Of a DNA stretch of 64,000 nucleotides, positions 1 to 64,000 are shown in pieces. Position 1 is the first letter of the stretch. Each line of letters starts with the position of its first letter. Source of the stretch: Pseudoxanthomonas dokdonensis (GTDB lineage Bacteria > Pseudomonadota > Gammaproteobacteria > Xanthomonadales > Xanthomonadaceae). A program made the translations under genes and the position numbers. The stretch covers positions 62,001 through 126,000 of the forward strand of contig NZ_LDJL01000002.1 in assembly GCF_001431405.1 (NCBI RefSeq), written 5' to 3'. The notes under the pieces are model-generated. The model was not told where the DNA came from. It searched no databases and worked only from the letters and a program-made list of their open reading frames with translations.

Positions 1-891
1 ATGCAGTCGCTGCTGCTCGGCCAGCACTACGGCGTGGCACTGATCGAACAGAAGCATGTGCTGTTCAACGACCGCGCGCTGGCGGTGCAGGTGCCCTACC
101 GCGACCCCGGCCAGGAAATCGCCTCGCAGACCATCTCGACCGCCCGGCAAAGCGGCTGGATCTGGGACATCGGCCTGCCCAGCCGGCGCGGCATTGGCCA
201 TGTTTATTCCAGCGCCCATTGCGACGACGCCGCGGCCGAGCAGGCGCTGCTGCGCTATCTGCACGAGCACGGCGCGCCGGATGACCTGCCGACACCGCGC
301 AAGCTGTCGTTCCAGCCCGGCTACCGGCAACGCTTCTGGCACCGCAACTGCGTCGCCATCGGCTTGTCGGCCGGTTTCATCGAACCGCTGGAAGCATCGG
401 CGATTGCGCTGGTGGAACTGTCGGCGGCCATGCTCGCCGATCGCCTGCCGGCCGACCGCGCGGAGATGGATCTGCTGGCGCGGCGCTTCAATGACTGCTT
501 CGAGTATCGCTGGCAGCGGGTCATCGAATTCCTCAAGCTGCATTACCTGCTCAGCCGACGCCAGGACAGCGATTTCTGGCGTGAAAATCGCCGGCCGGAG
601 GGCATCCCGCCACGGCTGCAGGAGCAACTGCTGCTGTGGCGTCACCATCCGCCATCGCGACATGACTTCAACCAGGTCGAGGAAGTCTTTCCTTCGGCCA
701 GCTACCAGTACATCCTGTACGGCATGGGATTCATGCCGCAGACCAAGGTCGATGCCTCATCGGCGGCGGTGCGCAAGGCGCAGGACTACTTCCGTGAAGC
801 CGCGGCACTGGCCGCGCGCATGATCCCGGCCCTGCCGGGCAATCGCGCGCTGCTCGAGCACGTGCAACAGCAACGACTACCCAGGATCTGA
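1..891 (+). CDS. Tryptophan-halogenase-family flavoprotein, C-terminal part (cut by window edge)
   Basis: This is the last 296 residues of a flavin-dependent tryptophan-halogenase-family protein. Family members are about 500 residues, so the N-terminal FAD-binding half lies before the window and the ATG at base 1 is probably internal. Residues 53-57 read WIWDI, matching the family's WxWxI(P) signature that separates halogenases from monooxygenases. Residues 121-133 read GLSAGFIEPLEAS, the segment holding the active-site Glu-Ser pair in PrnA-like enzymes; here it is Glu-Ala, so the Ser is replaced. A SapC-family gene starts 3 bases after the stop, so the two are surely co-transcribed. Members of this family next to SapC and TonB-receptor genes are widespread in Xanthomonads and Caulobacters, and their substrates are mostly unknown; free-tryptophan chlorination is not implied. 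Confidence 0.85.
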   Translation: MQSLLLGQHYGVALIEQKHVLFNDRALAVQVPYRDPGQEIASQTISTARQSGWIWDIGLPSRRGIGHVYSSAHCDDAAAEQALLRYLHEHGAPDDLPTPRKLSFQPGYRQRFWHRNCVAIGLSAGFIEPLEASAIALVELSAAMLADRLPADRAEMDLLARRFNDCFEYRWQRVIEFLKLHYLLSRRQDSDFWRENRRPEGIPPRLQEQLLLWRHHPPSRHDFNQVEEVFPSASYQYILYGMGFMPQTKVDASSAAVRKAQDYFREAAALAARMIPALPGNRALLEHVQQQRLPRI

Positions 892-894
892 CCC

Positions 895-1605
895 ATGCCC
901 AACAGCGTTCTGCTCAACAACATCGATCACAAGGATCTGCGCGTGGTGACCCGCCACGGTGCTGGCCTGGGTGATGCGGTGATGTCCTCGATCACCTTTC
1001 CCGGCGAATTCCGCAGCGTGCAGACCCACTACCCGATCGTGTTCGCCAAGCAGGCCGACGGCAGCTTCCAGGCGCTGGCATTGTTCGGCTTCGAGCAGGG
1101 CCAGAACCTGTTCCTGCAGGGCGACCGCTGGGATGCCAGCTACCTGCCGATGGCGGTGGAGCGGCAGCCCTTCATGATCGGCCGCAACGGCGAGGCCCTG
1201 CAGGTGCACGTGGACATCGATCATCCGCGCATCCGCCAGGCCGATGGCGACGGCGAGGCGGTGTTCCGCGAACACGGCGGCACCAGCGAATACCTGGAAC
1301 ACATCAACTCCCTGTTGCTGGCGCTGCACCAGGGCCTGCAGGATTCAAGCGCGTTCGTCGCCAGCCTGCTGCAGCACGATCTGCTGGAATCGTTCGTGCT
1401 GGACGTGCAGCTGGATGACGGTTCCGATCATCGCCTGGCCGGTTTCTACACCATCAATGAAGAAAAGCTGGCGGCGCTGGAAGCGCAGGTGCTGGCCGAG
1501 CTGCATCGCGCCGGTCACCTGCAGGCGATCTACATGGTGATGGCGTCGCTGTCCAACTTCCGCCTGCTGATCGACCGCATGAACCATCGCCGTGCCAGCC
1601 ATTGA
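895..1605 (+). CDS. SapC family protein
   Basis: A 236-residue protein recognised as SapC-like, the family named after the Campylobacter S-layer locus. It lacks a signal peptide and transmembrane segments, so it is probably cytoplasmic. Its order is an N-terminal ITFPGEFRSVQTHYPIVF-type segment (about residues 32-52), a central FMIG motif near residue 97 and a C-terminal helical region. It starts 3 bases after the upstream halogenase-family gene and its stop overlaps the GTG start of the next gene by 14 bases, indicating tight translational coupling. SapC genes in Gammaproteobacteria commonly sit beside TonB receptors, cupin-like proteins and tryptophan-halogenase homologues, as here. The biochemical function is not known; the S-layer name should not be taken as function. 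Confidence 0.85.
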   Translation: MPNSVLLNNIDHKDLRVVTRHGAGLGDAVMSSITFPGEFRSVQTHYPIVFAKQADGSFQALALFGFEQGQNLFLQGDRWDASYLPMAVERQPFMIGRNGEALQVHVDIDHPRIRQADGDGEAVFREHGGTSEYLEHINSLLLALHQGLQDSSAFVASLLQHDLLESFVLDVQLDDGSDHRLAGFYTINEEKLAALEAQVLAELHRAGHLQAIYMVMASLSNFRLLIDRMNHRRASH

Positions 1606-2605
1606 GTCGCCAATAGCGGAAGTCCACGGCGTCGATGCCGCGGCGCTGCCGGACAGCGTGCTGACCTCGCCCACCCCGCTGGTGTTGCGCGGCGTGGTCA
1701 GGCACTGGCCGATCGTGCAGGCTTCGCTGCGCTCGCCCGGCGATGGTGTCGATTACATCCGCCGCTTCGCCCGTGATGCACCGATCGTGGCGATGGTGGC
1801 CAAGCCCGGGACCGGCGGCCGCTTCTTCTACAACGAAGATCTCAGCGGCTTCAATTTCCACATGGAAAAGCCGAAGCTGGTGGCGGTGCTGGAAGCGATG
1901 CTGCGGCATCTGCACGACGCCAATCCGCCAACCATCTACATGGGCTCGACCACGGTCGATACCTACCTGCCCGGACTGCGCGCCGAGAACGATGTCGTCC
2001 TCGGCCAGCGGGATCCACTTTTCAGTGTCTGGATCGGCAACCGCACCCGCATCGCCGCGCATCAGGACGTGCCGGACAACCTGGCCTGCGTCGCCGCCGG
2101 TCGCCGCCGCTTCACCCTGTTCCCGCCACAGCAGCTGGAAAACCTCTACATCGGGCCGCTCGACTTCACCCCGGCCGGACAGGCGATCAGCCTGGTCGAT
2201 TTCCATGATCCCGATTACGACCGTTTCCCGCGCTTTGCCGAGGCGCTCAAGCACGCCCAGATGGCCGAACTGGAACCGGGCGACGCCATCTTCATTCCCA
2301 GCCTGTGGTGGCACCACATCGAAGCGCTGGAAGGTTTCAACGTGCTGCTCAACTACTGGTGGCGGCAGACGCCGGCGCACATGGATTCGCCGATGAACGC
2401 GCTGATGCTGGCGATCATGAGCGTGCGTGACCTGCCAGCGGAACAACGCGCGGCCTGGCAGGACATGTTCCGCCACTACGTGTTCGAAGCCGGCGACGAC
2501 ACCGCCGCGCATATCCCCGACGCCGCCCGCCGCGTGCTCGGCCCCATCGATGCCGATGCCGCCCGCAGCCTGCGCCTGCGCCTGCTGCAACGCCTCAACC
2601 GCTGA
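1592..2605 (+). CDS. Cupin-like (JmjC-type) domain protein
   Basis: A 337-residue protein of the cupin-like / JmjC-related Fe(II)-oxygenase fold. The start is a GTG inside the end of the SapC gene (14-base overlap); reading begins MPAIESPIAEV. Around residues 149-155 (AAHQDVPDN) there is an HxD pair of the type that binds iron, and a later His-containing segment (LWWHHIEALEG, about residues 235-245) would supply the distal ligand. The N-terminal LVLRGVVRHWP stretch is typical of this family, as is the late FNVLLNYWW strand. Relatives act as 2-oxoglutarate-dependent hydroxylases of proteins or small molecules, but the substrate here is unknown. It is sandwiched between two halogenase-family genes, so it probably works in the same pathway. 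Confidence 0.8.
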   Translation: MPAIESPIAEVHGVDAAALPDSVLTSPTPLVLRGVVRHWPIVQASLRSPGDGVDYIRRFARDAPIVAMVAKPGTGGRFFYNEDLSGFNFHMEKPKLVAVLEAMLRHLHDANPPTIYMGSTTVDTYLPGLRAENDVVLGQRDPLFSVWIGNRTRIAAHQDVPDNLACVAAGRRRFTLFPPQQLENLYIGPLDFTPAGQAISLVDFHDPDYDRFPRFAEALKHAQMAELEPGDAIFIPSLWWHHIEALEGFNVLLNYWWRQTPAHMDSPMNALMLAIMSVRDLPAEQRAAWQDMFRHYVFEAGDDTAAHIPDAARRVLGPIDADAARSLRLRLLQRLNR

Positions 2606-2628
2606 TCCACCGAACGAGATCTACCGCC

Positions 2629-4143
2629 ATGCCCGAGACCACCGACAGCAACGCTTGCAACCGCCCGATCCGACGCGTGGTCATCGCCGGTGGCGGTACC
2701 GCCGGCTGGATGGCGGCGGCGGCGCTGTCGCGCACGCTGGGCAAGGTACTGGACATCAAACTGATCGAATCCGACGAGATTTCCACCGTCGGCGTCGGCG
2801 AAGCGACGATTCCGACCCTGGTGACGTTCCATCGCCTGCTCGACATCAACGAGCAGGAATTCATGGCCGCCACCCAGGCCACGTTCAAGCTCGGCATCAG
2901 CTTCGAGAACTGGCGCGACGTCGGCCAGGACTACATCCATTCGTTCGGCATCACCGGCAAGGATCACTGGAGCGCCGGCTTCCAGCATTTCTGGCTGAAA
3001 GGCCGCGAGCGCCAACTGGCCAGTGACTACGGCGACTATTGCCTGGAGCTCAAGGCCTCGCAGCAGAACCGCTTCGCCCACCTGCCCAAGGGCGGCATGA
3101 ACTATGCGTTCCACATGGACGCCGGCCTGTATGCGCGCTACCTGCGCCGTTTCAGCGAGGGCTTCGGCGCGCAGCGCATCGAAGGCAAGATTGTCGAGGT
3201 ATGCAAGGACGACGCCAGCGGCCACATCCGCTCGCTGATGATGGACTCGGGCGAGGAGATCGAAGGCGATCTGTTCATCGACTGCACCGGCTTCCGCGGC
3301 CTGTTGATCGGGCAGACACTGGGTGCCCACTACCAGGACTGGTCGCAATGGCTGCATTGCGACAGCGCGATCGCGTTGCAGACCCGCTCGGTCGGCGAGG
3401 CGATACCGTTGACCCGTTCGATTGCACGCGAAGCCGGCTGGCAGTGGCGGATCCCGCTGCAACACCGGGTCGGCAACGGCATCGTCTTCAGCAGCCAGCA
3501 TTGGGACGACGAACAGGCCCTACGGACCCTGCGCGACAACATCGAAGGCGAGGTGCTGACCGAGCCACGGGTGATCCGCTTCAAGCCCGGCCAGCGCAGC
3601 GAGACCTGGATTGGCAACTGTGTCGCGCTGGGCCTGTCCAGCGGCTTCCTGGAGCCGATTGAATCGACCAGCATCCACCTCATCCAGCGCGGCATCGTGC
3701 GCCTGCTGCAGATGTTCCCGGCCAGCGGCATCAGCCCGGCCGACGTGGCCGAATACAACCAGCAGACCCGCAACGAAATCGAACACATCCGCGATTTCAT
3801 CATCCTGCATTACCACGTCACCCAGCGCCGCGACAGCGCGTTCTGGCGCGGCTGCCGCGAGATGGAGATTCCAGCATCGCTGCAACACCGCATCGATCTG
3901 TTCCGGCAGACCGGTCGCGTGTTCCGGGTGCCGAATGAACTGTTCGCGGAAAATTCCTGGGTCCAGGTCATGCTCGGCCAGGGCCTGGTGCCGGAGCAGC
4001 GGCATCCGGTCGCCGACCTGATGGACGACGGCGAGCTGGCCCGCTTCCTCGACGGCATCCGCGACCGGGTCAACAAGACCGTCGCGCAGCTGCCAGCGCA
4101 CCAGACTTACGTGCAGACCTACTGCCCCGGCGAGCGCATCTAA
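2629..4143 (+). CDS. Flavin-dependent tryptophan-halogenase-family protein
   Basis: A complete 504-residue member of the tryptophan halogenase family. The FAD-binding GGGTAGW motif is at residues 21-27 and a second flavin-contact motif, VGVGEATIP, at 54-62. Lys87, in ATFKLGISFENW, lines up with the catalytic lysine of PrnA (K79), which handles HOCl. The diagnostic WQWRIP is at 271-276, and GLSSGFLEPIESTS (335-348) carries the Glu-Ser pair. All hallmark residues are therefore present. It lies 23 bases after the cupin-like gene and is the last gene of the cluster; the next gene is convergent. Substrate is not predictable. Homologues near SapC genes have been suggested to act on larger or indolic substrates, but that is inference. 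Confidence 0.88.
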   Translation: MPETTDSNACNRPIRRVVIAGGGTAGWMAAAALSRTLGKVLDIKLIESDEISTVGVGEATIPTLVTFHRLLDINEQEFMAATQATFKLGISFENWRDVGQDYIHSFGITGKDHWSAGFQHFWLKGRERQLASDYGDYCLELKASQQNRFAHLPKGGMNYAFHMDAGLYARYLRRFSEGFGAQRIEGKIVEVCKDDASGHIRSLMMDSGEEIEGDLFIDCTGFRGLLIGQTLGAHYQDWSQWLHCDSAIALQTRSVGEAIPLTRSIAREAGWQWRIPLQHRVGNGIVFSSQHWDDEQALRTLRDNIEGEVLTEPRVIRFKPGQRSETWIGNCVALGLSSGFLEPIESTSIHLIQRGIVRLLQMFPASGISPADVAEYNQQTRNEIEHIRDFIILHYHVTQRRDSAFWRGCREMEIPASLQHRIDLFRQTGRVFRVPNELFAENSWVQVMLGQGLVPEQRHPVADLMDDGELARFLDGIRDRVNKTVAQLPAHQTYVQTYCPGERI

Positions 4144-4183
4144 TCCGGCGTGGCCGACGCACTGGCCGGCACCACGCACGGCG

Positions 4184-4618
4184 CTAGGGCGCGTCCGCGG
4201 GCGCGGTACCGGCTGGCCTCGCACAGCCAGCAATCGCCTGGCCATCGTCGAAGGCAAGCTTGCCGGTGTATGGGAAATCGGCGCCGGACATGCTGTCCTG
4301 GCATGGCCTGGGGGTGATCCGCAGCATCACCCGACCGCTGGCATCGTGCGCGTTGACCAGGCGCCCGTCGGGCAGCAACTGGTTTTCGTCCACGCTCAGC
4401 GAGCGCTCGCCATCCAGCCCGCGCAACAACACCCGCCCGCCTTCCACGCTGCCCTGCCAGAACGGCTCATTGGTCGACAGCACGAAGTTGGCCGGCAGAT
4501 CCGCGCCGGCCGTGTAAAGCGGCGCTGGCGGGTCGCTGGCGATGCGGTGTGGTGCCGCGGCGCACGCCGTCAAGCCGAGCAGCAAGATCGTGACGACAAT
4601 GGATTGGCGCATGATCAT
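4184..4618 (-). CDS. Small lipoprotein with a COG3650-like domain
   Basis: A 144-residue predicted lipoprotein. The chosen ATG at 4618 follows a GGAGG at 4623-4627; a second ATG at 4612 is also possible. The N-terminus is a hydrophobic signal ending in the lipobox LTAC (Cys near residue 18). The mature part contains NEPFW followed by a GRVLLRGL strand, resembling the COG3650-type membrane-anchored domain that begins with an EPFW motif. It ends with a Cys pair (PCQDSM... AGCARP). It is convergent with the halogenase gene and separated by 76 bases from the export operon that lies upstream of it on the same strand. Function is unknown; an envelope role is likely. Confidence 0.6.
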   Translation of the reverse strand: MIMRQSIVVTILLLGLTACAAAPHRIASDPPAPLYTAGADLPANFVLSTNEPFWQGSVEGGRVLLRGLDGERSLSVDENQLLPDGRLVNAHDASGRVMLRITPRPCQDSMSGADFPYTGKLAFDDGQAIAGCARPAGTAPADAP

Positions 4619-4693
4619 GTTTCCTCCAGGCAATCCAGATGGCTGACGAGTATCACCAGCGCTCACCATCGCAGCGTGAACGCGTTGACATCC

Positions 4694-6148
4694 TCAGCGC
4701 GTAGCAGAAACATCCGCGGTGGCTATCGGCGCTGTCGTGGCCAGATCGAAATCACCGCCCAATGCCAGATGCAGACCCACGCGCCGGCTCAATCGTTCGC
4801 GCTGTACCTGCAGCAACACCACCTGCGCGGCGTACACGGCCAGTCCGCTCTGGGCCACGGCACGCATATCGATCTTGCCAACGCCGAATGCGCTCTGTTG
4901 CAGTTCCAGCGTGCGCTGGTTGTCTACCAAGGCGGCCCGCAGGATCCGTTCGCGTTCGGCCAGTACCTGCTCGGCGTCCAGCGCGTCTTCAACTTCCTGC
5001 ACCGCCTGCAACGCCAGTCGCGCATAGTCGGCCAGTGCCTGCTCCTGCTCGGCATTGCGCAACTGTACCTGTGCCGACAGCGTGCCGCCGAGGAAGATCG
5101 GCGCGACCAGACTGCCGCCGGCACTCTCGATGCTGCGATCGCGGCCATTCTCCAGACCATTCAGATCGTCGGCGATACGACCGGCGTTGGCGCCCAGGGT
5201 CAGACCTGGCAGGCGCGCGGCCTTGGCTTCGCCAACCCGGTTGAATGCCGCCGCTACCCGGTGTTCGGCTGCAATCAGGTCCGGGCGCCGCTCCAATACC
5301 TGCGCCGGTATACCCGCGGGTACCGGGTCGGGCATGGTCGGTAGCGCGCCGGCTTCCAGCTCAGCGCGGGGGAATCGCCCTAACAGCACTTCCAGCGCCC
5401 GTGATGCCTGCCGATGGGCCAGGTCAATCTGCTGCACCGAGTCCTGGTACAGGGCCAGATTCGCTCTCGCCAGCGTCACGTCCTGCTCGCTGCCGGCGCC
5501 CACCTTCCAGCGTTGTTGGCTCAGCGTCACCAGCTGTTGGCCGCTATCGGCCATCGCCATTGCGATCTCGCGCTGCTGCGCGGTTTCGGCGACTAGGAAC
5601 CAAGCGCGTGCCGTGGCCGCGGCAATCGATTGGCGGGCGAAGCGATAGTCGGCGCTGCTCGCATCCCGGCTGGCGACGGCGGCGTTGCGCGCATAGCGCA
5701 AGCGGCCCCACAAATCGATCTCCCACCAGACTTTCAAGACCGCGCCGCTGACCACCGCGACCAGATCGTCAATCGGCTTGCTGCTGGCACGTGCCAGTAC
5801 TCCAATCGCCGGATACAACTGGCCTTGGGCAACATCAACCGCGGCATCGGCCTGTTGCACCCTGGTCGCGGCGATCCGCAGATCAGTGTTGTGGGCAATC
5901 GCTTCGGCGACCAGCGCATCAAGGCGCCGGTCGCCGAAGCTGGCGATCCAGGCGTCACTGACCTCGCCGGTGGCCGCAACGCTGGCCCACTGCGCCGGCG
6001 GCTGCGCGCCGCCGAGCGCCTGTGCCTGGATCTGCTGGTGATCCGGTGGCGACAGCGTCGCACAGCCACCGGCCAGCCACAGCCAAGCCAGCGCCAAGCC
6101 CAGCGAATGCTGCGAGGGTGCCACTGCTGGAGTGCCGGAGCGCGCCAT
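4694..6148 (-). CDS. Outer-membrane efflux channel (NodT/OprM-type factor)
   Basis: A 484-residue outer-membrane factor of tripartite export pumps. I chose the ATG at 6148 because it is preceded by a GAGGCGGTG stretch and starts just after the stop of the membrane-fusion gene; a longer frame runs 9 codons further. The signal ends in a lipoprotein-like LAGGC (about residue 30). The rest shows the two internally repeated helical OEP regions typical of TolC/OprM, including RRPDLIAAEHRVAAA near the repeat boundary and a long helix rich in Ala, Gln and Arg near the end. It is the last gene of a three-gene minus-strand operon with a DUF3302 protein and a YibH-type membrane-fusion protein. No RND or ABC pump is present, so the inner-membrane partner is unclear. 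Confidence 0.88.
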   Translation of the reverse strand: MARSGTPAVAPSQHSLGLALAWLWLAGGCATLSPPDHQQIQAQALGGAQPPAQWASVAATGEVSDAWIASFGDRRLDALVAEAIAHNTDLRIAATRVQQADAAVDVAQGQLYPAIGVLARASSKPIDDLVAVVSGAVLKVWWEIDLWGRLRYARNAAVASRDASSADYRFARQSIAAATARAWFLVAETAQQREIAMAMADSGQQLVTLSQQRWKVGAGSEQDVTLARANLALYQDSVQQIDLAHRQASRALEVLLGRFPRAELEAGALPTMPDPVPAGIPAQVLERRPDLIAAEHRVAAAFNRVGEAKAARLPGLTLGANAGRIADDLNGLENGRDRSIESAGGSLVAPIFLGGTLSAQVQLRNAEQEQALADYARLALQAVQEVEDALDAEQVLAERERILRAALVDNQRTLELQQSAFGVGKIDMRAVAQSGLAVYAAQVVLLQVQRERLSRRVGLHLALGGDFDLATTAPIATADVSATR

Positions 6149-6155
6149 CACCGCC

Positions 6156-7337
6156 TCAATGCAGCTTGAGCACAAGCCAGTCGAGCTTGGTGCCGACCCG
6201 CAGGATGACCCTGCGCACCATGTGCAGGATGGTGCCGTGATTGGTGTAGATCGCCCCCTGCCCCTGCGCGCCCATCGGAATGAACTGGTCGCTGTCCTTG
6301 CCGACCGGACGCAGGCGCACCGCGAAACGTCCTTCCGCTATCGGCGTGGCGCCCAATTCGGGCAAACGTCCACCAATGGGCAACTGTCCGGTGCCGGATG
6401 ACCACACGATCGAATCGACCTTGCACTTGATGATGCGATTGGGATGCGTACGCAGGGCGATCTCGGCCTCGTTGCCAGGCTCGATGTTGGCCAGCTCGTT
6501 CTGGCTGAACATCGCCAGCACCCACTGCTCGTTCTCGACGAAACTCATCGCCGGAGCCAACGGCACCGCCACCGCGTACGAACCTTTGCGCAGCTGCAGG
6601 TTGACCACGGTGCCATCGGCCGGCGCATGGACCACTGTCTGCTGCAGCCGCCAGCGCGCTTCTGCGATCTGCGCCTGCAACTGGACCAGCGCCGCGCGCG
6701 CCTGCGCGACTTCGGACAGGTCGCCCTCCTCGGTCAGCGCCGACAACTTCTGTTCAACCTGCGCGCCCGCCGCGGAAATCGACGCCAGATCCGATTGCAG
6801 GTTCTCGACTTCGGTTTGGGCCTGTTCGAAATCGAATCGGGAGCCGGCACCGGTCGCGGCCAGTTCGCGGGTCTGCTCAAGCCGCTTGCGTGCCAGTTTC
6901 AACTTGCTGGCGACGGTCGCACGCTGCGAACGCGCACCGCCCAGTTGCTGGTCCAGTTCGCGCTGGTAGGCATGCGCACTGGCCAGTTTGGCCTCCAGTT
7001 CCGGCAGCTTGGCTTCCAGTGCCAGCGCCTGTTGCCGGTACGGCGTCGGGTCGATCCGGAACAGCACGTCACCTTTCCTGACCGGTCGGTTGGCCTCGAC
7101 CGGGACTTCAATCACCCGGCCGGCAACGTTGGGTACGATCTGCACCACGTAGTTGGTCACCCTTACATCCGACGACGACGGCGCGACCACGTTCAGCATC
7201 AGGATCATCGCCACCATGCTGATGATCGGCAGCGTGATCACGATGACTTGGCTCACGATGTTCCAAGGCAGCCACTTGAGCTTGAAGAACACCAGCCAGA
7301 CGAAGAACGAATATATCAACAGCAGCAGGATTTCCAT
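6156..7337 (-). CDS. HlyD/YibH-type membrane-fusion protein
   Basis: A 393-residue periplasmic adaptor. Two hydrophobic segments lie at the N-terminus (about residues 3-22 and 27-50). A biotinyl-lipoyl-like half-motif follows (PNVAGRVIEVPVEANRPVRKGDVLF, about 69-93), then a long alpha-hairpin coiled coil (about 105-215), then the second lipoyl half (VVHAPADGTVVNLQLRKG) and a beta-barrel region. Two N-terminal membrane segments followed by a DUF3302 partner are the layout of the E. coli YibH/YiaV pairs. Its ATG overlaps the DUF3302 stop by one base (TGATG), and the outer-membrane factor starts 7 bases after its own stop, so the three are co-translated. Transported substrate is unknown; related EmrA-like pumps export hydrophobic or aromatic compounds. 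Confidence 0.85.
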   Translation of the reverse strand: MEILLLLIYSFFVWLVFFKLKWLPWNIVSQVIVITLPIISMVAMILMLNVVAPSSSDVRVTNYVVQIVPNVAGRVIEVPVEANRPVRKGDVLFRIDPTPYRQQALALEAKLPELEAKLASAHAYQRELDQQLGGARSQRATVASKLKLARKRLEQTRELAATGAGSRFDFEQAQTEVENLQSDLASISAAGAQVEQKLSALTEEGDLSEVAQARAALVQLQAQIAEARWRLQQTVVHAPADGTVVNLQLRKGSYAVAVPLAPAMSFVENEQWVLAMFSQNELANIEPGNEAEIALRTHPNRIIKCKVDSIVWSSGTGQLPIGGRLPELGATPIAEGRFAVRLRPVGKDSDQFIPMGAQGQGAIYTNHGTILHMVRRVILRVGTKLDWLVLKLH

Positions 7338-7972
7338 CAGGCATCGCCTCCGACAGGCCCGCGCTGGCTGGCCAGCTGCGACTCAAGCGCCTGCAAGCGC
7401 AGGCGCAGCCGTTGCATCTCGGCTGCGGTATCGATCGCGCTGGCATTGGTGGCCAGCGCCACCGGCGCGGTTGCCGGTGGCGCTGCATCGGTAACCGTCA
7501 ACGAGTCATCCGCAGGGTGTTCGGGTTCGACCTCGTCGGTTCCGTAGGCGAGCTTGTACAACACCGGCTTGCTGTAGGCCCACAGGAACGCGAACGGCCA
7601 TAGCAGGCCGCCAAAGAACAGCGACATGATGCATAGCGCTTGGATGGCCTTGGCCTGCGGATGGCGCCGCTTCTCGGCGATCTTCTCCGGCATGATGTGC
7701 AGCAGCCAGAACGCGACAATCAACGCAGTCGGCGCGATGAACAACGCAATCCAGGAAATGACGTTGGCGATCGCGTCGGCGGTTTCACCACTGAACAACG
7801 ATGCCTGCGCCGGCAGCGGCGCCACCGCCGCAATCAAGGCGCTGCTGGAGGCCACTGCCAGCAAAATCGCACGTCGATACCTCATGGAGCGGCCCATCTG
7901 CTCAACTATTACCGGCCATCGACGCCTCTCCGCGTCGCTTGCAGTTTCGCCGGACATCTTCGGAGAACGCAT
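7337..7972 (-). CDS. DUF3302-domain inner-membrane protein (YiaW/YibI-like)
   Basis: A 211-residue protein of the DUF3302 family, the usual partner of YibH-type adaptors. The ATG at 7972 is chosen because AAGGGGG lies five bases ahead of it; internal ATGs at 7897 and 7885 are alternatives that would give a more usual signal-like start (MRYRRAILLAVASSS). A signal-like hydrophobic stretch lies at about residues 30-55, two membrane helices (ANVISWIALFIAPTALIVAFWLL and IQALCIMSLFFGGLLWPFAFLWAY) follow, and the C-terminus has a short coiled coil (MQRLRLRLQALESQL). It is the first gene of the export operon. Family function is not established. Confidence 0.75.
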   Translation of the reverse strand: MRSPKMSGETASDAERRRWPVIVEQMGRSMRYRRAILLAVASSSALIAAVAPLPAQASLFSGETADAIANVISWIALFIAPTALIVAFWLLHIMPEKIAEKRRHPQAKAIQALCIMSLFFGGLLWPFAFLWAYSKPVLYKLAYGTDEVEPEHPADDSLTVTDAAPPATAPVALATNASAIDTAAEMQRLRLRLQALESQLASQRGPVGGDA

Positions 7973-8659
7973 ATCGCCCCCTTGCCAACGACCTCGATTC
8001 ACGGAGTGGACTTCGCACCCAGGCGCGACGTCGCTTCAGTTCGCTCGACTGTTCCAGTTCGTCCCGCCGCTGTCACATTTGCCAGCGAAGTAAATACCCT
8101 TTGCCGTTAACTTTTGTTACGTATTTGTTAAATTCCGTGCTTCAGCTTGTGTCGTGCCGTCGCGCCAATACAGCACCAACGCAGCTCTTTTGTGTTGACT
8201 CATAACGCATCATCCGCCGGCCAGCGGACAGCGATTGCCGCTGACCGAAGAGCAGCTACCAACAGCCGCAGCGTCCTTGACGACGACAGCGTGCCGACTA
8301 TCGACCAAGAATTCGAAACGGAGGGAGATGTAACAGGATGGTGGAGCGCGAAGAGTTCGAGCCTTCAGTAAAGAGATGGAACGCCACGCAAATTGTGCCT
8401 TTTCAACAAGCAGCCAGGGTCCCGGATTTCTCGGGTCGATTGCTTGGAACCGCGATAGCGGTGCACCAGTTTTCTATCTTTCCGACTCTGGCGCAGGGTG
8501 AGATGTGTCCATATAACCAGCACGGGGCCTTCGTTGGTCCGCTTATACCTCCGTTTGTTAGTCGCATCCGGGGATAACAGGCCATGCGTTACGCTATGGA
8601 TACGTCGTATCACCAGACCCCTCTATTGATAGTTGGACCTCTACCTCAAGGAGTACGGG
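7973..8659. other. Gene-free stretch at left edge of the accessory pocket
   Basis: About 690 bases with no convincing gene. Bases 8100-8140 are AT-rich and lie upstream of the minus-strand export operon, so its promoter is probably here. Short open frames in this stretch have no family features and are not called. The stretch contains a diverged tRNA-Lys 3'-like fragment at 8339-8366 and a GTTAGTC heptamer at 8557-8563. Base composition is visibly lower in GC than the flanking core genes, consistent with acquired or decaying DNA. Confidence 0.5.
8339..8366 (-). pseudogene. Diverged tRNA-Lys 3'-end-like fragment
   Basis: Read on the minus strand this 28-base stretch ends in CCA and has the shape of a tRNA 3' end: seven acceptor bases, a T-arm stem GAAGG/CTCTTC-like and a seven-base T loop with TCGA. 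It matches the 3' end of the intact tRNA-Lys at 22 of 28 positions by eye, without gaps. It may be an old attachment-site copy, but the match could be the general similarity shared by all tRNA 3' halves. Confidence 0.35.
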
Positions 8660-9016
8660 ATGCTGAAAGAACCACTGCTTGCTGTTTGTTTGGCTTTCGC
8701 TGTGACCGCATGCGCAACGTCGGAAAACCCAGCCAGTCAGATTCGCCTCGATGCAACATCGGATGCGACAGCCATGAGCAGCTTTTCAGCAATGGCCGAA
8801 GCGCTTACGTCTGAGAATCGTCAAGAGCTGTTGGTCGCAATGCTCAAGCTTAATATGACTGGCGTAAACAGCGTCTATGAAGTTATTCAGAATCCTGATC
8901 TGCAATCACCTTCCATTGCACGCATAAAGGACAAAGTCGATGGGATGACTGCTCAGCAGATCATTGACCTGGCCAACCGCACATCTTCAGTTGAGGCTGA
9001 AGTAACGGCCGAGTGA
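8660..9016 (+). CDS. Small lipoprotein, DUF6694-like
   Basis: A 118-residue predicted lipoprotein. The start MLKEPLLAVCL at 8660 follows AAGGAG with a six-base spacer; the upstream ATG at 8633 has no such site. The signal ends in the lipobox VTAC (Cys near residue 18). The mature protein is short and helical, with a run from RLDATSD to a closing GMTAQQIIDLANR. That pattern (a conserved ID-T start and a final GMTA..II..A) resembles the DUF6694 family of small Xanthomonad lipoproteins, recalled and not searched. It has lower GC and different codon use from the core genes, and it sits in the accessory pocket. The stop codon is followed directly by GGCCTAAT, close to the R'' core of an attC site. 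Function unknown. Confidence 0.6.
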   Translation: MLKEPLLAVCLAFAVTACATSENPASQIRLDATSDATAMSSFSAMAEALTSENRQELLVAMLKLNMTGVNSVYEVIQNPDLQSPSIARIKDKVDGMTAQQIIDLANRTSSVEAEVTAE

Positions 9017-9021
9017 GGCCT

Positions 9022-9119
9022 AATAACCGCCACCAGCGTGGTGCCCGAGCAGCGAACGGGTCGAGGATTCGGCCGCCCTCCTCGCAGATCCGCACCGATT
9101 CGCGAATAATCGCCGGGAA
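9022..9119 (-). pseudogene. Relic of a DNA methyltransferase (DPFAGSGTT motif, frameshifted)
   Basis: On the minus strand bases 9119 down to about 9065 read FPAIIRESVRICEEGGRILDPFA. The frame then breaks, and a neighbouring frame continues CSGTTLVAVIR. Restoring one base gives ILDPFAGSGTTLVAV, the S-adenosylmethionine-binding motif of N4/N6 DNA methyltransferases, with the usual preceding helix and GG turn. No other methyltransferase motif or long frame remains nearby, so this is a C-terminal relic of a restriction- or phage-type methylase. It abuts the end of the small lipoprotein gene on the other strand. Confidence 0.65.
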
Positions 9120-9278
9120 GCACCGGCGCCCTGCGTTGCAGCGGCATGTTGCCCTGCCCCACACCACGTGTTTGCGCACACGTCCTAGCCGAGGACTCCG
9201 CCCTCAGTCTCATACAGTGCGGGGACGAACTCAATCCGAGAAGAGAATCACCAGCGCCACCACAGTAGTTCGTACTAC

Positions 9279-9512
9279 CTACCTGGAGCGTGCTACAAAA
9301 AAATTGAAAAGCCAGCGCCAACCATTCGGTGCACACACAATCGCAACGGAAGAACATGCCAGCGTGCCCAGCACCATCCAAATCGAAACGGATTTTTCGC
9401 CTCCCTCAGCACCGAGTCCGGGAAGAATTACACCAAGAATGATAGCTCCGCTCAGACTAATAGCGAAGAGAACGAACCAATAGGCCTTTGGCAAACTGTT
9501 GTTCGCGCTCAT
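9279..9512 (-). CDS. Small hypothetical membrane protein
   Basis: A 77-residue frame with two predicted membrane helices (about residues 11-32 and 44-62) and a basic tail. It starts 16 bases inside the left copy of the 56-bp tRNA-Lys duplication, pointing away from it. I see no strong ribosome-binding site and recognise no family, so it could be a chance frame. The hydrophobic pattern and its compact fit between the methylase relic and the duplication favour a real gene or a recent remnant of one. Confidence 0.4.
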   Translation of the reverse strand: MSANNSLPKAYWFVLFAISLSGAIILGVILPGLGAEGGEKSVSIWMVLGTLACSSVAIVCAPNGWRWLFNFFVARSR

Positions 9513-9528
9513 ACTTGACTGGTTGTCC

Positions 9529-9584
9529 TGATTTGATTGGTGGGCCGTGAAGGATTCGAACCTTCGACCAAAAGATTAAAAGTC
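9529..9584. repeat. attL-like 56-bp direct repeat of the tRNA-Lys 3' half
   Basis: This is identical over 56 bases to 10480-10535. It contains the tRNA-Lys sequence from position 30 (anticodon stem) through the CCA end plus nine bases downstream. Anticodon-to-3'-end duplication is the classic trace left by tyrosine-recombinase integration at a tRNA gene. The identity stops abruptly at base 9584. Enclosed DNA is only about 0.9 kb and encodes no recombinase. Confidence 0.85.
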
Positions 9585-9873
9585 ACGTGGATTTAGCCGT
9601 GGCAGCAAGCACTTAGCACCGACTATTTTACCGGTTTGATGCCGTGAAACCCGCAACTCATGGTGCACCAGCCTCCTAGTTTTACCGGGCCGAGATCCAG
9701 CTTCAGTGTCGGCCATCATTCGAGGACAGGCCACATCGTGTAACCGGTTGTGCATCAGCTTGTTAGTCGGACCCAGCCGCCATAAGATTGAGCTGCATCA
9801 TGGGGATGGCGCACTGTATGCTGCACTTTGGGATAAGTCGTTTAAATGGATCCCGGGGTCTAGCTATCAGGTC
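9585..9873. other. Non-coding interior of the small tRNA-Lys island
   Basis: About 290 bases between the left repeat and the cassette start. No gene is supported. A GTTAGTC heptamer lies at 9762-9768, one base off the integron core-site consensus. Short plus-strand frames run through here into the cassette gene, but none has a ribosome-binding site. Confidence 0.45.
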
Positions 9874-9904
9874 GTTAGACCGCTATCAATTTGCAGGGGG
9901 AGCT

Positions 9905-10345
9905 GTGACATTCATCTCGTACATCATCGTGCTTGTTGGCGGGCCAATCGTTCTGACAATCAGCACGCTCATACTTGGTTTCCTAATCGCCTTGCTCTTG
10001 GCGTGGACATCTATCCGTTTCCGCGTGGCAGTTGCAGGCTTTGCATCTGGCGTTTTAGGGGTTGTATGCGTTTGGCTGTTCGGTAACTGGATCTTTGAGG
10101 GCTTCGCTCATGAGCCACGGGCTTCGCTACATCCAAGCATCGCTGTGGCTATAGCAATTGCCATCCCATTCTTCAATGACCTCAATCACACCAAGAAGGT
10201 CAAGGAAGCTACGAGCATGCTCCCAGCTCACCTCGATGAAGCTCATGCTCATGCTCAGGTCACAGGTCGCTATGCGCAATTGCTTGGGTACGTCGTTGGC
10301 GCTGTTATCACTTTCGGCTGGCTCGCGTCTCGTGTCGCGGCCTAA
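9905..10345 (+). CDS. Cassette-borne hypothetical membrane protein
   Basis: A 146-residue protein starting at a GTG that follows AGGGGGAG closely; the longer frame reaching back to 9788 lacks a ribosome site and crosses the cassette boundary. It has hydrophobic segments at about residues 4-30, 36-60, 72-90 and 125-143, with a His- and Ala-rich charged stretch (DEAHAHAQVTGRYA) between the last two. Stop and attC core overlap. Cassette genes are usually promoterless and read from an upstream promoter, which is not evident here. No family is recognised. Codon use is less GC-rich than neighbouring core genes, consistent with transfer. Confidence 0.6.
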   Translation: MTFISYIIVLVGGPIVLTISTLILGFLIALLLAWTSIRFRVAVAGFASGVLGVVCVWLFGNWIFEGFAHEPRASLHPSIAVAIAIAIPFFNDLNHTKKVKEATSMLPAHLDEAHAHAQVTGRYAQLLGYVVGAVITFGWLASRVAA

Positions 10346-10389
10346 CAGCGGACACCGCCTCGCGGCGCCGTTTAACTCGGGCGTTTGCG
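10340..10389 (+). other. attC-like recombination site (59-base-element type)
   Basis: The site begins with GCCTAAC (10340-10346), holds a short hairpin centre CCGC-CTC-GCGG near 10356-10366, and ends with TTTAACTCGGGCG followed by GTTTGCG (10383-10389). The last six bases differ from consensus, as expected when the crossover G joins foreign DNA. Taken with TTAGAC at the cassette's left end, the circular form would carry GTTAGAC, which pairs with GCCTAAC except for one position. Confidence 0.65.
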
Positions 10390-10479
10390 TGGAACATCCA
10401 CTGCGTCTTCGAATACCTAAACGGGCTGTTTCGGTAAAATTCGCCGCAGCGAGGCGACGCAAAGAAGCCCACAAGGTGT

Positions 10480-10535
10480 TGATTTGATTGGTGGGCCGTG
10501 AAGGATTCGAACCTTCGACCAAAAGATTAAAAGTC
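10480..10535. repeat. attR-like 56-bp direct repeat inside tRNA-Lys
   Basis: This is the tRNA-side copy of the 56-base duplication (other copy 9529-9584). It overlaps the 3' half of the intact tRNA-Lys from position 30 onward plus nine bases past CCA, so the tRNA was left functional after integration. Confidence 0.85.
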
Positions 10536-10564
10536 TTCTGCTCTACCGACTGAGCTAACGGCCC
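10489..10564 (-). tRNA. tRNA-Lys(UUU)
   Basis: A 76-base tRNA with encoded CCA. The acceptor stem GGGCCGT pairs with ACGGCCC, the D-arm is GCTC/GAGC, the anticodon stem is GAAGA/TCTTT with loop CTTTTAA (anticodon TTT, bases 10531-10529), and the T-arm is GAAGG/CCTTC around TTCGAAT. All arms pair fully. It lies downstream of queC on the same strand, behind a terminator, and serves as the integration site for the adjacent island. Confidence 0.97.
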
Positions 10565-10566
10565 AC

Positions 10567-10593
10567 TGAAAACCCCGACGTTGCGTCGGGGTT
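10567..10593 (-). terminator. Rho-independent terminator after queC
   Basis: Read on the minus strand: AACCCCGACG, a 3-base loop, CGTCGGGGTT, then TTCA. The 10-bp perfect stem ends in a short T run and lies between the end of queC and the tRNA-Lys, closing the long queuosine / Tol-Pal transcript. Confidence 0.75.
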
Positions 10594-10641
10594 GGCTATT
10601 CTACCCCAAGCCGTGGCCGGGGTGAAATGCGACTGGCTGAA

Positions 10642-11337
10642 TCAGGGTACGTAGCGGGTCGGGTCGGCGACGCCGGCCTGGACGAAGCCGTCGGCGCGCA
10701 GGCGGCAGGCATCGCAGTGGCCGCAGGCGCGACCAGCGTCGTCGGCCTGATAGCAGGAGACGGTCTGCGAGAAATCCACGCCCAGGCGCACGCCTTCGCG
10801 GACGATGTCGGCCTTGCTGAGCATCTGCAGCGGCGCGTGGATGCGCAGTCCCGCGCCTTCGACGCCGGCCTTGGTCGCCAGGTTGGCCAGCTGCTCGAAG
10901 GCCTGGATGAAGGCCGGGCGGCAGTCCGGATAGCCGGAGTAGTCGACCGCGTTGACGCCACAGAAGATATCGGTCGCGCCCAGCACTTCGGCCCAGCCCA
11001 GCGCCACCGACAGCATGATGGTGTTGCGCGCCGGCACGTAGGTGACCGGGATGTGCTCGACGCCGGGGTCGGCATCCGGATTGGCCTGGGTATCCAGCGG
11101 CACGTCGATATCGGCGGTCAGCGCCGAGCCGCCGATGCTGCGCAGATCGACGTGCACGGTCTTGTGCTCGACCGCGCCCAGCGCCGTGGCGACGCGATCG
11201 GCGGCTTCCAGCTCGGAGGTATGCCGCTGGCCGTAACGCACGCTCAGGGCATGCACGGCAAAGCCCTGCTCGCGGGCCATGGCGACGACGACGGCGGAAT
11301 CCATGCCACCGGACAACAGGACGACAGCTTTTTTCAT
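10642..11337 (-). CDS. queC: 7-cyano-7-deazaguanine synthase QueC
   Basis: A 231-residue cytoplasmic enzyme that converts 7-carboxy-7-deazaguanine to preQ0 with ATP and ammonia, in the queuosine tRNA-modification pathway. The PP-loop SGGMDS is at residues 9-14. Zinc-binding cysteines are C195, C205, C208 and C211 (CGHCDAC followed by RADGF), matching the family. Length is normal. It is the last gene of a long minus-strand run and is immediately preceded by queE, which supplies its substrate. A terminator and tRNA-Lys follow. Confidence 0.97.
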
Positions 11338-11382
11338 GGGGTTTCTGACTTTACAGCGATAAAAGACGGTGGCCGCGGCGGT

Positions 11383-12063
11383 TCAGCGGCCGGGCTCATC
11401 ATTCCACAGCAGCTTGTGCAATTGCATCTGGAAGCGCACCGGCAGCCGGTCGGCGACAATCCAGTCAGCCAGTTCGCGCGGCGACAGCTCGCTCTTGCTT
11501 GGCGAAAACAGCACGTCGCAGCGCTGCGGCAGCTGGTGTTGCTGCAGCATCTGCTTGGCCCATTCGTAATCGCCACGGCTGCAGAGCACGAATTTGACCT
11601 GATCGTGCGGGGTCAGCTGGGCGATGTTGTCGAGCAGGTTGCGATGCATCTCCAGCGAATCCGGGGTCTTCAGGTCAACGACCCGCGATACCCGCGTATC
11701 GACCTCGCTGATATCCAGCGCGCCGGAGGTTTCCAGCGAGACCTGGTAGCCGGCATCGCACAGCTTCTGCAGCAGCTGGATGCAGCGCTTCTGCGCCAGC
11801 GGCTCGCCGCCGGTCACGCAGACATGGCGCACACCGTGGCGGGCGACCTCGGCCAGGATGTCGTCGATATTCCACCATTGGCCGCCCTGGAAGGCATAGG
11901 CGGTATCGCAGTACTGGCAGCGCAGCGGGCAGCCGGTCAGGCGCACGAACACGGTCGGCCAGCCAGCGGTATTGGCTTCGCCCTGCAGCGACAGGAAGAT
12001 TTCGGTCAGCTTGAGGCGATCAGCGGCCGGCGTGGCGACGGCGGGGGGGGCGACGGCATTCAT
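11383..12063 (-). CDS. queE: 7-carboxy-7-deazaguanine synthase QueE
   Basis: A 226-residue radical-SAM enzyme that makes 7-carboxy-7-deazaguanine from 6-carboxytetrahydropterin, the step before QueC. The cluster-binding CPLRCQYC is at residues 45-52 in the CxxxCxxC spacing seen in this family, and LQGEANTAGWPTVFVRL before it and VTGGEPLAQ after it are typical. The start MNAVAPP is chosen because homology-like sequence begins near residue 17 and the upstream extension is not family-like; no strong ribosome site is visible. A run of eight C (eight G on the plus strand, 12043-12050) falls in codons 5-7, a possible slippage point. Confidence 0.95.
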   Translation of the reverse strand: MNAVAPPAVATPAADRLKLTEIFLSLQGEANTAGWPTVFVRLTGCPLRCQYCDTAYAFQGGQWWNIDDILAEVARHGVRHVCVTGGEPLAQKRCIQLLQKLCDAGYQVSLETSGALDISEVDTRVSRVVDLKTPDSLEMHRNLLDNIAQLTPHDQVKFVLCSRGDYEWAKQMLQQHQLPQRCDVLFSPSKSELSPRELADWIVADRLPVRFQMQLHKLLWNDEPGR

Positions 12064-12205
12064 GGGGGCAGCATTATGAGGCGCGCCACACCTGCCTGCC
12101 AGCATTCATTGCCACGCGGTTACCGCCGCGACAGGCGACGCAGGGGCAGAAATGGCGTTGGCAAGTGCGCCGGGGCTTCAGCGCCCGGGTTGCTGCGGCC
12201 AGGGC

Positions 12206-12260
12206 AGCGGAGCAAGCTCCGCTCTACCGGTCAGGGGTAGCGGAGCAAGCTCCGCTCTAC
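12206..12260. repeat. Tandem pair of GTAG-type REP palindromes
   Basis: Two 22-base copies at 12206-12227 and 12239-12260, 33 bases apart, each of the form AGCGGAGC-AA-GCTCCGCT followed by CTAC (GTAG on the other strand). The same palindrome recurs at 24907-24928 and 25060-25081. They are extragenic, lying between queE and cpoB, and resemble the GTAG-headed REP family of Stenotrophomonas. Each can form a hairpin. Confidence 0.85.
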
Positions 12261-12269
12261 GGGTCAGGG

Positions 12270-13115
12270 TCAGCGCACCTGTCCGAGTTGGATGGCCTTC
12301 AGGCGGTCGTCGGCGGTGCGGGCGATATCGCTGCCCGGATACTGGCTGATGACCTGGCCCAGGGTCTGTTGCGCGGCATCGACCTGGCCCAGTCCGTATT
12401 CGGACAGGCCCAGCTTGAGCATGGCGCCGGCAGCCTTGTCGTGGGTCGGATAGCGGTCCAGCAGGGTCTGGAACTGCTGCCCGGCCAACTGGTAGTTCTG
12501 GGTCACGTAATAGCTTTCGCCCAGCCAGTACAGCGCGTTGGGCGCATAGACACCGTTGGGGTACAGCTCGAGGAAACTGGTGAACAGCTGCGCCGAATCG
12601 GCGTAGTTGCCGGCCTTGAGCTGGTCGAAGGCCACGTTGTAGGCACTGCGTTCGTCGCCGGCCTGGGCAATGGCGCCGACATCGCCGTGGACGCTGGGCG
12701 CGGCCTCGCCAGCGGTGGCCGCCGCAGTGGCGCCAGCCGCGGCAGGTGCCACGACCGCGGCGGTCGGGGCAACGCTGCCATCGGTGGTGCCGGTGGTGCC
12801 GGCGGGAACATCCGGCAGTGCCGGGGCACCGCCTTCCAGACGATTCAGGCGGCTGTCCAGATCGATGTACTGATCCTTGCCACGCTGCTGCATCTGCTGC
12901 AGCTGGTGCTGCAGTTCCTCGACCTGCGCACGCAGGTTGCGCAGCTCATCCTGCTGCTGGTTGAGCTTGTCCAGCATCTGCAGGTTGGCGGCATTGCCGG
13001 TGCTGGCCTGGGCTTCCAGGGCGGTCACCCGGTCGGCCAGGCTGACTCGCGCCTGCGCGGGAGCGGCGGCCACCAGGGCCGCCGCCAGTACCACATGTAA
13101 CGTCTTGAACTTCAT
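12270..13115 (-). CDS. cpoB: Cell-division coordinator CpoB / YbgF
   Basis: A 281-residue periplasmic protein that links the Tol-Pal machine to peptidoglycan synthesis. It has a cleavable signal (first 22 residues, ending AQA), a coiled coil of Gln- and Leu-rich heptads at about 30-90, an Ala/Thr/Pro-rich linker (about 95-150) and three TPR-like repeats at the C-terminus, with typical phrases such as LFTSFLELYPNGVYAPNALY and LGESYYVTQNY. It directly follows pal, as in most Gammaproteobacteria. The linker is longer than in E. coli. Confidence 0.95.
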   Translation of the reverse strand: MKFKTLHVVLAAALVAAAPAQARVSLADRVTALEAQASTGNAANLQMLDKLNQQQDELRNLRAQVEELQHQLQQMQQRGKDQYIDLDSRLNRLEGGAPALPDVPAGTTGTTDGSVAPTAAVVAPAAAGATAAATAGEAAPSVHGDVGAIAQAGDERSAYNVAFDQLKAGNYADSAQLFTSFLELYPNGVYAPNALYWLGESYYVTQNYQLAGQQFQTLLDRYPTHDKAAGAMLKLGLSEYGLGQVDAAQQTLGQVISQYPGSDIARTADDRLKAIQLGQVR

Positions 13116-13124
13116 GACGGCCGC

Positions 13125-13637
13125 TTACTTGGCGGTGTACACGATCTCGACGCGACGGTTCTGCGCCCAGCAGGATTCGCTGGATTCGGTGCAGACCGGG
13201 CGTTCTTCGCCGTAGCTGACCACCGACTGCTGGGTGCCGGAGCCGCCATTGGCCTGGATGGCCGACGACACGGCATTGCCACGGCGCTCGCCCAGGCCCT
13301 GGTTGTAGGCGCGGCTGCCGCGCTCGTCAGCGTGACCTTCCAGGGTCATGCGCGAGGACGGACGGTCACGCAGGTACTTGGCGTGGCAACCGACGATGGC
13401 CTGGAATTCCGGCTTCAGCGAATCCTGGTCCAGATCGAAGTAGACGACGCGCTGGCGCAGGCAGGCATCGGTATCCAGATCTTCCGGACCGTAGGCACCG
13501 GCGGTGGTGGTTTCGGTCGGGGTGGTCGGAACGGTGGTGGTGTCGGTCGGCGGGGTTTCCTTGACGGTCTTCTTACAGCCGGCCAGCACGGCCACGGACA
13601 ACATGGAGAGCATCAAAACGCGGGTGGTGGTGTTCAT
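13125..13637 (-). CDS. pal: Peptidoglycan-associated lipoprotein Pal
   Basis: A 170-residue outer-membrane lipoprotein that binds diaminopimelate in peptidoglycan. The lipobox LAGC places the lipidated Cys at residue 21. A Thr/Pro-rich linker follows, then an OmpA-like domain from about residue 65, with VYFDLDQDSL, LEGHADERGSRAYN and the LGERRGNAV helix, all residues expected for peptidoglycan contact. It ends in a short basic segment. It lies 9 bases upstream of cpoB and 73 bases after tolB, within the Tol-Pal operon. Confidence 0.97.
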   Translation of the reverse strand: MNTTTRVLMLSMLSVAVLAGCKKTVKETPPTDTTTVPTTPTETTTAGAYGPEDLDTDACLRQRVVYFDLDQDSLKPEFQAIVGCHAKYLRDRPSSRMTLEGHADERGSRAYNQGLGERRGNAVSSAIQANGGSGTQQSVVSYGEERPVCTESSESCWAQNRRVEIVYTAK

Positions 13638-13710
13638 GATCGTTCCTTGGTGAATACAACGGGGTTGATGACGTTAAGCGATGCACACGTAGTGAATTGT
13701 AGACAGTTTT

Positions 13711-15027
13711 TTAACGTTTGGCGCGATACGGCGACCAGGCCGGCTCGCGGACGTCGCCATCGGCCAGCACCAGTCGCTGGCGGACCCGCGCGTCAGCCGA
13801 AACCGCATACAGGACTCCCCGTCCGCCTTCGCGCGCAGCGTACAACACCATGCTGGCGTTGGGGGCGAAACTCGGGGTTTCGTCCAGCGAACCCGGCGAC
13901 AGCGTCGACCAGCGCGGCGAACCCAGGCTGCGGTCCATCAGGGCGATGCGGTAGGTGTTGCCACTGCCCTGGGCGACGACGATCTTCTTGCCGTCGTAGG
14001 ACACGTTGGCGGTGGCGTTGTAGCTGCCCTCGAAGGTCACCCGCGAGGCCGAGCCACCGCTCGCCGCCACCTGGTAGATCTGCGGCCGGCCGCCGCGATC
14101 GGAGGTGAAGTAGATGGTGCCGCCGTCGGGGCTCCAGGTCGGCTCTGTGTCGATGCTGGACTGGCTGGTCAGCTGGCGCAGCTGGCGGCTGCCGAGGTCC
14201 ATCACGTAGATCTCCGGATTGCCACTGCGCGACAGGGTCATCGCCAGCTTGCTGCCGTCGGGCGAGAACGACGGCGAGCCGTTGATGCCGCGAAAGCCGG
14301 CAATCTTCTCGCGCGCGCCGGTGGTGATGTTCTGCACATAGATCGCCGAGTTGCCGCTTTCGAAGCTGACATAGGCCAGCTTGTTGCCATCCGGGCTCCA
14401 CGACGGCGACAGCAGCGGTTCGGCCGAACGCACCACCACCTGCGGATTGAAGCCGTCGGAGTCGGCGATCATCAGCGCATAGCGCATGTTCTTGCCGCTG
14501 CCACTGGCGGTGATGTAGGCGATGCGGGTCCAGAACGCGCCGCGGACGCCGAGGATCTTCTCGTAGATGGCGTCGGCCATCTGGTGGGCGACGTCGCGCA
14601 GCGCGGTCGAACGGGCGGTCATCGCCAGGCCCAGCAGGCGCTCCTGCTTGGCGACATCGAACAATTCGTACTCGACCCGGTAGCTGCCCTCGCCGGCGTC
14701 AACCACGCGGCCGACGACGATGTAATCCTGGCGCAGGGTGCGCCAGGTCGGGTAGTTGATCTCGCTGCCGCGGACCGGGCGCTCGACGATATTGGCTTCC
14801 GGCAGGGTGCGGAAGGCGCCGGAGCGCTCGAGGTCGGCGCGCACCACCTGCGACACGTCGGTCGGCGGGGCGGTGCTCGATCCCTGGTAGGGCATCGGCA
14901 CGATGGTGATCGGCAGGGCCGAGGCGTTGCCGCCGACGATGTCGATTTCCAGCCCCTGCTGGGCGCTGGCTGCCAGTGGCAGCAGCAGGAGGCACAGGAA
15001 GGCGAACCAGGTGCTGAGTTTGTTCAT
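13711..15027 (-). CDS. tolB: Tol-Pal periplasmic protein TolB
   Basis: A 438-residue periplasmic protein that exchanges partners between Pal and the Tol complex. The ATG at 15027 is chosen, giving a clean signal peptide (MNKLSTWFAFLCLLLLPLAASAQ); the frame extends to a TTG at 15075 without good reason. The N-terminal TolB_N domain spans about 23-125. A six-bladed propeller follows, with recurrent SPSWSPDGNKLAY, SPSFSPDGSKLAM and EPTWSPDGGTIYF blades. The TolA-binding N-terminal strand is present. Length is normal. Confidence 0.96.
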   Translation of the reverse strand: MNKLSTWFAFLCLLLLPLAASAQQGLEIDIVGGNASALPITIVPMPYQGSSTAPPTDVSQVVRADLERSGAFRTLPEANIVERPVRGSEINYPTWRTLRQDYIVVGRVVDAGEGSYRVEYELFDVAKQERLLGLAMTARSTALRDVAHQMADAIYEKILGVRGAFWTRIAYITASGSGKNMRYALMIADSDGFNPQVVVRSAEPLLSPSWSPDGNKLAYVSFESGNSAIYVQNITTGAREKIAGFRGINGSPSFSPDGSKLAMTLSRSGNPEIYVMDLGSRQLRQLTSQSSIDTEPTWSPDGGTIYFTSDRGGRPQIYQVAASGGSASRVTFEGSYNATANVSYDGKKIVVAQGSGNTYRIALMDRSLGSPRWSTLSPGSLDETPSFAPNASMVLYAAREGGRGVLYAVSADARVRQRLVLADGDVREPAWSPYRAKR

Positions 15028-15125
15028 GGGCAAGCGGACACCAGTTGATGAAGTGAATAGGGATAACAGGATCAACGTGAACGTTTTCGCAAAAGTGAAC
15101 GAAAGATCGCGTGAACCAGTGCCGA

Positions 15126-16129
15126 TCAGCGGTCCTGAGCGGTGAAATTGAGGATCAGGGTGCGCGCGAACACCGGCTCGAAACCTTGATACGGCAAGGG
15201 CTGCGCCATCAATACCGCGCGCTCGACCGAGCGTTTGCCGGCCTCATCGAACGGACAGCCGCCCTGCACCTGCGCGTCGATGACCTCACCGCCGGGAATC
15301 TGGCGGATGACGATGCGGCAGCGGGTACCCAGCGGCACCGAATCCGGCCGCGTCCACTTGCTGAGGATGGCGGTCTGCAACGCCGACTGGTACTTGGCCA
15401 GCAGGTCATTGGCATTGCCGCCCTGCCCCGGCGTGGCATTGGCCTGGGCCGGCGAGGCGGTCGCCGCGGCCTGCGAACTGGCGGCCGCGGCGCGGGCCTG
15501 GGCCAGCTGGCGCAGCTTCTGTTCGGCCAGCTCGGCCTGGCGCGACGCCTGTTCGCGCTGGCGGCGGATGTCGGCCAGCTTCTTCTGCCGTTCTTCTTCC
15601 TGCTGCTTGGCCAGCCGTTGCTTCTGCTCGGCTTCCTGCTGGCGCTTGCGTTCGGTCAGGTCGATCTGTTCCTGGCGGCGCTTTTCTTCCTGTTCCTTCA
15701 GCGCTTTTTCCTGCGATACCGCCAGCGCATCGGCGGCATCCTGGTCTTCGCTGTCGGGAATGGCGATGCGTTCCTGCGCCTGCTGTTGCTGCGGCACCGG
15801 CGCGACCTGCGGCCGGGTTTCCGGAATCGGCTGCGGCGGCGGCACGGTTTCCTGCTCGGCGACTTCGGGCACCGGCTCGGGCAGCGGCTCGGGCTTGGGT
15901 GCGTCCTTCATCGCCTGCTCGGCCGAGCGGATGTCGGCGCTGGAAATCATCAGCGCGGCTTCGATCATCGGCGAACCGGCGGCCGACTCGATATGCCGTT
16001 CCGGCGACCACCACCAGGCCATGAAGAACAGCAGCGCGACCAGCAGGTGCACGGCCACGGCCAGGGCAATGGCAACCCCCAGGTTGCCATCCTCGCGCTC
16101 GGGCTGGCGATGGAAGACGTCCGCGTGCA

Positions 16130-16130
<1 letters not shown>
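15126..16130 (-). CDS. tolA: Tol-Pal inner-membrane protein TolA
   Basis: A 334-residue protein that spans the periplasm and couples proton-motive force to Pal. The true start is the ATG at 16130, which overlaps the tolR stop by one base (TGATG). One membrane helix lies at about residues 17-40 (LGVAIALAVAVHLLVALLFF). A Pro-rich segment and a long Lys/Gln/Glu/Ala-rich coiled coil (about 105-225) follow, then an Ala/Gly linker and the C-terminal TonB-like globular domain (about 245-334) with GTRCRIVIRQIPGGEVI. The gene order tolQ-R-A-B is standard. Confidence 0.95.
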
Positions 16131-16561
<431 letters not shown>

Positions 16562-16573
16562 GGTGGCCTCCGA

Positions 16574-17341
16574 TTACTCGTCGGCCGAGGTCTGGCGCTG
16601 CAGGATCGAGCTGAATTCCTCGGCAAAGGTTTCGTAGCGCACCGAAATGCGTTCGACCCGGGTGGTGAAGCGGTTGTAGGCCCACACCGCCGGAATCGCC
16701 ACGAACAGGCCGATGGCGGTGGCGAACAGCGCTTCGGAAATACCCGGTGCGACCGAGGCGATACCGGCCTGCTCGCCACTGTTGAGCATGTCGTGCATGG
16801 TCACCATGATCCCGAATACGGTACCGACCAGGCCGACATACGGGGCGGTCGAGCCGATGTTGGCCAGCAGTTCGAGGTTGCGTTCGAGCTGGTCGACTTC
16901 GCGGGCATAGGTCGCGCGCATGGCGCGCTGGGCGCCTTCCAGCTGGGCGCGGCCATCAAGCTTGCGCTTGTCGCGCAGGCGGGCGAACTCGCGGAAACCC
17001 GCTTCGAAAATCGCTTCCAGGCCATTGACCACGCGGTTGCGGTCGGTGGCGCCGGCGTACAGCTTGCTGAGATCGGTGCCGGACCAGAACCGTGACTCGA
17101 ACTCGTCGGCATCGCGGTTGGCGCGCTTGAACACCGCCGCCTTGCGGAAAATAATCACCCAGCTGATCAGCGAACCGACCAGCAGCAGCAGCACGATTAC
17201 CTTGACCGGCAGGCTGGCCTTGATCAGCAGCTCAAGGTAGTTGATGCCATTGTGGCTGGTGTTGGCGGCGGCTTCGACCACGGCGCCGGCCGCGTCTGGC
17301 GGCAGGGCTTCCACAACGGTCGCCAGTAGCGATGCAATCAT
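16574..17341 (-). CDS. tolQ: Tol-Pal proton channel subunit TolQ
   Basis: A 255-residue MotA/ExbB-type membrane protein. Three membrane helices are visible: about 43-65 (SLPVKVIVLLLLVGSLISWVII), about 160-182 (NLELLANIGSTAPYVGLVGTVFGIM) and about 198-218 (GISEALFATAIGLFVAIPAVW). The Thr-Gly-Ala-rich second and third helices match the proton path. It forms the TolQRA motor for outer-membrane constriction during division. It starts 30 bases after ybgC. Confidence 0.95.
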   Translation of the reverse strand: MIASLLATVVEALPPDAAGAVVEAAANTSHNGINYLELLIKASLPVKVIVLLLLVGSLISWVIIFRKAAVFKRANRDADEFESRFWSGTDLSKLYAGATDRNRVVNGLEAIFEAGFREFARLRDKRKLDGRAQLEGAQRAMRATYAREVDQLERNLELLANIGSTAPYVGLVGTVFGIMVTMHDMLNSGEQAGIASVAPGISEALFATAIGLFVAIPAVWAYNRFTTRVERISVRYETFAEEFSSILQRQTSADE

Positions 17342-17371
17342 CCGGTGTTCCTCAAAAAGATGCTGATTAGG

Positions 17372-17803
17372 TCAATGGTCGGGTTGCAGCTGCGTGAACT
17401 GTCGATACAACGGTTCAGGTAGCGGTTTGGGTTTGAACAGGCTCGCGCCGAGGCAGGCCACCTTGACCTGGGCGCTGACCAGCAACTGGCCCTCGCGCAG
17501 GATCCGTTGCCCGAACACCACGCTGGCACGCTTGCATGACTGGATGCCCACCTGCACCTGCAACAGGTCGTCCAGCCGTGCCGGCGCCACGAAGTCCAGC
17601 TGCATGGCGCGCACCGCGAATACCAGGTCATGGGCCTGCCGCAGGTCTTCCTGGGCATGGCCCATCGCCCGCAACCACTCGGTGCGCGCACGTTCCAGGA
17701 ACGCCACGTACCGGGCATGGTAGACGACGCCACCGGCGTCGGTATCTTCCCAGTAAATGCGTGTCGGCCAACTGAATAGAACGCCGTTGTCGCCGTCGCT
17801 CAT
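17372..17803 (-). CDS. ybgC: Tol-Pal-associated acyl-CoA thioesterase YbgC
   Basis: A 143-residue hot-dog-fold thioesterase. The active-site region [13 protein letters not shown] spans residues 20-32, with the catalytic Asp at 22. The helix [14 protein letters not shown] follows, as in YbgC proteins. It heads the Tol-Pal operon in most Gammaproteobacteria. Its ATG overlaps the ruvB stop by four bases (ATGA), so the Holliday-junction and Tol-Pal genes are joined in one transcript. Confidence 0.95.
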
Positions 17804-18855
17804 GCGCTGCTGCTCTCGATGCCGGGAACCGGCTCGAACAGACCGGCCGCATGCGGTTGCCGCGGTCGCAGTCCCAGGTGCAGATAGGCTTTTGGCGAAG
17901 CGATGCGGCCACGTGCGGTGCGGACCAGGAAGCCCTGCTGGATCAGATACGGTTCGATCACGTCTTCCAGGGTGCCGCGTTCCTCCGACAGCGCCGCCGC
18001 CAGCGACTCGACCCCGACCGGACCGCCATCGAAATTGTCGATGATGGTGCGCAGCATGCGCCGATCGAGTTCGTCGAAGCCTTCCGGATCGACCTTGAGC
18101 ATTTCCATCGCGTCACGGGCGACCTGGTGGTCGATGTGGCCCTGTGCACGGACCTGGGCGAAATCGCGGACCCGGCGCAACAGGCGGTTGGCGATGCGTG
18201 GCGTACCGCGCGCACGGCGGGCGATCTCGGCCGCACCTTCGCCGACACAGTCGATGCCGAGGATGCGCGAGGAGCGCTGGACGATGCGGGTCAGCTCGTC
18301 GGGAGTATAGAACTCCAGCCGCTGGACGATGCCGAAGCGGTCCCGCAGCGGAGCGGTCAGCAGGCCGGCGCGGGTGGTGGCGCCAATCAGGGTGAATGGC
18401 GGCAGGTCCAGCTTGATCGAACGCGCGGCAGGGCCTTCGCCGATCATGATGTCGATCTGGAAATCTTCCATCGCCGGGTACAGCACTTCCTCGACCACCG
18501 GCGACAGGCGATGGATTTCATCGACGAACAGCACGTCATGCGGTTGCAGATTGGTCAGCAGCGCGGCCAGGTCGCCGGCCTTCTCGATCACCGGACCCGA
18601 AGTCACCCGCATGTTGACGCCGAGTTCGTTGGCGATGACATGGCTGAGGGTGGTCTTGCCCAGCCCCGGCGGACCGAAGATCAGGACATGATCAAGCGCC
18701 TCGCCGCGGCCCTTGGCGGCCTCGATGTAGATCGACAGCTGGTCGCGGACCGGCTTCTGGCCCAGGTATTCGTCCAGCCGCTTGGGCCGGATGCTGGCTT
18801 CGACAGCGTCGTCTTCGCCGGTGGCACTGGACGCAATGATGCGGTCTTGGGTCAT
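17800..18855 (-). CDS. ruvB: Holliday-junction branch-migration ATPase RuvB
   Basis: A 351-residue AAA+ motor that drives branch migration with RuvA. The start MTQDRII is chosen, 11 codons inside a longer frame. Walker A is GPPGLGKTT at 61-69 and Walker B is [10 protein letters not shown] (about 108-117). The sensor GATTRAG motif and the C-terminal winged helix ([16 protein letters not shown]) are present. It overlaps ybgC by four bases. kup lies between it and ruvA, separating the usual ruvAB pair. Confidence 0.97.
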
Positions 18856-18948
18856 GCCCGCATTATGCGTGAACGCCGCCGACAACACAGCCTCCGGCGC
18901 TTCAGCCGGCCAGCCGAGTTCAGGACCAGGCCAGCTGCGCTGGCCGGG

Positions 18949-20871
18949 CTAGATCTCGACCTGCGCGCCGAGCTCGACCAGGCGGTTGCCGGGAATGCGG
19001 AAGAAGCTGGTCGCCGGCACCGCATTGCGATGCATCAGCGCAAACAGCTTGTCGCGCCAGACCGGCATGCCGCGATGGGCGATGGCGACGATGGTTTCGC
19101 GGCTGGCGAAATAGGTCGTCTCCATCGGGTCGAAATAGATGCCGCCCTTGTCGCACGAGCGCATCAGCGCCTGTGGCACGTCCGGCGTCTCCATGAAACC
19201 GTACTTGACGATGACCCGGTAGAACTCGTCGCCGATCGAGGTGATCTTGAGCCGCTTCTCGGCGGCCACGAACGGCACCGGCATCGTATCCACGGTCAGG
19301 AACACATTGCGCTCGTGCAACACCTTGTTGTGCTTGAGGTTGTGCAGCAGCGCGTGCGGCACCATCCCGGTCTGCGCCGTCAGGAACACCGCCGTGCCCG
19401 GCACCCGCACCGGTGGCGCCAGCATCAGCCCGGGCAGGAACACGTCCAGCTGCAGGCCTTCCTTGCGGATTTCGGCGCCGAGCAGCTCACGGCCGCGACG
19501 CCAGGTGCGCAGCAGGGTGAATACCACCAGCCCCAGCACCACCGGGAACCACGCACCCTGGAAGAACTTGGCGCCATTGGCGATGACGAAGCCGACATCG
19601 ACGACGAAGAACACCACGCACAATGGCAGCACCCAGCGCCGCCACTGCGGCCACAGCGCGTTGGCGACCAGCGCCAGCAGCAGGGTGTCGATCAGCATGG
19701 TCGCCGACACCGAGATGCCGTAGGCGGTGGCCAGGTTGGTCGAGCTGCCGAAGGCCAGTACCACCCCCAGCACGGCGATCATCAGGATCCAGTTGATGCC
19801 GGGGATGTAGATCTGGCCGATGGTGTCGGTCGAGGTGTGGACGATGCGCATGCGCGGGATGTAGCCCAGCTGCATGGCCTGGCGGGCGACCGAGAAGGCA
19901 CCGGTGATCACCGCCTGCGAGGCGATGATGGCGGCCATCGTGGCCAGGATGATCATCGGGTACAGCGCCCACTCCGGCACCGATTCATAGAACGGATTGC
20001 TGACCGCCTCCGGATGCTTGAGCACCAGCGCGCCCTGGCCGAGGTAATTGAGCATCAGGCAGGGCAGCACCACCAGGTACCAGGCATAGCGGATCGGGCG
20101 CGGGCCGAAATGGCCCATGTCCGCATACAGTGCCTCGCCGCCGGTCACCGCCAGCACCACCGCGCCGAGGATGAACACCGAATGCCAGCCATGGGTGACG
20201 AAGAAATTGAAGGCCCACCACGGGTTGAAGGCCTTCAGCACTTCCGGATCATGCTGGATGTTCCAGATGCCGATGGCGGCCAGCGAGATGAACCACATCA
20301 GCGTGATCGGGCCGAACACCTTGCCGACTTTTTCGGTACCGAAGCGCTGGGCCATGAACACCCCGAGCAGGATCACCACGGTGATCGGCACGATGAACTG
20401 GTGCAGGCCGGGTGCCGCCACTTCCAGGCCTTCGACCGCGCCCAGCACCGAGATGGCCGGGGTGATCACGCCATCGCCGAAGAACAGCGAGGCGCCGAAG
20501 ATGCCGAGGATGCCGACCACGTAGGCCGAGCGCGAGCCCTTCTTCAGGGTACGCTGAGCCAGCGCCATCAGCGCCATGATGCCGCCTTCGCCATCATTGT
20601 CGGCGCGCATGATGATCGCTACGTATTTGGTCGAAACCACGATGACCAGCGCCCAGAACACCAGTGACAGGATGCCGAGAATGGTGTCGTGGTTGCCCTG
20701 CAGGCCGAAATGCGGCGAAAAGGCTTCCTTCAGCGTGTACAGCGGGCTGGTGCCGATGTCGCCGAAGACCACGCCGATGGCACCGATCACCAGCCCCTTC
20801 AGGCCTTTGTTGCCGTGGCCGTGCGCGTCCTGCGGACCGATGCTGGAATGATTGGAATGTGGGGTGGCCAT
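18949..20871 (-). CDS. kup: Potassium uptake protein Kup
   Basis: A 640-residue KUP/HAK-type potassium-proton symporter. The ATG at 20871 is chosen; the frame extends to a TTG seven codons earlier. The N-terminal [17 protein letters not shown] motif (about 30-46) is the family signature and carries the Asp needed for coupling. About twelve membrane helices follow to residue 450, then a cytosolic C-terminal domain. It is embedded between ruvA and ruvB on the same strand. This arrangement appears in Xanthomonads as I recall it and is not obviously functional. Confidence 0.96.
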
Positions 20872-20919
20872 GGGCTGCCTTGGTGTTGCCAACAGGAATG
20901 CGTTGCCGGTGCGGAAGCG

Positions 20920-21504
20920 TCAGCGCAGGGCTGATTGCAGGGCTTTGCGGATGATGGTGGCGGCGTCATCGCCGCTGCTGGCCGAATCGCGCGCCATCCG
21001 GGCTGCGTCAGCGGGCTTGTAACCCAGCTGCTGCAGGGCGATGGTGGCTTCGGATTGCGGATCATAGGCCTGTGGGCCGGGTCCGGTTGGACCGCCAGTT
21101 AAACTGGCGGCGCGATCCCGCAGTTCCACGACCATGCGTTCAGCGGTTTTCTTGCCGATGCCGGGGATGCGGGTCAGCGCGGTGACGTCGCTGGACTGCA
21201 CCATCCGCGCGAATTCGTCGACGCTGACCCCGGACAGCACCGCCAGCGCGATCTTGGCGCCGATGCCGCTGACCTTCTGCACGTCGCGGAACAGCCTGCG
21301 CTCGCTCTCGCGCAGGAAGCCGTACAGCGAGACGCTGTCTTCCTTCTGCGCATAGTGGGTAAACAACGAGACTTCGCGACCGACCTCGGGCAGATCGTAG
21401 AAGGTGCTCATCGGCGCTTCCAGCTCGTAGCCGACGCCACCGACATCAATCACCAGCCACGGCGGCGACTTGAACGCCAGCACGCCCCGCAAACGACCAA
21501 TCAT
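20920..21504 (-). CDS. ruvA: Holliday-junction DNA-binding protein RuvA
   Basis: A 194-residue protein that binds four-way junctions as a tetramer. It begins [12 protein letters not shown], the universal RuvA start, so the 34-codon upstream extension of the frame is discarded. The N-terminal OB fold runs to about residue 62, two helix-hairpin-helix motifs follow ([15 protein letters not shown] and [13 protein letters not shown]), and the C-terminal domain that contacts RuvB closes the protein. It lies 10 bases after ruvC. Confidence 0.97.
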
Positions 21505-21514
21505 GGACACATCC

Positions 21515-22090
21515 TCACTTACGGCTCCAGGCCTGGCGCACGTCGATGCCCATCCGCGCCGCGGTTGCCCGCACGTGGCCATGGGTGATGGCGATGGCCA
21601 GGGCATCGGCGGCGTCGGACTGCAGTTTGCCGTGCAGCCCCAGCATCATCCCGACCATGTGTTGAACCTGTTGTTTTTCGGCGCCGCCCTTGCCGACGAC
21701 CGCCAGCTTGACTTCCTTGGCTGCATATTCGTGGACCGGCAGATCACGCATGACCACCGCGCAGATCGCCGCGCCGCGCGCCTGTCCCAGCTTCAGCGCC
21801 GAATCCGGATTGCGGGCCATGAACACCCTTTCGATGGCGACTTCCTGCGGTTTCCATGTTTCGATGACTTCGGCCAGGCCAGCCAGCAAGCGCTTGAGCC
21901 GCTGCGGGAAGTCATCCGCCCCCAGTAGAACCAGCGGCGCATGGTACACGTAGCTGGGCCTGCCCGCCGCATCGACGTCGATGATGCCGACGCCGGTGCG
22001 CTGCGAACCCGGGTCGATGCCAAGGATACGGGTGGCGACGGGACCGGAGACCGGTGAGCGGGGACCGCTGGAGGCTGTCTTGAAAGTCAC
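21515..22090 (-). CDS. ruvC: Holliday-junction resolvase RuvC
   Basis: A 191-residue endonuclease that cuts Holliday junctions. The catalytic acids are Asp26 ([11 protein letters not shown]), Glu87 (VAIERVF), Asp159 and Asp162 ([10 protein letters not shown]), in the normal order. The N-terminus is about 18 residues longer than in E. coli because no start codon lies nearer the core. It follows yebC and precedes ruvA on the same strand. Confidence 0.96.
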
Positions 22091-22150
22091 GGTTGCTCAG
22101 CTACGGACGCACGCCGACAACGTACTGGCATATGGCCCCGGGTCACGGAC

Positions 22151-22885
22151 TCAGCCAGCGTAGGCATCGGCGCCCAGCGCTGCGTTGGAATAGACGTTCT
22201 GCACGTCGTCCAGGTCTTCCATCATGTCCAGCAGCTTGACCACCTGCCTCGCGGTGTCGCCTTCGACCGCGATGTCGTTGTCGGCACGGAAGGTCACTTC
22301 GGCCTGGTCGGCGGTGATGCCGGCGGCTTCCATCGCCTGCTTGACCTGCTGGAAATCCTCGACGCTGGTGACCACGTCGATCGAACCATCATCCGGATAG
22401 ACGACGATGTCGTCGGCACCGGCCTCGATCGCCGCCTCGGTGATCTTTTCCTCGTCGGCGCCGGAGCCGAAGCTCAGCACGCCAAGCTTCTTGAACATGA
22501 AAGCCACCGAGCCTTCGGTGCCCATGTTGCCGCCGCACTTGCTGAAGGCATGGCGCACTTCGGCCACCGTGCGCACGCGGTTCTCGGTCAGGCAGTCGAC
22601 GATCACCGCGACCCCGCCGGGAGCATAGCCTTCGTAACGGATTTCCTCGTATTCCACCCCTTCCAGCTCACCGGTCGCCTTCTTGATGGCACGCTCGATG
22701 ACGTCCTTCGACATGTTGGCCGACAGGCCCTTGTCGACCGCCACCCGCAGCCGCGGGTTGTTGGCCGGGTCACCGCCTCCGGCGCGCGCGGCCACCCCGA
22801 TCTCGCGGATGATCTTGGTGAAAATCTTGCCGCGCTTGGCATCGGATGCGTTCTTGCGGGCTTCGATGGAAGGGCCTCTACCCAT
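22151..22885 (-). CDS. YebC/PmpR-family regulatory protein
   Basis: A 244-residue YebC-type protein. [12 protein letters not shown] (ATG at 22885) is the true start; the frame runs on for 145 more codons with no homology. The N-terminal [13 protein letters not shown] helix, the central [16 protein letters not shown] segment and the three-domain acidic layout are typical. Family members act as DNA-binding regulators or as helpers that relieve ribosome stalling at proline-rich sequences; which applies here cannot be told. It precedes ruvC, its usual neighbour. Confidence 0.95.
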
Positions 22886-22965
22886 GGCGTTTCCGGAACA
22901 GTGCTGTGGAGATCCAGCGATTTTACCCGCATTGCCCGGCGCCTGCCGCTGGCCGGCGTGCCGGC

Positions 22966-23610
22966 TCAGGCGGGCGGCGCAAAGCGGCCATGGCGGAGGA
23001 AGTGCGCCGCCTGCACCGCCGCCGGGCGCGAGAACACCAGCCCGGTGTGACTGGCGGCGACCACGCAATGGTCGGCCAGCCCCGGCAGCCGGGTTTCCCG
23101 CAACGCCACGGTGCCATCGGACGGGCCGTCGAAACGGGCCATCAGCCGGCCCATGCCGCGGGCGACATTGCCGGCGACCATGCCAACCTGCACGGGGCCC
23201 TGCCAGGGCGGGCAGCCGTCCTGCAGCAGCCGGCCACTGCGGCCAAGCAACGACGCCGACCATGATTGCCGGCCCAGATTGCGCGCCGCCTGGCTGCCAC
23301 ACAGTGGCGTGCCCAGGCATACCACCCGCGCCACCGGCAACTGCGGCTGCTGGCGCAATGCCTCCAGAGCCACCAGACCGCCCAGACTGTGGCCGACCAG
23401 GTGTAGCGGCGCCTGCTGCCCGCGCAGGTGTTCGATCAGGCGTGGCACCGCGATCTCCGGGCCGCCGACGATGCTGGGATAGCCAAACACCGACACCCTG
23501 AAACCCTGCGCGCGCAGCAGCCGCGCCAAAGGCGTCAGCCAGGCCTTGGCGTTCCAGATGCCGTGCAACAGCAGTATCGGGGTGTCGGTGTCATGCGGAT
23601 GATCGTCCAT
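22966..23610 (-). CDS. Alpha/beta-hydrolase (lipase/esterase-like)
   Basis: A 214-residue alpha/beta hydrolase. The oxyanion-hole motif HGIWN is at residues 16-20, the nucleophile elbow GHSLGG at 73-78 (Ser75), the acid is probably Asp165 in DGPSDGTV, and the base is His188 in ASHTGL. The triad order and the SDGTV segment match triacylglycerol-lipase-like or PGAP1-like esterases. No signal peptide, so it is cytoplasmic. It lies 80 bases upstream of yebC on the same strand. Substrate unknown. Confidence 0.8.
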
Positions 23611-23715
23611 GCCCCGTCATAGCATGGTCGCCCACGCCGGAAAACCCTGACCGCCCACACAGGCCACGGCGAGGCAATCGGGCGACAATGGCAATCTGTC
23701 ATCCGGAGAATCACC

Positions 23716-24879
23716 ATGCGATCCCACTCCTGTCGCCTGCTGCTGTTATTCATCTGCTGGGCCGGCTTCAGTACCGCCGCGGCGGCGCAGACAACGGCGG
23801 CGACCGACCCCAGCAGCGGCGAACCGGGCATCAGCGCGACACTGGATGACGGTCCATATGTGACATATGGCAACGATGAACTGATCGCGCGCTGGGTCTG
23901 CGACGGCAAGCCGATCAAACAGCGTTATCCGGCCACGCAATGGCCAGTCACCATTCCGGCACGCTGCGGCTATCCGCGCGATCTGCGGATCCGTGCACCG
24001 GCCAGCGCCGACGACCGGCTGCCGATCAGCGGCGTCGACACCGTGGTCGCGGTATCCGATATCCATGGCCAGTACGAGTTGCTGCTGCGACTGCTGCAGG
24101 CCAACCAGGTGGTCGATGCGCAGGGCAACTGGAAGATGGGCAAGGCCCATCTGGTCATCAATGGCGATGTGTTCGACCGCGGGCCGAAGGTCACCGAAGC
24201 CTTCTGGCTGTTGTACGCCCTGCAGCAGCAGGCCGCCGATGCCGGGGGTGGCGTGCACTTCCTGATCGGCAATCACGAAACCATGACCCTGTACGACGAT
24301 CTGCGCTATCTCAACGACAAGTACTGGCGGGTGGCGCAGTTGCTCGGCACCAGCTATCCGGCGTTGTATGGCCAGGACACGGTGCTCGGCCAGTGGCTGC
24401 ACAGTGCGCCGCAGCAGGGCCAGGTCAATGACATGCTGTTCCTGCACGGGGGCATTTCGCCCCAGTACCTGCAGCTGGGCCTGAGCCGGCAGCAGAACAA
24501 TGATCGCTACCGTGCCTCGCTGGGGCTACCGCGTTACCGGGTCAAGAGCGATCCGCTGTATGCGCCGCTGTACGACGGCAAGACCAGTCCGATCTGGTAC
24601 CGCGGCTACTTCCATCCCGGTGAACTGAGTCAGGCCGATGTCGATGCGATTGCCAGACAGTCGGGAGTCGAACACATCGTTGTCGGCCACACCTCGATGA
24701 ACCATATCGGCAGCTATTTCAACGGCCGCGTGATCGCTGTCGACAGCAGCATCAAGCACGGCATCAACGGCGAACTGCTGTTTGTCGAACACGGCAGGAT
24801 GAGCCGCGGCCTGCTCGATGGCAGCCGTGCCGTGCTGGAAGACCGCGAGTTGCCCGACAGCGACAGCCACGACGATTGA
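23716..24879 (+). CDS. Secreted metallophosphoesterase
   Basis: A 387-residue calcineurin-like phosphoesterase with a signal peptide (first 24 residues, ending AAA-Q). The start follows GGAG with a seven-base spacer. Metal-binding motifs are DIHG (115-118), GDVFDRG (150-156) and GNHE (185-188), plus VVGHTSM near residue 320 and a further His. The sequence between GNHE and the last His resembles the Shewanella-like protein-phosphatase group of PPP enzymes. It is likely periplasmic. Substrate (phosphoprotein, nucleotide or other) is unknown. REP palindromes follow it. Confidence 0.85.
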   Translation: MRSHSCRLLLLFICWAGFSTAAAAQTTAATDPSSGEPGISATLDDGPYVTYGNDELIARWVCDGKPIKQRYPATQWPVTIPARCGYPRDLRIRAPASADDRLPISGVDTVVAVSDIHGQYELLLRLLQANQVVDAQGNWKMGKAHLVINGDVFDRGPKVTEAFWLLYALQQQAADAGGGVHFLIGNHETMTLYDDLRYLNDKYWRVAQLLGTSYPALYGQDTVLGQWLHSAPQQGQVNDMLFLHGGISPQYLQLGLSRQQNNDRYRASLGLPRYRVKSDPLYAPLYDGKTSPIWYRGYFHPGELSQADVDAIARQSGVEHIVVGHTSMNHIGSYFNGRVIAVDSSIKHGINGELLFVEHGRMSRGLLDGSRAVLEDRELPDSDSHDD

Positions 24880-24906
24880 TGTCGATTTGGCTGCACCGCC
24901 CCGCGC

Positions 24907-25081
24907 GTAGAGCGGAGCTTGCTCCGCTGCTTCCAAAGCGGAGTTCGCGCCACTACTTCCAAAGCAAAGCTTGCTCCGCTGCTTCGATTGATATCGCTGG
25001 ATTCCATGACCGGGCCATGCCATCGCGGACAGCCGGGCAATAGCAACGGGGCAACAGGCAGCGGAGCGAGCTCCGCTCTAC
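24907..25081. repeat. Cluster of GTAG-type REP palindromes
   Basis: Clear copies occur at 24907-24928 (GTAGAGCGGAGC then GCTCCGCT) and 25060-25081 (inverted, AGCGGAGC-GA-GCTCCGCT then CTAC). Between them at about 24931-24985 are degenerate pieces of the same unit. This fills the gap between convergent genes 23716-24879 and 25078-25599; the right copy overlaps the acetyltransferase stop by a few bases. Confidence 0.85.
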
Positions 25082-25599
25082 GGTTGCGTGATTGCCGGTC
25101 GGCGCAGGATGAATTCATCATCCAGGGTATTGCCGACCGGGAATTTATATTCGCCGACTTTCTCGAAGCCATGGCGGGCGTAGAAGCGTTGCGCGCCGTG
25201 GTTCTGCGACCACACGCCAATCCACAGGGTGCGCGGCCCGGCCTGCTGCAGCCAGTCGATGGCGGCCGTGAACAGGCGACTGCCGTGGCCGCCGTTCTGG
25301 TGTGATTGCAGCACGTACAGCCGCTTCAGTTCACCATCCCCATCACCGACCTGCGGATGCGGCAAGCCGCACGGGCCGGCGGCGGCATGGCCAACCGCCA
25401 CGCCCTGGTCCTCCAGCAGCCATACCGCGTAATCGGGATGGCCGAGAATGGTCCGCTGCTTGTCCAGCGCGTAGGCATCGGCGAGGAAATCAGCCAGATC
25501 CTGCGCTGGGTACAGATGGCCGAAGGTCTCGCTGAAGGTGCGCGCCGCCAGCGTCGACAGCACCTCGGCATCGGCCACGCTGGCGCGCCGCAGCTGCAT
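25078..25599 (-). CDS. GNAT-family N-acetyltransferase
   Basis: A 173-residue GNAT-fold protein. The acetyl-CoA-binding loop QNGGHGSRLF lies near residues 101-110 after the LKRLYVLQSHQ strand (motif A). The later WIGVWSQNHGAQRFYARHGFEKVGEY is motif B. The start MQLRRASVADAE is typical. Related proteins acetylate small amines, polyamines or ribosomal proteins; no substrate can be assigned. It is two bases from the stop of the acidic-tailed gene upstream on the same strand. Confidence 0.88.
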   Translation of the reverse strand: MQLRRASVADAEVLSTLAARTFSETFGHLYPAQDLADFLADAYALDKQRTILGHPDYAVWLLEDQGVAVGHAAAGPCGLPHPQVGDGDGELKRLYVLQSHQNGGHGSRLFTAAIDWLQQAGPRTLWIGVWSQNHGAQRFYARHGFEKVGEYKFPVGNTLDDEFILRRPAITQP

Positions 25600-25601
25600 G
25601 C

Positions 25602-25889
25602 TTACTCCTCCTCGTCGTCGGCGTCGTCTTCCTCGCCGTCGTCGTCCTCGTATTCTTCGTCGTCCTCTTCGCCGTCTTCTTCGTCGTACTCGTAATCGTC
25701 TTCGCCGAAGTCCTCGCCATCCCAGCGGCCCTCGCCGTCCGGGACGAATGCCAGCGTCATCGCGGTTTGCGCCACGCCGACCCGGACCAGCCAGCCGCCG
25801 AAGACGCGGGCGCGCTCGGTGATCAGGTTGGCATCGCTGCCTTCATTGCCCAGGCGTTCCCATTCCAGGTTGAATGCGTGTTCGGTCAT
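25602..25889 (-). CDS. Hypothetical protein with an extremely acidic tail
   Basis: A 95-residue protein. MTEHAFNLEW (ATG at 25889) is chosen; the frame extends 18 codons further into repeat sequence. The first 50 residues form a short ordered domain (ERLGNEGSDANLITERARVF, then GGWLVRVGVAQ). Residues 58-95 are nearly all Asp, Glu and Tyr/Gly, with no basic residue, encoded by imperfect TCC/TCG/TCT-type triplets on the plus strand. Such tails are disordered and can mimic nucleic acid or bind basic proteins. Its stop is 2 bases before the acetyltransferase start. Function unknown. Confidence 0.65.
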   Translation of the reverse strand: MTEHAFNLEWERLGNEGSDANLITERARVFGGWLVRVGVAQTAMTLAFVPDGEGRWDGEDFGEDDYEYDEEDGEEDDEEYEDDDGEEDDADDEEE

Positions 25890-25948
25890 TGTGCTTGGAT
25901 CTCGTGGTTGCAGGTTGAATGGGTTGGGGCGGGATGCCCCCATCCCAA

Positions 25949-25974
25949 CCCTTCCCCCGCAAGCGGGGGAAGGG
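25949..25974. repeat. 26-base palindrome, copy 1
   Basis: CCCTTCCCCCGC, two bases AA, then the exact complement GCGGGGGAAGGG. A perfect 12-bp hairpin. Copies at 26021-26046 (degenerate) and 26298-26323 (perfect, TT centre). Confidence 0.85.
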
Positions 25975-26020
25975 CTTTGCTTGCTGCGGGTGGATGGACT
26001 GAAGTTGGCAGCTATCCCAG

Positions 26021-26046
26021 CCCTTCCTGCGCAGGCGGGAGGAGGG
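26021..26046. repeat. 26-base palindrome, copy 2 (degenerate)
   Basis: CCCTTCCTGCGC then AGGCGGGAGGAGGG: same frame and length as copies 1 and 3 with several substitutions in the arms. It lies 72 bases after copy 1. Confidence 0.7.
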
Positions 26047-26114
26047 TTTGATTATCGTGCTCGGAAAGGTTGAGGTGATGTCCTTACTTAATCCACTGGC
26101 AACAAGAGATGACT

Positions 26115-26188
26115 CTGGGCTTTCGCCAGATGACGAAAAAGATAGAGAACTATCCAACATCGTCATCCCGGCGAACGCCGGGACCCAG
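26115..26188. repeat. Inverted REP pair (BIME-like)
   Basis: The right arm at 26161-26188 begins CGTCATCCCGGCGAAC and continues GCCGGGACCCAG, a common REP-type hairpin. The left arm at about 26115-26135, CTGGGCTTTCGCCAGATGACG, is a shortened, diverged inverse of it. Head-to-head REP pairs of this kind are called BIMEs. Confidence 0.65.
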
Positions 26189-26297
26189 CCTTTTCTGGTT
26201 TGCTGAAAACCAGCATCTGCACCGACCTTTTTGCCACTCTTCTCTCCCGGACGAAGGAGGCTCTGACGGTTGGCCCTGGGGTGGCCCCCATCCCGTT

Positions 26298-26323
26298 CCC
26301 TTCCCCCGCTTGCGGGGGAAGGG
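26298..26323. repeat. 26-base palindrome, copy 3
   Basis: CCCTTCCCCCGC, TT, GCGGGGGAAGGG: identical to copy 1 apart from the two central bases. It lies 68 bases downstream of the aspS stop codon on the minus strand, so it may also act as a terminator hairpin. Confidence 0.85.
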
Positions 26324-26391
26324 CGTTGGTGCCAGGCGGATTCGCATGGATGACGTACGCCGTGGCCGGGTTGTTGCGGAATCTCTATTTT

Positions 26392-28140
26392 CTATTTTCT
26401 GGGGCGCACCTGGATGTGTACTTCGGCCAGTTGTTCGTCGGCGATCGGTGACGGCGCGCCGGTCATCAGGCACTGGGCGCTGGTGGTCTTGGGGAAGGGG
26501 ATGACGTCACGGATCGAGTCGGTGCCGGCCATCAGCGCGGCGATGCGGTCAATGCCAAAGGCGATGCCGCCATGCGGTGGTGCGCCGTACTTCAGTGCGT
26601 CCAGCAGGAAGCCGAATTTGGCTTCGGCTTCTTCGGCACCGATGCCCAGCAGTTCGAACACGGTGCTCTGCATGTCCGGGCGGTGGATACGGATGGAACC
26701 GCCGCCGATTTCATTGCCATTGAGGACCATGTCGTAACCGCGCGATACCGCCGTCTTCGCGTTGGCGCGCAGGTCGGCGATGTCGTCGACCGCCGGGGCG
26801 GTGAACGGATGGTGCAGGGCCACGTAACGCTGTGCATCTTCATCCCATTCGAACATCGGGAAATCGGTGACCCACAACGGTGCCCAGCCAGCGGCGACGC
26901 GGCCGGTGTCCTTGCCGACCTTCAACCGCAACGCGCCCATGAAGTCGCTGACCACGTTGTACTTGCCGGCACCGAAGAAAACGAGGTCGCCATTCTGCAG
27001 GCCAATGGCCTTGATCAAGGCGGCGAAGGCGTCTTCGCTGAAGAACTTGGCGATCGGCGAGTTGACCGCGCCATCGTCGCCAATCTTGATGTAGGCCAGG
27101 CCCTTGGCGCCGTACTTGGCGGCATGCGCGGCGTAATCGTCGATCTGCTTGCGCGAGAAGGCGGCACCCGCCGGTACCCGCAACGCGGCGATGCGGCCTT
27201 CCGGATGCTCGGCCCAGTCGCTGAAGACCTTGAATTCGCTGCCCTTGACCAGCTCGGCCACGTCCTGCAGTTCCAGGTCGATGCGCAGATCCGGCTTGTC
27301 CGAACCAAAGCGGCGCATTGCCTCGGCCCAGGTCATGCGCGGGAACTGCGCGGCGAGATCAACATCCACCACCTCCTTGAAGATGTCGCGGATCATCGCT
27401 TCCACGGTGTCCTGGACATCGCGCTCCTCGACGAAGGCGAACTCCATGTCGAGCTGGGTGAACTCGAGCTGGCGGTCGGCACGCAGGGCTTCGTCGCGGA
27501 AGCAGCGGGCAATCTGGTAGTAACGGTCGAAGCCGGCGACCATCAGGATCTGCTTGAACAGCTGCGGTGACTGCGGCAGCGCGTAGAACTCACCCGGGTG
27601 CATCCGCGCCGGAACCAGGAAGTCGCGTGCGCCTTCGGGCGTGGCCTTGGTCAGGATCGGGGTTTCGATGTCCTGGAAACCGCGCCCGTCCAGCCAGCGG
27701 CGCAGTGCCTGCACCAGCTTGATCCGGGTGCGCTGCTTGCGCTGCATGTCCGGGGTGCGCAGATCCAGGTAACGGTATTGCAGGCGGATGTCTTCGCCAG
27801 GATTTTCGTGGGCGTGGAACGGCAGCGGCGCGGCCTTGTTGAGCACAGTGATGCGGCTGGCGATCACTTCGACCTTGCCGGTGCGGATCTTGTCGTTGAC
27901 GCTGTGGCGGGCACGGACCACGCCTTCGACCTGCAGCACGTCCTCGTAGCCCAGTTGCTCGGCGACGGCATAGACCTCGGCCGCGTCGGGCTCGACCGTG
28001 ACCTGGACAATGCCCTCGTGGTCACGCAGATCAATGAAGCAGACGCCGCCCAGGTTACGGGCGACGTCGGTCCAGCCGCACAGGGTGACGGTCTGGCCAA
28101 TCAAGGCCTCATCGACAAGACCACAGAAATGGGTACGCAT
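26392..28140 (-). CDS. aspS: Aspartyl-tRNA synthetase
   Basis: A 582-residue class II aminoacyl-tRNA synthetase that charges tRNA-Asp. MRTHFCGL (ATG at 28140) is the standard start; the upstream 23 codons are ignored. The N-terminal OB anticodon-binding fold has [15 protein letters not shown]. The catalytic domain has motif 2 ([19 protein letters not shown]) and motif 3 ([14 protein letters not shown]). The bacterial insertion domain (GAD) is present. Length is normal. Whether it is the Asp-only or the Asp/Asn-nondiscriminating type cannot be judged by eye. Confidence 0.98.
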
Positions 28141-28311
28141 GGGGGCAAACTCCGCAGGGGGCAGCCGGCAAGGGCCGGAAAAAAGGACAAACCGGCGGCA
28201 ACCGGTCAAGCCCGGTAGTTTAACCGGCAGCGGCCCTTCGCCCCAGTGGCTGGCCGTCGCCCGCCCCGCTTTGGCGCCCGGCGATCACGCCGGGCGAGGT
28301 GATCAACCGCC

Positions 28312-28638
28312 TCAGTCGGCGCTGGCCGCCGGTTTGGCCGCGGCCGGCGCGGTCGCCGCTGGCGTGGACGGCTTGGCATCGGCGGCGGGCTTGCTGTCGG
28401 CCGCCGGCTTGCCTGCGCCATCGCCGCTGTCGGCCAGGTTGCGCTTCTTGTCGCCGTCCTTCTTGAAATCGGTCTCGTACCAGCCGCTGCCCGCCAGCCG
28501 GAACGACGGCGCTGTCAGCTGCCGCTTGACCGCCTGCGCCTGGCAGGCCGGGCACGTGTCGGGGTCCGGGTCGGAGAGCTTCTGCAGGCGGTCGAACTGA
28601 TGACCGCACTGTTTGCATTCAAAGGCGTAGATGGGCAT
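28312..28638 (-). CDS. FmdB-family zinc-ribbon protein
   Basis: A 108-residue protein starting MPIYAFECKQCGHQFD, the family signature. Paired cysteines C8/C11 and C29/C32 form a small zinc ribbon. After residue 45 comes a family-typical SFRLAGSGWYETDFK segment, then an Ala/Pro/Lys low-complexity tail of about 45 residues. FmdB-like proteins often sit near aspS; the role is poorly defined, possibly regulatory. Confidence 0.9.
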   Translation of the reverse strand: MPIYAFECKQCGHQFDRLQKLSDPDPDTCPACQAQAVKRQLTAPSFRLAGSGWYETDFKKDGDKKRNLADSGDGAGKPAADSKPAADAKPSTPAATAPAAAKPAASAD

Positions 28639-28693
28639 GGGTGACGATCGAAGTCAGTGGGTTGGCGCAGACATGGGGATTGCCGGAGCGGCT

Positions 28694-29968
28694 TCAAGTC
28701 CGCGCCGGCGGTGATTCGGCGATGGGATCGCTGCTGCTGGCCTCGGCCGCCACCGGCACCACGCTGGCGCTGGCGCCGGTCGGCGTCGGTGCCGACGGCG
28801 GTGGCAGCGCCAGTTGTTCATCGGCAATCAGCGGGTCCACATCGAACGGGGTACGGAACACCAGCGACGGCAGCAGCGTGTTGAGCGCGGCATACAGCAG
28901 CAGCGCGCCAAACAGCACGTCCGGGATCGAGAAACGGTCACGCAGGATGCCGGCCAGCACCAGGGTGAAGATCAGGGTCGGCGCCAGCGCCAGCGACACC
29001 CGCATGCTGCTGCGGAAATCCTCGCCGAACATCAGCCGTCGCTGCAGCCAGACCACGCCGACCCGCAGCGGCAACACCACCAGCGTGATCAGGATGCCCA
29101 GTCCCAGCGCTTCCCAGCTCAACGCGTCCGACGGCACCTTGGTGCCGGCGTAGAAAAAGTAGAACGGCACGAAGAAGGTCGCGAACAGGCGCACCGCGTG
29201 CAGGTTCTCGTGCGAAGCCAGCTTGGGCATCCGTTGCCGCAGCAGCCGTGCCACCAACCCGGCGATGAACGCACCGACCAGGTAATACACGCCGAGCTTG
29301 TAGGTGATGAACGCGGCGATCAGCCCGACCATCACCAGCAGCGAGAATTCCGAGCCCGGCGCCTGCGGCACCACCCAGCGGCCCAGCGCCACGAACAGCA
29401 GCGGCAAGCCGATCAACATCGCCACCAGGATCGCCGAAGCGACCATCATCTGTTCGCGGTCCGATGACTGCAGCACCACGAACAGCGCCACCAGCGCCAG
29501 CAGTTCGCCGGCGATCGCCTTGCTGGTGACCCAGAACTGTTCTTCTTCATCCAGCCCCAGCCGTCCCAGGGTATCGATGATGAAACCGGTCGATGGGGTC
29601 AGCAGGGCCAGCGCCAGCAGCGCCGCCGCCTGCCAGGACACGCCGTAGTCGGCACCGTAATGCCAGCCCAGCCAGGTGACCCCGGCGAGGGTCAGGGTCC
29701 GGATCAGCAGATGAGTCAGCAGTGGCCACAGCCCGCGCCGCAGCGCATGCAGATCCACTTCCAGACCGGCAAACAGGAACAGCGACGAAATGCCGAACGT
29801 GGCCAGCCACATCAGCAATGAATCGTGGGTGCGGTCGCTGAAGAACAGCATCGCGATGATGCCGAACAGCAGGCAGGTCAGCGGTGCCGGAATCTTGAAC
29901 CGTTGCAGCGCGCGCGGGATCACCAGCAATCCGAAGATCAGGCTGAGATAGATGATTTCTTGGCTCAT
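28694..29968 (-). CDS. Cation:proton antiporter (CPA2-type)
   Basis: A 424-residue membrane protein with about 11-12 helices of the sodium/proton-exchanger fold. The N-terminal helix is IIYLSLIFGLLVIPRAL, and the characteristic ALALLTPSTGFIIDTLG segment (about 140-157) and the later LGVYYLVGAFIAGLVARLL are present. The start ATG at 29968 follows AAGGAAG. A C-terminal tail of about 35 residues is Ser/Pro/Ala-rich and likely cytosolic. No RCK/TrkA domain, so it is not a KefB/C. The cation is not predictable. It is read on the minus strand between the ABC-F gene and fmdB. Confidence 0.9.
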   Translation of the reverse strand: MSQEIIYLSLIFGLLVIPRALQRFKIPAPLTCLLFGIIAMLFFSDRTHDSLLMWLATFGISSLFLFAGLEVDLHALRRGLWPLLTHLLIRTLTLAGVTWLGWHYGADYGVSWQAAALLALALLTPSTGFIIDTLGRLGLDEEEQFWVTSKAIAGELLALVALFVVLQSSDREQMMVASAILVAMLIGLPLLFVALGRWVVPQAPGSEFSLLVMVGLIAAFITYKLGVYYLVGAFIAGLVARLLRQRMPKLASHENLHAVRLFATFFVPFYFFYAGTKVPSDALSWEALGLGILITLVVLPLRVGVVWLQRRLMFGEDFRSSMRVSLALAPTLIFTLVLAGILRDRFSIPDVLFGALLLYAALNTLLPSLVFRTPFDVDPLIADEQLALPPPSAPTPTGASASVVPVAAEASSSDPIAESPPART

Positions 29969-30007
29969 TTGCTTCCTTGTGGGTACCGCGCCTTGGACGC
30001 GTATGAC

Positions 30008-31867
<1,860 letters not shown>

Positions 31868-32056
31868 GACAGGACCCGATGGAATTGGAGTTCGACAACC
31901 GCCTAGTTTATCTGTATGCGGCGCAGCGGCGTTTGTTAAAGATTCATTGACAGGCGCGTCCTGGCGGGGTACTTCGGGTAGGTACCCCCGTTAAAAATCC
32001 TTTCAATTGAAACAATTAGCCTCGGCCTGAGGCGTCTTCACCTGCAGGAGTCCCCC
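31868..32056. promoter_or_regulatory. Divergent regulatory region with palindrome TTTCAATTGAAA
   Basis: A 189-base gap between the divergent ABC-F and TonB-receptor genes. The perfect 12-base palindrome TTTCAATTGAAA is at 32001-32012, 45 bases before the receptor ATG. Right after it is GCCTC-GGCCT-GAGGC (32020-32034), a second dyad. The receptor has a good ribosome site (GCAGGAG). Whether either dyad is an operator is inference. Confidence 0.4.
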
Positions 32057-34450
32057 ATGAACCGTTCGCTTTTCCCACTCACATTCTCGATTCTCGCGGC
32101 ACTGGCGGCCAGCGCCGGCGCGCAGGAACCGGCCCGCCAGGCGAGTACCCTGGATACCGTCATCGTCACCGGTACCCGGGTGGTGGACCGGACGGTGGCC
32201 GAATCGCAGTCGCCGATCGACATCATTTCGCCGGAATCGTTGCAGGCCACCGGCAGCACCGAACTGGCCACCGCGCTGGCGCGGGCGCTGCCGTCGCTGA
32301 ACTTCCCGCGGCCGGCGATCACCGATGGCACCAGCGGCATCCGCCCGGCGCAACTACGCGGACTGTCGCCTGACCAGGTACTGGTGCTGGTCAACGGCAA
32401 GCGCCGCCATACCTCGGCGCTGGTCAACGTCAATGGCACCATCGGTCGCGGCTCGTCGGCAGTGGATCTGAACGCGATCCCGGTCGCGGCGGTGGCGCGG
32501 GTCGAAGTGCTGCGCGATGGTGCCTCCGCGCAGTATGGTTCCGACGCCATCGCCGGGGTGGTCAACATCGTGCTCAAGGGCGACACCGGCGGCGGCAGCC
32601 TGTCGGTCGACGCCGGCAAGTATTCGGCCGGTGACGGCTCGCAGTTCCAGCTGTCCGGCGACAGCGCGATCGACTTCGCCGCTGGCCGCGGCTATGTCCA
32701 TGTCGCCGGCCAGGTCGGGCAGCAGGACCGTACCGACCGCGCCGGCCCGTACCAGGGCACCTCGCCCAACACCGGCAACAATCCCGATGTCGGCGAGGTC
32801 GCCTACATCTACGGCGATCCCGAGGTCGACCAGGCCGCGCTGTCGCTCAACAGCGGTTTTGAACTCAGCGACACCGCCGAGTTGTACGCCACCGGCATGG
32901 CCAGCAATCGCGACATCACTTCGTTCGCGTTCTATCGCTCGCCCAACCACAGCGGCCAGGGCGCATTGCTGGCGCAGATCTACCCGGACGGCTACGTGCC
33001 GCAGATCGTGCAGCTGTCGCAGGACCGTTCGCTGGTGGCGGGCGCCAAGGGCTTCACCGGCAACGGCTGGAACTGGGATCTGAGCTACAACTACGGTTAC
33101 AACCATCTCGGCTTCAGCACCGCCAACACCATCAACTACAGTCTTGGCGCCGACAGCCCGCGCCGCTTCTACGATGGCGCGCTGGAGTACACCCAGAACG
33201 TGTTCAACGCCGACTTCAACAAGGCGCTGGACATGGGCCTGGCCTACCCGGCGACGTTGTCGCTGGGTGCCGAATACCGCGAGGAGAAATGGAACCAGTC
33301 GCCGGGCGCGGCCAATTCCTACCTCAACGGCGGCGCACAGGGCTTTGGTGGCTTCACCCCGACCAACGCCGTGCATGCCGACCGCCACAACGTCGCCGTC
33401 TACGCCGGGCTGGAAGCCGACATCAGCGAAAGGTTCTCGGCCGGCATCGCCGGACGTTACGAGGACTATTCGGATTTCGGCAGCGAAACCTCCGGCAAGC
33501 TGTCGGCACGCTATGCGTTCACCGATACCTTCGCACTGCGCGGTACCGTCGCCAGCGGTTTCCGCGCGCCGTCGCTGGCCCAGCAGTACTACCAGGTGGT
33601 GACCTCGCAGTACAACACCAGTGTCGATCGCTTCTTCGAGTCGGGTACCTTCCCGGCCACCAGCGCGGTCGCGCAGGCACTGGGCGCGGATCCGCTGCAG
33701 GCGGAAACCTCACTGTCCTACAGCCTGGGCCTGGTGATGCAGCCGGCCGACGGCCTGTACGTTACCGTCGATGCCTACCAGATCGATATCGATGATCGCA
33801 TCGTGCTGTCTTCCAACCTGTTGCTGGCCGACAACACCGCTGCCCAGGACCTGCTGGCCGGGCTCGGCATCAACGGTGTCACCAGCGCGCGTTACTTCAC
33901 CAACGCCGCCGATACCCGTTCGCGCGGCGTCGATGTGGTTGGCAGCTACGACATGCCGCTGGCCAGCGGCAACCTCAACCTGACCGCCGGTTACAACTAC
34001 AACGAGACCGAGATCCAGAAGATCGCACCCAACCCGCCGGAGCTGGACGCGCTGGGCACCGAGTTGCGGCGCATCGGCCGTGATGAAGAGGCACGCATCG
34101 AGGAAGGCTATCCGAAGGACAAGCTCAACCTGACCGCGACCTGGGATCTGGCGCGCTGGGCCTTGAATGCCGGCCTGACCCGCTATGGCAGCTTCACCAC
34201 CCGGGTCAGCGAAACCGGCAACCCGGCCAACGACCAGACCTATGGCGCCGAGTGGGTGCTGGACATGGCCGCCAGCTACAAGCCGAGCCGGAACTGGAAG
34301 CTGACCCTGGGCGCCGACAACCTGCTCGACGCCTATCCGGACAGGACCATCATGCCGAACTCGAACAGCGGCCAGTTCCCCTACAGCAGCCAGTCGCCAT
34401 TCGGCTTCAATGGCACCTACGTCTACGGGCGGGCGACGTTCACCTGGTAA
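32057..34450 (+). CDS. TonB-dependent outer-membrane receptor
   Basis: A 797-residue TonB-dependent receptor. A signal peptide (residues 1-22, ending SAGA-Q) is followed by a TonB-box-like DTVIVTGTR (about 33-41). The plug domain runs from about 50 to 170, with ELATALARALPSLN, RGLSPDQVLVLVNGKRRH and VARVEVLRDGASAQYGSDAIAGVVNI, all standard. The barrel follows and ends VYGRATFTW, the aromatic terminus needed for outer-membrane insertion. The plug sequence is of the Xanthomonad/Caulobacter type that imports sugars or other large nutrients, but the ligand is unknown. The next gene is convergent, so it is monocistronic. Confidence 0.95.
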   Translation: MNRSLFPLTFSILAALAASAGAQEPARQASTLDTVIVTGTRVVDRTVAESQSPIDIISPESLQATGSTELATALARALPSLNFPRPAITDGTSGIRPAQLRGLSPDQVLVLVNGKRRHTSALVNVNGTIGRGSSAVDLNAIPVAAVARVEVLRDGASAQYGSDAIAGVVNIVLKGDTGGGSLSVDAGKYSAGDGSQFQLSGDSAIDFAAGRGYVHVAGQVGQQDRTDRAGPYQGTSPNTGNNPDVGEVAYIYGDPEVDQAALSLNSGFELSDTAELYATGMASNRDITSFAFYRSPNHSGQGALLAQIYPDGYVPQIVQLSQDRSLVAGAKGFTGNGWNWDLSYNYGYNHLGFSTANTINYSLGADSPRRFYDGALEYTQNVFNADFNKALDMGLAYPATLSLGAEYREEKWNQSPGAANSYLNGGAQGFGGFTPTNAVHADRHNVAVYAGLEADISERFSAGIAGRYEDYSDFGSETSGKLSARYAFTDTFALRGTVASGFRAPSLAQQYYQVVTSQYNTSVDRFFESGTFPATSAVAQALGADPLQAETSLSYSLGLVMQPADGLYVTVDAYQIDIDDRIVLSSNLLLADNTAAQDLLAGLGINGVTSARYFTNAADTRSRGVDVVGSYDMPLASGNLNLTAGYNYNETEIQKIAPNPPELDALGTELRRIGRDEEARIEEGYPKDKLNLTATWDLARWALNAGLTRYGSFTTRVSETGNPANDQTYGAEWVLDMAASYKPSRNWKLTLGADNLLDAYPDRTIMPNSNSGQFPYSSQSPFGFNGTYVYGRATFTW

Positions 34451-34483
34451 GCATTGCCGAAGCCGCGGCCGCCGATGGCAGGG

Positions 34484-35629
34484 TCAATCGGCGGCCGGTC
34501 GCAGCAGGGTGGCGATTTCATCGCCGGTCACCGGCCTCAGGCCGGCGTTGAAGTCGTCGTTCAATGCCTGCACCAGTGCCTGTGCCCACAAGCCGTTCCA
34601 GATCGTGCCGGCATGGCCATCGGCCAGGGTCGCGTTGGTCGGCGCATCGCCCTGGCTGTTGTCGACCCGCAAGCGGCCCAGCCGGACCGGGTGGTAGGCA
34701 GGCAGGCCGCGTTGGTCGCGGCCACCCCAATGCCGGGCGAACCAGTCGCGATCACTGAAGAATGCGATGTGCGGGTCACTGCCGGCCAGTGACTTCAATC
34801 CGTCGTCGAAGCGATCCAGGCCACGGTCGATGTTGCCGATGGCCTGCGCCGATTGCCATTGATCGGTATACGCGGCCCAGTGCGCGTTGTTGAAGATGCC
34901 GACCAGCAGGATGTCCAGCCGTGGTCGCTGCCCGCGCAGCATCGCCACACCCTGGCCGATGACCTGCAGGCACTGGTCGATATCGGCGAGCACCTGAGGA
35001 TCGGCCGGGTCCTGCGCCAGTCGCTGCAGATCGTCCTGCAGGCCGAACGTATTGACGCCGAGGCGGATCACCACGATGCCATCCGCCCAGCGCGCGGGGT
35101 CGCCATCCATCAGCCGGGCCAGCGCCGGGAACTCGCGCTGCGGCGCACCGATCACATCGTCGCAGCCATAACCGGAAATAGCGAAGTTGTAGCGGTAATC
35201 CTGTTTGCGCGGGCTGCGCACGTCCTCTTCACCCAGTGCAGATTGCGTGCGCGCCAGCAGTCCGGCCTCGCCCCAGGTGCCCCATTCACCGAGATCCAGC
35301 TGGTCGCCGCGCAGCCGGCCCAGCACCTCGGTCCATTGCCAGGTGGTGGCATGGTAGCGACCACCACGGCCATCGCTGCCCTGCCCCAGCAGAATCCCAT
35401 CGTGGTAGGAATGACTGTCGGAGTCGCCGATCACCGCCAATGCACGGCGCCCGTCGGATGCGACCGCTGGCGCCATCGCATCGCCGCTCTGGCTGGCCGC
35501 TGCGTTGGCCACGGTGGTGGTCGCGGCATCGATACCATCGGCGGCGCGGCAGCCCGCGCCCATTGCGCTGCCGGCCATTACCAGCAGCATCGCCAACCAG
35601 CGTTGGTATCGGATCCCCTCGCGCGTCAT
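34484..35629 (-). CDS. SGNH/GDSL-type hydrolase, exported
   Basis: A 381-residue exported protein. ATG at 35629 is preceded by AGGGGAAG. The signal ends near MGAGC (about residue 27), which could be lipidated though the -3 residue is unusual. Block I GDSDSHSYHD is at 68-77, with the catalytic Ser at 70. Block III is VIRLGVNTFG (GxN type), and block V is probably DGHAGTIWN late in the protein, giving the Asp-His pair. SGNH hydrolases of this sort deacetylate or de-esterify sugars and lipids. It is convergent with the TonB receptor and followed on its own strand by nothing else. Confidence 0.75.
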   Translation of the reverse strand: MTREGIRYQRWLAMLLVMAGSAMGAGCRAADGIDAATTTVANAAASQSGDAMAPAVASDGRRALAVIGDSDSHSYHDGILLGQGSDGRGGRYHATTWQWTEVLGRLRGDQLDLGEWGTWGEAGLLARTQSALGEEDVRSPRKQDYRYNFAISGYGCDDVIGAPQREFPALARLMDGDPARWADGIVVIRLGVNTFGLQDDLQRLAQDPADPQVLADIDQCLQVIGQGVAMLRGQRPRLDILLVGIFNNAHWAAYTDQWQSAQAIGNIDRGLDRFDDGLKSLAGSDPHIAFFSDRDWFARHWGGRDQRGLPAYHPVRLGRLRVDNSQGDAPTNATLADGHAGTIWNGLWAQALVQALNDDFNAGLRPVTGDEIATLLRPAAD

Positions 35630-35701
35630 TGCTTGCTTCCCCTGTCGCGGCTGTCGCCTTCTGTTGCCGACAACGCGGCCAGCAGCCGGCAACGGCCGTG
35701 G

Positions 35702-36229
35702 CTAGCGCATCGGCATGTGTCCGCGCGGCGAGCCATACGGACCGTAATGGTCGTACGGTCCGCCGATGAACGGGCCGTCGCCCTGTTCCACGTGCAGGTT
35801 GAAGTTCATCGTCCGCGGTTTGCCTTCGTCGTTGACGGTGGTCCTGCAGTAGTTGATCTGGGCGGCGTTGTAATGGCTGGTGCCATAGCCCTCGCTGTAG
35901 CCGATGCCGGTGCTGACGGCGCCGGTCAGGCCACTGTCGTTGTCCGGATTGACCGGCTGCGGGCAGGCCACCCGGGTCACCACGCGGGTCTGCTTGCGGC
36001 CGCTGGTGTCGCCGTAGAAGGTGCCGGGTGGATCGGCCTGGTAAGCGGTCTCGGTCGTGGCCAGCGCCGCATCCCTGGGCAGGCTCAGATCCAGTTCGGC
36101 GGCGTGCCTGGCCGCCGCCGGCGATACCGGCTGCCCCGCCGATGCCAACGGACTGGCCAGCAGCAGCAACAGCGGCGCCAGCATCCGCAGCCGGGAGGTG
36201 AACGCAGGCGAATCAGGCGGGCAATGCAT
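35702..36229 (-). CDS. Hypothetical secreted protein
   Basis: A 175-residue protein with a signal peptide (about 1-31, ending LASA-G). The ATG at 36229 is chosen; a GTG lies three codons earlier. The mature chain includes a Cys pair (VACPQPVNP and NYCRTTV) and a C-terminal stretch rich in Gly, Pro, Tyr and His (GPYDHYGPYGSPRG), the kind seen in metal-binding or adhesive peptides. I recognise no family. It starts 72 bases before the SGNH gene on the same strand and could be co-transcribed with it. Confidence 0.6.
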   Translation of the reverse strand: MHCPPDSPAFTSRLRMLAPLLLLLASPLASAGQPVSPAAARHAAELDLSLPRDAALATTETAYQADPPGTFYGDTSGRKQTRVVTRVACPQPVNPDNDSGLTGAVSTGIGYSEGYGTSHYNAAQINYCRTTVNDEGKPRTMNFNLHVEQGDGPFIGGPYDHYGPYGSPRGHMPMR

Positions 36230-36306
36230 GACTGTCACTCGTAAGGGCCGTCAGCCCAAGCTATCAGTCACACATTGAACCACGGCTGCATCCACCGGGT
36301 CCGCGC

Positions 36307-36819
36307 TCAGCGCGCGCCCAGATAGTCCAGCTTGCCCACCGGCACGCCGTTGTGGCGCAGCAGGGCGTAGGCGATGCTGGTGTGGAAATGCAGGTTGGGC
36401 AGGACGAAGCCGAGCAGGTAGCTGCGGCCATCGAAGGTCCGCTCGCCACTGCGCGAGGGCACCACCACCTTGCGCGCCTCACTGCCGTCGATCTGCCCGG
36501 CATTGAACGTGCCCAGATAGGCGATGACCGCGTCCAGCCGCGCATGCAGCTGTTCGAAGCTGGTCTCGTTGTCCTCGAACCGGCGTGATTCGGTGCCGGC
36601 CAGTCGCTCGGCGGCAAATTTGGCGGTATCGCAGGCAATCTGGACCTGCCGCAGCAGCGGGAACATGTCCGGATACAGCCGCGCCTGCAACAGCACGTCG
36701 GCGTCATAGCCACTGGCCTGTGCATGCGCCTGGGCCTGGCGCAGGAGGCCCTGCAGGTTGCCCAGGCCGCGGCTCAACACCGGCACCGAGGCCTGGTACA
36801 TCGAAAGCGAATCGCTCAT
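36307..36819 (-). CDS. DUF1993-family protein
   Basis: A 170-residue soluble protein of the DUF1993 family, a four-helix DinB-like bundle. The start MSDSLSMYQASVPVLSRGLGNL is typical, as is LQARLYPDMFPLLRQVQIACDTAK in the middle and LPNLHFHTSIAYALLRHNGVP near the end, where conserved His residues could bind a metal. No signal peptide. Function unknown. It lies between unrelated genes; the gap to 37033 holds nothing recognisable. Confidence 0.88.
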   Translation of the reverse strand: MSDSLSMYQASVPVLSRGLGNLQGLLRQAQAHAQASGYDADVLLQARLYPDMFPLLRQVQIACDTAKFAAERLAGTESRRFEDNETSFEQLHARLDAVIAYLGTFNAGQIDGSEARKVVVPSRSGERTFDGRSYLLGFVLPNLHFHTSIAYALLRHNGVPVGKLDYLGAR

Positions 36820-37032
36820 GGTCGTTTGTTCGTCGGGGAATGAGCCGCCAGCTTAGAACCTGGCGGCCGCCGTGATTAGCCCCCGCCGGTGGGAGACAGC
36901 ATCCCGCCGCGCCAGCGCTCTTCCGCCATCGCTGCACTGTCGCCGTGGCGGCGGCAGCGACCGCAGGGTGCCGGCAACAGCCGCTTGCCAGCCCACACCG
37001 CGCGCGGCCTGCACAGCACCGGCACGCCGCGC

Positions 37033-37470
37033 TCAGCCGCTGCGCGCGAACGGTTTGGTGGTCAGTACGTTGACGAACGGCTGCGCATTGACGTGGTGGA
37101 ACAGGTAAGTCTTGCGCGAGCCGCTGGCCGGATGCTGGCGGATGTACTCGGACAACGCATGCAGCAATGCCGTGTCACCGGCCTCGATCGCGTATGGCCA
37201 TTGCGGGTAGAACGCGGCGATGTCCGCTTCGCATTCGTCCAGCAGTTCAAGCTGCTCGTAGAAAAAACCGTCGTCCTCGTTGTCGTAGGCCAGGCGTGCG
37301 GCTTCGGACAGCGACGCGCCCTCGTTCAATGCATACGCATACACGCCCAGGAACGGCACCAGCTCGCCATCGCGATAGGTGGTGTCGACCACCATGTCGA
37401 CCAGTGTCGACTCGGGTTGCTGGCGGATCAGATCCGCGATGCATGAAGGGAGCGTGGAATCGGCGAGCAT
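37033..37470 (-). CDS. Hypothetical protein
   Basis: A 145-residue acidic soluble protein. It has no signal or membrane segment. Its middle is helix-rich (LAYDNEDDGFFYEQLELLDEC) and its last part reads SRKTYLFHHVNAQPFV. I recognise no family. It is divergent from the DUF1456 gene across a gap of 192 bases. Codon use matches the core genome, so it is likely an ordinary lineage-specific gene. Confidence 0.6.
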   Translation of the reverse strand: MLADSTLPSCIADLIRQQPESTLVDMVVDTTYRDGELVPFLGVYAYALNEGASLSEAARLAYDNEDDGFFYEQLELLDECEADIAAFYPQWPYAIEAGDTALLHALSEYIRQHPASGSRKTYLFHHVNAQPFVNVLTTKPFARSG

Positions 37471-37662
37471 CTTGCAGGGCTGGGGGAGCAGTTGCGTGCA
37501 TCGTAGTAAGCACGACCGGTCGGTTCAAGCATTTTCTGCGCTCTTCGCCCGGCCTGCACGCGACCGGCCAGCGGCGGCGAGCGCGGCCGCCGCGCAACGG
37601 CCTGCTGGCGACGAGGGGCTACAATGGCGCTTTGCCGGGCAGGCGCCCGCTGGAAGCCGATC

Positions 37663-38133
37663 ATGATCAACAACGACGTCCTGCGCAGCGTGCGCTACAT
37701 GCTGGACCTGAGCGATGCACGGGTGGCGGAGATCGCACAGCTGGCCGGTCCGGACCTGGCTATCGACAAGGAACAGGTGGTCGGTTACCTGAAGAAGGAC
37801 GACGAGCCCGGTTTCGTCGCCTGCAGCGACCGCGTGCTGGCGCACTTCCTCGATGGCCTGATCGTGCTCAACCGTGGCCGCGACGAAAGTCTGCCGCAAC
37901 GTCCGCTCGAGGAACGCATCAGCAACAACATCGTGCTGAAGAAACTGCGGGTGGCGTTCATGCTGAAGGACGTCGACATGCACCAGATTTTCGACGATGC
38001 CGGTTTCCCGCTCTCCAAGCCCGAGCTGAGCGCGCTGTTCCGGCAACCGGATCACAAGAATTACCGTCCCTGCGGCGATCAGATCCTGCGCAACTTCCTC
38101 AAGGGACTGACGATGCGGCTGCGCGCGGCCTGA
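37663..38133 (+). CDS. DUF1456-family protein (YehS-like)
   Basis: A 156-residue protein of the DUF1456 family, built of two similar helical repeats: INNDVLRSVRYMLDLSD (from residue 2) and ISNNIVLKKLRVAFMLKDVDM (from about residue 89). Each repeat closes with a DxxLxxFLxGL segment (CSDRVLAHFLDGLIVLNRG and CGDQILRNFLKGLTM). The start MINNDVL is chosen over the upstream ATG at 37624. Function unknown; the fold suggests a small regulatory or binding role. Confidence 0.9.
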   Translation: MINNDVLRSVRYMLDLSDARVAEIAQLAGPDLAIDKEQVVGYLKKDDEPGFVACSDRVLAHFLDGLIVLNRGRDESLPQRPLEERISNNIVLKKLRVAFMLKDVDMHQIFDDAGFPLSKPELSALFRQPDHKNYRPCGDQILRNFLKGLTMRLRAA

Positions 38134-38163
38134 GCGCGGCGCCTGGCCGCCACGGCGGGCAGC

Positions 38164-39888
38164 TCAACGGGTGGGACGCTCCTCGCGGCGCTTGGCGCGG
38201 TGATCGAACAACATCGCGCTGACCACGATGCTCAGGCCCAGGCCAACGCCGAGCAGGAACAACAGCAAGGCGACCGTCGGATAGCCCCACAGCGTGCTGC
38301 TGGTCGGTATCCGCATCATCATCGACGAGGCCATGATCAGCGCGGCGGTGACGATGCCGGCGGCGATGCGGTTGGCGATCTTCTGCAGGTTTTCCATCAA
38401 CCGGGATTCCTCCAGCCCGGTCAGGCGCACCTTCATGCGGTTGTCGGCCAGCAGTGACAGCACATCGGACAGCTTGCGCGGTCCATCGCGCAACAGTGCC
38501 TGCACCTCCATCATCTCGGCCGCCAGATTGGGCGAGGACAGCGATTTGCGCAGGCGCGCACGCATCACGTGTTGCAGATGGTCTTCAACCAGTGCGCGGG
38601 TGTCGAGCTCCGGCGCCAGGCTGTGGCGCACCGCGTCCAGGTTGAGCAGGGTCTTGCCCAGCAGGCTCAGTTCCGGTGGCGTGCGCAGGCCGCAGGCACT
38701 GGCGATGGCGACCAGTTCCAGCACCATCCGGCCTTCGCTGGTCGATTGCGAATGCGCGGCATAGCGGCTGATGAGCTGGCCCACGTCACGGGTGAAGCGC
38801 GCATCGTCGTAGTCTTCCAGCCGGATGCCCAGCCCGATCGCTTCTTCCGCGACCTGCTCGCCGCGACCATCGACCGCGGCAAACAGCAGTTTCATCAGAC
38901 GGTCGCGCTGGCGCGGCGGGATGTTGACGACCATGCCCAGATCGAAAATCGCCAGCCGCCCTTCCGGTGTCACCCGCAGATTGCCCGGATGTGGGTCGGC
39001 ATGGATTTCGCCATGTACGAACACCTGGTCCAGATAGGCGCGTACCAGCGCCGAGGCCAGCGGCGCCATCGACTGCTCGGTGCGGGCCAGGCCGGAGATG
39101 CGGTTGACCTGGCTGCCGCCAACCAGCTCCATGGTCAGCACCTTGCGGCGGGTGAAATCCCAGTACGGCCGCGGCACCTGCAATTCTTCGAACGGCGCCA
39201 GGTGTTCGCCGAAGCGCTCGAGATTCTCGGCTTCGGCCACATAGTCGAGTTCGGCCATCAGCGTGCGGCGGAACTCCTGCAGCCAGTCACTGAAGCGCAG
39301 GTTGCGTCCGGCCTCGGTCAGGTGGTCGGCGGCGCCGGCAATTTCGTCCAGCAGATCCAGATCGGTCACCAGCTGCTGCGCCACGTTCGGCTTCTGCACC
39401 TTGACCGCGACCTCGGTGCCGTCGCGCAGCAGCGCACGGTGGACCTGTGCCAGTGACGCCGAACCCAGCGGCTCTTCATCGAATTCGGGAAACACCCGGC
39501 TCAGGCGCACGCCCAGCTGCTGCTCGATGACTTCCTTGATCTGATCGAACGGCACCGGCGCCACCCCTTCCTGCATCCGCTCCAGCGCAGTGGCATAGCG
39601 GGGCGGCACGAAGTCGGGACGGGTCGACAGCATCTGTCCCAGCTTGATGAAGGTCGGTCCCAGTTGCTCGAGATCAGCGCTGAACTGTTCCGGTGTACCT
39701 TCCTCGGCCACGTCCTGCACCTGTTCCTCGTCCAGCGCCAGGCCGGTGAATATGCCGGAGTTGCGGTATTTGAACAGGAAGCGCAACAGTTGCGCGCGAC
39801 GCGACATGCCCTTGACCACGGCGTCGGGGGCCGGCTTGTCCGCCTGCAGCTGTTGATCGTTGTCGTTGTCGTTGTCCTGCATCGTCAT
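38164..39888 (-). CDS. UbiB/ABC1-family kinase-like protein
   Basis: A 574-residue member of the UbiB/COQ8 atypical kinase family. The ATG at 39888 follows GGGGGAAG. The KxGQ motif (FIKLGQMLSTR, about 85-95) of the N-terminal extension is present, as is AVKVQKP (ATP-binding Lys), EIHADPHPGNL (catalytic loop) and IFDLGM (DFG-like metal site). Two membrane helices lie at the C-terminus (about 515-560). Family members stabilise ubiquinone synthesis; several paralogues usually exist, so ubiquinone is only a likely target. The initial 25 residues are an Asn/Asp/Gln repeat. Confidence 0.92.
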   Translation of the reverse strand: MTMQDNDNDNDQQLQADKPAPDAVVKGMSRRAQLLRFLFKYRNSGIFTGLALDEEQVQDVAEEGTPEQFSADLEQLGPTFIKLGQMLSTRPDFVPPRYATALERMQEGVAPVPFDQIKEVIEQQLGVRLSRVFPEFDEEPLGSASLAQVHRALLRDGTEVAVKVQKPNVAQQLVTDLDLLDEIAGAADHLTEAGRNLRFSDWLQEFRRTLMAELDYVAEAENLERFGEHLAPFEELQVPRPYWDFTRRKVLTMELVGGSQVNRISGLARTEQSMAPLASALVRAYLDQVFVHGEIHADPHPGNLRVTPEGRLAIFDLGMVVNIPPRQRDRLMKLLFAAVDGRGEQVAEEAIGLGIRLEDYDDARFTRDVGQLISRYAAHSQSTSEGRMVLELVAIASACGLRTPPELSLLGKTLLNLDAVRHSLAPELDTRALVEDHLQHVMRARLRKSLSSPNLAAEMMEVQALLRDGPRKLSDVLSLLADNRMKVRLTGLEESRLMENLQKIANRIAAGIVTAALIMASSMMMRIPTSSTLWGYPTVALLLFLLGVGLGLSIVVSAMLFDHRAKRREERPTR

Positions 39889-40030
39889 CGCTTCCCCCAC
39901 TGAGTCCGGTCTTGATTGTTGATGGCGCCAGGTAACGGACAGGTGAAGCGGGCGGGACGGCGTCTCTTCACGTGGTCTTTAAGCCGGCTCAGGTGAAGTG
40001 GAGGTCGATTTGAAGAAAGGAGCACGGTGC

Positions 40031-40324
40031 ATGAGCCTGATCAGGATGCGCTTGACCGGCAGCAGCGATGACGCCAACGCGCTCATCACCGCGTTGCACG
40101 GCCTGGACGACGTCGACCGCGCCGAGGAAATCGCCGATCTGATGCCGCATCTCGACGATGCGGATTCCAGTTCCGCCGGCCTGCCCGACGACATCGGCCC
40201 TGGCACCCACCTGCTGGAAGTCGACACCACCAGCGACGATGCCGACCGGCGCGTGCGTGAAATTGCCCGACGCACCACTGAAAACCTGGGGTGTGCACTG
40301 GAATTCGTCGACGACGATCTTTGA
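40031..40324 (+). CDS. Small hypothetical acidic protein
   Basis: A 97-residue protein. The ATG at 40031 follows AAAGGAG by eight bases. It is acidic, with a repeated Asp-Asp pattern (GSSDDANALITALHGLDDVDRAEEIADLM) and an alpha-beta look (SLIRMRL at the start, LEVDTTSDD and LEFVDDDL near the end). No family recognised. It is divergent from the UbiB-type gene by 142 bases. Confidence 0.6.
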   Translation: MSLIRMRLTGSSDDANALITALHGLDDVDRAEEIADLMPHLDDADSSSAGLPDDIGPGTHLLEVDTTSDDADRRVREIARRTTENLGCALEFVDDDL

Positions 40325-40426
40325 CAGGCTGATGCCTGCGGCCAGCTGCTGCGGTATCAGCAATGGATCAAGCCGGCAATGGCTCAAGCCGGCAATGCGA
40401 GGGAGAAAATGCGTGGCGTGCAGTCG

Positions 40427-41080
40427 CTATCCACGCGCATACCAGCGCAGCACCTGATCGGGCAGCTCGCCATCCAGCGTCACCTGCAGGGCGGCAAACC
40501 CGTCGAGCACGTTGCGTACCTGCCGCCATAGTGGCCAGCGTGGATCGCTGATCGCGTCCAGCGCGGTGCCATCACCCAGGGGGTTGTCCGCCATGCCCGC
40601 ATCCAGTGCGTCGAACAGGCCCGCCGACAGCAGCGACTCCAGCCACGGTCGCAACTGTTGCTTCTCCAGCCGCAGCCGCGTCGCCAGCCAGTCGGCCAAC
40701 GGTGCATGCAGCCGGTAACCCTGTGCATCGAGACGGCGGGCTTCCTGATCCAGCAGCTGCTGCGCACCGCGGAACCATTCGCCATGGCCGGCCGCCCGGC
40801 GCGGCACCAGCAGCGGTGCCGGCGCATTGAGCTCGCGCAGCTGGCGCTTGATCCGGGTTTCGTGCGCACGCGCCTCGCCTACGCTGTCGGTCTGCAGCAG
40901 CCAGCCATGGGCCAGATCGAAGAATTCGTAATAGCGCGGCGCCAGTTCGTTGATGCGGCGGTAGGGATCGCGTGACATGCCGACTTTCAGCAGATCCTCG
41001 TAGGCGCACGGCAACACGTACAGGTAGCAATGACCTTCACTGGCCGCGCGGCGATGTCCGGCTGCAACGATACGGGCCAT
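40427..41080 (-). CDS. GIY-YIG nuclease-superfamily protein
   Basis: A 217-residue soluble protein. The GIY-YIG-like start CYLYVLPCAYEDLLKVGMSRDPYRRINEL (about 18-46) has YLYV in place of GIY and LKVGMS in place of YIG, plus the Arg on the following helix. A Glu further on (HETRIKRQL) could be the metal ligand. The second half (about 105-217) is helical and not recognised. Similar T5orf172-type GIY-YIG proteins occur in phages and bacteria; nuclease activity is not certain. The neighbouring gene on the same strand is the flavodoxin-like one, 21 bases upstream. Confidence 0.7.
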   Translation of the reverse strand: MARIVAAGHRRAASEGHCYLYVLPCAYEDLLKVGMSRDPYRRINELAPRYYEFFDLAHGWLLQTDSVGEARAHETRIKRQLRELNAPAPLLVPRRAAGHGEWFRGAQQLLDQEARRLDAQGYRLHAPLADWLATRLRLEKQQLRPWLESLLSAGLFDALDAGMADNPLGDGTALDAISDPRWPLWRQVRNVLDGFAALQVTLDGELPDQVLRWYARG

Positions 41081-41101
41081 GACCAGCGTCGCGCTGCGCG
41101 C

Positions 41102-41824
41102 TCAGCGGTATTCCGGGTTGGGGTGATCGAAGCGGCAGCCGGCATCCCACTCACGGCGCTGGTTGCCATGGGCGGGAATGCCACCGGCGTCCTTCAGTAG
41201 ACGCGCCATGTGCATCAGGTTCCAGGCCATGAAGGTGGTGTTGCGCTGGGTGAAGTCATTGTCGTAACCGGCGCCGTCGTCACCGTACGATGGGCCGGGA
41301 CCGGCTTCGCCAATCCAACCGGCGTCGGCCTGGGGCGGAATCAGGTAGCCGATGTGCTGCAAGGCATACAACAGGCTCATCGAACAGTGCTTGATGCCAT
41401 CTTCGTTGCCGGTCACCACACAGCCCGCCACCCGTCCGTAGTACACATACTGGCCGGCATCGTTCAACTTGCCGGACTCGGCATACAGGCGTTCGATGAC
41501 CCGGCGGCAGACCGAGCTTTCCTCGCCCAGCCAGATCGGGGTGGCCAGGACCAGGATATCGGCGGCCATGACTTTCCTGCACAAGCCCGGCCAATCGTCG
41601 CGTTCGAAGCCGTGTTCGGTCATGTCCGGCTGCACGCCCGGCGCCAGTTGCAGATCCACCGGACGCACGATCTCGACCTGCACGCCCTGCGCGCGCATCA
41701 CCCCGGCGCTGACTTGCAGCAGGCGTTCGGTATGCGAGGTCTGGCCGCTGGGTTTCAGCGTGCAGTTGAGCAGCAGGGCCTTGAGGTCGTCGTATTTTGC
41801 AGCGGCGGAAGATCCTGCAGTCAT
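41102..41824 (-). CDS. Flavodoxin-like NAD(P)H-dependent oxidoreductase
   Basis: A 240-residue protein of the FMN-dependent reductase / flavodoxin fold. The phosphate-binding loop (LLLNCTLKPSGQTSHTERLL, about 17-36) lies near the start, and LVLATPIWLGEESSVCRRVIERL (about 91-113) is the second flavin-contact segment. VAGCVVTGNEDGIKHCS supplies the third. No signal peptide. It probably transfers electrons from NAD(P)H to quinone-like compounds, which is inference. Overlap with neighbours is absent. Confidence 0.85.
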   Translation of the reverse strand: MTAGSSAAAKYDDLKALLLNCTLKPSGQTSHTERLLQVSAGVMRAQGVQVEIVRPVDLQLAPGVQPDMTEHGFERDDWPGLCRKVMAADILVLATPIWLGEESSVCRRVIERLYAESGKLNDAGQYVYYGRVAGCVVTGNEDGIKHCSMSLLYALQHIGYLIPPQADAGWIGEAGPGPSYGDDGAGYDNDFTQRNTTFMAWNLMHMARLLKDAGGIPAHGNQRREWDAGCRFDHPNPEYR

Positions 41825-41986
41825 GCGCGGTTCCTTGGTGGCGGGTGCGATGGCGCCGGGCGGATGCTGCGCGTCCGGCGACCGGTAGCGGTGCCCGCCA
41901 GTCTGCCGCCCCAGCCGTTAAACCGATGCCTGCAAGACGCACATTGATCGGGTCATCAGCATGCCCCGGCGCAACGGCGTCACGGA

Positions 41987-42403
41987 TCACAGGCCCGCAG
42001 CCTTCCAGGGCGCTGGCGGGTGCCGGGACCGTGGCCACAGCCAACGCCGCAGGCACAGCGCCTGCAGCGGCATCCCCAGCAGCAATCCGATCACAAACCA
42101 GACGGGCCAGTCATCGCGCATCTGCCAGCTGGCCGCGAGCGCCAGCCCCAGCAACAGGGCCAGCCAGGCGAACAGGTGCCAGCGACGGGGTCGCGCTGGC
42201 AAGCTGGTGAAGACGAGCGCGGCGATCAATCCGGACAACAGATAACAGCCCAGGTCGAACAGCAGCCGTGCATTGCCCTGGCCCCAGCCAGCCTGATCGG
42301 CCGGCCATGCGGCCGCCAGGTTGACCGCCACCATCACCGCCATCGCCAGTGCGAAGCAGGCCACGGTTCGCGCACTCAACCACAGCCAGCGTATCGGGCT
42401 CAT
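41987..42403 (-). CDS. Hypothetical membrane protein
   Basis: A 138-residue protein with about four membrane helices (residues 8-30, 48-68, 75-92, 98-118) separated by basic loops (LPARPRRWH). It starts 14 bases after the Omp85-type gene on the same strand, so the two may be one transcript. No family recognised. Confidence 0.6.
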   Translation of the reverse strand: MSPIRWLWLSARTVACFALAMAVMVAVNLAAAWPADQAGWGQGNARLLFDLGCYLLSGLIAALVFTSLPARPRRWHLFAWLALLLGLALAASWQMRDDWPVWFVIGLLLGMPLQALCLRRWLWPRSRHPPAPWKAAGL

Positions 42404-42417
42404 CGCAGTGTCGCGAG

Positions 42418-43578
42418 TCAGAACGCCTCCCCGATGGCGAAATACAGTCCGTCCGAATCCTTGCCGCGCGCGTAGTCGACACGCACGTTGACGTCGTACG
42501 CCAGTGACGCCTTGAAGCGCAGGCCGACGCCGGCGGCCGGCAGCAGGTCGTTCATGCGGTAGTCGCCCAGGTCATGGCCAACCCCGCCGACACCGGCAAA
42601 CGCCACCGCGCCCCAGCGCGGAGTGAACTGGAAGCGGTACTCGCCCTGCGTCGCCAGCAGCGTGCGATCACGGTACTGGCCGGCCTCGTAGCCACGCAGA
42701 TCACTGTTGGCGCCAAACTGGCACAACTGGAAGAACGGCGCGCGGCTGGAAGTGCCGCAGGCCGATGCGCGCAAGGCCAGCACGCTGCGTTCGCCGAGCG
42801 TGCGGTAATGGTTGTAGTGGAGCTTGAGCTGGCCGTATTCGCGATCAGCACCAAATGCATCCAGGCTCCAGCGCAGGCTGGCACTGGCATAGCTGCCCCG
42901 GCTGGGCCATTGCTCGTTGTCGCGGGTGTCGAACTCGTAGGCCAGCCCGGGACCGAGCAGCCGGGTCTCCAGATCCAGCGGCGGCAGCTCCAGGCCATCG
43001 GGCGCGGCGCGGTCGAAGCGCGGACGCACGCTGCTGTCCATCTGCCACAACACCAGGCCGGCATACTGGTTGGCGGCTGCCTTGCGCAGCAGCTCGGCAT
43101 AGATGACGTTGGCCTGCTGGTTGAACTTGATCGCGCGGTCGTTGTCGCCCTGCGCGCTGCCGATGCCGTAGAAGCGCAGGTTGAAATCGGCACGACCGAC
43201 GCCGGCGGTGAGCCTGTAGCTGTCCTGCCGCAGATAGGCTTTCTGGAACACCCCGGCGCCGCGACTGCCGTTGTCGGTCCACAGTGCACCGGCGCCGCTG
43301 ATCCAGGGCCGTTCGCTGCCCTGCGGGCGGTAGAACAGGACCGCCGACAGCACCAGCCCACTGCCAAGCGACGGGTTGCTCAACGGAATCGGCATCACCA
43401 CGAAACTGCGCTGTTTGCCGGCATTGCCATCGCCCAGCGCCTCGGCCTGTTCGTGGCCGGGCACCTGGCTGTCACGGCCGGCCTCGCCGGCGGTCACGAC
43501 GGCGGCCGCCAGCCACAGGCCGGCGATGGCCAGCCAGCGACACAACAGGCAAGCAGTCAACGAAGACGATCGCATCAT
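42418..43578 (-). CDS. Omp85-type barrel protein without POTRA domains
   Basis: A 386-residue outer-membrane protein of the surface-antigen (D15) barrel type. A signal peptide covers about residues 1-31. No POTRA domain precedes the barrel; only about 30 residues lie between signal and first strand (SFVVMPIPLSNPSLGSGLVL). Barrel landmarks include GPGLAYEFDTRDNEQWPSRG, SDLRGYEAGQYRD (the RGYxxG motif of loop 6) and VRVDYARGKDSDGLYFAIGEAF at the end, finishing in Phe. Single-barrel proteins of this type are common in lipid-handling or unknown roles. Confidence 0.8.
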   Translation of the reverse strand: MMRSSSLTACLLCRWLAIAGLWLAAAVVTAGEAGRDSQVPGHEQAEALGDGNAGKQRSFVVMPIPLSNPSLGSGLVLSAVLFYRPQGSERPWISGAGALWTDNGSRGAGVFQKAYLRQDSYRLTAGVGRADFNLRFYGIGSAQGDNDRAIKFNQQANVIYAELLRKAAANQYAGLVLWQMDSSVRPRFDRAAPDGLELPPLDLETRLLGPGLAYEFDTRDNEQWPSRGSYASASLRWSLDAFGADREYGQLKLHYNHYRTLGERSVLALRASACGTSSRAPFFQLCQFGANSDLRGYEAGQYRDRTLLATQGEYRFQFTPRWGAVAFAGVGGVGHDLGDYRMNDLLPAAGVGLRFKASLAYDVNVRVDYARGKDSDGLYFAIGEAF

Positions 43579-43669
43579 CGGCCTGCGGCGGCGGAAACAG
43601 TGCCCAACATACGCCTGTACGGGACCGCTTCAAACCGGCATGGCCATGGCTGCCGGCAACGGCTACGGC

Positions 43670-44968
43670 TCATCTGCTGACCTGGAACGGAAAATTGGCG
43701 TGGGCCGCGTGCCCGTGGCCGTCGCGCACTTCGACAAACAAACGGTAGTTGCCAGCGCTGGCGGGCGCCTGCAGTTCGACCACGCCTTCGCCGCGTTCAC
43801 GCAATGGCACGTCAACCGCTGCCGGGACCTGCTCATGATCGCCACCGATCGATTTGGCGGTGCTTTCCTGCAGCACGTACCAGCGATATGCCAGCGGATC
43901 GCCATCGCCATCGCGCGCCTGCACCACGGCACGGTAGGGCTTGCCGGCGGCCAGCACCACGCTGTCGATGGCGGCCCTGCCATCCAGCTGGATCGGTCGC
44001 AGCGCCGGCGCGCGATTGGCTGGCCAATGGCCGGTCCACAGGTACTGCATGGTGTCGACCCCGGGGGTGGCCTCGCCCGACGCCAGGAACAGGCCATACC
44101 AGGTCGGCGTGCGTTCCTGCTTGTTGCCCCACAGGAACACGTACGAACCCAGTCCCTGTCGCTGGTCACTGGCGACGTAGTCCTGGTAGCGCTGCTGCAG
44201 CGCCTGCGCCTTTTCGGTGCTGGTGGCTTCGATTGGCGCTCCCCAGCTGGTCAGCGGGCTTTCCCAATGCCCGGTCGGGCCCCACTCGGTGACGATGTAG
44301 GGGCCGGTCCAATCGCTGTCGACGAGCTTGCGTGGCAGCTGATCGATATCCCCGTACAGCTGGATGCCGATCAGGTCCAGCGACGGCGCCCGCGCCTTCA
44401 GCAGAGCGATGAGTCCGGCATCGAAGCCGGCCAGGGTGGTCATCACCGGATGTCGCGGGTCGATCTGGTGGATGGCATCGGCCATCTGGCCGACCGCGTT
44501 CCAGACTGCCGGGTTGCTGTATTCGAGGTTCAACTCGTTGCCGACCACCCACATCAGTACCGCCGGATGATCCTTGTAGCGTGCGACCTCGGCACGTACC
44601 CGCTGCAGTTGCTGCGCGACCGCCTGCCCATCGTCGTAATCGAAACCATGGCGCTCCCTGGCGACTTCAATGCCCAACGCCACCCGCAGGCCGTTGTCGC
44701 GGGCACGATCCAGCATCGCCAGGGTCTTGTCGACGTCACCGCTTTGCCAGGTACGGAAGGAATTGCCACCGGCAGCGACCAGCGCTTCCTGGCTGCCCCC
44801 GCCGAGGCCGGCACCGTTGACATGGAACGGCTGGCCGTCGACCAGCAGCTGGTAGCGGCCCTGTTGCTGGACGATGCGCACCTCGGCCGGCCGTTCCGGC
44901 AACGGTGAGGCCTGCGCACGACAGCAGCAGGCGGCAAGCAGGCAGGCGATGAAGACGGCAATGCGCAT
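43670..44968 (-). CDS. Secreted GH2-type TIM-barrel glycosidase
   Basis: A 432-residue secreted protein with a signal peptide (first 20 residues, ending AQA-S). The TIM barrel of the glycoside hydrolase family 2 C-terminal type runs to about residue 300: GVNxxF-like ALVAAGGNSFRTWQS, then WVVGNELNL with the acid/base Glu, and YIVTEWGPTGHW with the nucleophile Glu. A C-terminal Ig-like region (about 310-432) follows and ends FPFQVSR. No GH2 N-terminal jelly-roll domain is present, so it may be another clan A enzyme. Substrate unknown. Confidence 0.78.
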   Translation of the reverse strand: MRIAVFIACLLAACCCRAQASPLPERPAEVRIVQQQGRYQLLVDGQPFHVNGAGLGGGSQEALVAAGGNSFRTWQSGDVDKTLAMLDRARDNGLRVALGIEVARERHGFDYDDGQAVAQQLQRVRAEVARYKDHPAVLMWVVGNELNLEYSNPAVWNAVGQMADAIHQIDPRHPVMTTLAGFDAGLIALLKARAPSLDLIGIQLYGDIDQLPRKLVDSDWTGPYIVTEWGPTGHWESPLTSWGAPIEATSTEKAQALQQRYQDYVASDQRQGLGSYVFLWGNKQERTPTWYGLFLASGEATPGVDTMQYLWTGHWPANRAPALRPIQLDGRAAIDSVVLAAGKPYRAVVQARDGDGDPLAYRWYVLQESTAKSIGGDHEQVPAAVDVPLRERGEGVVELQAPASAGNYRLFVEVRDGHGHAAHANFPFQVSR

Positions 44969-44980
44969 GGGCAGCGGTTC

Positions 44981-45002
44981 AAGGTGGCAGGGTCGCCACC
45001 TT
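44981..45002. terminator. Hairpin downstream of napC
   Basis: AAGGTGGC, a six-base loop, then GCCACCTT: a perfect 8-bp stem 49 bases beyond the napC stop and just before the glycosidase start. There is no T run, so it may be a weak terminator or mRNA 3' stabiliser. Confidence 0.35.
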
Positions 45003-45050
45003 AGCGCGAGCGGCCGCGTGCGAACAGCGGCCAGGCCGGTTCGCGCGCCC

Positions 45051-45665
45051 TCAGCCCTGCGGTACTCCGGTCATGTCCGGCAGATGATGGGCGACGCCCT
45101 TGTGGCAGTCGATGCAGGTCTTCTCACCGCTGCCAAGCCACAGCTTGTGGATCTGTGCCGCCCGCGATCCCTGGCGGGTCAGGTCCATCGAATCATAGTC
45201 ATGGCAGTTGCGGCATTCCAGCGAATCATTGGCCTTCAAACGCGCCCATTCGTGCTGGGCCAGTTCCAGCCGGTGATCGAGGAATTTCTCGCGGTTGTCG
45301 ATGGTGCCCGCCAGCTTGCCCCACACTTCCTTCGAGGCCTGCATCTTGCGTGCGATCTTGTCGGTCCAGTTATGCGGTACGTGGCAGTCCGGGCAGGTCG
45401 CGCGCACGCCGGATCGGTTGCTGTAGTGGATGGTGGTCTTCAATTCCTGGAACACGTTGTCGTTCATCTCGTGACAACCGGTGCAGAAGGTCTCGGTGTT
45501 GGTCGCTTCCAGCGCGGTGTTGAACGCGCCCCAGAACACGATGCCGGCAACAAACCCGGCCACGGTCAGGAAGCCCAGGCTGTAGTGCACGCTGGGCCGG
45601 CGCAGCGTCATCCAGAGGCCGTGGAGACGGGAATCGCGGAACGTCCAGTCGCGTAACCTGCGCAT
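45051..45665 (-). CDS. napC: Tetrahaem cytochrome NapC
   Basis: A 204-residue membrane-anchored cytochrome that takes electrons from quinol and passes them to NapB. ATG at 45665 follows AGGAG; the longer frame has no homology. One membrane helix at about residues 28-48 is followed by four CxxCH haem sites at 61-65, 91-95, 151-155 and 184-188. Spacing matches the NapC/NirT family. It is the last gene of napEFDABC. Other NapC-like proteins serve different reductases, but the operon fixes the assignment. Confidence 0.96.
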
Positions 45666-45669
45666 GCTG

Positions 45670-46248
45670 CTACTCCTTGCCGACGGCGATGACCGAATCG
45701 ATGTCCCTGAAGCCGTTGGCGACCAGCTGCGGCGCGTTGGTCTGGACCACGTGGCACTGGTTGCAGAAGTAGCGACGCGGCGAAATCGTCGCCAGGAACT
45801 GATCATCGCGATCCATGTAATGGGTCACGCTGACCGGCGGTGCCTGGAACGTCGCGGCGTTGGCGCGGGCATGGCACAACATGCAGCGGTTGCTGTTCTT
45901 GTCGATCTGGTAGCTGTCGATGGCATGTGGAATCGTCGGCGGCTGCATCGGATAGGCGCGGGTGCGTTTGATGTCGGCGTTCTCGACCGACGCCAGCCGC
46001 GGCGGCAGGGCCTCCCGGTCAATCGGCACGCCGCGACGGATGGCATCGATCTGCTGGCCCGGCACGAACGCGACCATCCCCGCCGGCGCGGCCTGCGTGC
46101 TGCTGGCCGGCGCCTGTGCGCTGGCCGGCGTGTCGCGCTGTGCCAGCCAGCGCCCCACCATCCAGCCGGCCAGGAACAGCAGCGCGCCCAGCGCCAGCGT
46201 CACCACGACGGCGGTCAACAATTGTCTGTTGCGTTTGCTGCTATCCAT
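45670..46248 (-). CDS. napB: Dihaem cytochrome NapB
   Basis: A 192-residue electron-transfer subunit of periplasmic nitrate reductase. Two haem motifs are visible: CMLCH (122-126) and CNQCH (162-166). The N-terminus is a hydrophobic helix (about 10-33) followed by WLAQRD; a cleavage site is not obvious, so it may remain anchored rather than being released, which is odd for the family. An Ala/Pro-rich linker (about 42-58) precedes the conserved [23 protein letters not shown]. It lies between napA and napC. Confidence 0.95.
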
Positions 46249-46308
46249 GGCACTCCTCCCGGGCGCGTGTCATCTGTCGGTTGCGCTGTGAACCGGATCG
46301 CCTGACGC

Positions 46309-48801
46309 TCATGCGGCCACTACCTTGACCGCGCATTTCTTGTAGTCGGTCTGCTTGGAAATCGGATCGGTGGCGTCCAGGGTGACCTTGTTGATCAACT
46401 GGCCGGCGTCGAACCACGGCACGAACACCACCCCCGGCGGCATCCGGTTGCGGCCACGGGTTTCCACCCGTGACAGCATCTCGCCACGCCGCGACTGCAC
46501 CCTGACGCCATCGCCGCGCTTGAGCCCGCGCGCGCGCGCGTCATCCGGATTCATGAACACCACGGCCTCGGGGAAGGCGCGATACAGCTCCGGCACGCGC
46601 ATGGTCATCGAACCCGAATGCCAGTGCTCCAGCACCCGCCCGGTGACCAGCCACATGTCGAATTCCTGATCCGGTGACTCGGCCGGTGGTTCATAGGGCA
46701 ATGCCCAGATCACCGCCTTGCCATCGGGATTGCCGTAGAACTGGAAGCCGGTGCCCGGCTTGACGTAGGGGTCGCTGCCCTCGCGGTAACGCCAGCGGGT
46801 TTCCTTGCCGTCGACCACTGGCCAGCGCAGGCCGCGTGTCTGGTGGTAGGCATCAAACGGCGCCAGGTCATGGCCATGGCCGCGACCGAAGGCGGCGTAC
46901 TCCTCGAACAGGCCTTTCTGCACGTAGAAACCAAACGCAGCGTTCTCATCATTGGCAAAACCGTCGGCGAGATCAGTGACCGGATACCTGTCGACATTGC
47001 CGTTGCGGTACAGCACGTCGAACAGGGTCTTGCCCTTGTACTGCGGGTTGGCCGCCAGCACCTGCGGTTCCCAGCATTCGTCGGTGGTGAAGCGCTTGGA
47101 GAATTCCATCAGCTGCCACAGATCCGAACGCGCCTGGCCGGGGGCGCTGACCAGTTGGTGCCAGAACTGGGTGCGGCGCTCGGCATTGCCGTAGGCGCCC
47201 TCCTTCTCGACCCACATCGCCGCCGGCAGGATCAGATCCGCGGCCTGCGCGGTGACGGTCGGATAGGCATCGGAGACAACGATGAAATTGTCCGGGTTGC
47301 GATAGCCGGGCCAGGTTTCCTCGCGCAGATTGGCCGCCGCCTGCATGTTGTTGTTGACCATCACCCAGTAGGCGTTGAGCTTGCCGTCCTTGAGCATGCG
47401 GTTCTGTTCGACCGCGTGGTAACCTGGTTTGGGATTGATGGTGCCAGCGGGTATTTTCCAGATCTGCTCGGCATGTTTGCGATGTTCCGGGTTGCTGACC
47501 ACCATGTCGGCCGGCAACCGGTGCGAGAAAGTACCCACTTCGCGCGCGGTGCCGCAGGCCGAAGGCTGCCCGGTCAGCGAGAACGGGCTGTTGCCGGGAG
47601 TGGAAATCTTGCCGGTCAGCAGATGGATGTTGTAGACCATGTTGTTGGCCCACACGCCACGGGTGTGCTGGTTGAAACCCATGGTCCAGAATGACGTGAC
47701 CTTGATCTGCGGGTTGGCATACAGCTCGGCCAGCTGCTTCAGCCAGCCGGCCTCGGTGCCGGTCATCTCGACGGTCTTTTCCAGCGTGTAGGGGGCAACG
47801 AAGCGGGCGAACGCATCGAAGTCGATCGGCTTGCCGCCATTGGCATCCTTGGCGTTCCTGGCCTTCAGTTCCAGCGGATTGTCCGGCCGCAGGCCATAGC
47901 CGATGTCATCGTTGCCGAGCTTGAAGGTGGTGTGCTTGTCGACGAAATCGCGGTTGACATTGCCGCTCTGGATGATGTGGTTGGCGATGTAGTTGAGGAT
48001 GACCAGATCGGTCTGCGGCTTGAAGATGATCGGAATGTCGGCCAGCTCGAAACTGCGGTGCTCGAAGGTCGACAGCACTGCCACCTTGACCTCTGGATGG
48101 GACAACCGGCGGTCGGTCACCCGGGTCCACAGGATCGGGTGCATCTCGGCCATGTTGGAGCCCCACAGCACGAAGGCGTCGGCGGCTTCCATGTCGTCGT
48201 AGCAGCCCATCGGTTCGTCCATGCCGAAGGTGCGCATGAAGCCCATCACCGCCGAGGCCATGCAATGGCGTGCGTTGGGATCGATATGGTTGCTGCGGAA
48301 GCCGGCCTTCATCAGCTTGTTGGCGGCGTAGCCTTCGAAAATCGTCCACTGGCCGGAACCGAACATGCCGATTGCGCCCGGCCCTTTTTCCTTCAGCACC
48401 TGCTTGAACTGCGCGGCCATCACGTCGAAGGCTTCGTCCCAGCTGACTTCGGTGAAGTCGCCCTGCTTGTCGTAGACGCCGTTCTTCTTGCGCAGCAGCG
48501 GCATGGTCAGGCGGTCCTGGCCATAGAGGATCTTGGACAGGAAGTACCCTTTGACGCAGTTGATGCCGCGGTTGACCTCGGCATGGACGTCGCCATGGGT
48601 CGCCACCACCCGGCCGTTGCGGACCGCGACATTGACGCCGCAGCCGGTACCGCAGAACCGGCAGGGCGCCTTGTCCCACTTCAGTTGGGTCAGGTCGCCT
48701 TCGGTGACCACGTTGGTGCCGTGGCTGCCGGTGGGCAGGCCGATGGCCGCGGCCGCGGTGGCCACGGCACTGTTGCGGATGAAATCCCTGCGCGTCGTCA
48801 T
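46309..48801 (-). CDS. napA: Periplasmic nitrate reductase catalytic subunit NapA
   Basis: An 830-residue molybdopterin enzyme that reduces nitrate to nitrite in the periplasm. [23 protein letters not shown] is a Tat signal with the twin Arg at 4-5. Cluster cysteines C47, C50, C54 and C82 (CRFCGTGC and INCVKG) bind a [4Fe-4S]. The molybdenum ligand is Cys180 in [10 protein letters not shown]. The start overlaps napD's stop by four bases. Length and motifs are standard; NapD and the neighbouring moeA and mobA support its maturation. Confidence 0.98.
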
Positions 48802-49106
48802 GTCGGTGCTCCTGCAGCGGTTGAATCGCCGAGCGACTGCGACAATGCCTGCTCGGGTTCGGCATGGTGGTAGACCAGCAACACGTTGAGTACACCTGGC
48901 AGCAGGCGCAGTGCTTCCATGCTGTCCATCAACGCGTACTGGTCGGCGGATTCGCACAGCACGATGCTGCGGTGCTCGCCGGGCACGGCCATCTCAAGCG
49001 CCGGCTGCGCAGCCAGGTAGGCAAGCATCGCGTCCATCGCATCGGCGCGGTGCTGGACCACGAAACTGGCGATATGCACGTCGGCGAGACTGGCATCGCG
49101 GCTCAT
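48798..49106 (-). CDS. napD: Nap chaperone NapD
   Basis: A 102-residue cytoplasmic chaperone that binds the NapA Tat signal. The start [18 protein letters not shown] is chosen; the upstream frame is non-homologous. The ferredoxin-like fold is seen in [19 protein letters not shown] and [17 protein letters not shown]. Its ATG overlaps the napF stop and its stop overlaps the napA ATG, each by four bases. Length is typical. Confidence 0.93.
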
Positions 49107-49606
49107 GCGATGGCCTCCTGCACCTGCGCCCGCACGCTCAGCGCGGCGCTGGGGCAGACTGAAACGCAGGCACCGCAGCCACTGCAACGATCGGCATCGA
49201 CCCGCGGCGCGGCGATCCTGCCGCGTTCGAAGTGCAGTGCTGATTCGGGACAGATTTCGCGGCAGCTGCCACAGACCACGCCGGAGCGGCACAGGCAAGC
49301 CTCACCGACCTCGGCAATCTGTTGCCAGGCCGGTTGTCCGTTGCGCATCTGCAACGCACCGCTTTGGCAGGCGTCGACGCAATCACCACAGAAGGTGCAT
49401 TCGCCAGCAACCGGGTCAAAGCGTGGATAGCCATCGCGGTGCAGCACCAGCACCTGTTGCGGGCAGCGTTCGACACAGGCACGGCATTGCGTGCAGGCGG
49501 CCAGGAATGCGCGTTCATCCAACGCCCACGGCGGGCGCAATGCAGGGGTCCCGGGCTGGCCGCCAAACAACAGCTGGCGGCGCGACAGTGGACGGGCAAC
49601 GGGCAT
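49103..49606 (-). CDS. napF: Ferredoxin-type protein NapF
   Basis: A 167-residue cytoplasmic iron-sulphur protein thought to help NapA maturation. Four clusters of cysteines are present: CTQCRACVERC, CTFCGDCVDAC, a looser CLCRSGVVCGSCREIC, and CSGCGACVSVC. The start at ATG 49606 is preceded by a GTG codon at 49609 that could also be used. It overlaps napD by four bases and follows napE immediately. Confidence 0.94.
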   Translation of the reverse strand: MPVARPLSRRQLLFGGQPGTPALRPPWALDERAFLAACTQCRACVERCPQQVLVLHRDGYPRFDPVAGECTFCGDCVDACQSGALQMRNGQPAWQQIAEVGEACLCRSGVVCGSCREICPESALHFERGRIAAPRVDADRCSGCGACVSVCPSAALSVRAQVQEAIA

Positions 49607-49609
49607 CAC

Positions 49610-49771
49610 TCAGGCGCCCGTGGGTGGACCGGCGAACATCTGCCAGATCCAGACCGCGAAACCGTAACTGGCGACCAGCATGACCGTCAGCAGCGGAAAC
49701 ACCACCACGGTCAGCAACAGGAAGGCCAGTCGTTCCCTTCCCTTTCCTTTGCCGGCGTCTTGCTGTTCCAT
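49610..49771 (-). CDS. napE: Small membrane protein NapE
   Basis: A 53-residue protein that starts MEQQDAGKGKGRERLAFLLL and has one membrane helix (about 15-45) rich in Val, Leu and Phe, ending WIWQMFAGPPTGA. ATG at 49771 follows GAGGTGATGA. NapE proteins have exactly this size and layout. Its stop lies three bases from the napF start. Function within Nap is undetermined. It is the first gene of the nap operon. Confidence 0.88.
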   Translation of the reverse strand: MEQQDAGKGKGRERLAFLLLTVVVFPLLTVMLVASYGFAVWIWQMFAGPPTGA

Positions 49772-49897
49772 TCATCACCTCGGTGACTAGCGGTGTGGCT
49801 ACCACGCTTCCTGATGCCGATGATGGCAGATCAACCCACCGGCGTTGTTAAGAAAGTCACTCTTTCCGCTTGCCTGACAGGCTGCTTCCAGCACCGC
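49772..49897. promoter_or_regulatory. nap operon leader between mobA and napE
   Basis: A 126-base gap on the minus strand between the mobA stop and the napE ATG. TTGATCTGCCATCA resembles an FNR-type box but has a shifted right half, so I do not call it. A promoter is likely here but transcription may also read through from moeA-mobA. Confidence 0.4.
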
Positions 49898-50458
49898 TCA
49901 AGGCTGCATGTCGCGCCATTGCGCCGGAGTGTTGCAGGCGGCCAGTCCGGCCTGCGCGTCTGCCGGCAATGGCAGCATCTGTACCGACAAGGCGTGTTGC
50001 AGCGCACGCAGCGAACGCTGGCGCGGCGGCAATGCCATCAGCTGCGGCAACAACGCCCGCAACGATGCATCCACCTGCAATCGCATCGGCAATACCTGAT
50101 CCTGGAAACAGACACAGGCCGCGGCCGGCGCCTGCCGCAAGCGTGTCAGCAGCTGCGGATCCAGCCGCGGCATGTCGACCGGCACCAGCAGCCAGTGGCC
50201 GTCGGCCATCCGTGGCAACAACGTGGCCAGACCGCCGAGCGGGCCCATTCCCGGATCCTGGTCGGCGATGCCCGAATATTGCGGATAATCGCCGCTGATC
50301 AGGATCGGCGTGCAGCCGGCCTGTTGCAGCAATGCCTGCATGTGCAGCAGCAGCGGCTGCCCCCGCCAGTCCAGCATCGCCTTGTCGCGGCCCATGCGGC
50401 TGGATTGGCCACCAGCCAGGATCAGCCCGCCGCAGCCTTCGCTGCTCAATCCGCGCAT
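49898..50458 (-). CDS. mobA: Molybdenum cofactor guanylyltransferase MobA
   Basis: A 186-residue enzyme that adds GMP to molybdopterin to make the bis-MGD cofactor used by NapA. The nucleotide-binding GGLILAGGQSSRMGRDKAML (about 10-29) is the family signature, followed by PLGGLATLLPRM and LLVPVDMPRL. The ATG at 50458 lies inside the end of moeA, a 13-base overlap, so the two are coupled. Slightly shorter than E. coli MobA. Confidence 0.93.
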   Translation of the reverse strand: MRGLSSEGCGGLILAGGQSSRMGRDKAMLDWRGQPLLLHMQALLQQAGCTPILISGDYPQYSGIADQDPGMGPLGGLATLLPRMADGHWLLVPVDMPRLDPQLLTRLRQAPAAACVCFQDQVLPMRLQVDASLRALLPQLMALPPRQRSLRALQHALSVQMLPLPADAQAGLAACNTPAQWRDMQP

Positions 50459-51714
50459 GCCGGCAGCGCCTGCATGCCTTGCTCGCCGGCCATGCCGTGC
50501 CCGAACACCGGCACCGGCTGGCCCGCGCGCAGGCGCCCGCCTGCGGCCAGCATGACCCAGGCATTGGCCTGCACCAGCGGCAGCAGCCGCGACGATGCCT
50601 GCTCGGCCAGCAGCCGTACCGCCAGTCCGGCATCCGCGTTCGCTTCGATGCGTGCCGACAGGAAGTGGCATGGCCCCTCACGCAGGTCGACGTCGTGCGC
50701 CAATGGCAGCAGCCACGGCTGTTCCTGCGACTGGCCCTGCATCGCCCGCAACAGCGGCAACACGAAAAAGCGCATGCCGACCGCGCAGGCGGCCGGATTG
50801 CCGGACAGTCCCAGATACAAGGTGCCGTCGGCCAACCGCGCCAGCAGCAGCGGCTTGCCGGGCCGGATCGCGACCTTGTGGAACAGGATCCCGGCGCCGG
50901 CTTCGCGCAGCGCCGCGGGGATGAAATCGAGCGCGCCCATCGATACCGCACCGGTGCTGATCACCAGTTGCGCACCAGCGGCCAGCGCGGTATCCAGATG
51001 CTGCCGCCATTGCCGCGGGTCATCGGCGACCGTGCTGGCGTGCACACACTCGGCGCCAGCGGCGCGCAGACTCGCCTGCAGGTAACCGCGGTTGCTGTCG
51101 CGGATCTGGCCACTGTCCAGCGCCTGGCATGGCGATGACACCAGTTCGCCGCCGGTGCAGATCACCGCGCATCGTGGCGCAGCGCGCACCCGCAGTTGTC
51201 CGATGCCCATCGCGTGCAACACCATCAGCTGCTCGGGCCCCAGCCGGGTACCTGATTGCAGTAACAGCTGTCCGGCACGGATGTCGCTGCCGGCGGACCG
51301 CATGTGCTGGCCCTGGACCACTGGCTGCAGCAGGCAGATGCGGGCGCTGCCGGATCCCGCGCCGTGATCGGACGCTGCCAGGGTCTGCACCTGTTCCACC
51401 GGCACCACGCTGACCAGCCCATCAGGCATCCGCGCGCCGGTGGTGATCTCCCAGGCTGCCCCCGCCGACGCCGGGCGCCGGCCATGGCCGGCATACTGCG
51501 CCGCTTCCACCGGCCATTCGCTGCCGGCGTCGAAATCACCGGCAGGCAAGGCGTAACCGTCCATCGCCGCGGCATCGAACGGCGGCAGCGATTCGCTGGC
51601 CCGGATCGATGTCGCCAGCAGTTGTCCAAGTCCATCACCGGTGGCGCATGTGCGCTCGTCCAGCAAGGTCGCGGCGGCCAGCAGCTGCGTTAGTGCTTGT
51701 GGGTAATCGATCAC
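50446..51714 (-). CDS. moeA: Molybdopterin molybdenumtransferase MoeA
   Basis: A 422-residue enzyme that inserts molybdate into adenylylated molybdopterin. A GTG start at 51714 is chosen, preceded by AGGACAGG; the longer frame begins in non-homologous sequence. The family motifs are PPFDAAAMDGYALP (about 45-58), TGARMPDGLVSVVPVEQV, and the LGLSGNPAA loop with VAIRPGKPLLLA. It starts the moeA-mobA-nap run and is divergent from the siroheme-synthase-like gene. Confidence 0.93.
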   Translation of the reverse strand: MIDYPQALTQLLAAATLLDERTCATGDGLGQLLATSIRASESLPPFDAAAMDGYALPAGDFDAGSEWPVEAAQYAGHGRRPASAGAAWEITTGARMPDGLVSVVPVEQVQTLAASDHGAGSGSARICLLQPVVQGQHMRSAGSDIRAGQLLLQSGTRLGPEQLMVLHAMGIGQLRVRAAPRCAVICTGGELVSSPCQALDSGQIRDSNRGYLQASLRAAGAECVHASTVADDPRQWRQHLDTALAAGAQLVISTGAVSMGALDFIPAALREAGAGILFHKVAIRPGKPLLLARLADGTLYLGLSGNPAACAVGMRFFVLPLLRAMQGQSQEQPWLLPLAHDVDLREGPCHFLSARIEANADAGLAVRLLAEQASSRLLPLVQANAWVMLAAGGRLRAGQPVPVFGHGMAGEQGMQALPACAD

Positions 51715-51947
51715 GGCAACCTGTCCTGATCCGCCAGCAGCCGATGGCGTTGGGCATGGACACGTCGCAACAGGATGGATCGAAAGATGCGATTGCGCGC
51801 CAAGAGCAGCAGCCTCGCTGGGGATGTTGCCGCCAAGTATCACACCTGGCCGGCTTGTTCGCGAATGCCGCGGTCGCGACTGTCAATCGGTTCGCATGTA
51901 CATATCGCCATGTAATATCGCCAGCATCGAGATGCGCTGGAGCCGCC

Positions 51948-52955
51948 GTGAGCCTGTTTCCGCTGTTCGCCAATCTGCAGGACCGGCCGGTGCTGGTGGT
52001 CGGTGGTGGCGAGGTCGCCAGCCGCAAGATTGAAGGCCTGTTGCGGGCCGGCGCCAAGGTCCGCGTGCACGCCCATGAGCTGGCGGCGGAACTGCAGCAG
52101 TGGCTGCAGCAGGGGCGCCTGCAGCGACTAGAGGGCGCGTTCGATCCGGCCTGGATCGATGATGCCTGGCTGGTGGTGGCGGCGACCGATGATGCGGCTT
52201 TCAACCGGCAACTGGCGCATGAGGCCGAGCAGCGGCTGCGTATGATCAACGTGGTCGATGACGCCGCACTGTCGAGTTATCAACTGCCGTCGGTCGTCGA
52301 CCGTGGCGCGCTGCAGATCGCGGTGTCGTCCGGCGGTGCGGCACCGATGCTGGCGCGGCAACTGCGCGAGCAGCTGGAAGCGCAGCTGGATCATTCACTG
52401 GCCGATTTCGCCGATCTGTTCGCCCGCCATCGCGCCGCCATCCGTGCGCGACTGCCGGATCTGGCGCGGCGCCGGCAATGGTTCGAGCACGTACTGCAGG
52501 GTCCGATGCAGGCGATGCTGGCGGCCGGCCGGACCGCGCAGGCCGAAGAAGCTTTTCTCGAGGCACTGCACAACCACCAGCAGCTGACCCGTCGCGAAGG
52601 CCGGGTGGTGGTGATCCCGATTCGCGATCCCGACCCCGGCCTGCTGACCCTGAAAGCCCTGCGTGCCCTCAATCAAGCCGACGCCTTGCTGGTCGATGCC
52701 GGCATCGCCGAACCGATCCAGTTGCTGGCACGGCGCGACGCACATCGCTTGCCGGTGCTGAGTGATCGACAGGCATTGGCTGCGCGGATGAGCCAGCAGG
52801 CGCAATCCGGCGATTGCGTGGTTTACCTGCATGATGCCGCCGCCGACCCGGGCGACAGCCGCGAACTGATCACCCGGCTCGCCGCCACCGGTGTGCCGTT
52901 GCAGGTCCTGCCGGCAGTCACGCCGTGGCGTGATCCGCCGGTTGCTGGACCGTAG
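51948..52955 (+). CDS. cysG: Siroheme synthase with truncated methyltransferase domain (CysG-like)
   Basis: A 335-residue protein. The GTG start at 51948 gives VSLFPLFANLQDRPVLVVGGGEVA, the standard CysG start. The N-terminal precorrin-2 dehydrogenase / ferrochelatase part is complete: Rossmann GGGEVASRKIEGLL (about 18-31), then INVVDDAALSSYQLPSVVDRGALQIAVSSGGAAP, and the helical dimerisation region. From about residue 225 a methyltransferase-like stretch appears (RDPDPGLLTLKALRALNQADALLVD) but only about 110 residues remain, against about 240 in full CysG, and key SUMT motifs are missing. It can probably perform oxidation and iron insertion but not methylation, so another SUMT is needed. Confidence 0.85.
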   Translation: MSLFPLFANLQDRPVLVVGGGEVASRKIEGLLRAGAKVRVHAHELAAELQQWLQQGRLQRLEGAFDPAWIDDAWLVVAATDDAAFNRQLAHEAEQRLRMINVVDDAALSSYQLPSVVDRGALQIAVSSGGAAPMLARQLREQLEAQLDHSLADFADLFARHRAAIRARLPDLARRRQWFEHVLQGPMQAMLAAGRTAQAEEAFLEALHNHQQLTRREGRVVVIPIRDPDPGLLTLKALRALNQADALLVDAGIAEPIQLLARRDAHRLPVLSDRQALAARMSQQAQSGDCVVYLHDAAADPGDSRELITRLAATGVPLQVLPAVTPWRDPPVAGP

Positions 52956-52966
52956 TGGATCATCCC

Positions 52967-52996
52967 CGGTAGCGCGCAGCGGATTGGGCGCTACCG
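52967..52996. terminator. Hairpin between convergent cysG-like and GH30 genes
   Basis: CGGTAGCGC, a 12-base loop, then GCGCTACCG: a perfect 9-bp stem in the 69-base gap between two convergent genes. It lacks a T run on either strand. It contains GTAG and may be a degenerate REP of the same family acting as a bidirectional terminator. Confidence 0.45.
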
Positions 52997-53024
52997 CCTA
53001 TCTGCGCGAGCGCGCGATCCGCCG

Positions 53025-54476
53025 TTACTGGACCAGGGTCTGGATCGCGTGGGCGGGAATGGTGACCTGGGCCGAGCGCTCGCCGACGTAATAGTTGTAG
53101 GTAATCGCCTGATCGCTGGCATTCATGACCACCGTGCTCAGGCTGTTGTCGTCATTGAGGAACGACGTCGTCAGCAGGTTGCTGCGACTGGACACCGCGC
53201 TGACCCGCCGGGCTTCGGGGCGAATGAACTTGGAGAAATGGCCGATGTAGTAATAGCTGGGCGTGTAGATCAGTTCACCGCTGTCGGTATCGGCATGGAT
53301 CGGCGAGAAGCAGAAGTTGCCGACATGGTTGGGACCACCGTGCTGATCCAGCAGGATGTTCCAGTCGGTCCATGCCACCGCGCCATGATTGAGGTCGTTG
53401 ATGATCGCACTGCCATAGCGCTCGCCGTTGGGCCAGTACTGGTAGCGGGTCGGGTCGAACTTCTCGATCGCCGCCTCGGTCAGCATCAGCGGCTTGTCGG
53501 GATAGGCCTCGGCGACCGCGGCGACGTTTTCGTACATCGGTTCAAACCCGGCCCAGGTCTCGTACCAGTGGAAGCCCATGCCCCAGGCGTACTTGGCCGC
53601 TTCCGGGTCACCGAAGATGGTGTTGGCCCGGTGCACCATCATGTCGCGGTTGTGGTCCCAGACGATGATTTTCTTGTCCGCGTAGCCGGCCTTGTGCATG
53701 GTCGGGCCGAGGTGGTTCTTGAGGAAATCGCGCTCTTCCTCGGCGGTGTACAGCATCGACTCCCAGGTCTGGGTCGCCATCGGCTCGTTCTGCAGGGTGA
53801 TGCCCCAGATCAGGATGCCTTCCTTTTCGTAGGCGGCGATGAACCTGGTGAAGTAGCGTGCCCACGCATCGGCATACTCCGGCAGCAGCGCGCCGCCCTT
53901 GAGCATGTTGTTGGTGGTCTTCATGAATGCCGGCGCGCTCCACGGGCTGGCATACAGGCGCAGGCTGCCACCGGCGGCGGCAATCGCATCCTTGATCATC
54001 GGGATCCGGTACTGGCGATCGTGGTCGATCGAGAAGGTCTTCAGATCCTTGTCGCCCTCTTCGATGTAGGTGTAGCTGGCGCTGGCGAAATCGGAGCTGT
54101 GGATGGTGGTGCGCGCAAGGGTGTAGCCGATGCCGTCCTTGCGGTCGTAATACGCCTTCATGAATTCGGCCTGCTTGGCCGGCGACAGGGTCGCGAACAC
54201 CTCGGCGCTGGCATCGGTGATCGCGCCGCCGATGCCCATGAAGGTCTGGAACTGCTTGTGCGGATTGACGAAGATCGAATTCTCGACCTCGGTCAGCGGA
54301 TGACCGGCGCGCAACTCGACGCTGCCGGTGCGGCTCAATCGCTGGTCGCTGCCTTCGGCGGTGGTGTAAATGGTCACGGCGTCCTTTGCGCTGGCCGGAG
54401 TGGCTGCATGCAACGCCGGCGTGGCGGTCAGTACGGCGCCGAGCAGCAGCGCCGGCAGGATGGTGGATTGCGTCAT
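53025..54476 (-). CDS. Secreted glycoside hydrolase family 30 enzyme
   Basis: A 483-residue secreted glycosidase. ATG at 54476 follows GAGGGGAA. The signal peptide is about residues 1-24. The (beta/alpha)8 barrel begins near FMGIGGAITDASAEV and carries the acid/base Glu231 in TLQNEPMATQTW and nucleophile Glu334 in LTEAAIEKF; SPWSAPAFMKTTN and the closing all-beta side domain complete GH30 (glucosylceramidase-type). Members cut beta-glucosidic links in glucosylceramide, beta-1,6-glucan or xylan; subfamily cannot be told. It is convergent with cysG. Confidence 0.93.
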   Translation of the reverse strand: MTQSTILPALLLGAVLTATPALHAATPASAKDAVTIYTTAEGSDQRLSRTGSVELRAGHPLTEVENSIFVNPHKQFQTFMGIGGAITDASAEVFATLSPAKQAEFMKAYYDRKDGIGYTLARTTIHSSDFASASYTYIEEGDKDLKTFSIDHDRQYRIPMIKDAIAAAGGSLRLYASPWSAPAFMKTTNNMLKGGALLPEYADAWARYFTRFIAAYEKEGILIWGITLQNEPMATQTWESMLYTAEEERDFLKNHLGPTMHKAGYADKKIIVWDHNRDMMVHRANTIFGDPEAAKYAWGMGFHWYETWAGFEPMYENVAAVAEAYPDKPLMLTEAAIEKFDPTRYQYWPNGERYGSAIINDLNHGAVAWTDWNILLDQHGGPNHVGNFCFSPIHADTDSGELIYTPSYYYIGHFSKFIRPEARRVSAVSSRSNLLTTSFLNDDNSLSTVVMNASDQAITYNYYVGERSAQVTIPAHAIQTLVQ

Positions 54477-54782
54477 GGTTCCCCTCGCGTGTGTTCGAAA
54501 ACAAGTGCATGCGTCACGGCGGGCAGCATCGAGCAACATCCGCCGTGTCACATTCTTGACAGCGCTGTCATATAGCGTGGTGGCAATGGCCTTGTCAAAC
54601 CACCCGCGCCGCGCCCGCCGCATCCTCGCGCAGGCGCCGTCAGCGCGAGCGATGCGCGCCCGCGAAGGAGGACTTTTATTGCCCTGCAACGTGGCGATTG
54701 CGCATCCGCAAGCCATGCGGCTCGCCCGGCGGCCCCGCGACCGGCTACCCTTTGCGTCCACCCCGCATCGAAGGTATCCCAC

Positions 54783-55208
54783 ATGAGCCTGGAAAAAGTC
54801 CTGTACACCGCCACCGCAACCGCCACCGGTGGACGTACCGGCAGCGCCGAATCCTCCGATGGCGCATTGAAGGTCAACCTGTCGACCCCGCGCGAACTCG
54901 GCGGCGGCGGTGGCGACGGCACCAATCCGGAGCAGCTGTTCGCGGCCGGATATTCGGCCTGCTTCATCGGCGCGCTGAAGGCTGTTGCCGCGCAGCAGAA
55001 GATCAAGGTGCCGGACGATGTGTCGATCACCTCCGATGTCGGCATCGGTCCGATCCCGGGCGGTTTCGGCATCCAGGTCGCGATGAAGATCTCGCTGCCC
55101 GGCTTCGAACGCCAGGCCGCCGAGGAACTGGTCGCCGCCGCGCACCAGGTGTGCCCGTACTCGAACGCTACCCGCGGCAACATCGACGTCACCCTGACGG
55201 TGGTCTGA
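54783..55208 (+). CDS. Organic hydroperoxide resistance protein (Ohr/OsmC family)
   Basis: A 141-residue cytoplasmic thiol peroxidase. Peroxidatic Cys60 (AGYSACF) and resolving Cys125 (VCPYSNAT) are present, with the conserved Arg and Glu region around TPRELGG. Ohr-type proteins reduce organic hydroperoxides such as lipid peroxides using lipoyl dihydrolipoamide as donor. The length is standard. It is often controlled by an adjacent OhrR, which is not in the window. A terminator follows 22 bases after the stop. Confidence 0.95.
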
Positions 55209-55230
55209 GCAGCGGCTACCGGTGACGGAA

Positions 55231-55254
55231 ATGCCGCCCGCGGGCGGCATTTTT
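55231..55254 (+). terminator. Terminator after ohr-like gene
   Basis: ATGCCGCCCG then CGGGCGGCAT, a perfect 20-base palindrome, followed by TTTT. It lies 22 bases past the stop codon and is probably bidirectional, also serving the convergent secreted-protein gene. Confidence 0.8.
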
Positions 55255-55292
55255 CTACCGATGGGAAAGCAGCGCCCACGCGACGAAGGGAA

Positions 55293-56981
55293 TCACGGCA
55301 GCAGGCAGCTGTAGGTCAGCGTCACCGTCTCGTCGGCGTTCAATGTCCCCAGGGTCAGTCCCGCGCCCAGCAATGCGTCCACGGTGTACGGGCCGTTGCA
55401 GGCGTCACCGCTGCAGATCACCTCGTTCGGATTGCCCGCGCCGGGGCAGACCAGAGCGGCATCGGGCTGATCGGTGACCACTGCGTTGCTGACCGGATCC
55501 AGGCCGACGTTGCTGACTTCCAGCATGAAGCTGAGCGATTCACCGGGGCTGATGGTTTCGCTAGCGGCGCGCTTGATGATGTTCAGGTCGTTCACCACCG
55601 CGCGCTGGTTGATGAATATGCAGGTCAGGTCGTCATTGGCCTGCGGCGTTACCGTGAACGTCACGCCGCTGCCACTGAAGTCGGCGGTGCCGGTCGGCTC
55701 GGCGTTGGTGCAGGCATAGGTGCTGGTGTAATTACCCGCATCGGTAGCACCAGCGGCACTCTCGCTGAAGGTATAGGTCTCGCCGGCGGTGGCCGGCCCC
55801 AGCGTGGCCAGCCCCGATGCCACACTGCCTGCGCCGGTGGTGGTGGTCGAATCGGAACCGGTGCTGCCCTGGATACTCAGCAGGAACTGATCCGATTCGG
55901 CAAAACGGCCCGATGGCAGCTGTTTTTCCAGCCGTAACACCGGCAGCGAGGAATTGACGAACGTGCAGGTGATGATGTCGTTGTCGCCATAGCTCGGGCC
56001 CGCAATCGTCAACGTCTGAGCGGACAGCGTCGCCGGGATCGCTGCGCCGTCCTGGTCAACGCAGCTGGCTTCGCGCAGTTCGAACGAGGCAGCCACCGAT
56101 TCGGTAATCGTTATCGCATCGCCGGGGCTGGTGACCTCGAACGTGGCCGACGTGGCTGGATTGGACGTGGTGGTATCCAGGCTGAAAGCACCGACACCGT
56201 TGCTGCCGCTGAAGGTGAACACGCCGGTGCCGGGATTGGATGACTTGGCGACCACCACCTGCGCACGGCAGTCCTGCAGCGCCGGCTCGCTCTGCAATGA
56301 GCTGATCTGGCTGAGCGGTACCGCGGTGAAGGCCGCGCCGTCGATGCTCCATTCCATCGATACGCCATAGTTGTCGCCACCATCGGAGGTGGCGATGGCA
56401 AAGCGCACCCACTTGCCGAAGTTGGTCGCCGCCACCGTGTAGATAGTGTTGACGCCAATGAACTGGCGCTGGTAGCCGACCTTGCGGTACGAGACCTGGC
56501 TGAGATCAGCCGCGTCACGGGTCAACAGGCTGCCGCTGGTTGCCAGATGCAGCGTATTGAACTGCTCGTAGGTATTCGGCGCGCCTACCCGCAGGCGAAT
56601 GCTCTGGGCATCGCACGGCAACGCAAGATAGCCCTGGATGGTCTGGAACTGTCCGCTGTCATTGTCCAGATCGATCATCGAAAGGGCGCTGCCGGTATTC
56701 ACCACTCCGCTGAACGTCGGTGGCCCGTTGTCCAGCGGGAAATCGCCGCTGAGCGCCGGACTGGTGCCGGCATCATTGCGATGCGCGGTGGTGCTGGTAT
56801 AGAAGGCATCGCCGTTGGGCAGTTCCGGCAGGTCACGCTGCCACAGGTCATAGGCCCCATCGCCACCGCTTTGCGCCAGCGCGTTGCCGATGCCCACGAG
56901 CTGCAGCGACAGGCCAAGCAGCAGCATCCATGCCCAGTGGCCCGGAAGCATCCGCCTGCATTCAAAACAGCGCTTGCTCAT
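55293..56981 (-). CDS. Secreted repeat protein with DUF11-like domains
   Basis: A 562-residue exported protein. The ATG at 56981 gives a signal peptide ending NALA-Q at about residue 36. An N-terminal segment (about 40-230) has a LamG-like or jelly-roll look (TFSGVVNTGSALSMIDLDNDSG). Then come two to three Gly/Thr-rich beta modules with internal Cys (CTFVNSSLPVLRLEKQLPSGRF, then LTCIFINQRAVVNDLNIIKRAAS), which match prealbumin-like and DUF11-type surface modules. The C-terminus ends YSCLLP with no sorting motif, anchor or barrel. Cell surface or secreted, role unknown. Confidence 0.75.
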   Translation of the reverse strand: MSKRCFECRRMLPGHWAWMLLLGLSLQLVGIGNALAQSGGDGAYDLWQRDLPELPNGDAFYTSTTAHRNDAGTSPALSGDFPLDNGPPTFSGVVNTGSALSMIDLDNDSGQFQTIQGYLALPCDAQSIRLRVGAPNTYEQFNTLHLATSGSLLTRDAADLSQVSYRKVGYQRQFIGVNTIYTVAATNFGKWVRFAIATSDGGDNYGVSMEWSIDGAAFTAVPLSQISSLQSEPALQDCRAQVVVAKSSNPGTGVFTFSGSNGVGAFSLDTTTSNPATSATFEVTSPGDAITITESVAASFELREASCVDQDGAAIPATLSAQTLTIAGPSYGDNDIITCTFVNSSLPVLRLEKQLPSGRFAESDQFLLSIQGSTGSDSTTTTGAGSVASGLATLGPATAGETYTFSESAAGATDAGNYTSTYACTNAEPTGTADFSGSGVTFTVTPQANDDLTCIFINQRAVVNDLNIIKRAASETISPGESLSFMLEVSNVGLDPVSNAVVTDQPDAALVCPGAGNPNEVICSGDACNGPYTVDALLGAGLTLGTLNADETVTLTYSCLLP

Positions 56982-57159
56982 ATGCCGTTTACCTCGTCCT
57001 GAAGTGTCGCCAGTCACGGCGACGAGCTACGTCATTGCAGCGAATGCTGCAGATGTTTTTCCTGGCCATTCCCGGGGCGCGATGCGGGGCAGGAACAAGA
57101 CTACAACAGCGCTGGCATCAGCCCAATGAAGATGACCGCCTGGCTGATGGCGACCACAT

Positions 57160-57184
57160 CAAAAAGCCGTCGATGAAGACGGCT
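57160..57184 (-). terminator. Terminator after DUF4136 gene
   Basis: On the minus strand: AGCCGTC, a six-base loop, GACGGCT, then TTTTG. It lies 49 bases past the DUF4136 stop and separates it from the secreted repeat protein gene. Confidence 0.75.
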
Positions 57185-57232
57185 TCAGATGTTGCTGGAT
57201 GCATCGGCAGGGGTGGCCGTGCACCGGACCAC

Positions 57233-57853
57233 TCACGGCGTTGCCGGTGCCCTCGGCAACTCGACCAGGATTTCCCTGGCGACCCGGTCCAGCGACACGC
57301 GGCTGGCACGATTGGCCTTGGCGGTGCCTTCATCCATCGCCCGCCAGACCACCCGCAGTGAAGTCCGGTCGATCACTTCGACCATCAACCCGGCCTGGAT
57401 TTCGTCCGAGCTCTTGACCTTCAACACCGGCTCGCCGTTGCCATTGCGGGTGACCAGCTGCGAGCAACCATCGCTGGTGCATTCCAGCGATGCCTGGCGG
57501 GTGTCCGCGGAACCGTAATCGTGGACCACCGGCTGCTGCACATCCCGCACCCCGGCGCGATAGGCGATCAGCACATCGGCTTCGCTGGCACCGACCAGCT
57601 GGTAGCCCTTGGCCTTCAACTCCGCATCCAGCGCCGCCTGCATTTTTTCGCGGAACTGCGGCGTGCTCACCCGCTCATCCTGCTCGGCGGCGGTGGTAGC
57701 GGGGCTGGTCACCCAGGCGTAGCGGCTGCCCGGCAGCGCGACCGCGGACTTCTCGACCGTGACCTGATCATGGCCTTCATGGGCCAGCAGCGGTGCCGAC
57801 ATGCCGGCGGCCAGCATCAGGACGAACAACGCGGAGGGGCGGATACCTGCCAT
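57233..57853 (-). CDS. DUF4136-family protein
   Basis: A 206-residue exported protein with a signal peptide (about 1-24, ending LLA-H). A HEGHD stretch lies at its start. The core matches the DUF4136 layout: SRYAWVTSPATT near residue 44, LDAELKAKGYQLVGASEADVLIAYRAG in the middle and LMVEVIDRTSLRVVWRAM late. The family is widespread in Gammaproteobacterial envelopes and has no known activity. It is monocistronic, ending with a terminator. Confidence 0.85.
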   Translation of the reverse strand: MAGIRPSALFVLMLAAGMSAPLLAHEGHDQVTVEKSAVALPGSRYAWVTSPATTAAEQDERVSTPQFREKMQAALDAELKAKGYQLVGASEADVLIAYRAGVRDVQQPVVHDYGSADTRQASLECTSDGCSQLVTRNGNGEPVLKVKSSDEIQAGLMVEVIDRTSLRVVWRAMDEGTAKANRASRVSLDRVAREILVELPRAPATP

Positions 57854-57956
57854 GGGGGAAAGTCCTTGTCATCAATAGAGGGGCGAGATTATCACAGGCC
57901 CTGGCGACGCCTGTCCGGCGCTGCCGCGCCCAGCGGCCGCCCCGGCGAAGCCTGGT

Positions 57957-58838
57957 TCAGGCGCCCTGCTGGTCAAGCCACTGCAGGAAGCTGCGTACTG
58001 GCGGACGCCTGGCCGACGTCGGTCGGACCACTGTCCAGTAGGCCTGCGGCAACGGGATTGCATAACGTCCGAATGGCATGACCAGGGTGCCGGCATCCAG
58101 TTCACGCTGGGCCAGGCGGCGGCGCACCAGCGCGACTCCCAGGCCCTGCGCGGCCGCTTCAATCAACAGATGCGATGCCGGCAAGGATTGACCCCGCTGC
58201 ACGTCCAGATCCGCCGGACCCAGTTCATCGCGCCAGCGGCCCCAGGTCGCATTCGGGTCCTGATCGTGCAACAGCGGCAACTCGCGCAGACGCTTCAACG
58301 GCCAGGGCAGACGCCCGCGCAGCAAGACCGGGCTGACCACCGGCACCAGCGCGTCGTCCATCCACGGCCGGGCATGCGGCCACGGGCCGTTGCCCATCCG
58401 CAACGCGACATCGACCGGATCCCGTTGCACATCCACCAGCGCACCGCGCACCGACACCGAGACAGCAATGCGCGGATGGCGCTGGCGAAAATCAACCAGC
58501 CGCGGCAACAGCCAGCGCGCGGCAAACGAGTCGGTCGTCGATACCAGCACTTCCGGCGACGCAACCTGGCGGCTGCGCACATCGAGTGCCGCCCGCAACT
58601 GTGCGAAGGAAGCCTCCACCACCCCGGCCAGATCCTGGCCACGCGCAGTCAGCCGCATCGGCGCGCCGGGATGCGCACGTGGCTCCAGCAGCGGCTTGCC
58701 GATTGCGCGTTCCAGTTCATCGATGCGCCGACTGACCGCGGAATGGGCGATGCCCAGCGCGCGCGCAGCCGCACGCACGCCACCGTTGCGCACCACGGCG
58801 TCGAAAGCGGCCAATGCCTGCAAGGGAAGTTTCTGCAT
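57957..58838 (-). CDS. LysR-family transcriptional regulator
   Basis: A 293-residue LysR regulator. The N-terminal helix-turn-helix is at about residues 16-43 (AVVRNGGVRAAARALGIAHSAVSRRIDELE), followed by the linker and the periplasmic-binding-like effector domain. The ATG at 58838 lies inside the left arm of a 21-base dyad operator shared with the divergent lysE-type gene. It is likely autoregulated and controls LysE and the FMN reductase. Effector unknown; a related amino acid is plausible. Confidence 0.92.
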   Translation of the reverse strand: MQKLPLQALAAFDAVVRNGGVRAAARALGIAHSAVSRRIDELERAIGKPLLEPRAHPGAPMRLTARGQDLAGVVEASFAQLRAALDVRSRQVASPEVLVSTTDSFAARWLLPRLVDFRQRHPRIAVSVSVRGALVDVQRDPVDVALRMGNGPWPHARPWMDDALVPVVSPVLLRGRLPWPLKRLRELPLLHDQDPNATWGRWRDELGPADLDVQRGQSLPASHLLIEAAAQGLGVALVRRRLAQRELDAGTLVMPFGRYAIPLPQAYWTVVRPTSARRPPVRSFLQWLDQQGA

Positions 58839-58869
58839 GGTCTAGCCATTAGACCATGCCGGTACCGGC
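58837..58869. promoter_or_regulatory. LysR-type operator in the LysR/LysE divergent gap
   Basis: ATGGTCTA, a five-base spacer, then TAGACCAT (58837-58857) is a perfect 8+8 dyad overlapping the regulator's start codon. It fits the LysR-type T-N11-A idea. Directly next is GCCGGTACCGGC (58858-58869), a second perfect palindrome. The gap is 84 bases in all. The overlap with the start codon suggests autorepression. Confidence 0.7.
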
Positions 58870-58922
58870 ACGGCACCTGCGCCAGGCCGACACTGGTGCC
58901 CTGATGATCACTCCGAGCCACC

Positions 58923-59513
58923 ATGAGCGCCGTTGCCGCCCTTGTCCTGATTGCCACCATCACCCCCGGGCCGAACAATCTGGTGCTGCTGCACAGCGGC
59001 CTCAATCGCCCGTTTACCGCTGGCGTACCGCTGATGCTGGGCACCATCGCCGGCGGCTGCGGCATGTTGTTGCTGGTGTCGCTGGCGATGTCGCTGGCCG
59101 GTCCTTCGCTGCAACCGTTACTGCCGTGGCTGAGTCTCCCCGGGGCCTGCTTCCTGCTGTTCATGGCCTGGCGTCTGTGGACCGCGTCGACCGCGTCAAC
59201 CGCCACCGCCAGCGACGACATCGCGACAACGGCCACTGGCTTCTGGTCGATGGCGGGTCTGCAACTGGTCAATCCCAAGGGCTGGGCGTTCCTCGCCTCG
59301 CTTGCTGCAATGAGCGTTGGCGCCGTCAGCATGAGCATGACCATCGCCGTGTTCGCGATCATCAGCCTGCTGTCATCACTGACCTGGCTGCTGGCGGGGC
59401 GATTGCTGCAGCGCCTGTTCGCCTCGCCACCCGCGGCGCGTCTTCTGAACCGCCTGATGGCCGCATCGTTGCTGGCCATGGCACTCCTGCTTCTCCTCCA
59501 TCACAGGAACTGA
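58923..59513 (+). CDS. LysE-family amino-acid exporter
   Basis: A 196-residue membrane protein with about six helices. The family motif TPGPNNLVLLHSG is at about residues 14-26 and the second-repeat NPKGWAFLASL at about 115-125. It is divergent from a LysR regulator, as lysE is from lysG. The stop and the next gene's ATG overlap by one base (TGATG). The exported compound is unknown; LysE/RhtB members export amino acids or homoserine lactones. Confidence 0.92.
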   Translation: MSAVAALVLIATITPGPNNLVLLHSGLNRPFTAGVPLMLGTIAGGCGMLLLVSLAMSLAGPSLQPLLPWLSLPGACFLLFMAWRLWTASTASTATASDDIATTATGFWSMAGLQLVNPKGWAFLASLAAMSVGAVSMSMTIAVFAIISLLSSLTWLLAGRLLQRLFASPPAARLLNRLMAASLLAMALLLLLHHRN

Positions 59514-60061
59514 TGACCATGCGAATCCTTGCCGTCTCTGGCAGCAGCCGCCACGACTCGTTCAATAGCCGCCTGCTGCAGGCCGCCGCCAACTGCATCG
59601 ACGAAAACGCGGAAGTGCAACAGGCGCCAGCACTGGCGAGCTTGCCCCATTTCAACGAGGACGAAGAACCGGCGATGCTGCAATCGGCCAGCGTGCGTGC
59701 GTGGATTGATGCGGTCACCAGCAGTGACGCGCTGATGATCGCAACGCCCGAGTACAACCAGTCGATTCCCGGCATGCTCAAGAACGCACTGGACTGGCTG
59801 TCGCGTACCCCACAGACGCGTCAGCTGGAAGGCAAACCGGTGGCGTTGATGGGAGCGACGGTCGGCCCCTGGGGTACCCGGCTGGCGCAGGCCCATCTGC
59901 GCCACGTGCTCGGTGTCATCGGCATGCAGGTGGTCGGCCGGCCGCTGTACCTGGCCCATGCCGGAAGCCGGCATGATGCCGACAGCGGGCAATGGGACGC
60001 GCCACTGCAGGCGCAGGTGGCGCAATGGTCCGCTGACTTGCTGACGGCGATAGCGCGTTAA
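59513..60061 (+). CDS. NADPH-dependent FMN reductase
   Basis: A 182-residue flavodoxin-fold reductase. The FMN-phosphate loop GSSRHDSFNSRLL is near residues 9-21 and the later ATPEYNQSIPGMLKNALDWLSR (about 79-100) is the family signature, including the conserved GxxK substitution. The ATG overlaps the LysE stop by one base. It likely reduces flavins or quinones with NADPH. Coupled to LysE and controlled by the LysR operator. Confidence 0.92.
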   Translation: MTMRILAVSGSSRHDSFNSRLLQAAANCIDENAEVQQAPALASLPHFNEDEEPAMLQSASVRAWIDAVTSSDALMIATPEYNQSIPGMLKNALDWLSRTPQTRQLEGKPVALMGATVGPWGTRLAQAHLRHVLGVIGMQVVGRPLYLAHAGSRHDADSGQWDAPLQAQVAQWSADLLTAIAR

Positions 60062-60210
60062 CAGGGCGTCGTTAACCTTGCAGATGGTTGCCGCCGGTGG
60101 GGCGCGGTCAGCTGGAATCCGCTGCTGTTGAACCAAACCTTCATCGCGGTTTGCCGCCGCCTTAATGCCGCCGGGTCCATGGTGGAGTTCCCGCCAACAG
60201 GAGGAGCGCC

Positions 60211-60438
60211 ATGCCGTACGAGCGCATCAGCGACCTGCCCGACTCGGTCCGCGACAACGTGCCCCGGCACGCCCAGGACATCTACAAGGAAGCGTTCAAC
60301 AGTGCCTGGCAGCAATACAAGGATCCGGACGACCGTCGCGACGATGCCAGCCGCGAGGAAGTCGCCCACCGCGTCGCCTGGTCCGCGGTCAAGGAGAAAT
60401 ACCAGAAAGGCGACGACGGCCACTGGCACGCCAAGTAG
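60211..60438 (+). CDS. ChaB-family protein
   Basis: A 75-residue protein starting MPYERISDLPDSVRDNVPRHAQ, the ChaB signature, with a helix rich in Ala/Trp (AFNSAWQQYKDP) and a closing basic segment. The start follows AGGAGG. ChaB-type proteins were named as cation-transport regulators but are now thought to be small DNA- or membrane-associated proteins of uncertain role. It is followed by a CBS protein on the same strand. Confidence 0.93.
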   Translation: MPYERISDLPDSVRDNVPRHAQDIYKEAFNSAWQQYKDPDDRRDDASREEVAHRVAWSAVKEKYQKGDDGHWHAK

Positions 60439-60529
60439 CACGCAGCCAAGTAGCAGGCCAGCTAGAACGCAAAAGAATTCCCACCCACACCGCAGCGGGC
60501 CGACCGCTGCAACCGACCAAGGAGTCGCA

Positions 60530-60946
60530 ATGAAAATCGCTGAAATCATGAGTGTTGATGTCGCCCTGGCGTCGCCCGAGCAGAGCCTCAAGCAGGCCGC
60601 TGACATCATGTTGTCCAAGGACGTCGGCTCGTTGCCGGTCGGCAGCAACGGCAAACTGGTCGGCATGCTGACCGATCGCGACATCGTCATCCGCGGTGTG
60701 GCCCAGGGGCTGGGGGCCGACGCCAGGGTCAGCGAGGCGATGAATGGCCAGGTGCGCTATTGCTACCAGGATCAGGACGTTGACGAAGTCGCCCGCAACA
60801 TGGCCGAGCTGCAATTGCGCAGGATGCCGGTGGTCAACCGCGAAAAAGATCTGGTCGGCATCGTCTCGCTGGCCGATTTCGCCCACAGCGGGCAGAACGC
60901 ATCGGCGGAGGATCTGATGAAAGGGGTGGCCGTCCCGCATCATTGA
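60530..60946 (+). CDS. Tandem CBS-domain protein
   Basis: A 138-residue protein made of two CBS domains (about residues 5-60 and 70-128), which bind adenosine nucleotides as a pair. Typical strands are SLPVGSNGKLVGMLTDRDIVIR and RRMPVVNREKDLVGIVSLADF. The ATG at 60530 follows AAGGAG. Free-standing CBS pairs act as small energy sensors for a partner protein, unknown here. It follows chaB by 91 bases and ends before a strong terminator. Confidence 0.92.
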   Translation: MKIAEIMSVDVALASPEQSLKQAADIMLSKDVGSLPVGSNGKLVGMLTDRDIVIRGVAQGLGADARVSEAMNGQVRYCYQDQDVDEVARNMAELQLRRMPVVNREKDLVGIVSLADFAHSGQNASAEDLMKGVAVPHH

Positions 60947-60977
60947 ACACGGCCTACGCGGTGCTGGGCGCGGCAGC

Positions 60978-61007
60978 AAAAAAAGGCGGGCCATGGCCCG
61001 CCTTTTT
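60978..61007. terminator. Strong bidirectional terminator
   Basis: AAAAAAA, GGCGGGCC, a 2-base loop, GGCCCGCC, TTTTT. A perfect 8-bp stem flanked by A and T runs, between the CBS gene (plus) and the beta-barrel gene (minus), which are convergent. Confidence 0.93.
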
Positions 61008-61026
61008 CATCGCTCATCCGACCGCC

Positions 61027-61854
61027 TCAGAAGCGGTAGACAGCCCCAATCCGGGCGCCTTCCTGGGTGAAGTCAAGGCTGCCGGTGAAGTCGTTCTTGC
61101 GCAGATCGGCGTTGACCTTGTTGGCCATCACATCGACCCAGAAGCCGAAGCGTTGCCACGGGAACCATTCAACCCCGACCCGGCCATAGGTGACGTCGGC
61201 ATCGACATCGTTGATATCGGCCTGGAAATAACCGACATCGGCGGAAATGCGCCAGTCTTCGGCCGGGGTCCAGCGCCAGCCAGCGCCGATCGCCGGTGCC
61301 GGCACGTCGCCGGACACGCTGCGATCGAATCCGGCACCGGCACTGTTGCCGTTGGCATCCAGTTGCAGGTCGATGCCCAGATCCAGGCTGTACCAGACCA
61401 CGCCCAGTCGCGGGCCCAGCGCCCAGGTGTCGTGCGATGCCGCCCACCAGACGTAGTACAGCTCGTAGATATCCACATCGCGGTGGGCGCGCACGGTCGC
61501 GCTGGCCTGGTAGGTCACGCCATCGAAGGTGATGTCGCGATCAAGCTGCTTGCTGGCACTGACATCGTCGCGGTAATAGGCGGCGCCGAACTCGTGGTGC
61601 TCGAATGGCCGCCAGGTGACCCCGATCAGGTTCAGGGTGTTGTCCTGGTCCAGGCCCAGATCACTGTCCAGATTGATGCGGGTGCCTTCGCGGCCATCAC
61701 CGGCCACCGCTACATCGGTATCGAAACGGCTGGCGTAGCCGCCCAGCTTGACGCTGAACGTATCCAGCGGTTCCACCGCCAGTGCAGGCAGCGTGCTCGA
61801 CAGCAGGGTCGCGGCCAGCGCCGCGCGCAACATGTTTGATTCCAGTATCGACAT
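61027..61854 (-). CDS. Outer-membrane beta-barrel protein
   Basis: A 275-residue outer-membrane protein. ATG at 61854 follows AAGGAAG. A signal peptide (about 1-27, ending ALA-V) is followed by alternating aromatic and polar strands with no domain of known activity: FSVKLGGYASRFDTDVAV, then YELYYVWWAASHDTW and GWRWTPAEDWRISADVGYFQADI. It ends IGAVYRF, a C-terminal aromatic used for outer-membrane insertion. Family unclear; layout is that of an 8-12-strand barrel. Confidence 0.75.
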   Translation of the reverse strand: MSILESNMLRAALAATLLSSTLPALAVEPLDTFSVKLGGYASRFDTDVAVAGDGREGTRINLDSDLGLDQDNTLNLIGVTWRPFEHHEFGAAYYRDDVSASKQLDRDITFDGVTYQASATVRAHRDVDIYELYYVWWAASHDTWALGPRLGVVWYSLDLGIDLQLDANGNSAGAGFDRSVSGDVPAPAIGAGWRWTPAEDWRISADVGYFQADINDVDADVTYGRVGVEWFPWQRFGFWVDVMANKVNADLRKNDFTGSLDFTQEGARIGAVYRF

Positions 61855-62157
61855 GGCATCTTCCTTTTAGTGGTCCTGGCGCCCATGCCGCCGGCGGCGC
61901 CGGCGGAGGCATTCCCTTGCTGTCGATAAAGTAGCACCGAAACCGCGCCGGCGCATGGGCTGGCGAGGACTGCGCGGACGCTGCGACAGCTCGGTCGGGC
62001 AGCAGCCCGGAATCGCTGCGCATGGCCAGCAGTTGCCTGGCTGCCGGGCACCGGCTTGTCGTTACCGGTGCGGACGAAACCGGTCAGCCTCGCCGGGCAG
62101 CACCCGCCGCGGCAGCCCGGGCGGATCTCTGTTTGCCCGCTCCAGCACGTGCATGCC
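61855..62157. other. Gap without a gene
   Basis: About 300 bases between the beta-barrel gene and the GH92 gene, both on the minus strand. It is GC-rich, and I see no frame, repeat or hairpin worth reporting. The barrel promoter and the GH92 terminator would lie here. Confidence 0.4.
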
Positions 62158-64000
62158 TCAGCGCGACATCGAATACGGACGCTCGCCGCCATCGCTGGCC
62201 CATTGCCTGTCCGGCTGCGCCTGCATGCTGAAATGCAACTCGCCGCCGGCCATGATTTCCTCATGCCGCAGGTACGCGCGGGTCAGCGGCTTGCCATTGA
62301 GCATTGCCTTGCCGATATACGGATGGGCATCGTCGAGGCCTTCGGCCACCACCGTGAAGTGCTTGCCATTGGGCAGGTTGAGGGTCGCCCGTGGCAGGAA
62401 TGGCCGGCCGATCACGTACTGGTTGCTGGCCGGCGTCACCGGATAGAAACCGAGCGCGGTGAACACGTACCAGGCCGACATCTGGCCCAGATCGTCATTG
62501 CCGGCCAGTCCATCCGGGCGCGCCGCGTACTGGCTGGCCATGATCTGGCCCAGCCGTTCCTGGGTCCGCCATGGCTGGCCCGCATACGCATACAGATAGG
62601 CGACATGGTGGCTGGGTTCGTTGCCGTGCGCGTACCAGCCAATCAGGCCGGTGATGTCTTCCATGTGTTCGAACACCGCCGGATCGACCTTGGCATCGAA
62701 CACCTGGTCCAGCCGCGCGATCAGCTTGTCCTCGCCACCGTGCGCGGCGGCCAGTCCGGCCACGTCCTGCGGCACGTACCACGAATACTGCCAGGCATTG
62801 CCTTCGGTGTAGTCGCTGCCGTAGCCGCTGGCGTCGGGATCAAACGGCTCGCGGAAAGCGCCATCGCGCAGGCGCGCGCGCATGAAACCGGTGCCAGGAT
62901 CAAATGCATGCTTCCAGTTGCCGGCGCGCTTTTCGAAAGCCGCGGCAACCTCGTCGCGACCCATCGCCTGCGCCATCCGGGCGATGGTCCAGTCGTCGAA
63001 GGCGTACTCGAGCGTCTTCGATGCGGCCTCGCCTTCCTCGTCAATCGGCACGTAACCCAGTTGCATGTACTGGGCGATGCCATCGTACGGACCGTAGCTG
63101 GCGCTGGCCACCATCGCCTCCAGCGCGGCGTCGGCGTCGTAACCGCGGATGCCTTTCATGTAGGCATCGGCAATCACCGGCACCGCGTGGTAGCCGATCA
63201 TGCACCAGGTTTCCAGGCCGTGGAACGACCACACCGGCAACACGCCGTAGGGGCTCTGCTGGCGCGAGGCGATCAGCGAATTGATGAAGTCGTTGTTGCG
63301 TTGTGCCGGCTGCACCAGGGTCAGCAGCGGATGCAGCGCACGGTAGGTGTCCCACAGCGAAAACGTCGAGTAGTTGGTATAGCCCTTGGCCTGGTGCACC
63401 GCATTGTCCGGACCGCGATAACGGCCGTCGCTGTCCATGAACAGGCTGGGCCCCATGAACGTGTGATACAGCGCGGTGTAGAACCTGCGGCGATCATCGG
63501 CTGGCGCGTCGACGTCTACCGCAGCCAGCGCCTGACTCCACTGCGCCTTGGCGTCGGCACGCACGCGGTCGAAGTCCCAGTCCGGCATTTCCGCATCGAG
63601 GTTGGCGATTGCGCTGTCTTCGCTGACTGGCGAAATCGCCACCTTGACCAGCAACTCGCGCTGGCCGCCGGCGAAATCCGCATCGGCGAAATCGAATGCG
63701 CCGACCAGCTGCCGGCCTTCGATCTGCGCACGTTGCCTTGGATCTTTTTCGCCCGGCGGCGGGAAGCCCTTGTACGCCACGTCCTGCTCGGTGTCGTGGA
63801 ACTGGTGGCCCTGCGGTGCATGCGAAAACCGCATCGCGAAGTACAGCTGCCGGCCCGGCGCCCAGCCACGGGTTTCGCGGAATCCGGTGACAGTGCCATC
63901 CTCGCGCAGGCGCAGCCGCGACCACTGCACCTTGCCCGGATAGTCGTACATGCTGGTCCGCAGATCGACCAGCACGTGCGCCGGCTTGCCCTGCGGGAAA
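62158..64000 (-). CDS. GH92 alpha-mannosidase, C-terminal part (runs off the window)
   Basis: About 613 residues of the C-terminal part of a glycoside hydrolase family 92 alpha-1,2-mannosidase; the frame continues beyond base 64000, so the start is outside. Family landmarks are ALYHTFMGPSLFMDSDGRYRG and NYSTFSLWDTYRALHPL (the calcium-binding and substrate region), then GLAGNDDLGQMSAWYVFTALGFYPVTP near the end, with the conserved Asp residues that act as catalytic base. Family members trim alpha-mannose from yeast or host glycans. The C-terminal tail is PYSMSR. Full length would be about 750-800 residues. Confidence 0.93.
   Translation of the reverse strand, partial: FPQGKPAHVLVDLRTSMYDYPGKVQWSRLRLREDGTVTGFRETRGWAPGRQLYFAMRFSHAPQGHQFHDTEQDVAYKGFPPPGEKDPRQRAQIEGRQLVGAFDFADADFAGGQRELLVKVAISPVSEDSAIANLDAEMPDWDFDRVRADAKAQWSQALAAVDVDAPADDRRRFYTALYHTFMGPSLFMDSDGRYRGPDNAVHQAKGYTNYSTFSLWDTYRALHPLLTLVQPAQRNNDFINSLIASRQQSPYGVLPVWSFHGLETWCMIGYHAVPVIADAYMKGIRGYDADAALEAMVASASYGPYDGIAQYMQLGYVPIDEEGEAASKTLEYAFDDWTIARMAQAMGRDEVAAAFEKRAGNWKHAFDPGTGFMRARLRDGAFREPFDPDASGYGSDYTEGNAWQYSWYVPQDVAGLAAAHGGEDKLIARLDQVFDAKVDPAVFEHMEDITGLIGWYAHGNEPSHHVAYLYAYAGQPWRTQERLGQIMASQYAARPDGLAGNDDLGQMSAWYVFTALGFYPVTPASNQYVIGRPFLPRATLNLPNGKHFTVVAEGLDDAHPYIGKAMLNGKPLTRAYLRHEEIMAGGELHFSMQAQPDRQWASDGGERPYSMSR

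Follow-up and report, generated by a model that had tools for sequence, protein, structure and literature searches.

The stretch of DNA analysed here (the window, 64,000 nucleotides) carries next to a tRNA-Lys gene a small unit, U2, in which a conserved integron leader precedes a single gene cassette. This unit is probably a relict integron platform without an integrase gene, seated on a mini-island, which would have spread as a small tRNA-targeted unit and may still drive the expression of its cassette. Integrase-less units of a similar kind are scattered among relatives of this bacterium, and cassette genes may be spread and expressed through them in a way that has been overlooked.

A leader-cassette unit bounded by tRNA-Lys repeats

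The tRNA-Lys (TTT) gene that would have served as the integration site lies at 10489-10564 on the minus strand (ARAGORN; Rfam RF00005, 78 bits). A direct repeat of 56 nt, made up of the 3' half of the tRNA-Lys gene plus 9 nt, is located at 10480-10535, and a distal copy of this 3' half at 9529-9584 matches it at 56 of 56 positions (100% identity). The unit is thus flanked on both sides by a tRNA 3'-end repeat and leaves the tRNA-Lys gene intact, as expected of an element integrated at a tRNA gene, and the tRNA-Lys setting given in the initial annotation of this DNA is confirmed. The two repeats stand 951 bp apart, start to start, which delimits U2, and they enclose a head of 155 nt that reaches from the tRNA fragment to the leader (9585-9739, by sequence comparison), the leader, the cassette and a further 96 nt. 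Over 150 nt (9538-9687), this end of the unit shares 83% identity with the inner end, on the distal side, of a 39-kb tRNA-Lys island in another genome (G017).

A decayed tandem unit, U1, lies upstream (~8339-9016) and shows the same order as U2, with a tRNA-like fragment and head followed by a leader and a gene. The head of U1, together with a worn tRNA-Lys 3' fragment (8339-8484), aligns to the head of U2 with a score of 72, the best of 300 shuffles reaching 33. Its leader (8536-8638, plus strand; 55.4 bits, and by alignment) carries the core GTTGGAC at 8632-8638 and has lost 27 nt, the -10 element among them. The gene behind it (8660-9016, plus strand) is DUF6694-like (Pfam PF20404, 24.5 bits against a cut-off of 24.3), and no attC was recognised after this gene with the covariance model R2 described below. 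The tails of U1 and U2 have no repeat in common (score 18, with 294 of 300 shuffles as high). Between the U1 gene and the U2 repeat, a hydrophobic ORF of 77 aa (9279-9512, minus strand) is YrhC-like, at 21.1 bits against a cut-off of 27.

The gene queC neighbours tRNA-Lys in 19 of the 20 loci that were compared. Three genes from the left-hand side of the window were tested, and none was found beside tRNA-Lys in the loci compared, so the 3' side of this tRNA gene appears to be variable. Further to the left, at 2629-4143 (plus strand), the window encodes a protein of 504 aa that we take to resemble tryptophan halogenase-type flavoproteins.

The cassette is real and its attC site is broken

The cassette begins at the recombination core GTTAGAC (G/TTAGAC; 9874-9880, plus strand), whose seven nucleotides are the last of the leader and the first of the cassette. 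In the alignment, this core occupies the same leader position as GTTAGGC in the integrase-linked copies, and it provides the GTTRRRY motif expected at the 5' boundary of an integron cassette. The cassette proper spans ~9875-10383. Its GTG start codon (9905) follows the core after 24 bases, with a ribosome-binding site, AGGGGGAG, recognised by eye at 9895-9902 (plus strand). The cassette contains a single short ORF of 146 codons (9905-10345, plus strand), the TAA stop of which (10343-10345) falls within GCCTAAC (10340-10346), the R'' element, so that the gene ends at the attC site as in other integron cassettes. TTTAACTCGGGCG at 10371-10383 represents L'. All of these elements had been listed in the initial annotation, and all are present in the sequence.

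The hydrophobic product is, judged by eye, probably a small membrane protein. As had been noted, it has no recognised family: Pfam, NCBIfam and PADLOC gave zero matches at the limits used, PHROGs a single match at E 0.81, and a comparison with plasmids no match. Among 395 genomes of the family, the protein has one match besides itself, with 28% identity (E 9e-4) and two internal stops.

The 3' end of the cassette was examined with a covariance model of attC sites, R2, built here from 23 sites of 60 nt in arrays of related genomes. The structure of the model was written by hand and is supported by covariation, with 25 cells changed on both sides compared with 11.5 in shuffles. R2 recovers a decayed attC at 10340-10389 (plus strand) with 16.8 bits, at E 0.0013 in a search of 2.8 kb with filters off and E 0.39 in a search of 845 kb, and no other site in the window is matched with an E of 0.5 or lower. 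The score is this low because model positions 8-17, ten bases that make up the L'' arm, have been lost and R' (GTTTGCG, 10383-10389) does not conform to GTTRRRY; R'' is intact (10340-10346) and L' is present (10371-10383), and the paired R''/R' and L''/L' arms that characterise an attC are not formed. Single-stranded DNA folding of the cassette end is likewise no better than in shuffles (z 0.41 and 0.49 for the two strands). In four arrays linked to an integrase gene, 35 of 36 attCs score 55-92 bits and the remaining one 20.7; weaker attCs are common in arrays without an integrase.

The cassette is real, but its attC is broken. The earlier description of a complete cassette with a hairpin has to be revised accordingly: the proposed covariance search does locate the site, at a weak score, and the proposed fold is lost in the background. 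A weak attC combined with homologues occurring only outside cassettes would have spoken against a cassette altogether; the score is indeed weak, and no homologue outside cassettes was found in the 395 family genomes. With one attC match, the window also falls short of a CALIN as IntegronFinder 2 defines it by default (two or more attC sites with no intI nearby).

The leader is homologous to the attI/Pc region of an integron lineage

The leader of U2 (9740-9880, plus strand) reaches 117.5 bits (E 7.8e-35) on a profile to which the window copy itself contributed. BLAST matches this leader at 75-78% identity to copies in three other loci (L027-L029), and these matches need no profile. A search of 61 genomes with 9380-10640 returned, besides tRNA matches, at least ten genomes of the same genus, in which the similarity is confined to ~9744-9881. 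The aligned leaders are ~139 bp long and end in GTTAGGC or a variant of it, after which the cassette follows.

In five loci (L091, L029, L095, L145 and L146), the leader adjoins a divergent integron integrase gene, and the first cassette begins at the core, with the cores aligned. The leaders of L145 and L146 are diverged (~55 bits), and the L029 integrase reaches 373 bits on the integron-integrase model, whose cut-off is 265. This integrase lineage is ~50% identical to the commoner integrase of the genus, the loci of which are without the leader. The commoner integrase ('type A') was tried as the source of the leader and rejected, there being no convincing profile match in L041-L049 (best E 0.39). 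Since homologues of the leader adjoin a divergent intI in five loci, 9740-9880 is the predicted attI/Pc region of that lineage, and the view that the cassette has no attI cannot be maintained. The accompanying statement that there is no integron integrase is borne out: none scores above the family cut-off in the whole assembly, which consists of 34 contigs with other attC arrays at contig ends, so that an intI could hide in a gap. Without an intI next to attI, U2 does not qualify as a complete integron. A structured, riboswitch-like leader was also considered and dropped (RNAalifold on 13 sequences, covariation term +0.45, 3 of 27 pairs changed on both sides).

Within the leader, a putative promoter is formed by the -35 hexamer TTGTTA (9760-9765, plus strand) and the -10 hexamer TAAGAT (9783-9788, plus strand), separated by 17 nt and conserved in solo copies. 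The comparison covered 52 solo, i.e. integrase-less, copies of near full length and at least 80 bits. The 17-nt spacer is present in 52 of 52 and both hexamers are exact in 38, the rest being off at 1-2 positions; shuffles matched the degenerate pattern in 3.2 of 52. At 1.76 and 1.93 bits per column, compared with a leader mean of 1.32 and with 1.17 for the recombination core, the hexamers are the most conserved among the motifs tested in the leader. A sigma-70 consensus scan of the window did not list them, and the promoter claim therefore rests on conservation. This conservation fits selection for expression once the integrase was gone, in copies that were chosen by similarity and among which conserved ones are thus favoured. 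The cassette gene would today be expressed from Pc.

Leader copies are dispersed across genomes

A search with a leader model, R1 (E up to 1e-5), found the leader in 76 of 395 genomes of the family, with up to seven copies per genome (G017 and G412), and in 24 of 36 genomes of the same genus. Of 299 genomes sampled from the order, 33 match, 13 of them from a second family. A pattern scan for the leader yielded ten stretches, in Pseudoxanthomonas, Stenotrophomonas, Lysobacter and Dyella. From the fetched loci, 86 leader matches were kept. Of these, 76 reach 50 bits or more and lie in fetched DNA that contains no integrase; for two of the 76, less than 1.2 kb of sequence is available upstream, and two pairs among them are near-duplicates. 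attC sites follow 68 of the 76 copies in the fetched DNA (one in 29 copies, two in 22, three in 12 and more in 5). In genomes with several copies, the nearest relative lies in the same genome for 4 of 13 copies, which gives no sign that leader copies arose mainly by local multiplication.

Many solo copies in different genera and chromosomal places have, by eye, one common left flank of ~55 nt, unlike that of the integrase-linked copies. The window's own genome (G000) contains ten strong attCs near the ends of other contigs (L174-L176; contigs C2, C14 and C31). On C14 and C31, it also has a second, different type of attI-like leader with cassettes and no intI beside it.

Palindromic repeats of the approximate form TGTCCGCTT-8nt-AAGCGGACA bound many leader-cassette units, the left-end type being found at 34 of 70 copies, the right-end type at 25 and both at 17 (shuffles, 0). 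The left type also stands just beyond intI in the integrase-linked loci L091, L029, L095 and L146, and at L027 pairs arranged as right-34 nt-left separate small non-integron genes as well. Near the window's leader, no palindrome was found with 4 mismatches allowed, so these repeats have no part in the explanation there. Extragenic repeats have been reported near integrons of pseudomonads and xanthomonads; the literature searched here yielded no such report.

Similar units stand at several tRNA genes

At a tRNA-Lys gene of another genus (L102 in G412), a 76-nt repeat at 98.7% identity bounds 1,305 bp with one intact attC, and at a tRNA-Thr gene of the same genome (L098) two leaders stand in tandem with tRNA fragments of 58 and 45 nt. 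Two units at tRNA-Asn (L121 in G279 and L028 in G014) are flanked by repeats of 45-47 nt that are 100% identical. Beside tRNA-Met, an insertion of ~1.95 kb with a leader and three attCs is found in G268 and again in G173. G338 and G212 lack it, their tRNA abutting the downstream sequence directly, which provides the empty site for this unit; its bounding repeat is short. Three more loci (L050, L143 and L093) have a leader and a tRNA-Lys fragment with no tRNA gene seen. The larger frames tested in the tRNA-bounded units encode a trypsin-like protein, an IS110-type transposase and two family-less proteins, and no integrases. When the leader copies were screened for repeats in general, 10 of 79 were flagged, several of these for nothing more than palindromes or unrelated repeats. 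The tRNA-bounded units make up a minority, with six insertions among ~70 loci.

The IS110-family transposase gene was assigned by Pfam and lies at 4237-5394 in the L028 array. In L050, L093 and L105, the last attC of the array is directly followed by a terminal CAACTGTCTTGTGA, which may reflect insertion of an IS1111-attC element.

Of what the initial annotation had proposed, transport of the cassette by another mobile element has held up best: leader and cassette together form a small tRNA-bounded unit, and similar ones are found in different genera and at different tRNA genes.

Origin of the unit

The relict-platform reading starts from a chromosomal integron lineage of the family, in which a leader of ~139 bp would combine Pc (TTGTTA-17-TAAGAT) with attI. 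Leaders with a few cassettes, minus the integrase gene, would then have become dispersed as units. The tRNA 3'-end repeats that bound some units point to a tyrosine integrase not encoded in the unit, and entry at tRNA 3' ends may have been catalysed by such an enzyme encoded elsewhere. The 39-kb tRNA-Lys island of G017 (L037 and L038; C4:1205018-1244193) could serve as a model for the element that supplied the integrase to the window unit, because its distal inner end is 83% identical to that of the window unit and an integrase-like gene lies beside its tRNA; the product of 400 aa scores 25.8 bits with Pfam, just below the cut-off of 27.1. The distal inner end is the only part of this island that resembles the window. 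In the window, two units would have accreted in tandem at tRNA-Lys, U1 having since decayed with loss of its -10 element and U2 retaining promoter, ORF and tRNA repeats beside its broken attC. The U2 cassette may have been inserted at attI by an IntI that acted long ago or elsewhere; it would now be hardly excisable and simply a gene under Pc. This reading draws on the anatomy of the unit, the homology of its leader to integrase-linked attI regions, the tRNA repeats, the decay and the dispersal in other genomes. Against it stand the minority share of tRNA-bounded units and the fact that no integrase acting in trans was identified.

Cis-mobilizable elements are known for ICEs, and U2 might correspondingly be the deletion remnant of a large tRNA-Lys island that carried an integron and lost everything but the integron leader, a single cassette and the two att sites. 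The 83% identity of the U2 head to the end of the G017 island and the integrase-like gene beside the tRNA there would suit such an origin. However, units with this minimal content are also found at tRNA-Lys in another genus and at tRNA-Thr and tRNA-Asn, and the fetched ends of the G017 island contain no leader beyond a match at E 0.066, which makes a remnant of this kind unlikely in our judgement. A slightly smaller chance is given to decay in place, in which whole integrons arrived, on islands or otherwise, and each lost intI by deletion, so that an integrase-less unit never moved. The solo copies of L027, L033, L108 and L114 keep left flanks that resemble, by eye, those of integrase-linked copies, the window's genome has its other attI type with cassettes and no intI, and Xanthomonas is reported to have lost intI frequently, in the accessible part of one study (PMC12444791). 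Independent deletions would, however, not be expected to leave the ~55-nt left flank common to many solo copies across genera. Units of 1-2 kb holding little else also stand at several different tRNA genes.

The two remaining explanations concern the cassette itself. The initial annotation had raised secondary-site insertion, in which an integron integrase put a lone cassette into an attG site of the tRNA-Lys island, and the right boundary G/TTTGCG would fit a G/TT site. Yet the cassette starts at the crossover core of a conserved attI leader and not in unrelated DNA, so this reading fails; it was dropped once the 130-bp stretch upstream proved common to integrase-linked loci, and we regard it as very improbable. 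That an ordinary ORF merely has cassette-like letters by chance might be argued from the weak attC score and a hairpin no better than shuffles, but with a leader of 117.5 bits directly upstream and with core, ORF, R'' with the stop codon and L' in the expected order, such a coincidence is scarcely credible.

Beyond the window, the relict-platform reading can be extended, tentatively and as a possibility short of probable, to a class of non-autonomous mobile elements. Such miniature integrons would consist of a promoter-bearing attI leader and one to few cassettes without an integrase. They would spread between genera, enter tRNA 3' ends via the integrases of other elements, accrete in tandem and serve any IntI as a landing and expression platform.

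Relation to known systems

As a rule, cassettes outside integrons are tallied from their attC sites only and taken for debris or stray insertions. Should many of them stand behind a complete attI/Pc leader, they would be expressed, capture-ready platforms that are invisible to integron surveys. Cassettes would then have a concrete means of leaving an integron along with their promoter, which would also explain how short cassette arrays reach many chromosomal places in one genome. According to the portion of its description that was available, IntegronFinder 2 detects attI sites of class 1 only and, in its default setting, leaves a lone attC unreported, the minimum being two (PMC9024848), and these limits would explain why such units go unseen. 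Integrase loss and off-integron cassette clusters are already known, as far as the available text of the Xanthomonas study goes (PMC12444791); the complete attI/Pc leader before them is apparently new, since we recognised in the literature searched no description of integrase-less attI/Pc units or of tRNA-bounded units of such a kind.

The attI/Pc region of chromosomal integrons has, as here, a promoter and a GTTRRRY core, and it is located with a divergent intI on one side and the first cassette on the other, as in the five homologues. In contrast, the window and the 76 copies examined have no intI beside the leader in the fetched DNA. CIMEs and tRNA-gene islands are bounded by tRNA 3'-end repeats, lack an integrase and accrete in tandem, all of which they have in common with the window unit. 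Unlike these, the window unit is less than 1 kb long and holds an integron leader and one cassette, and several tRNA genes have units with this content.

In Xanthomonas, about half of the genomes carry cassette clusters without intI away from ilvD, which, like the window unit, have no nearby intI and lie off the main integron, as described in the accessible sections of that study (PMC12444791). The units found here differ from such clusters in keeping the attI/Pc leader, and the window has a single decayed attC. The Delta-attI-type gene cassettes of mobile integrons, in the part of the report available (PMC12901181), resemble the window unit in that attI sequence travels with the cassette. In those cassettes, the attI piece stands at the 3' side and in class 1 or 2 arrays, whereas in the window a full, predicted promoter-bearing leader stands 5' of a chromosomal cassette.
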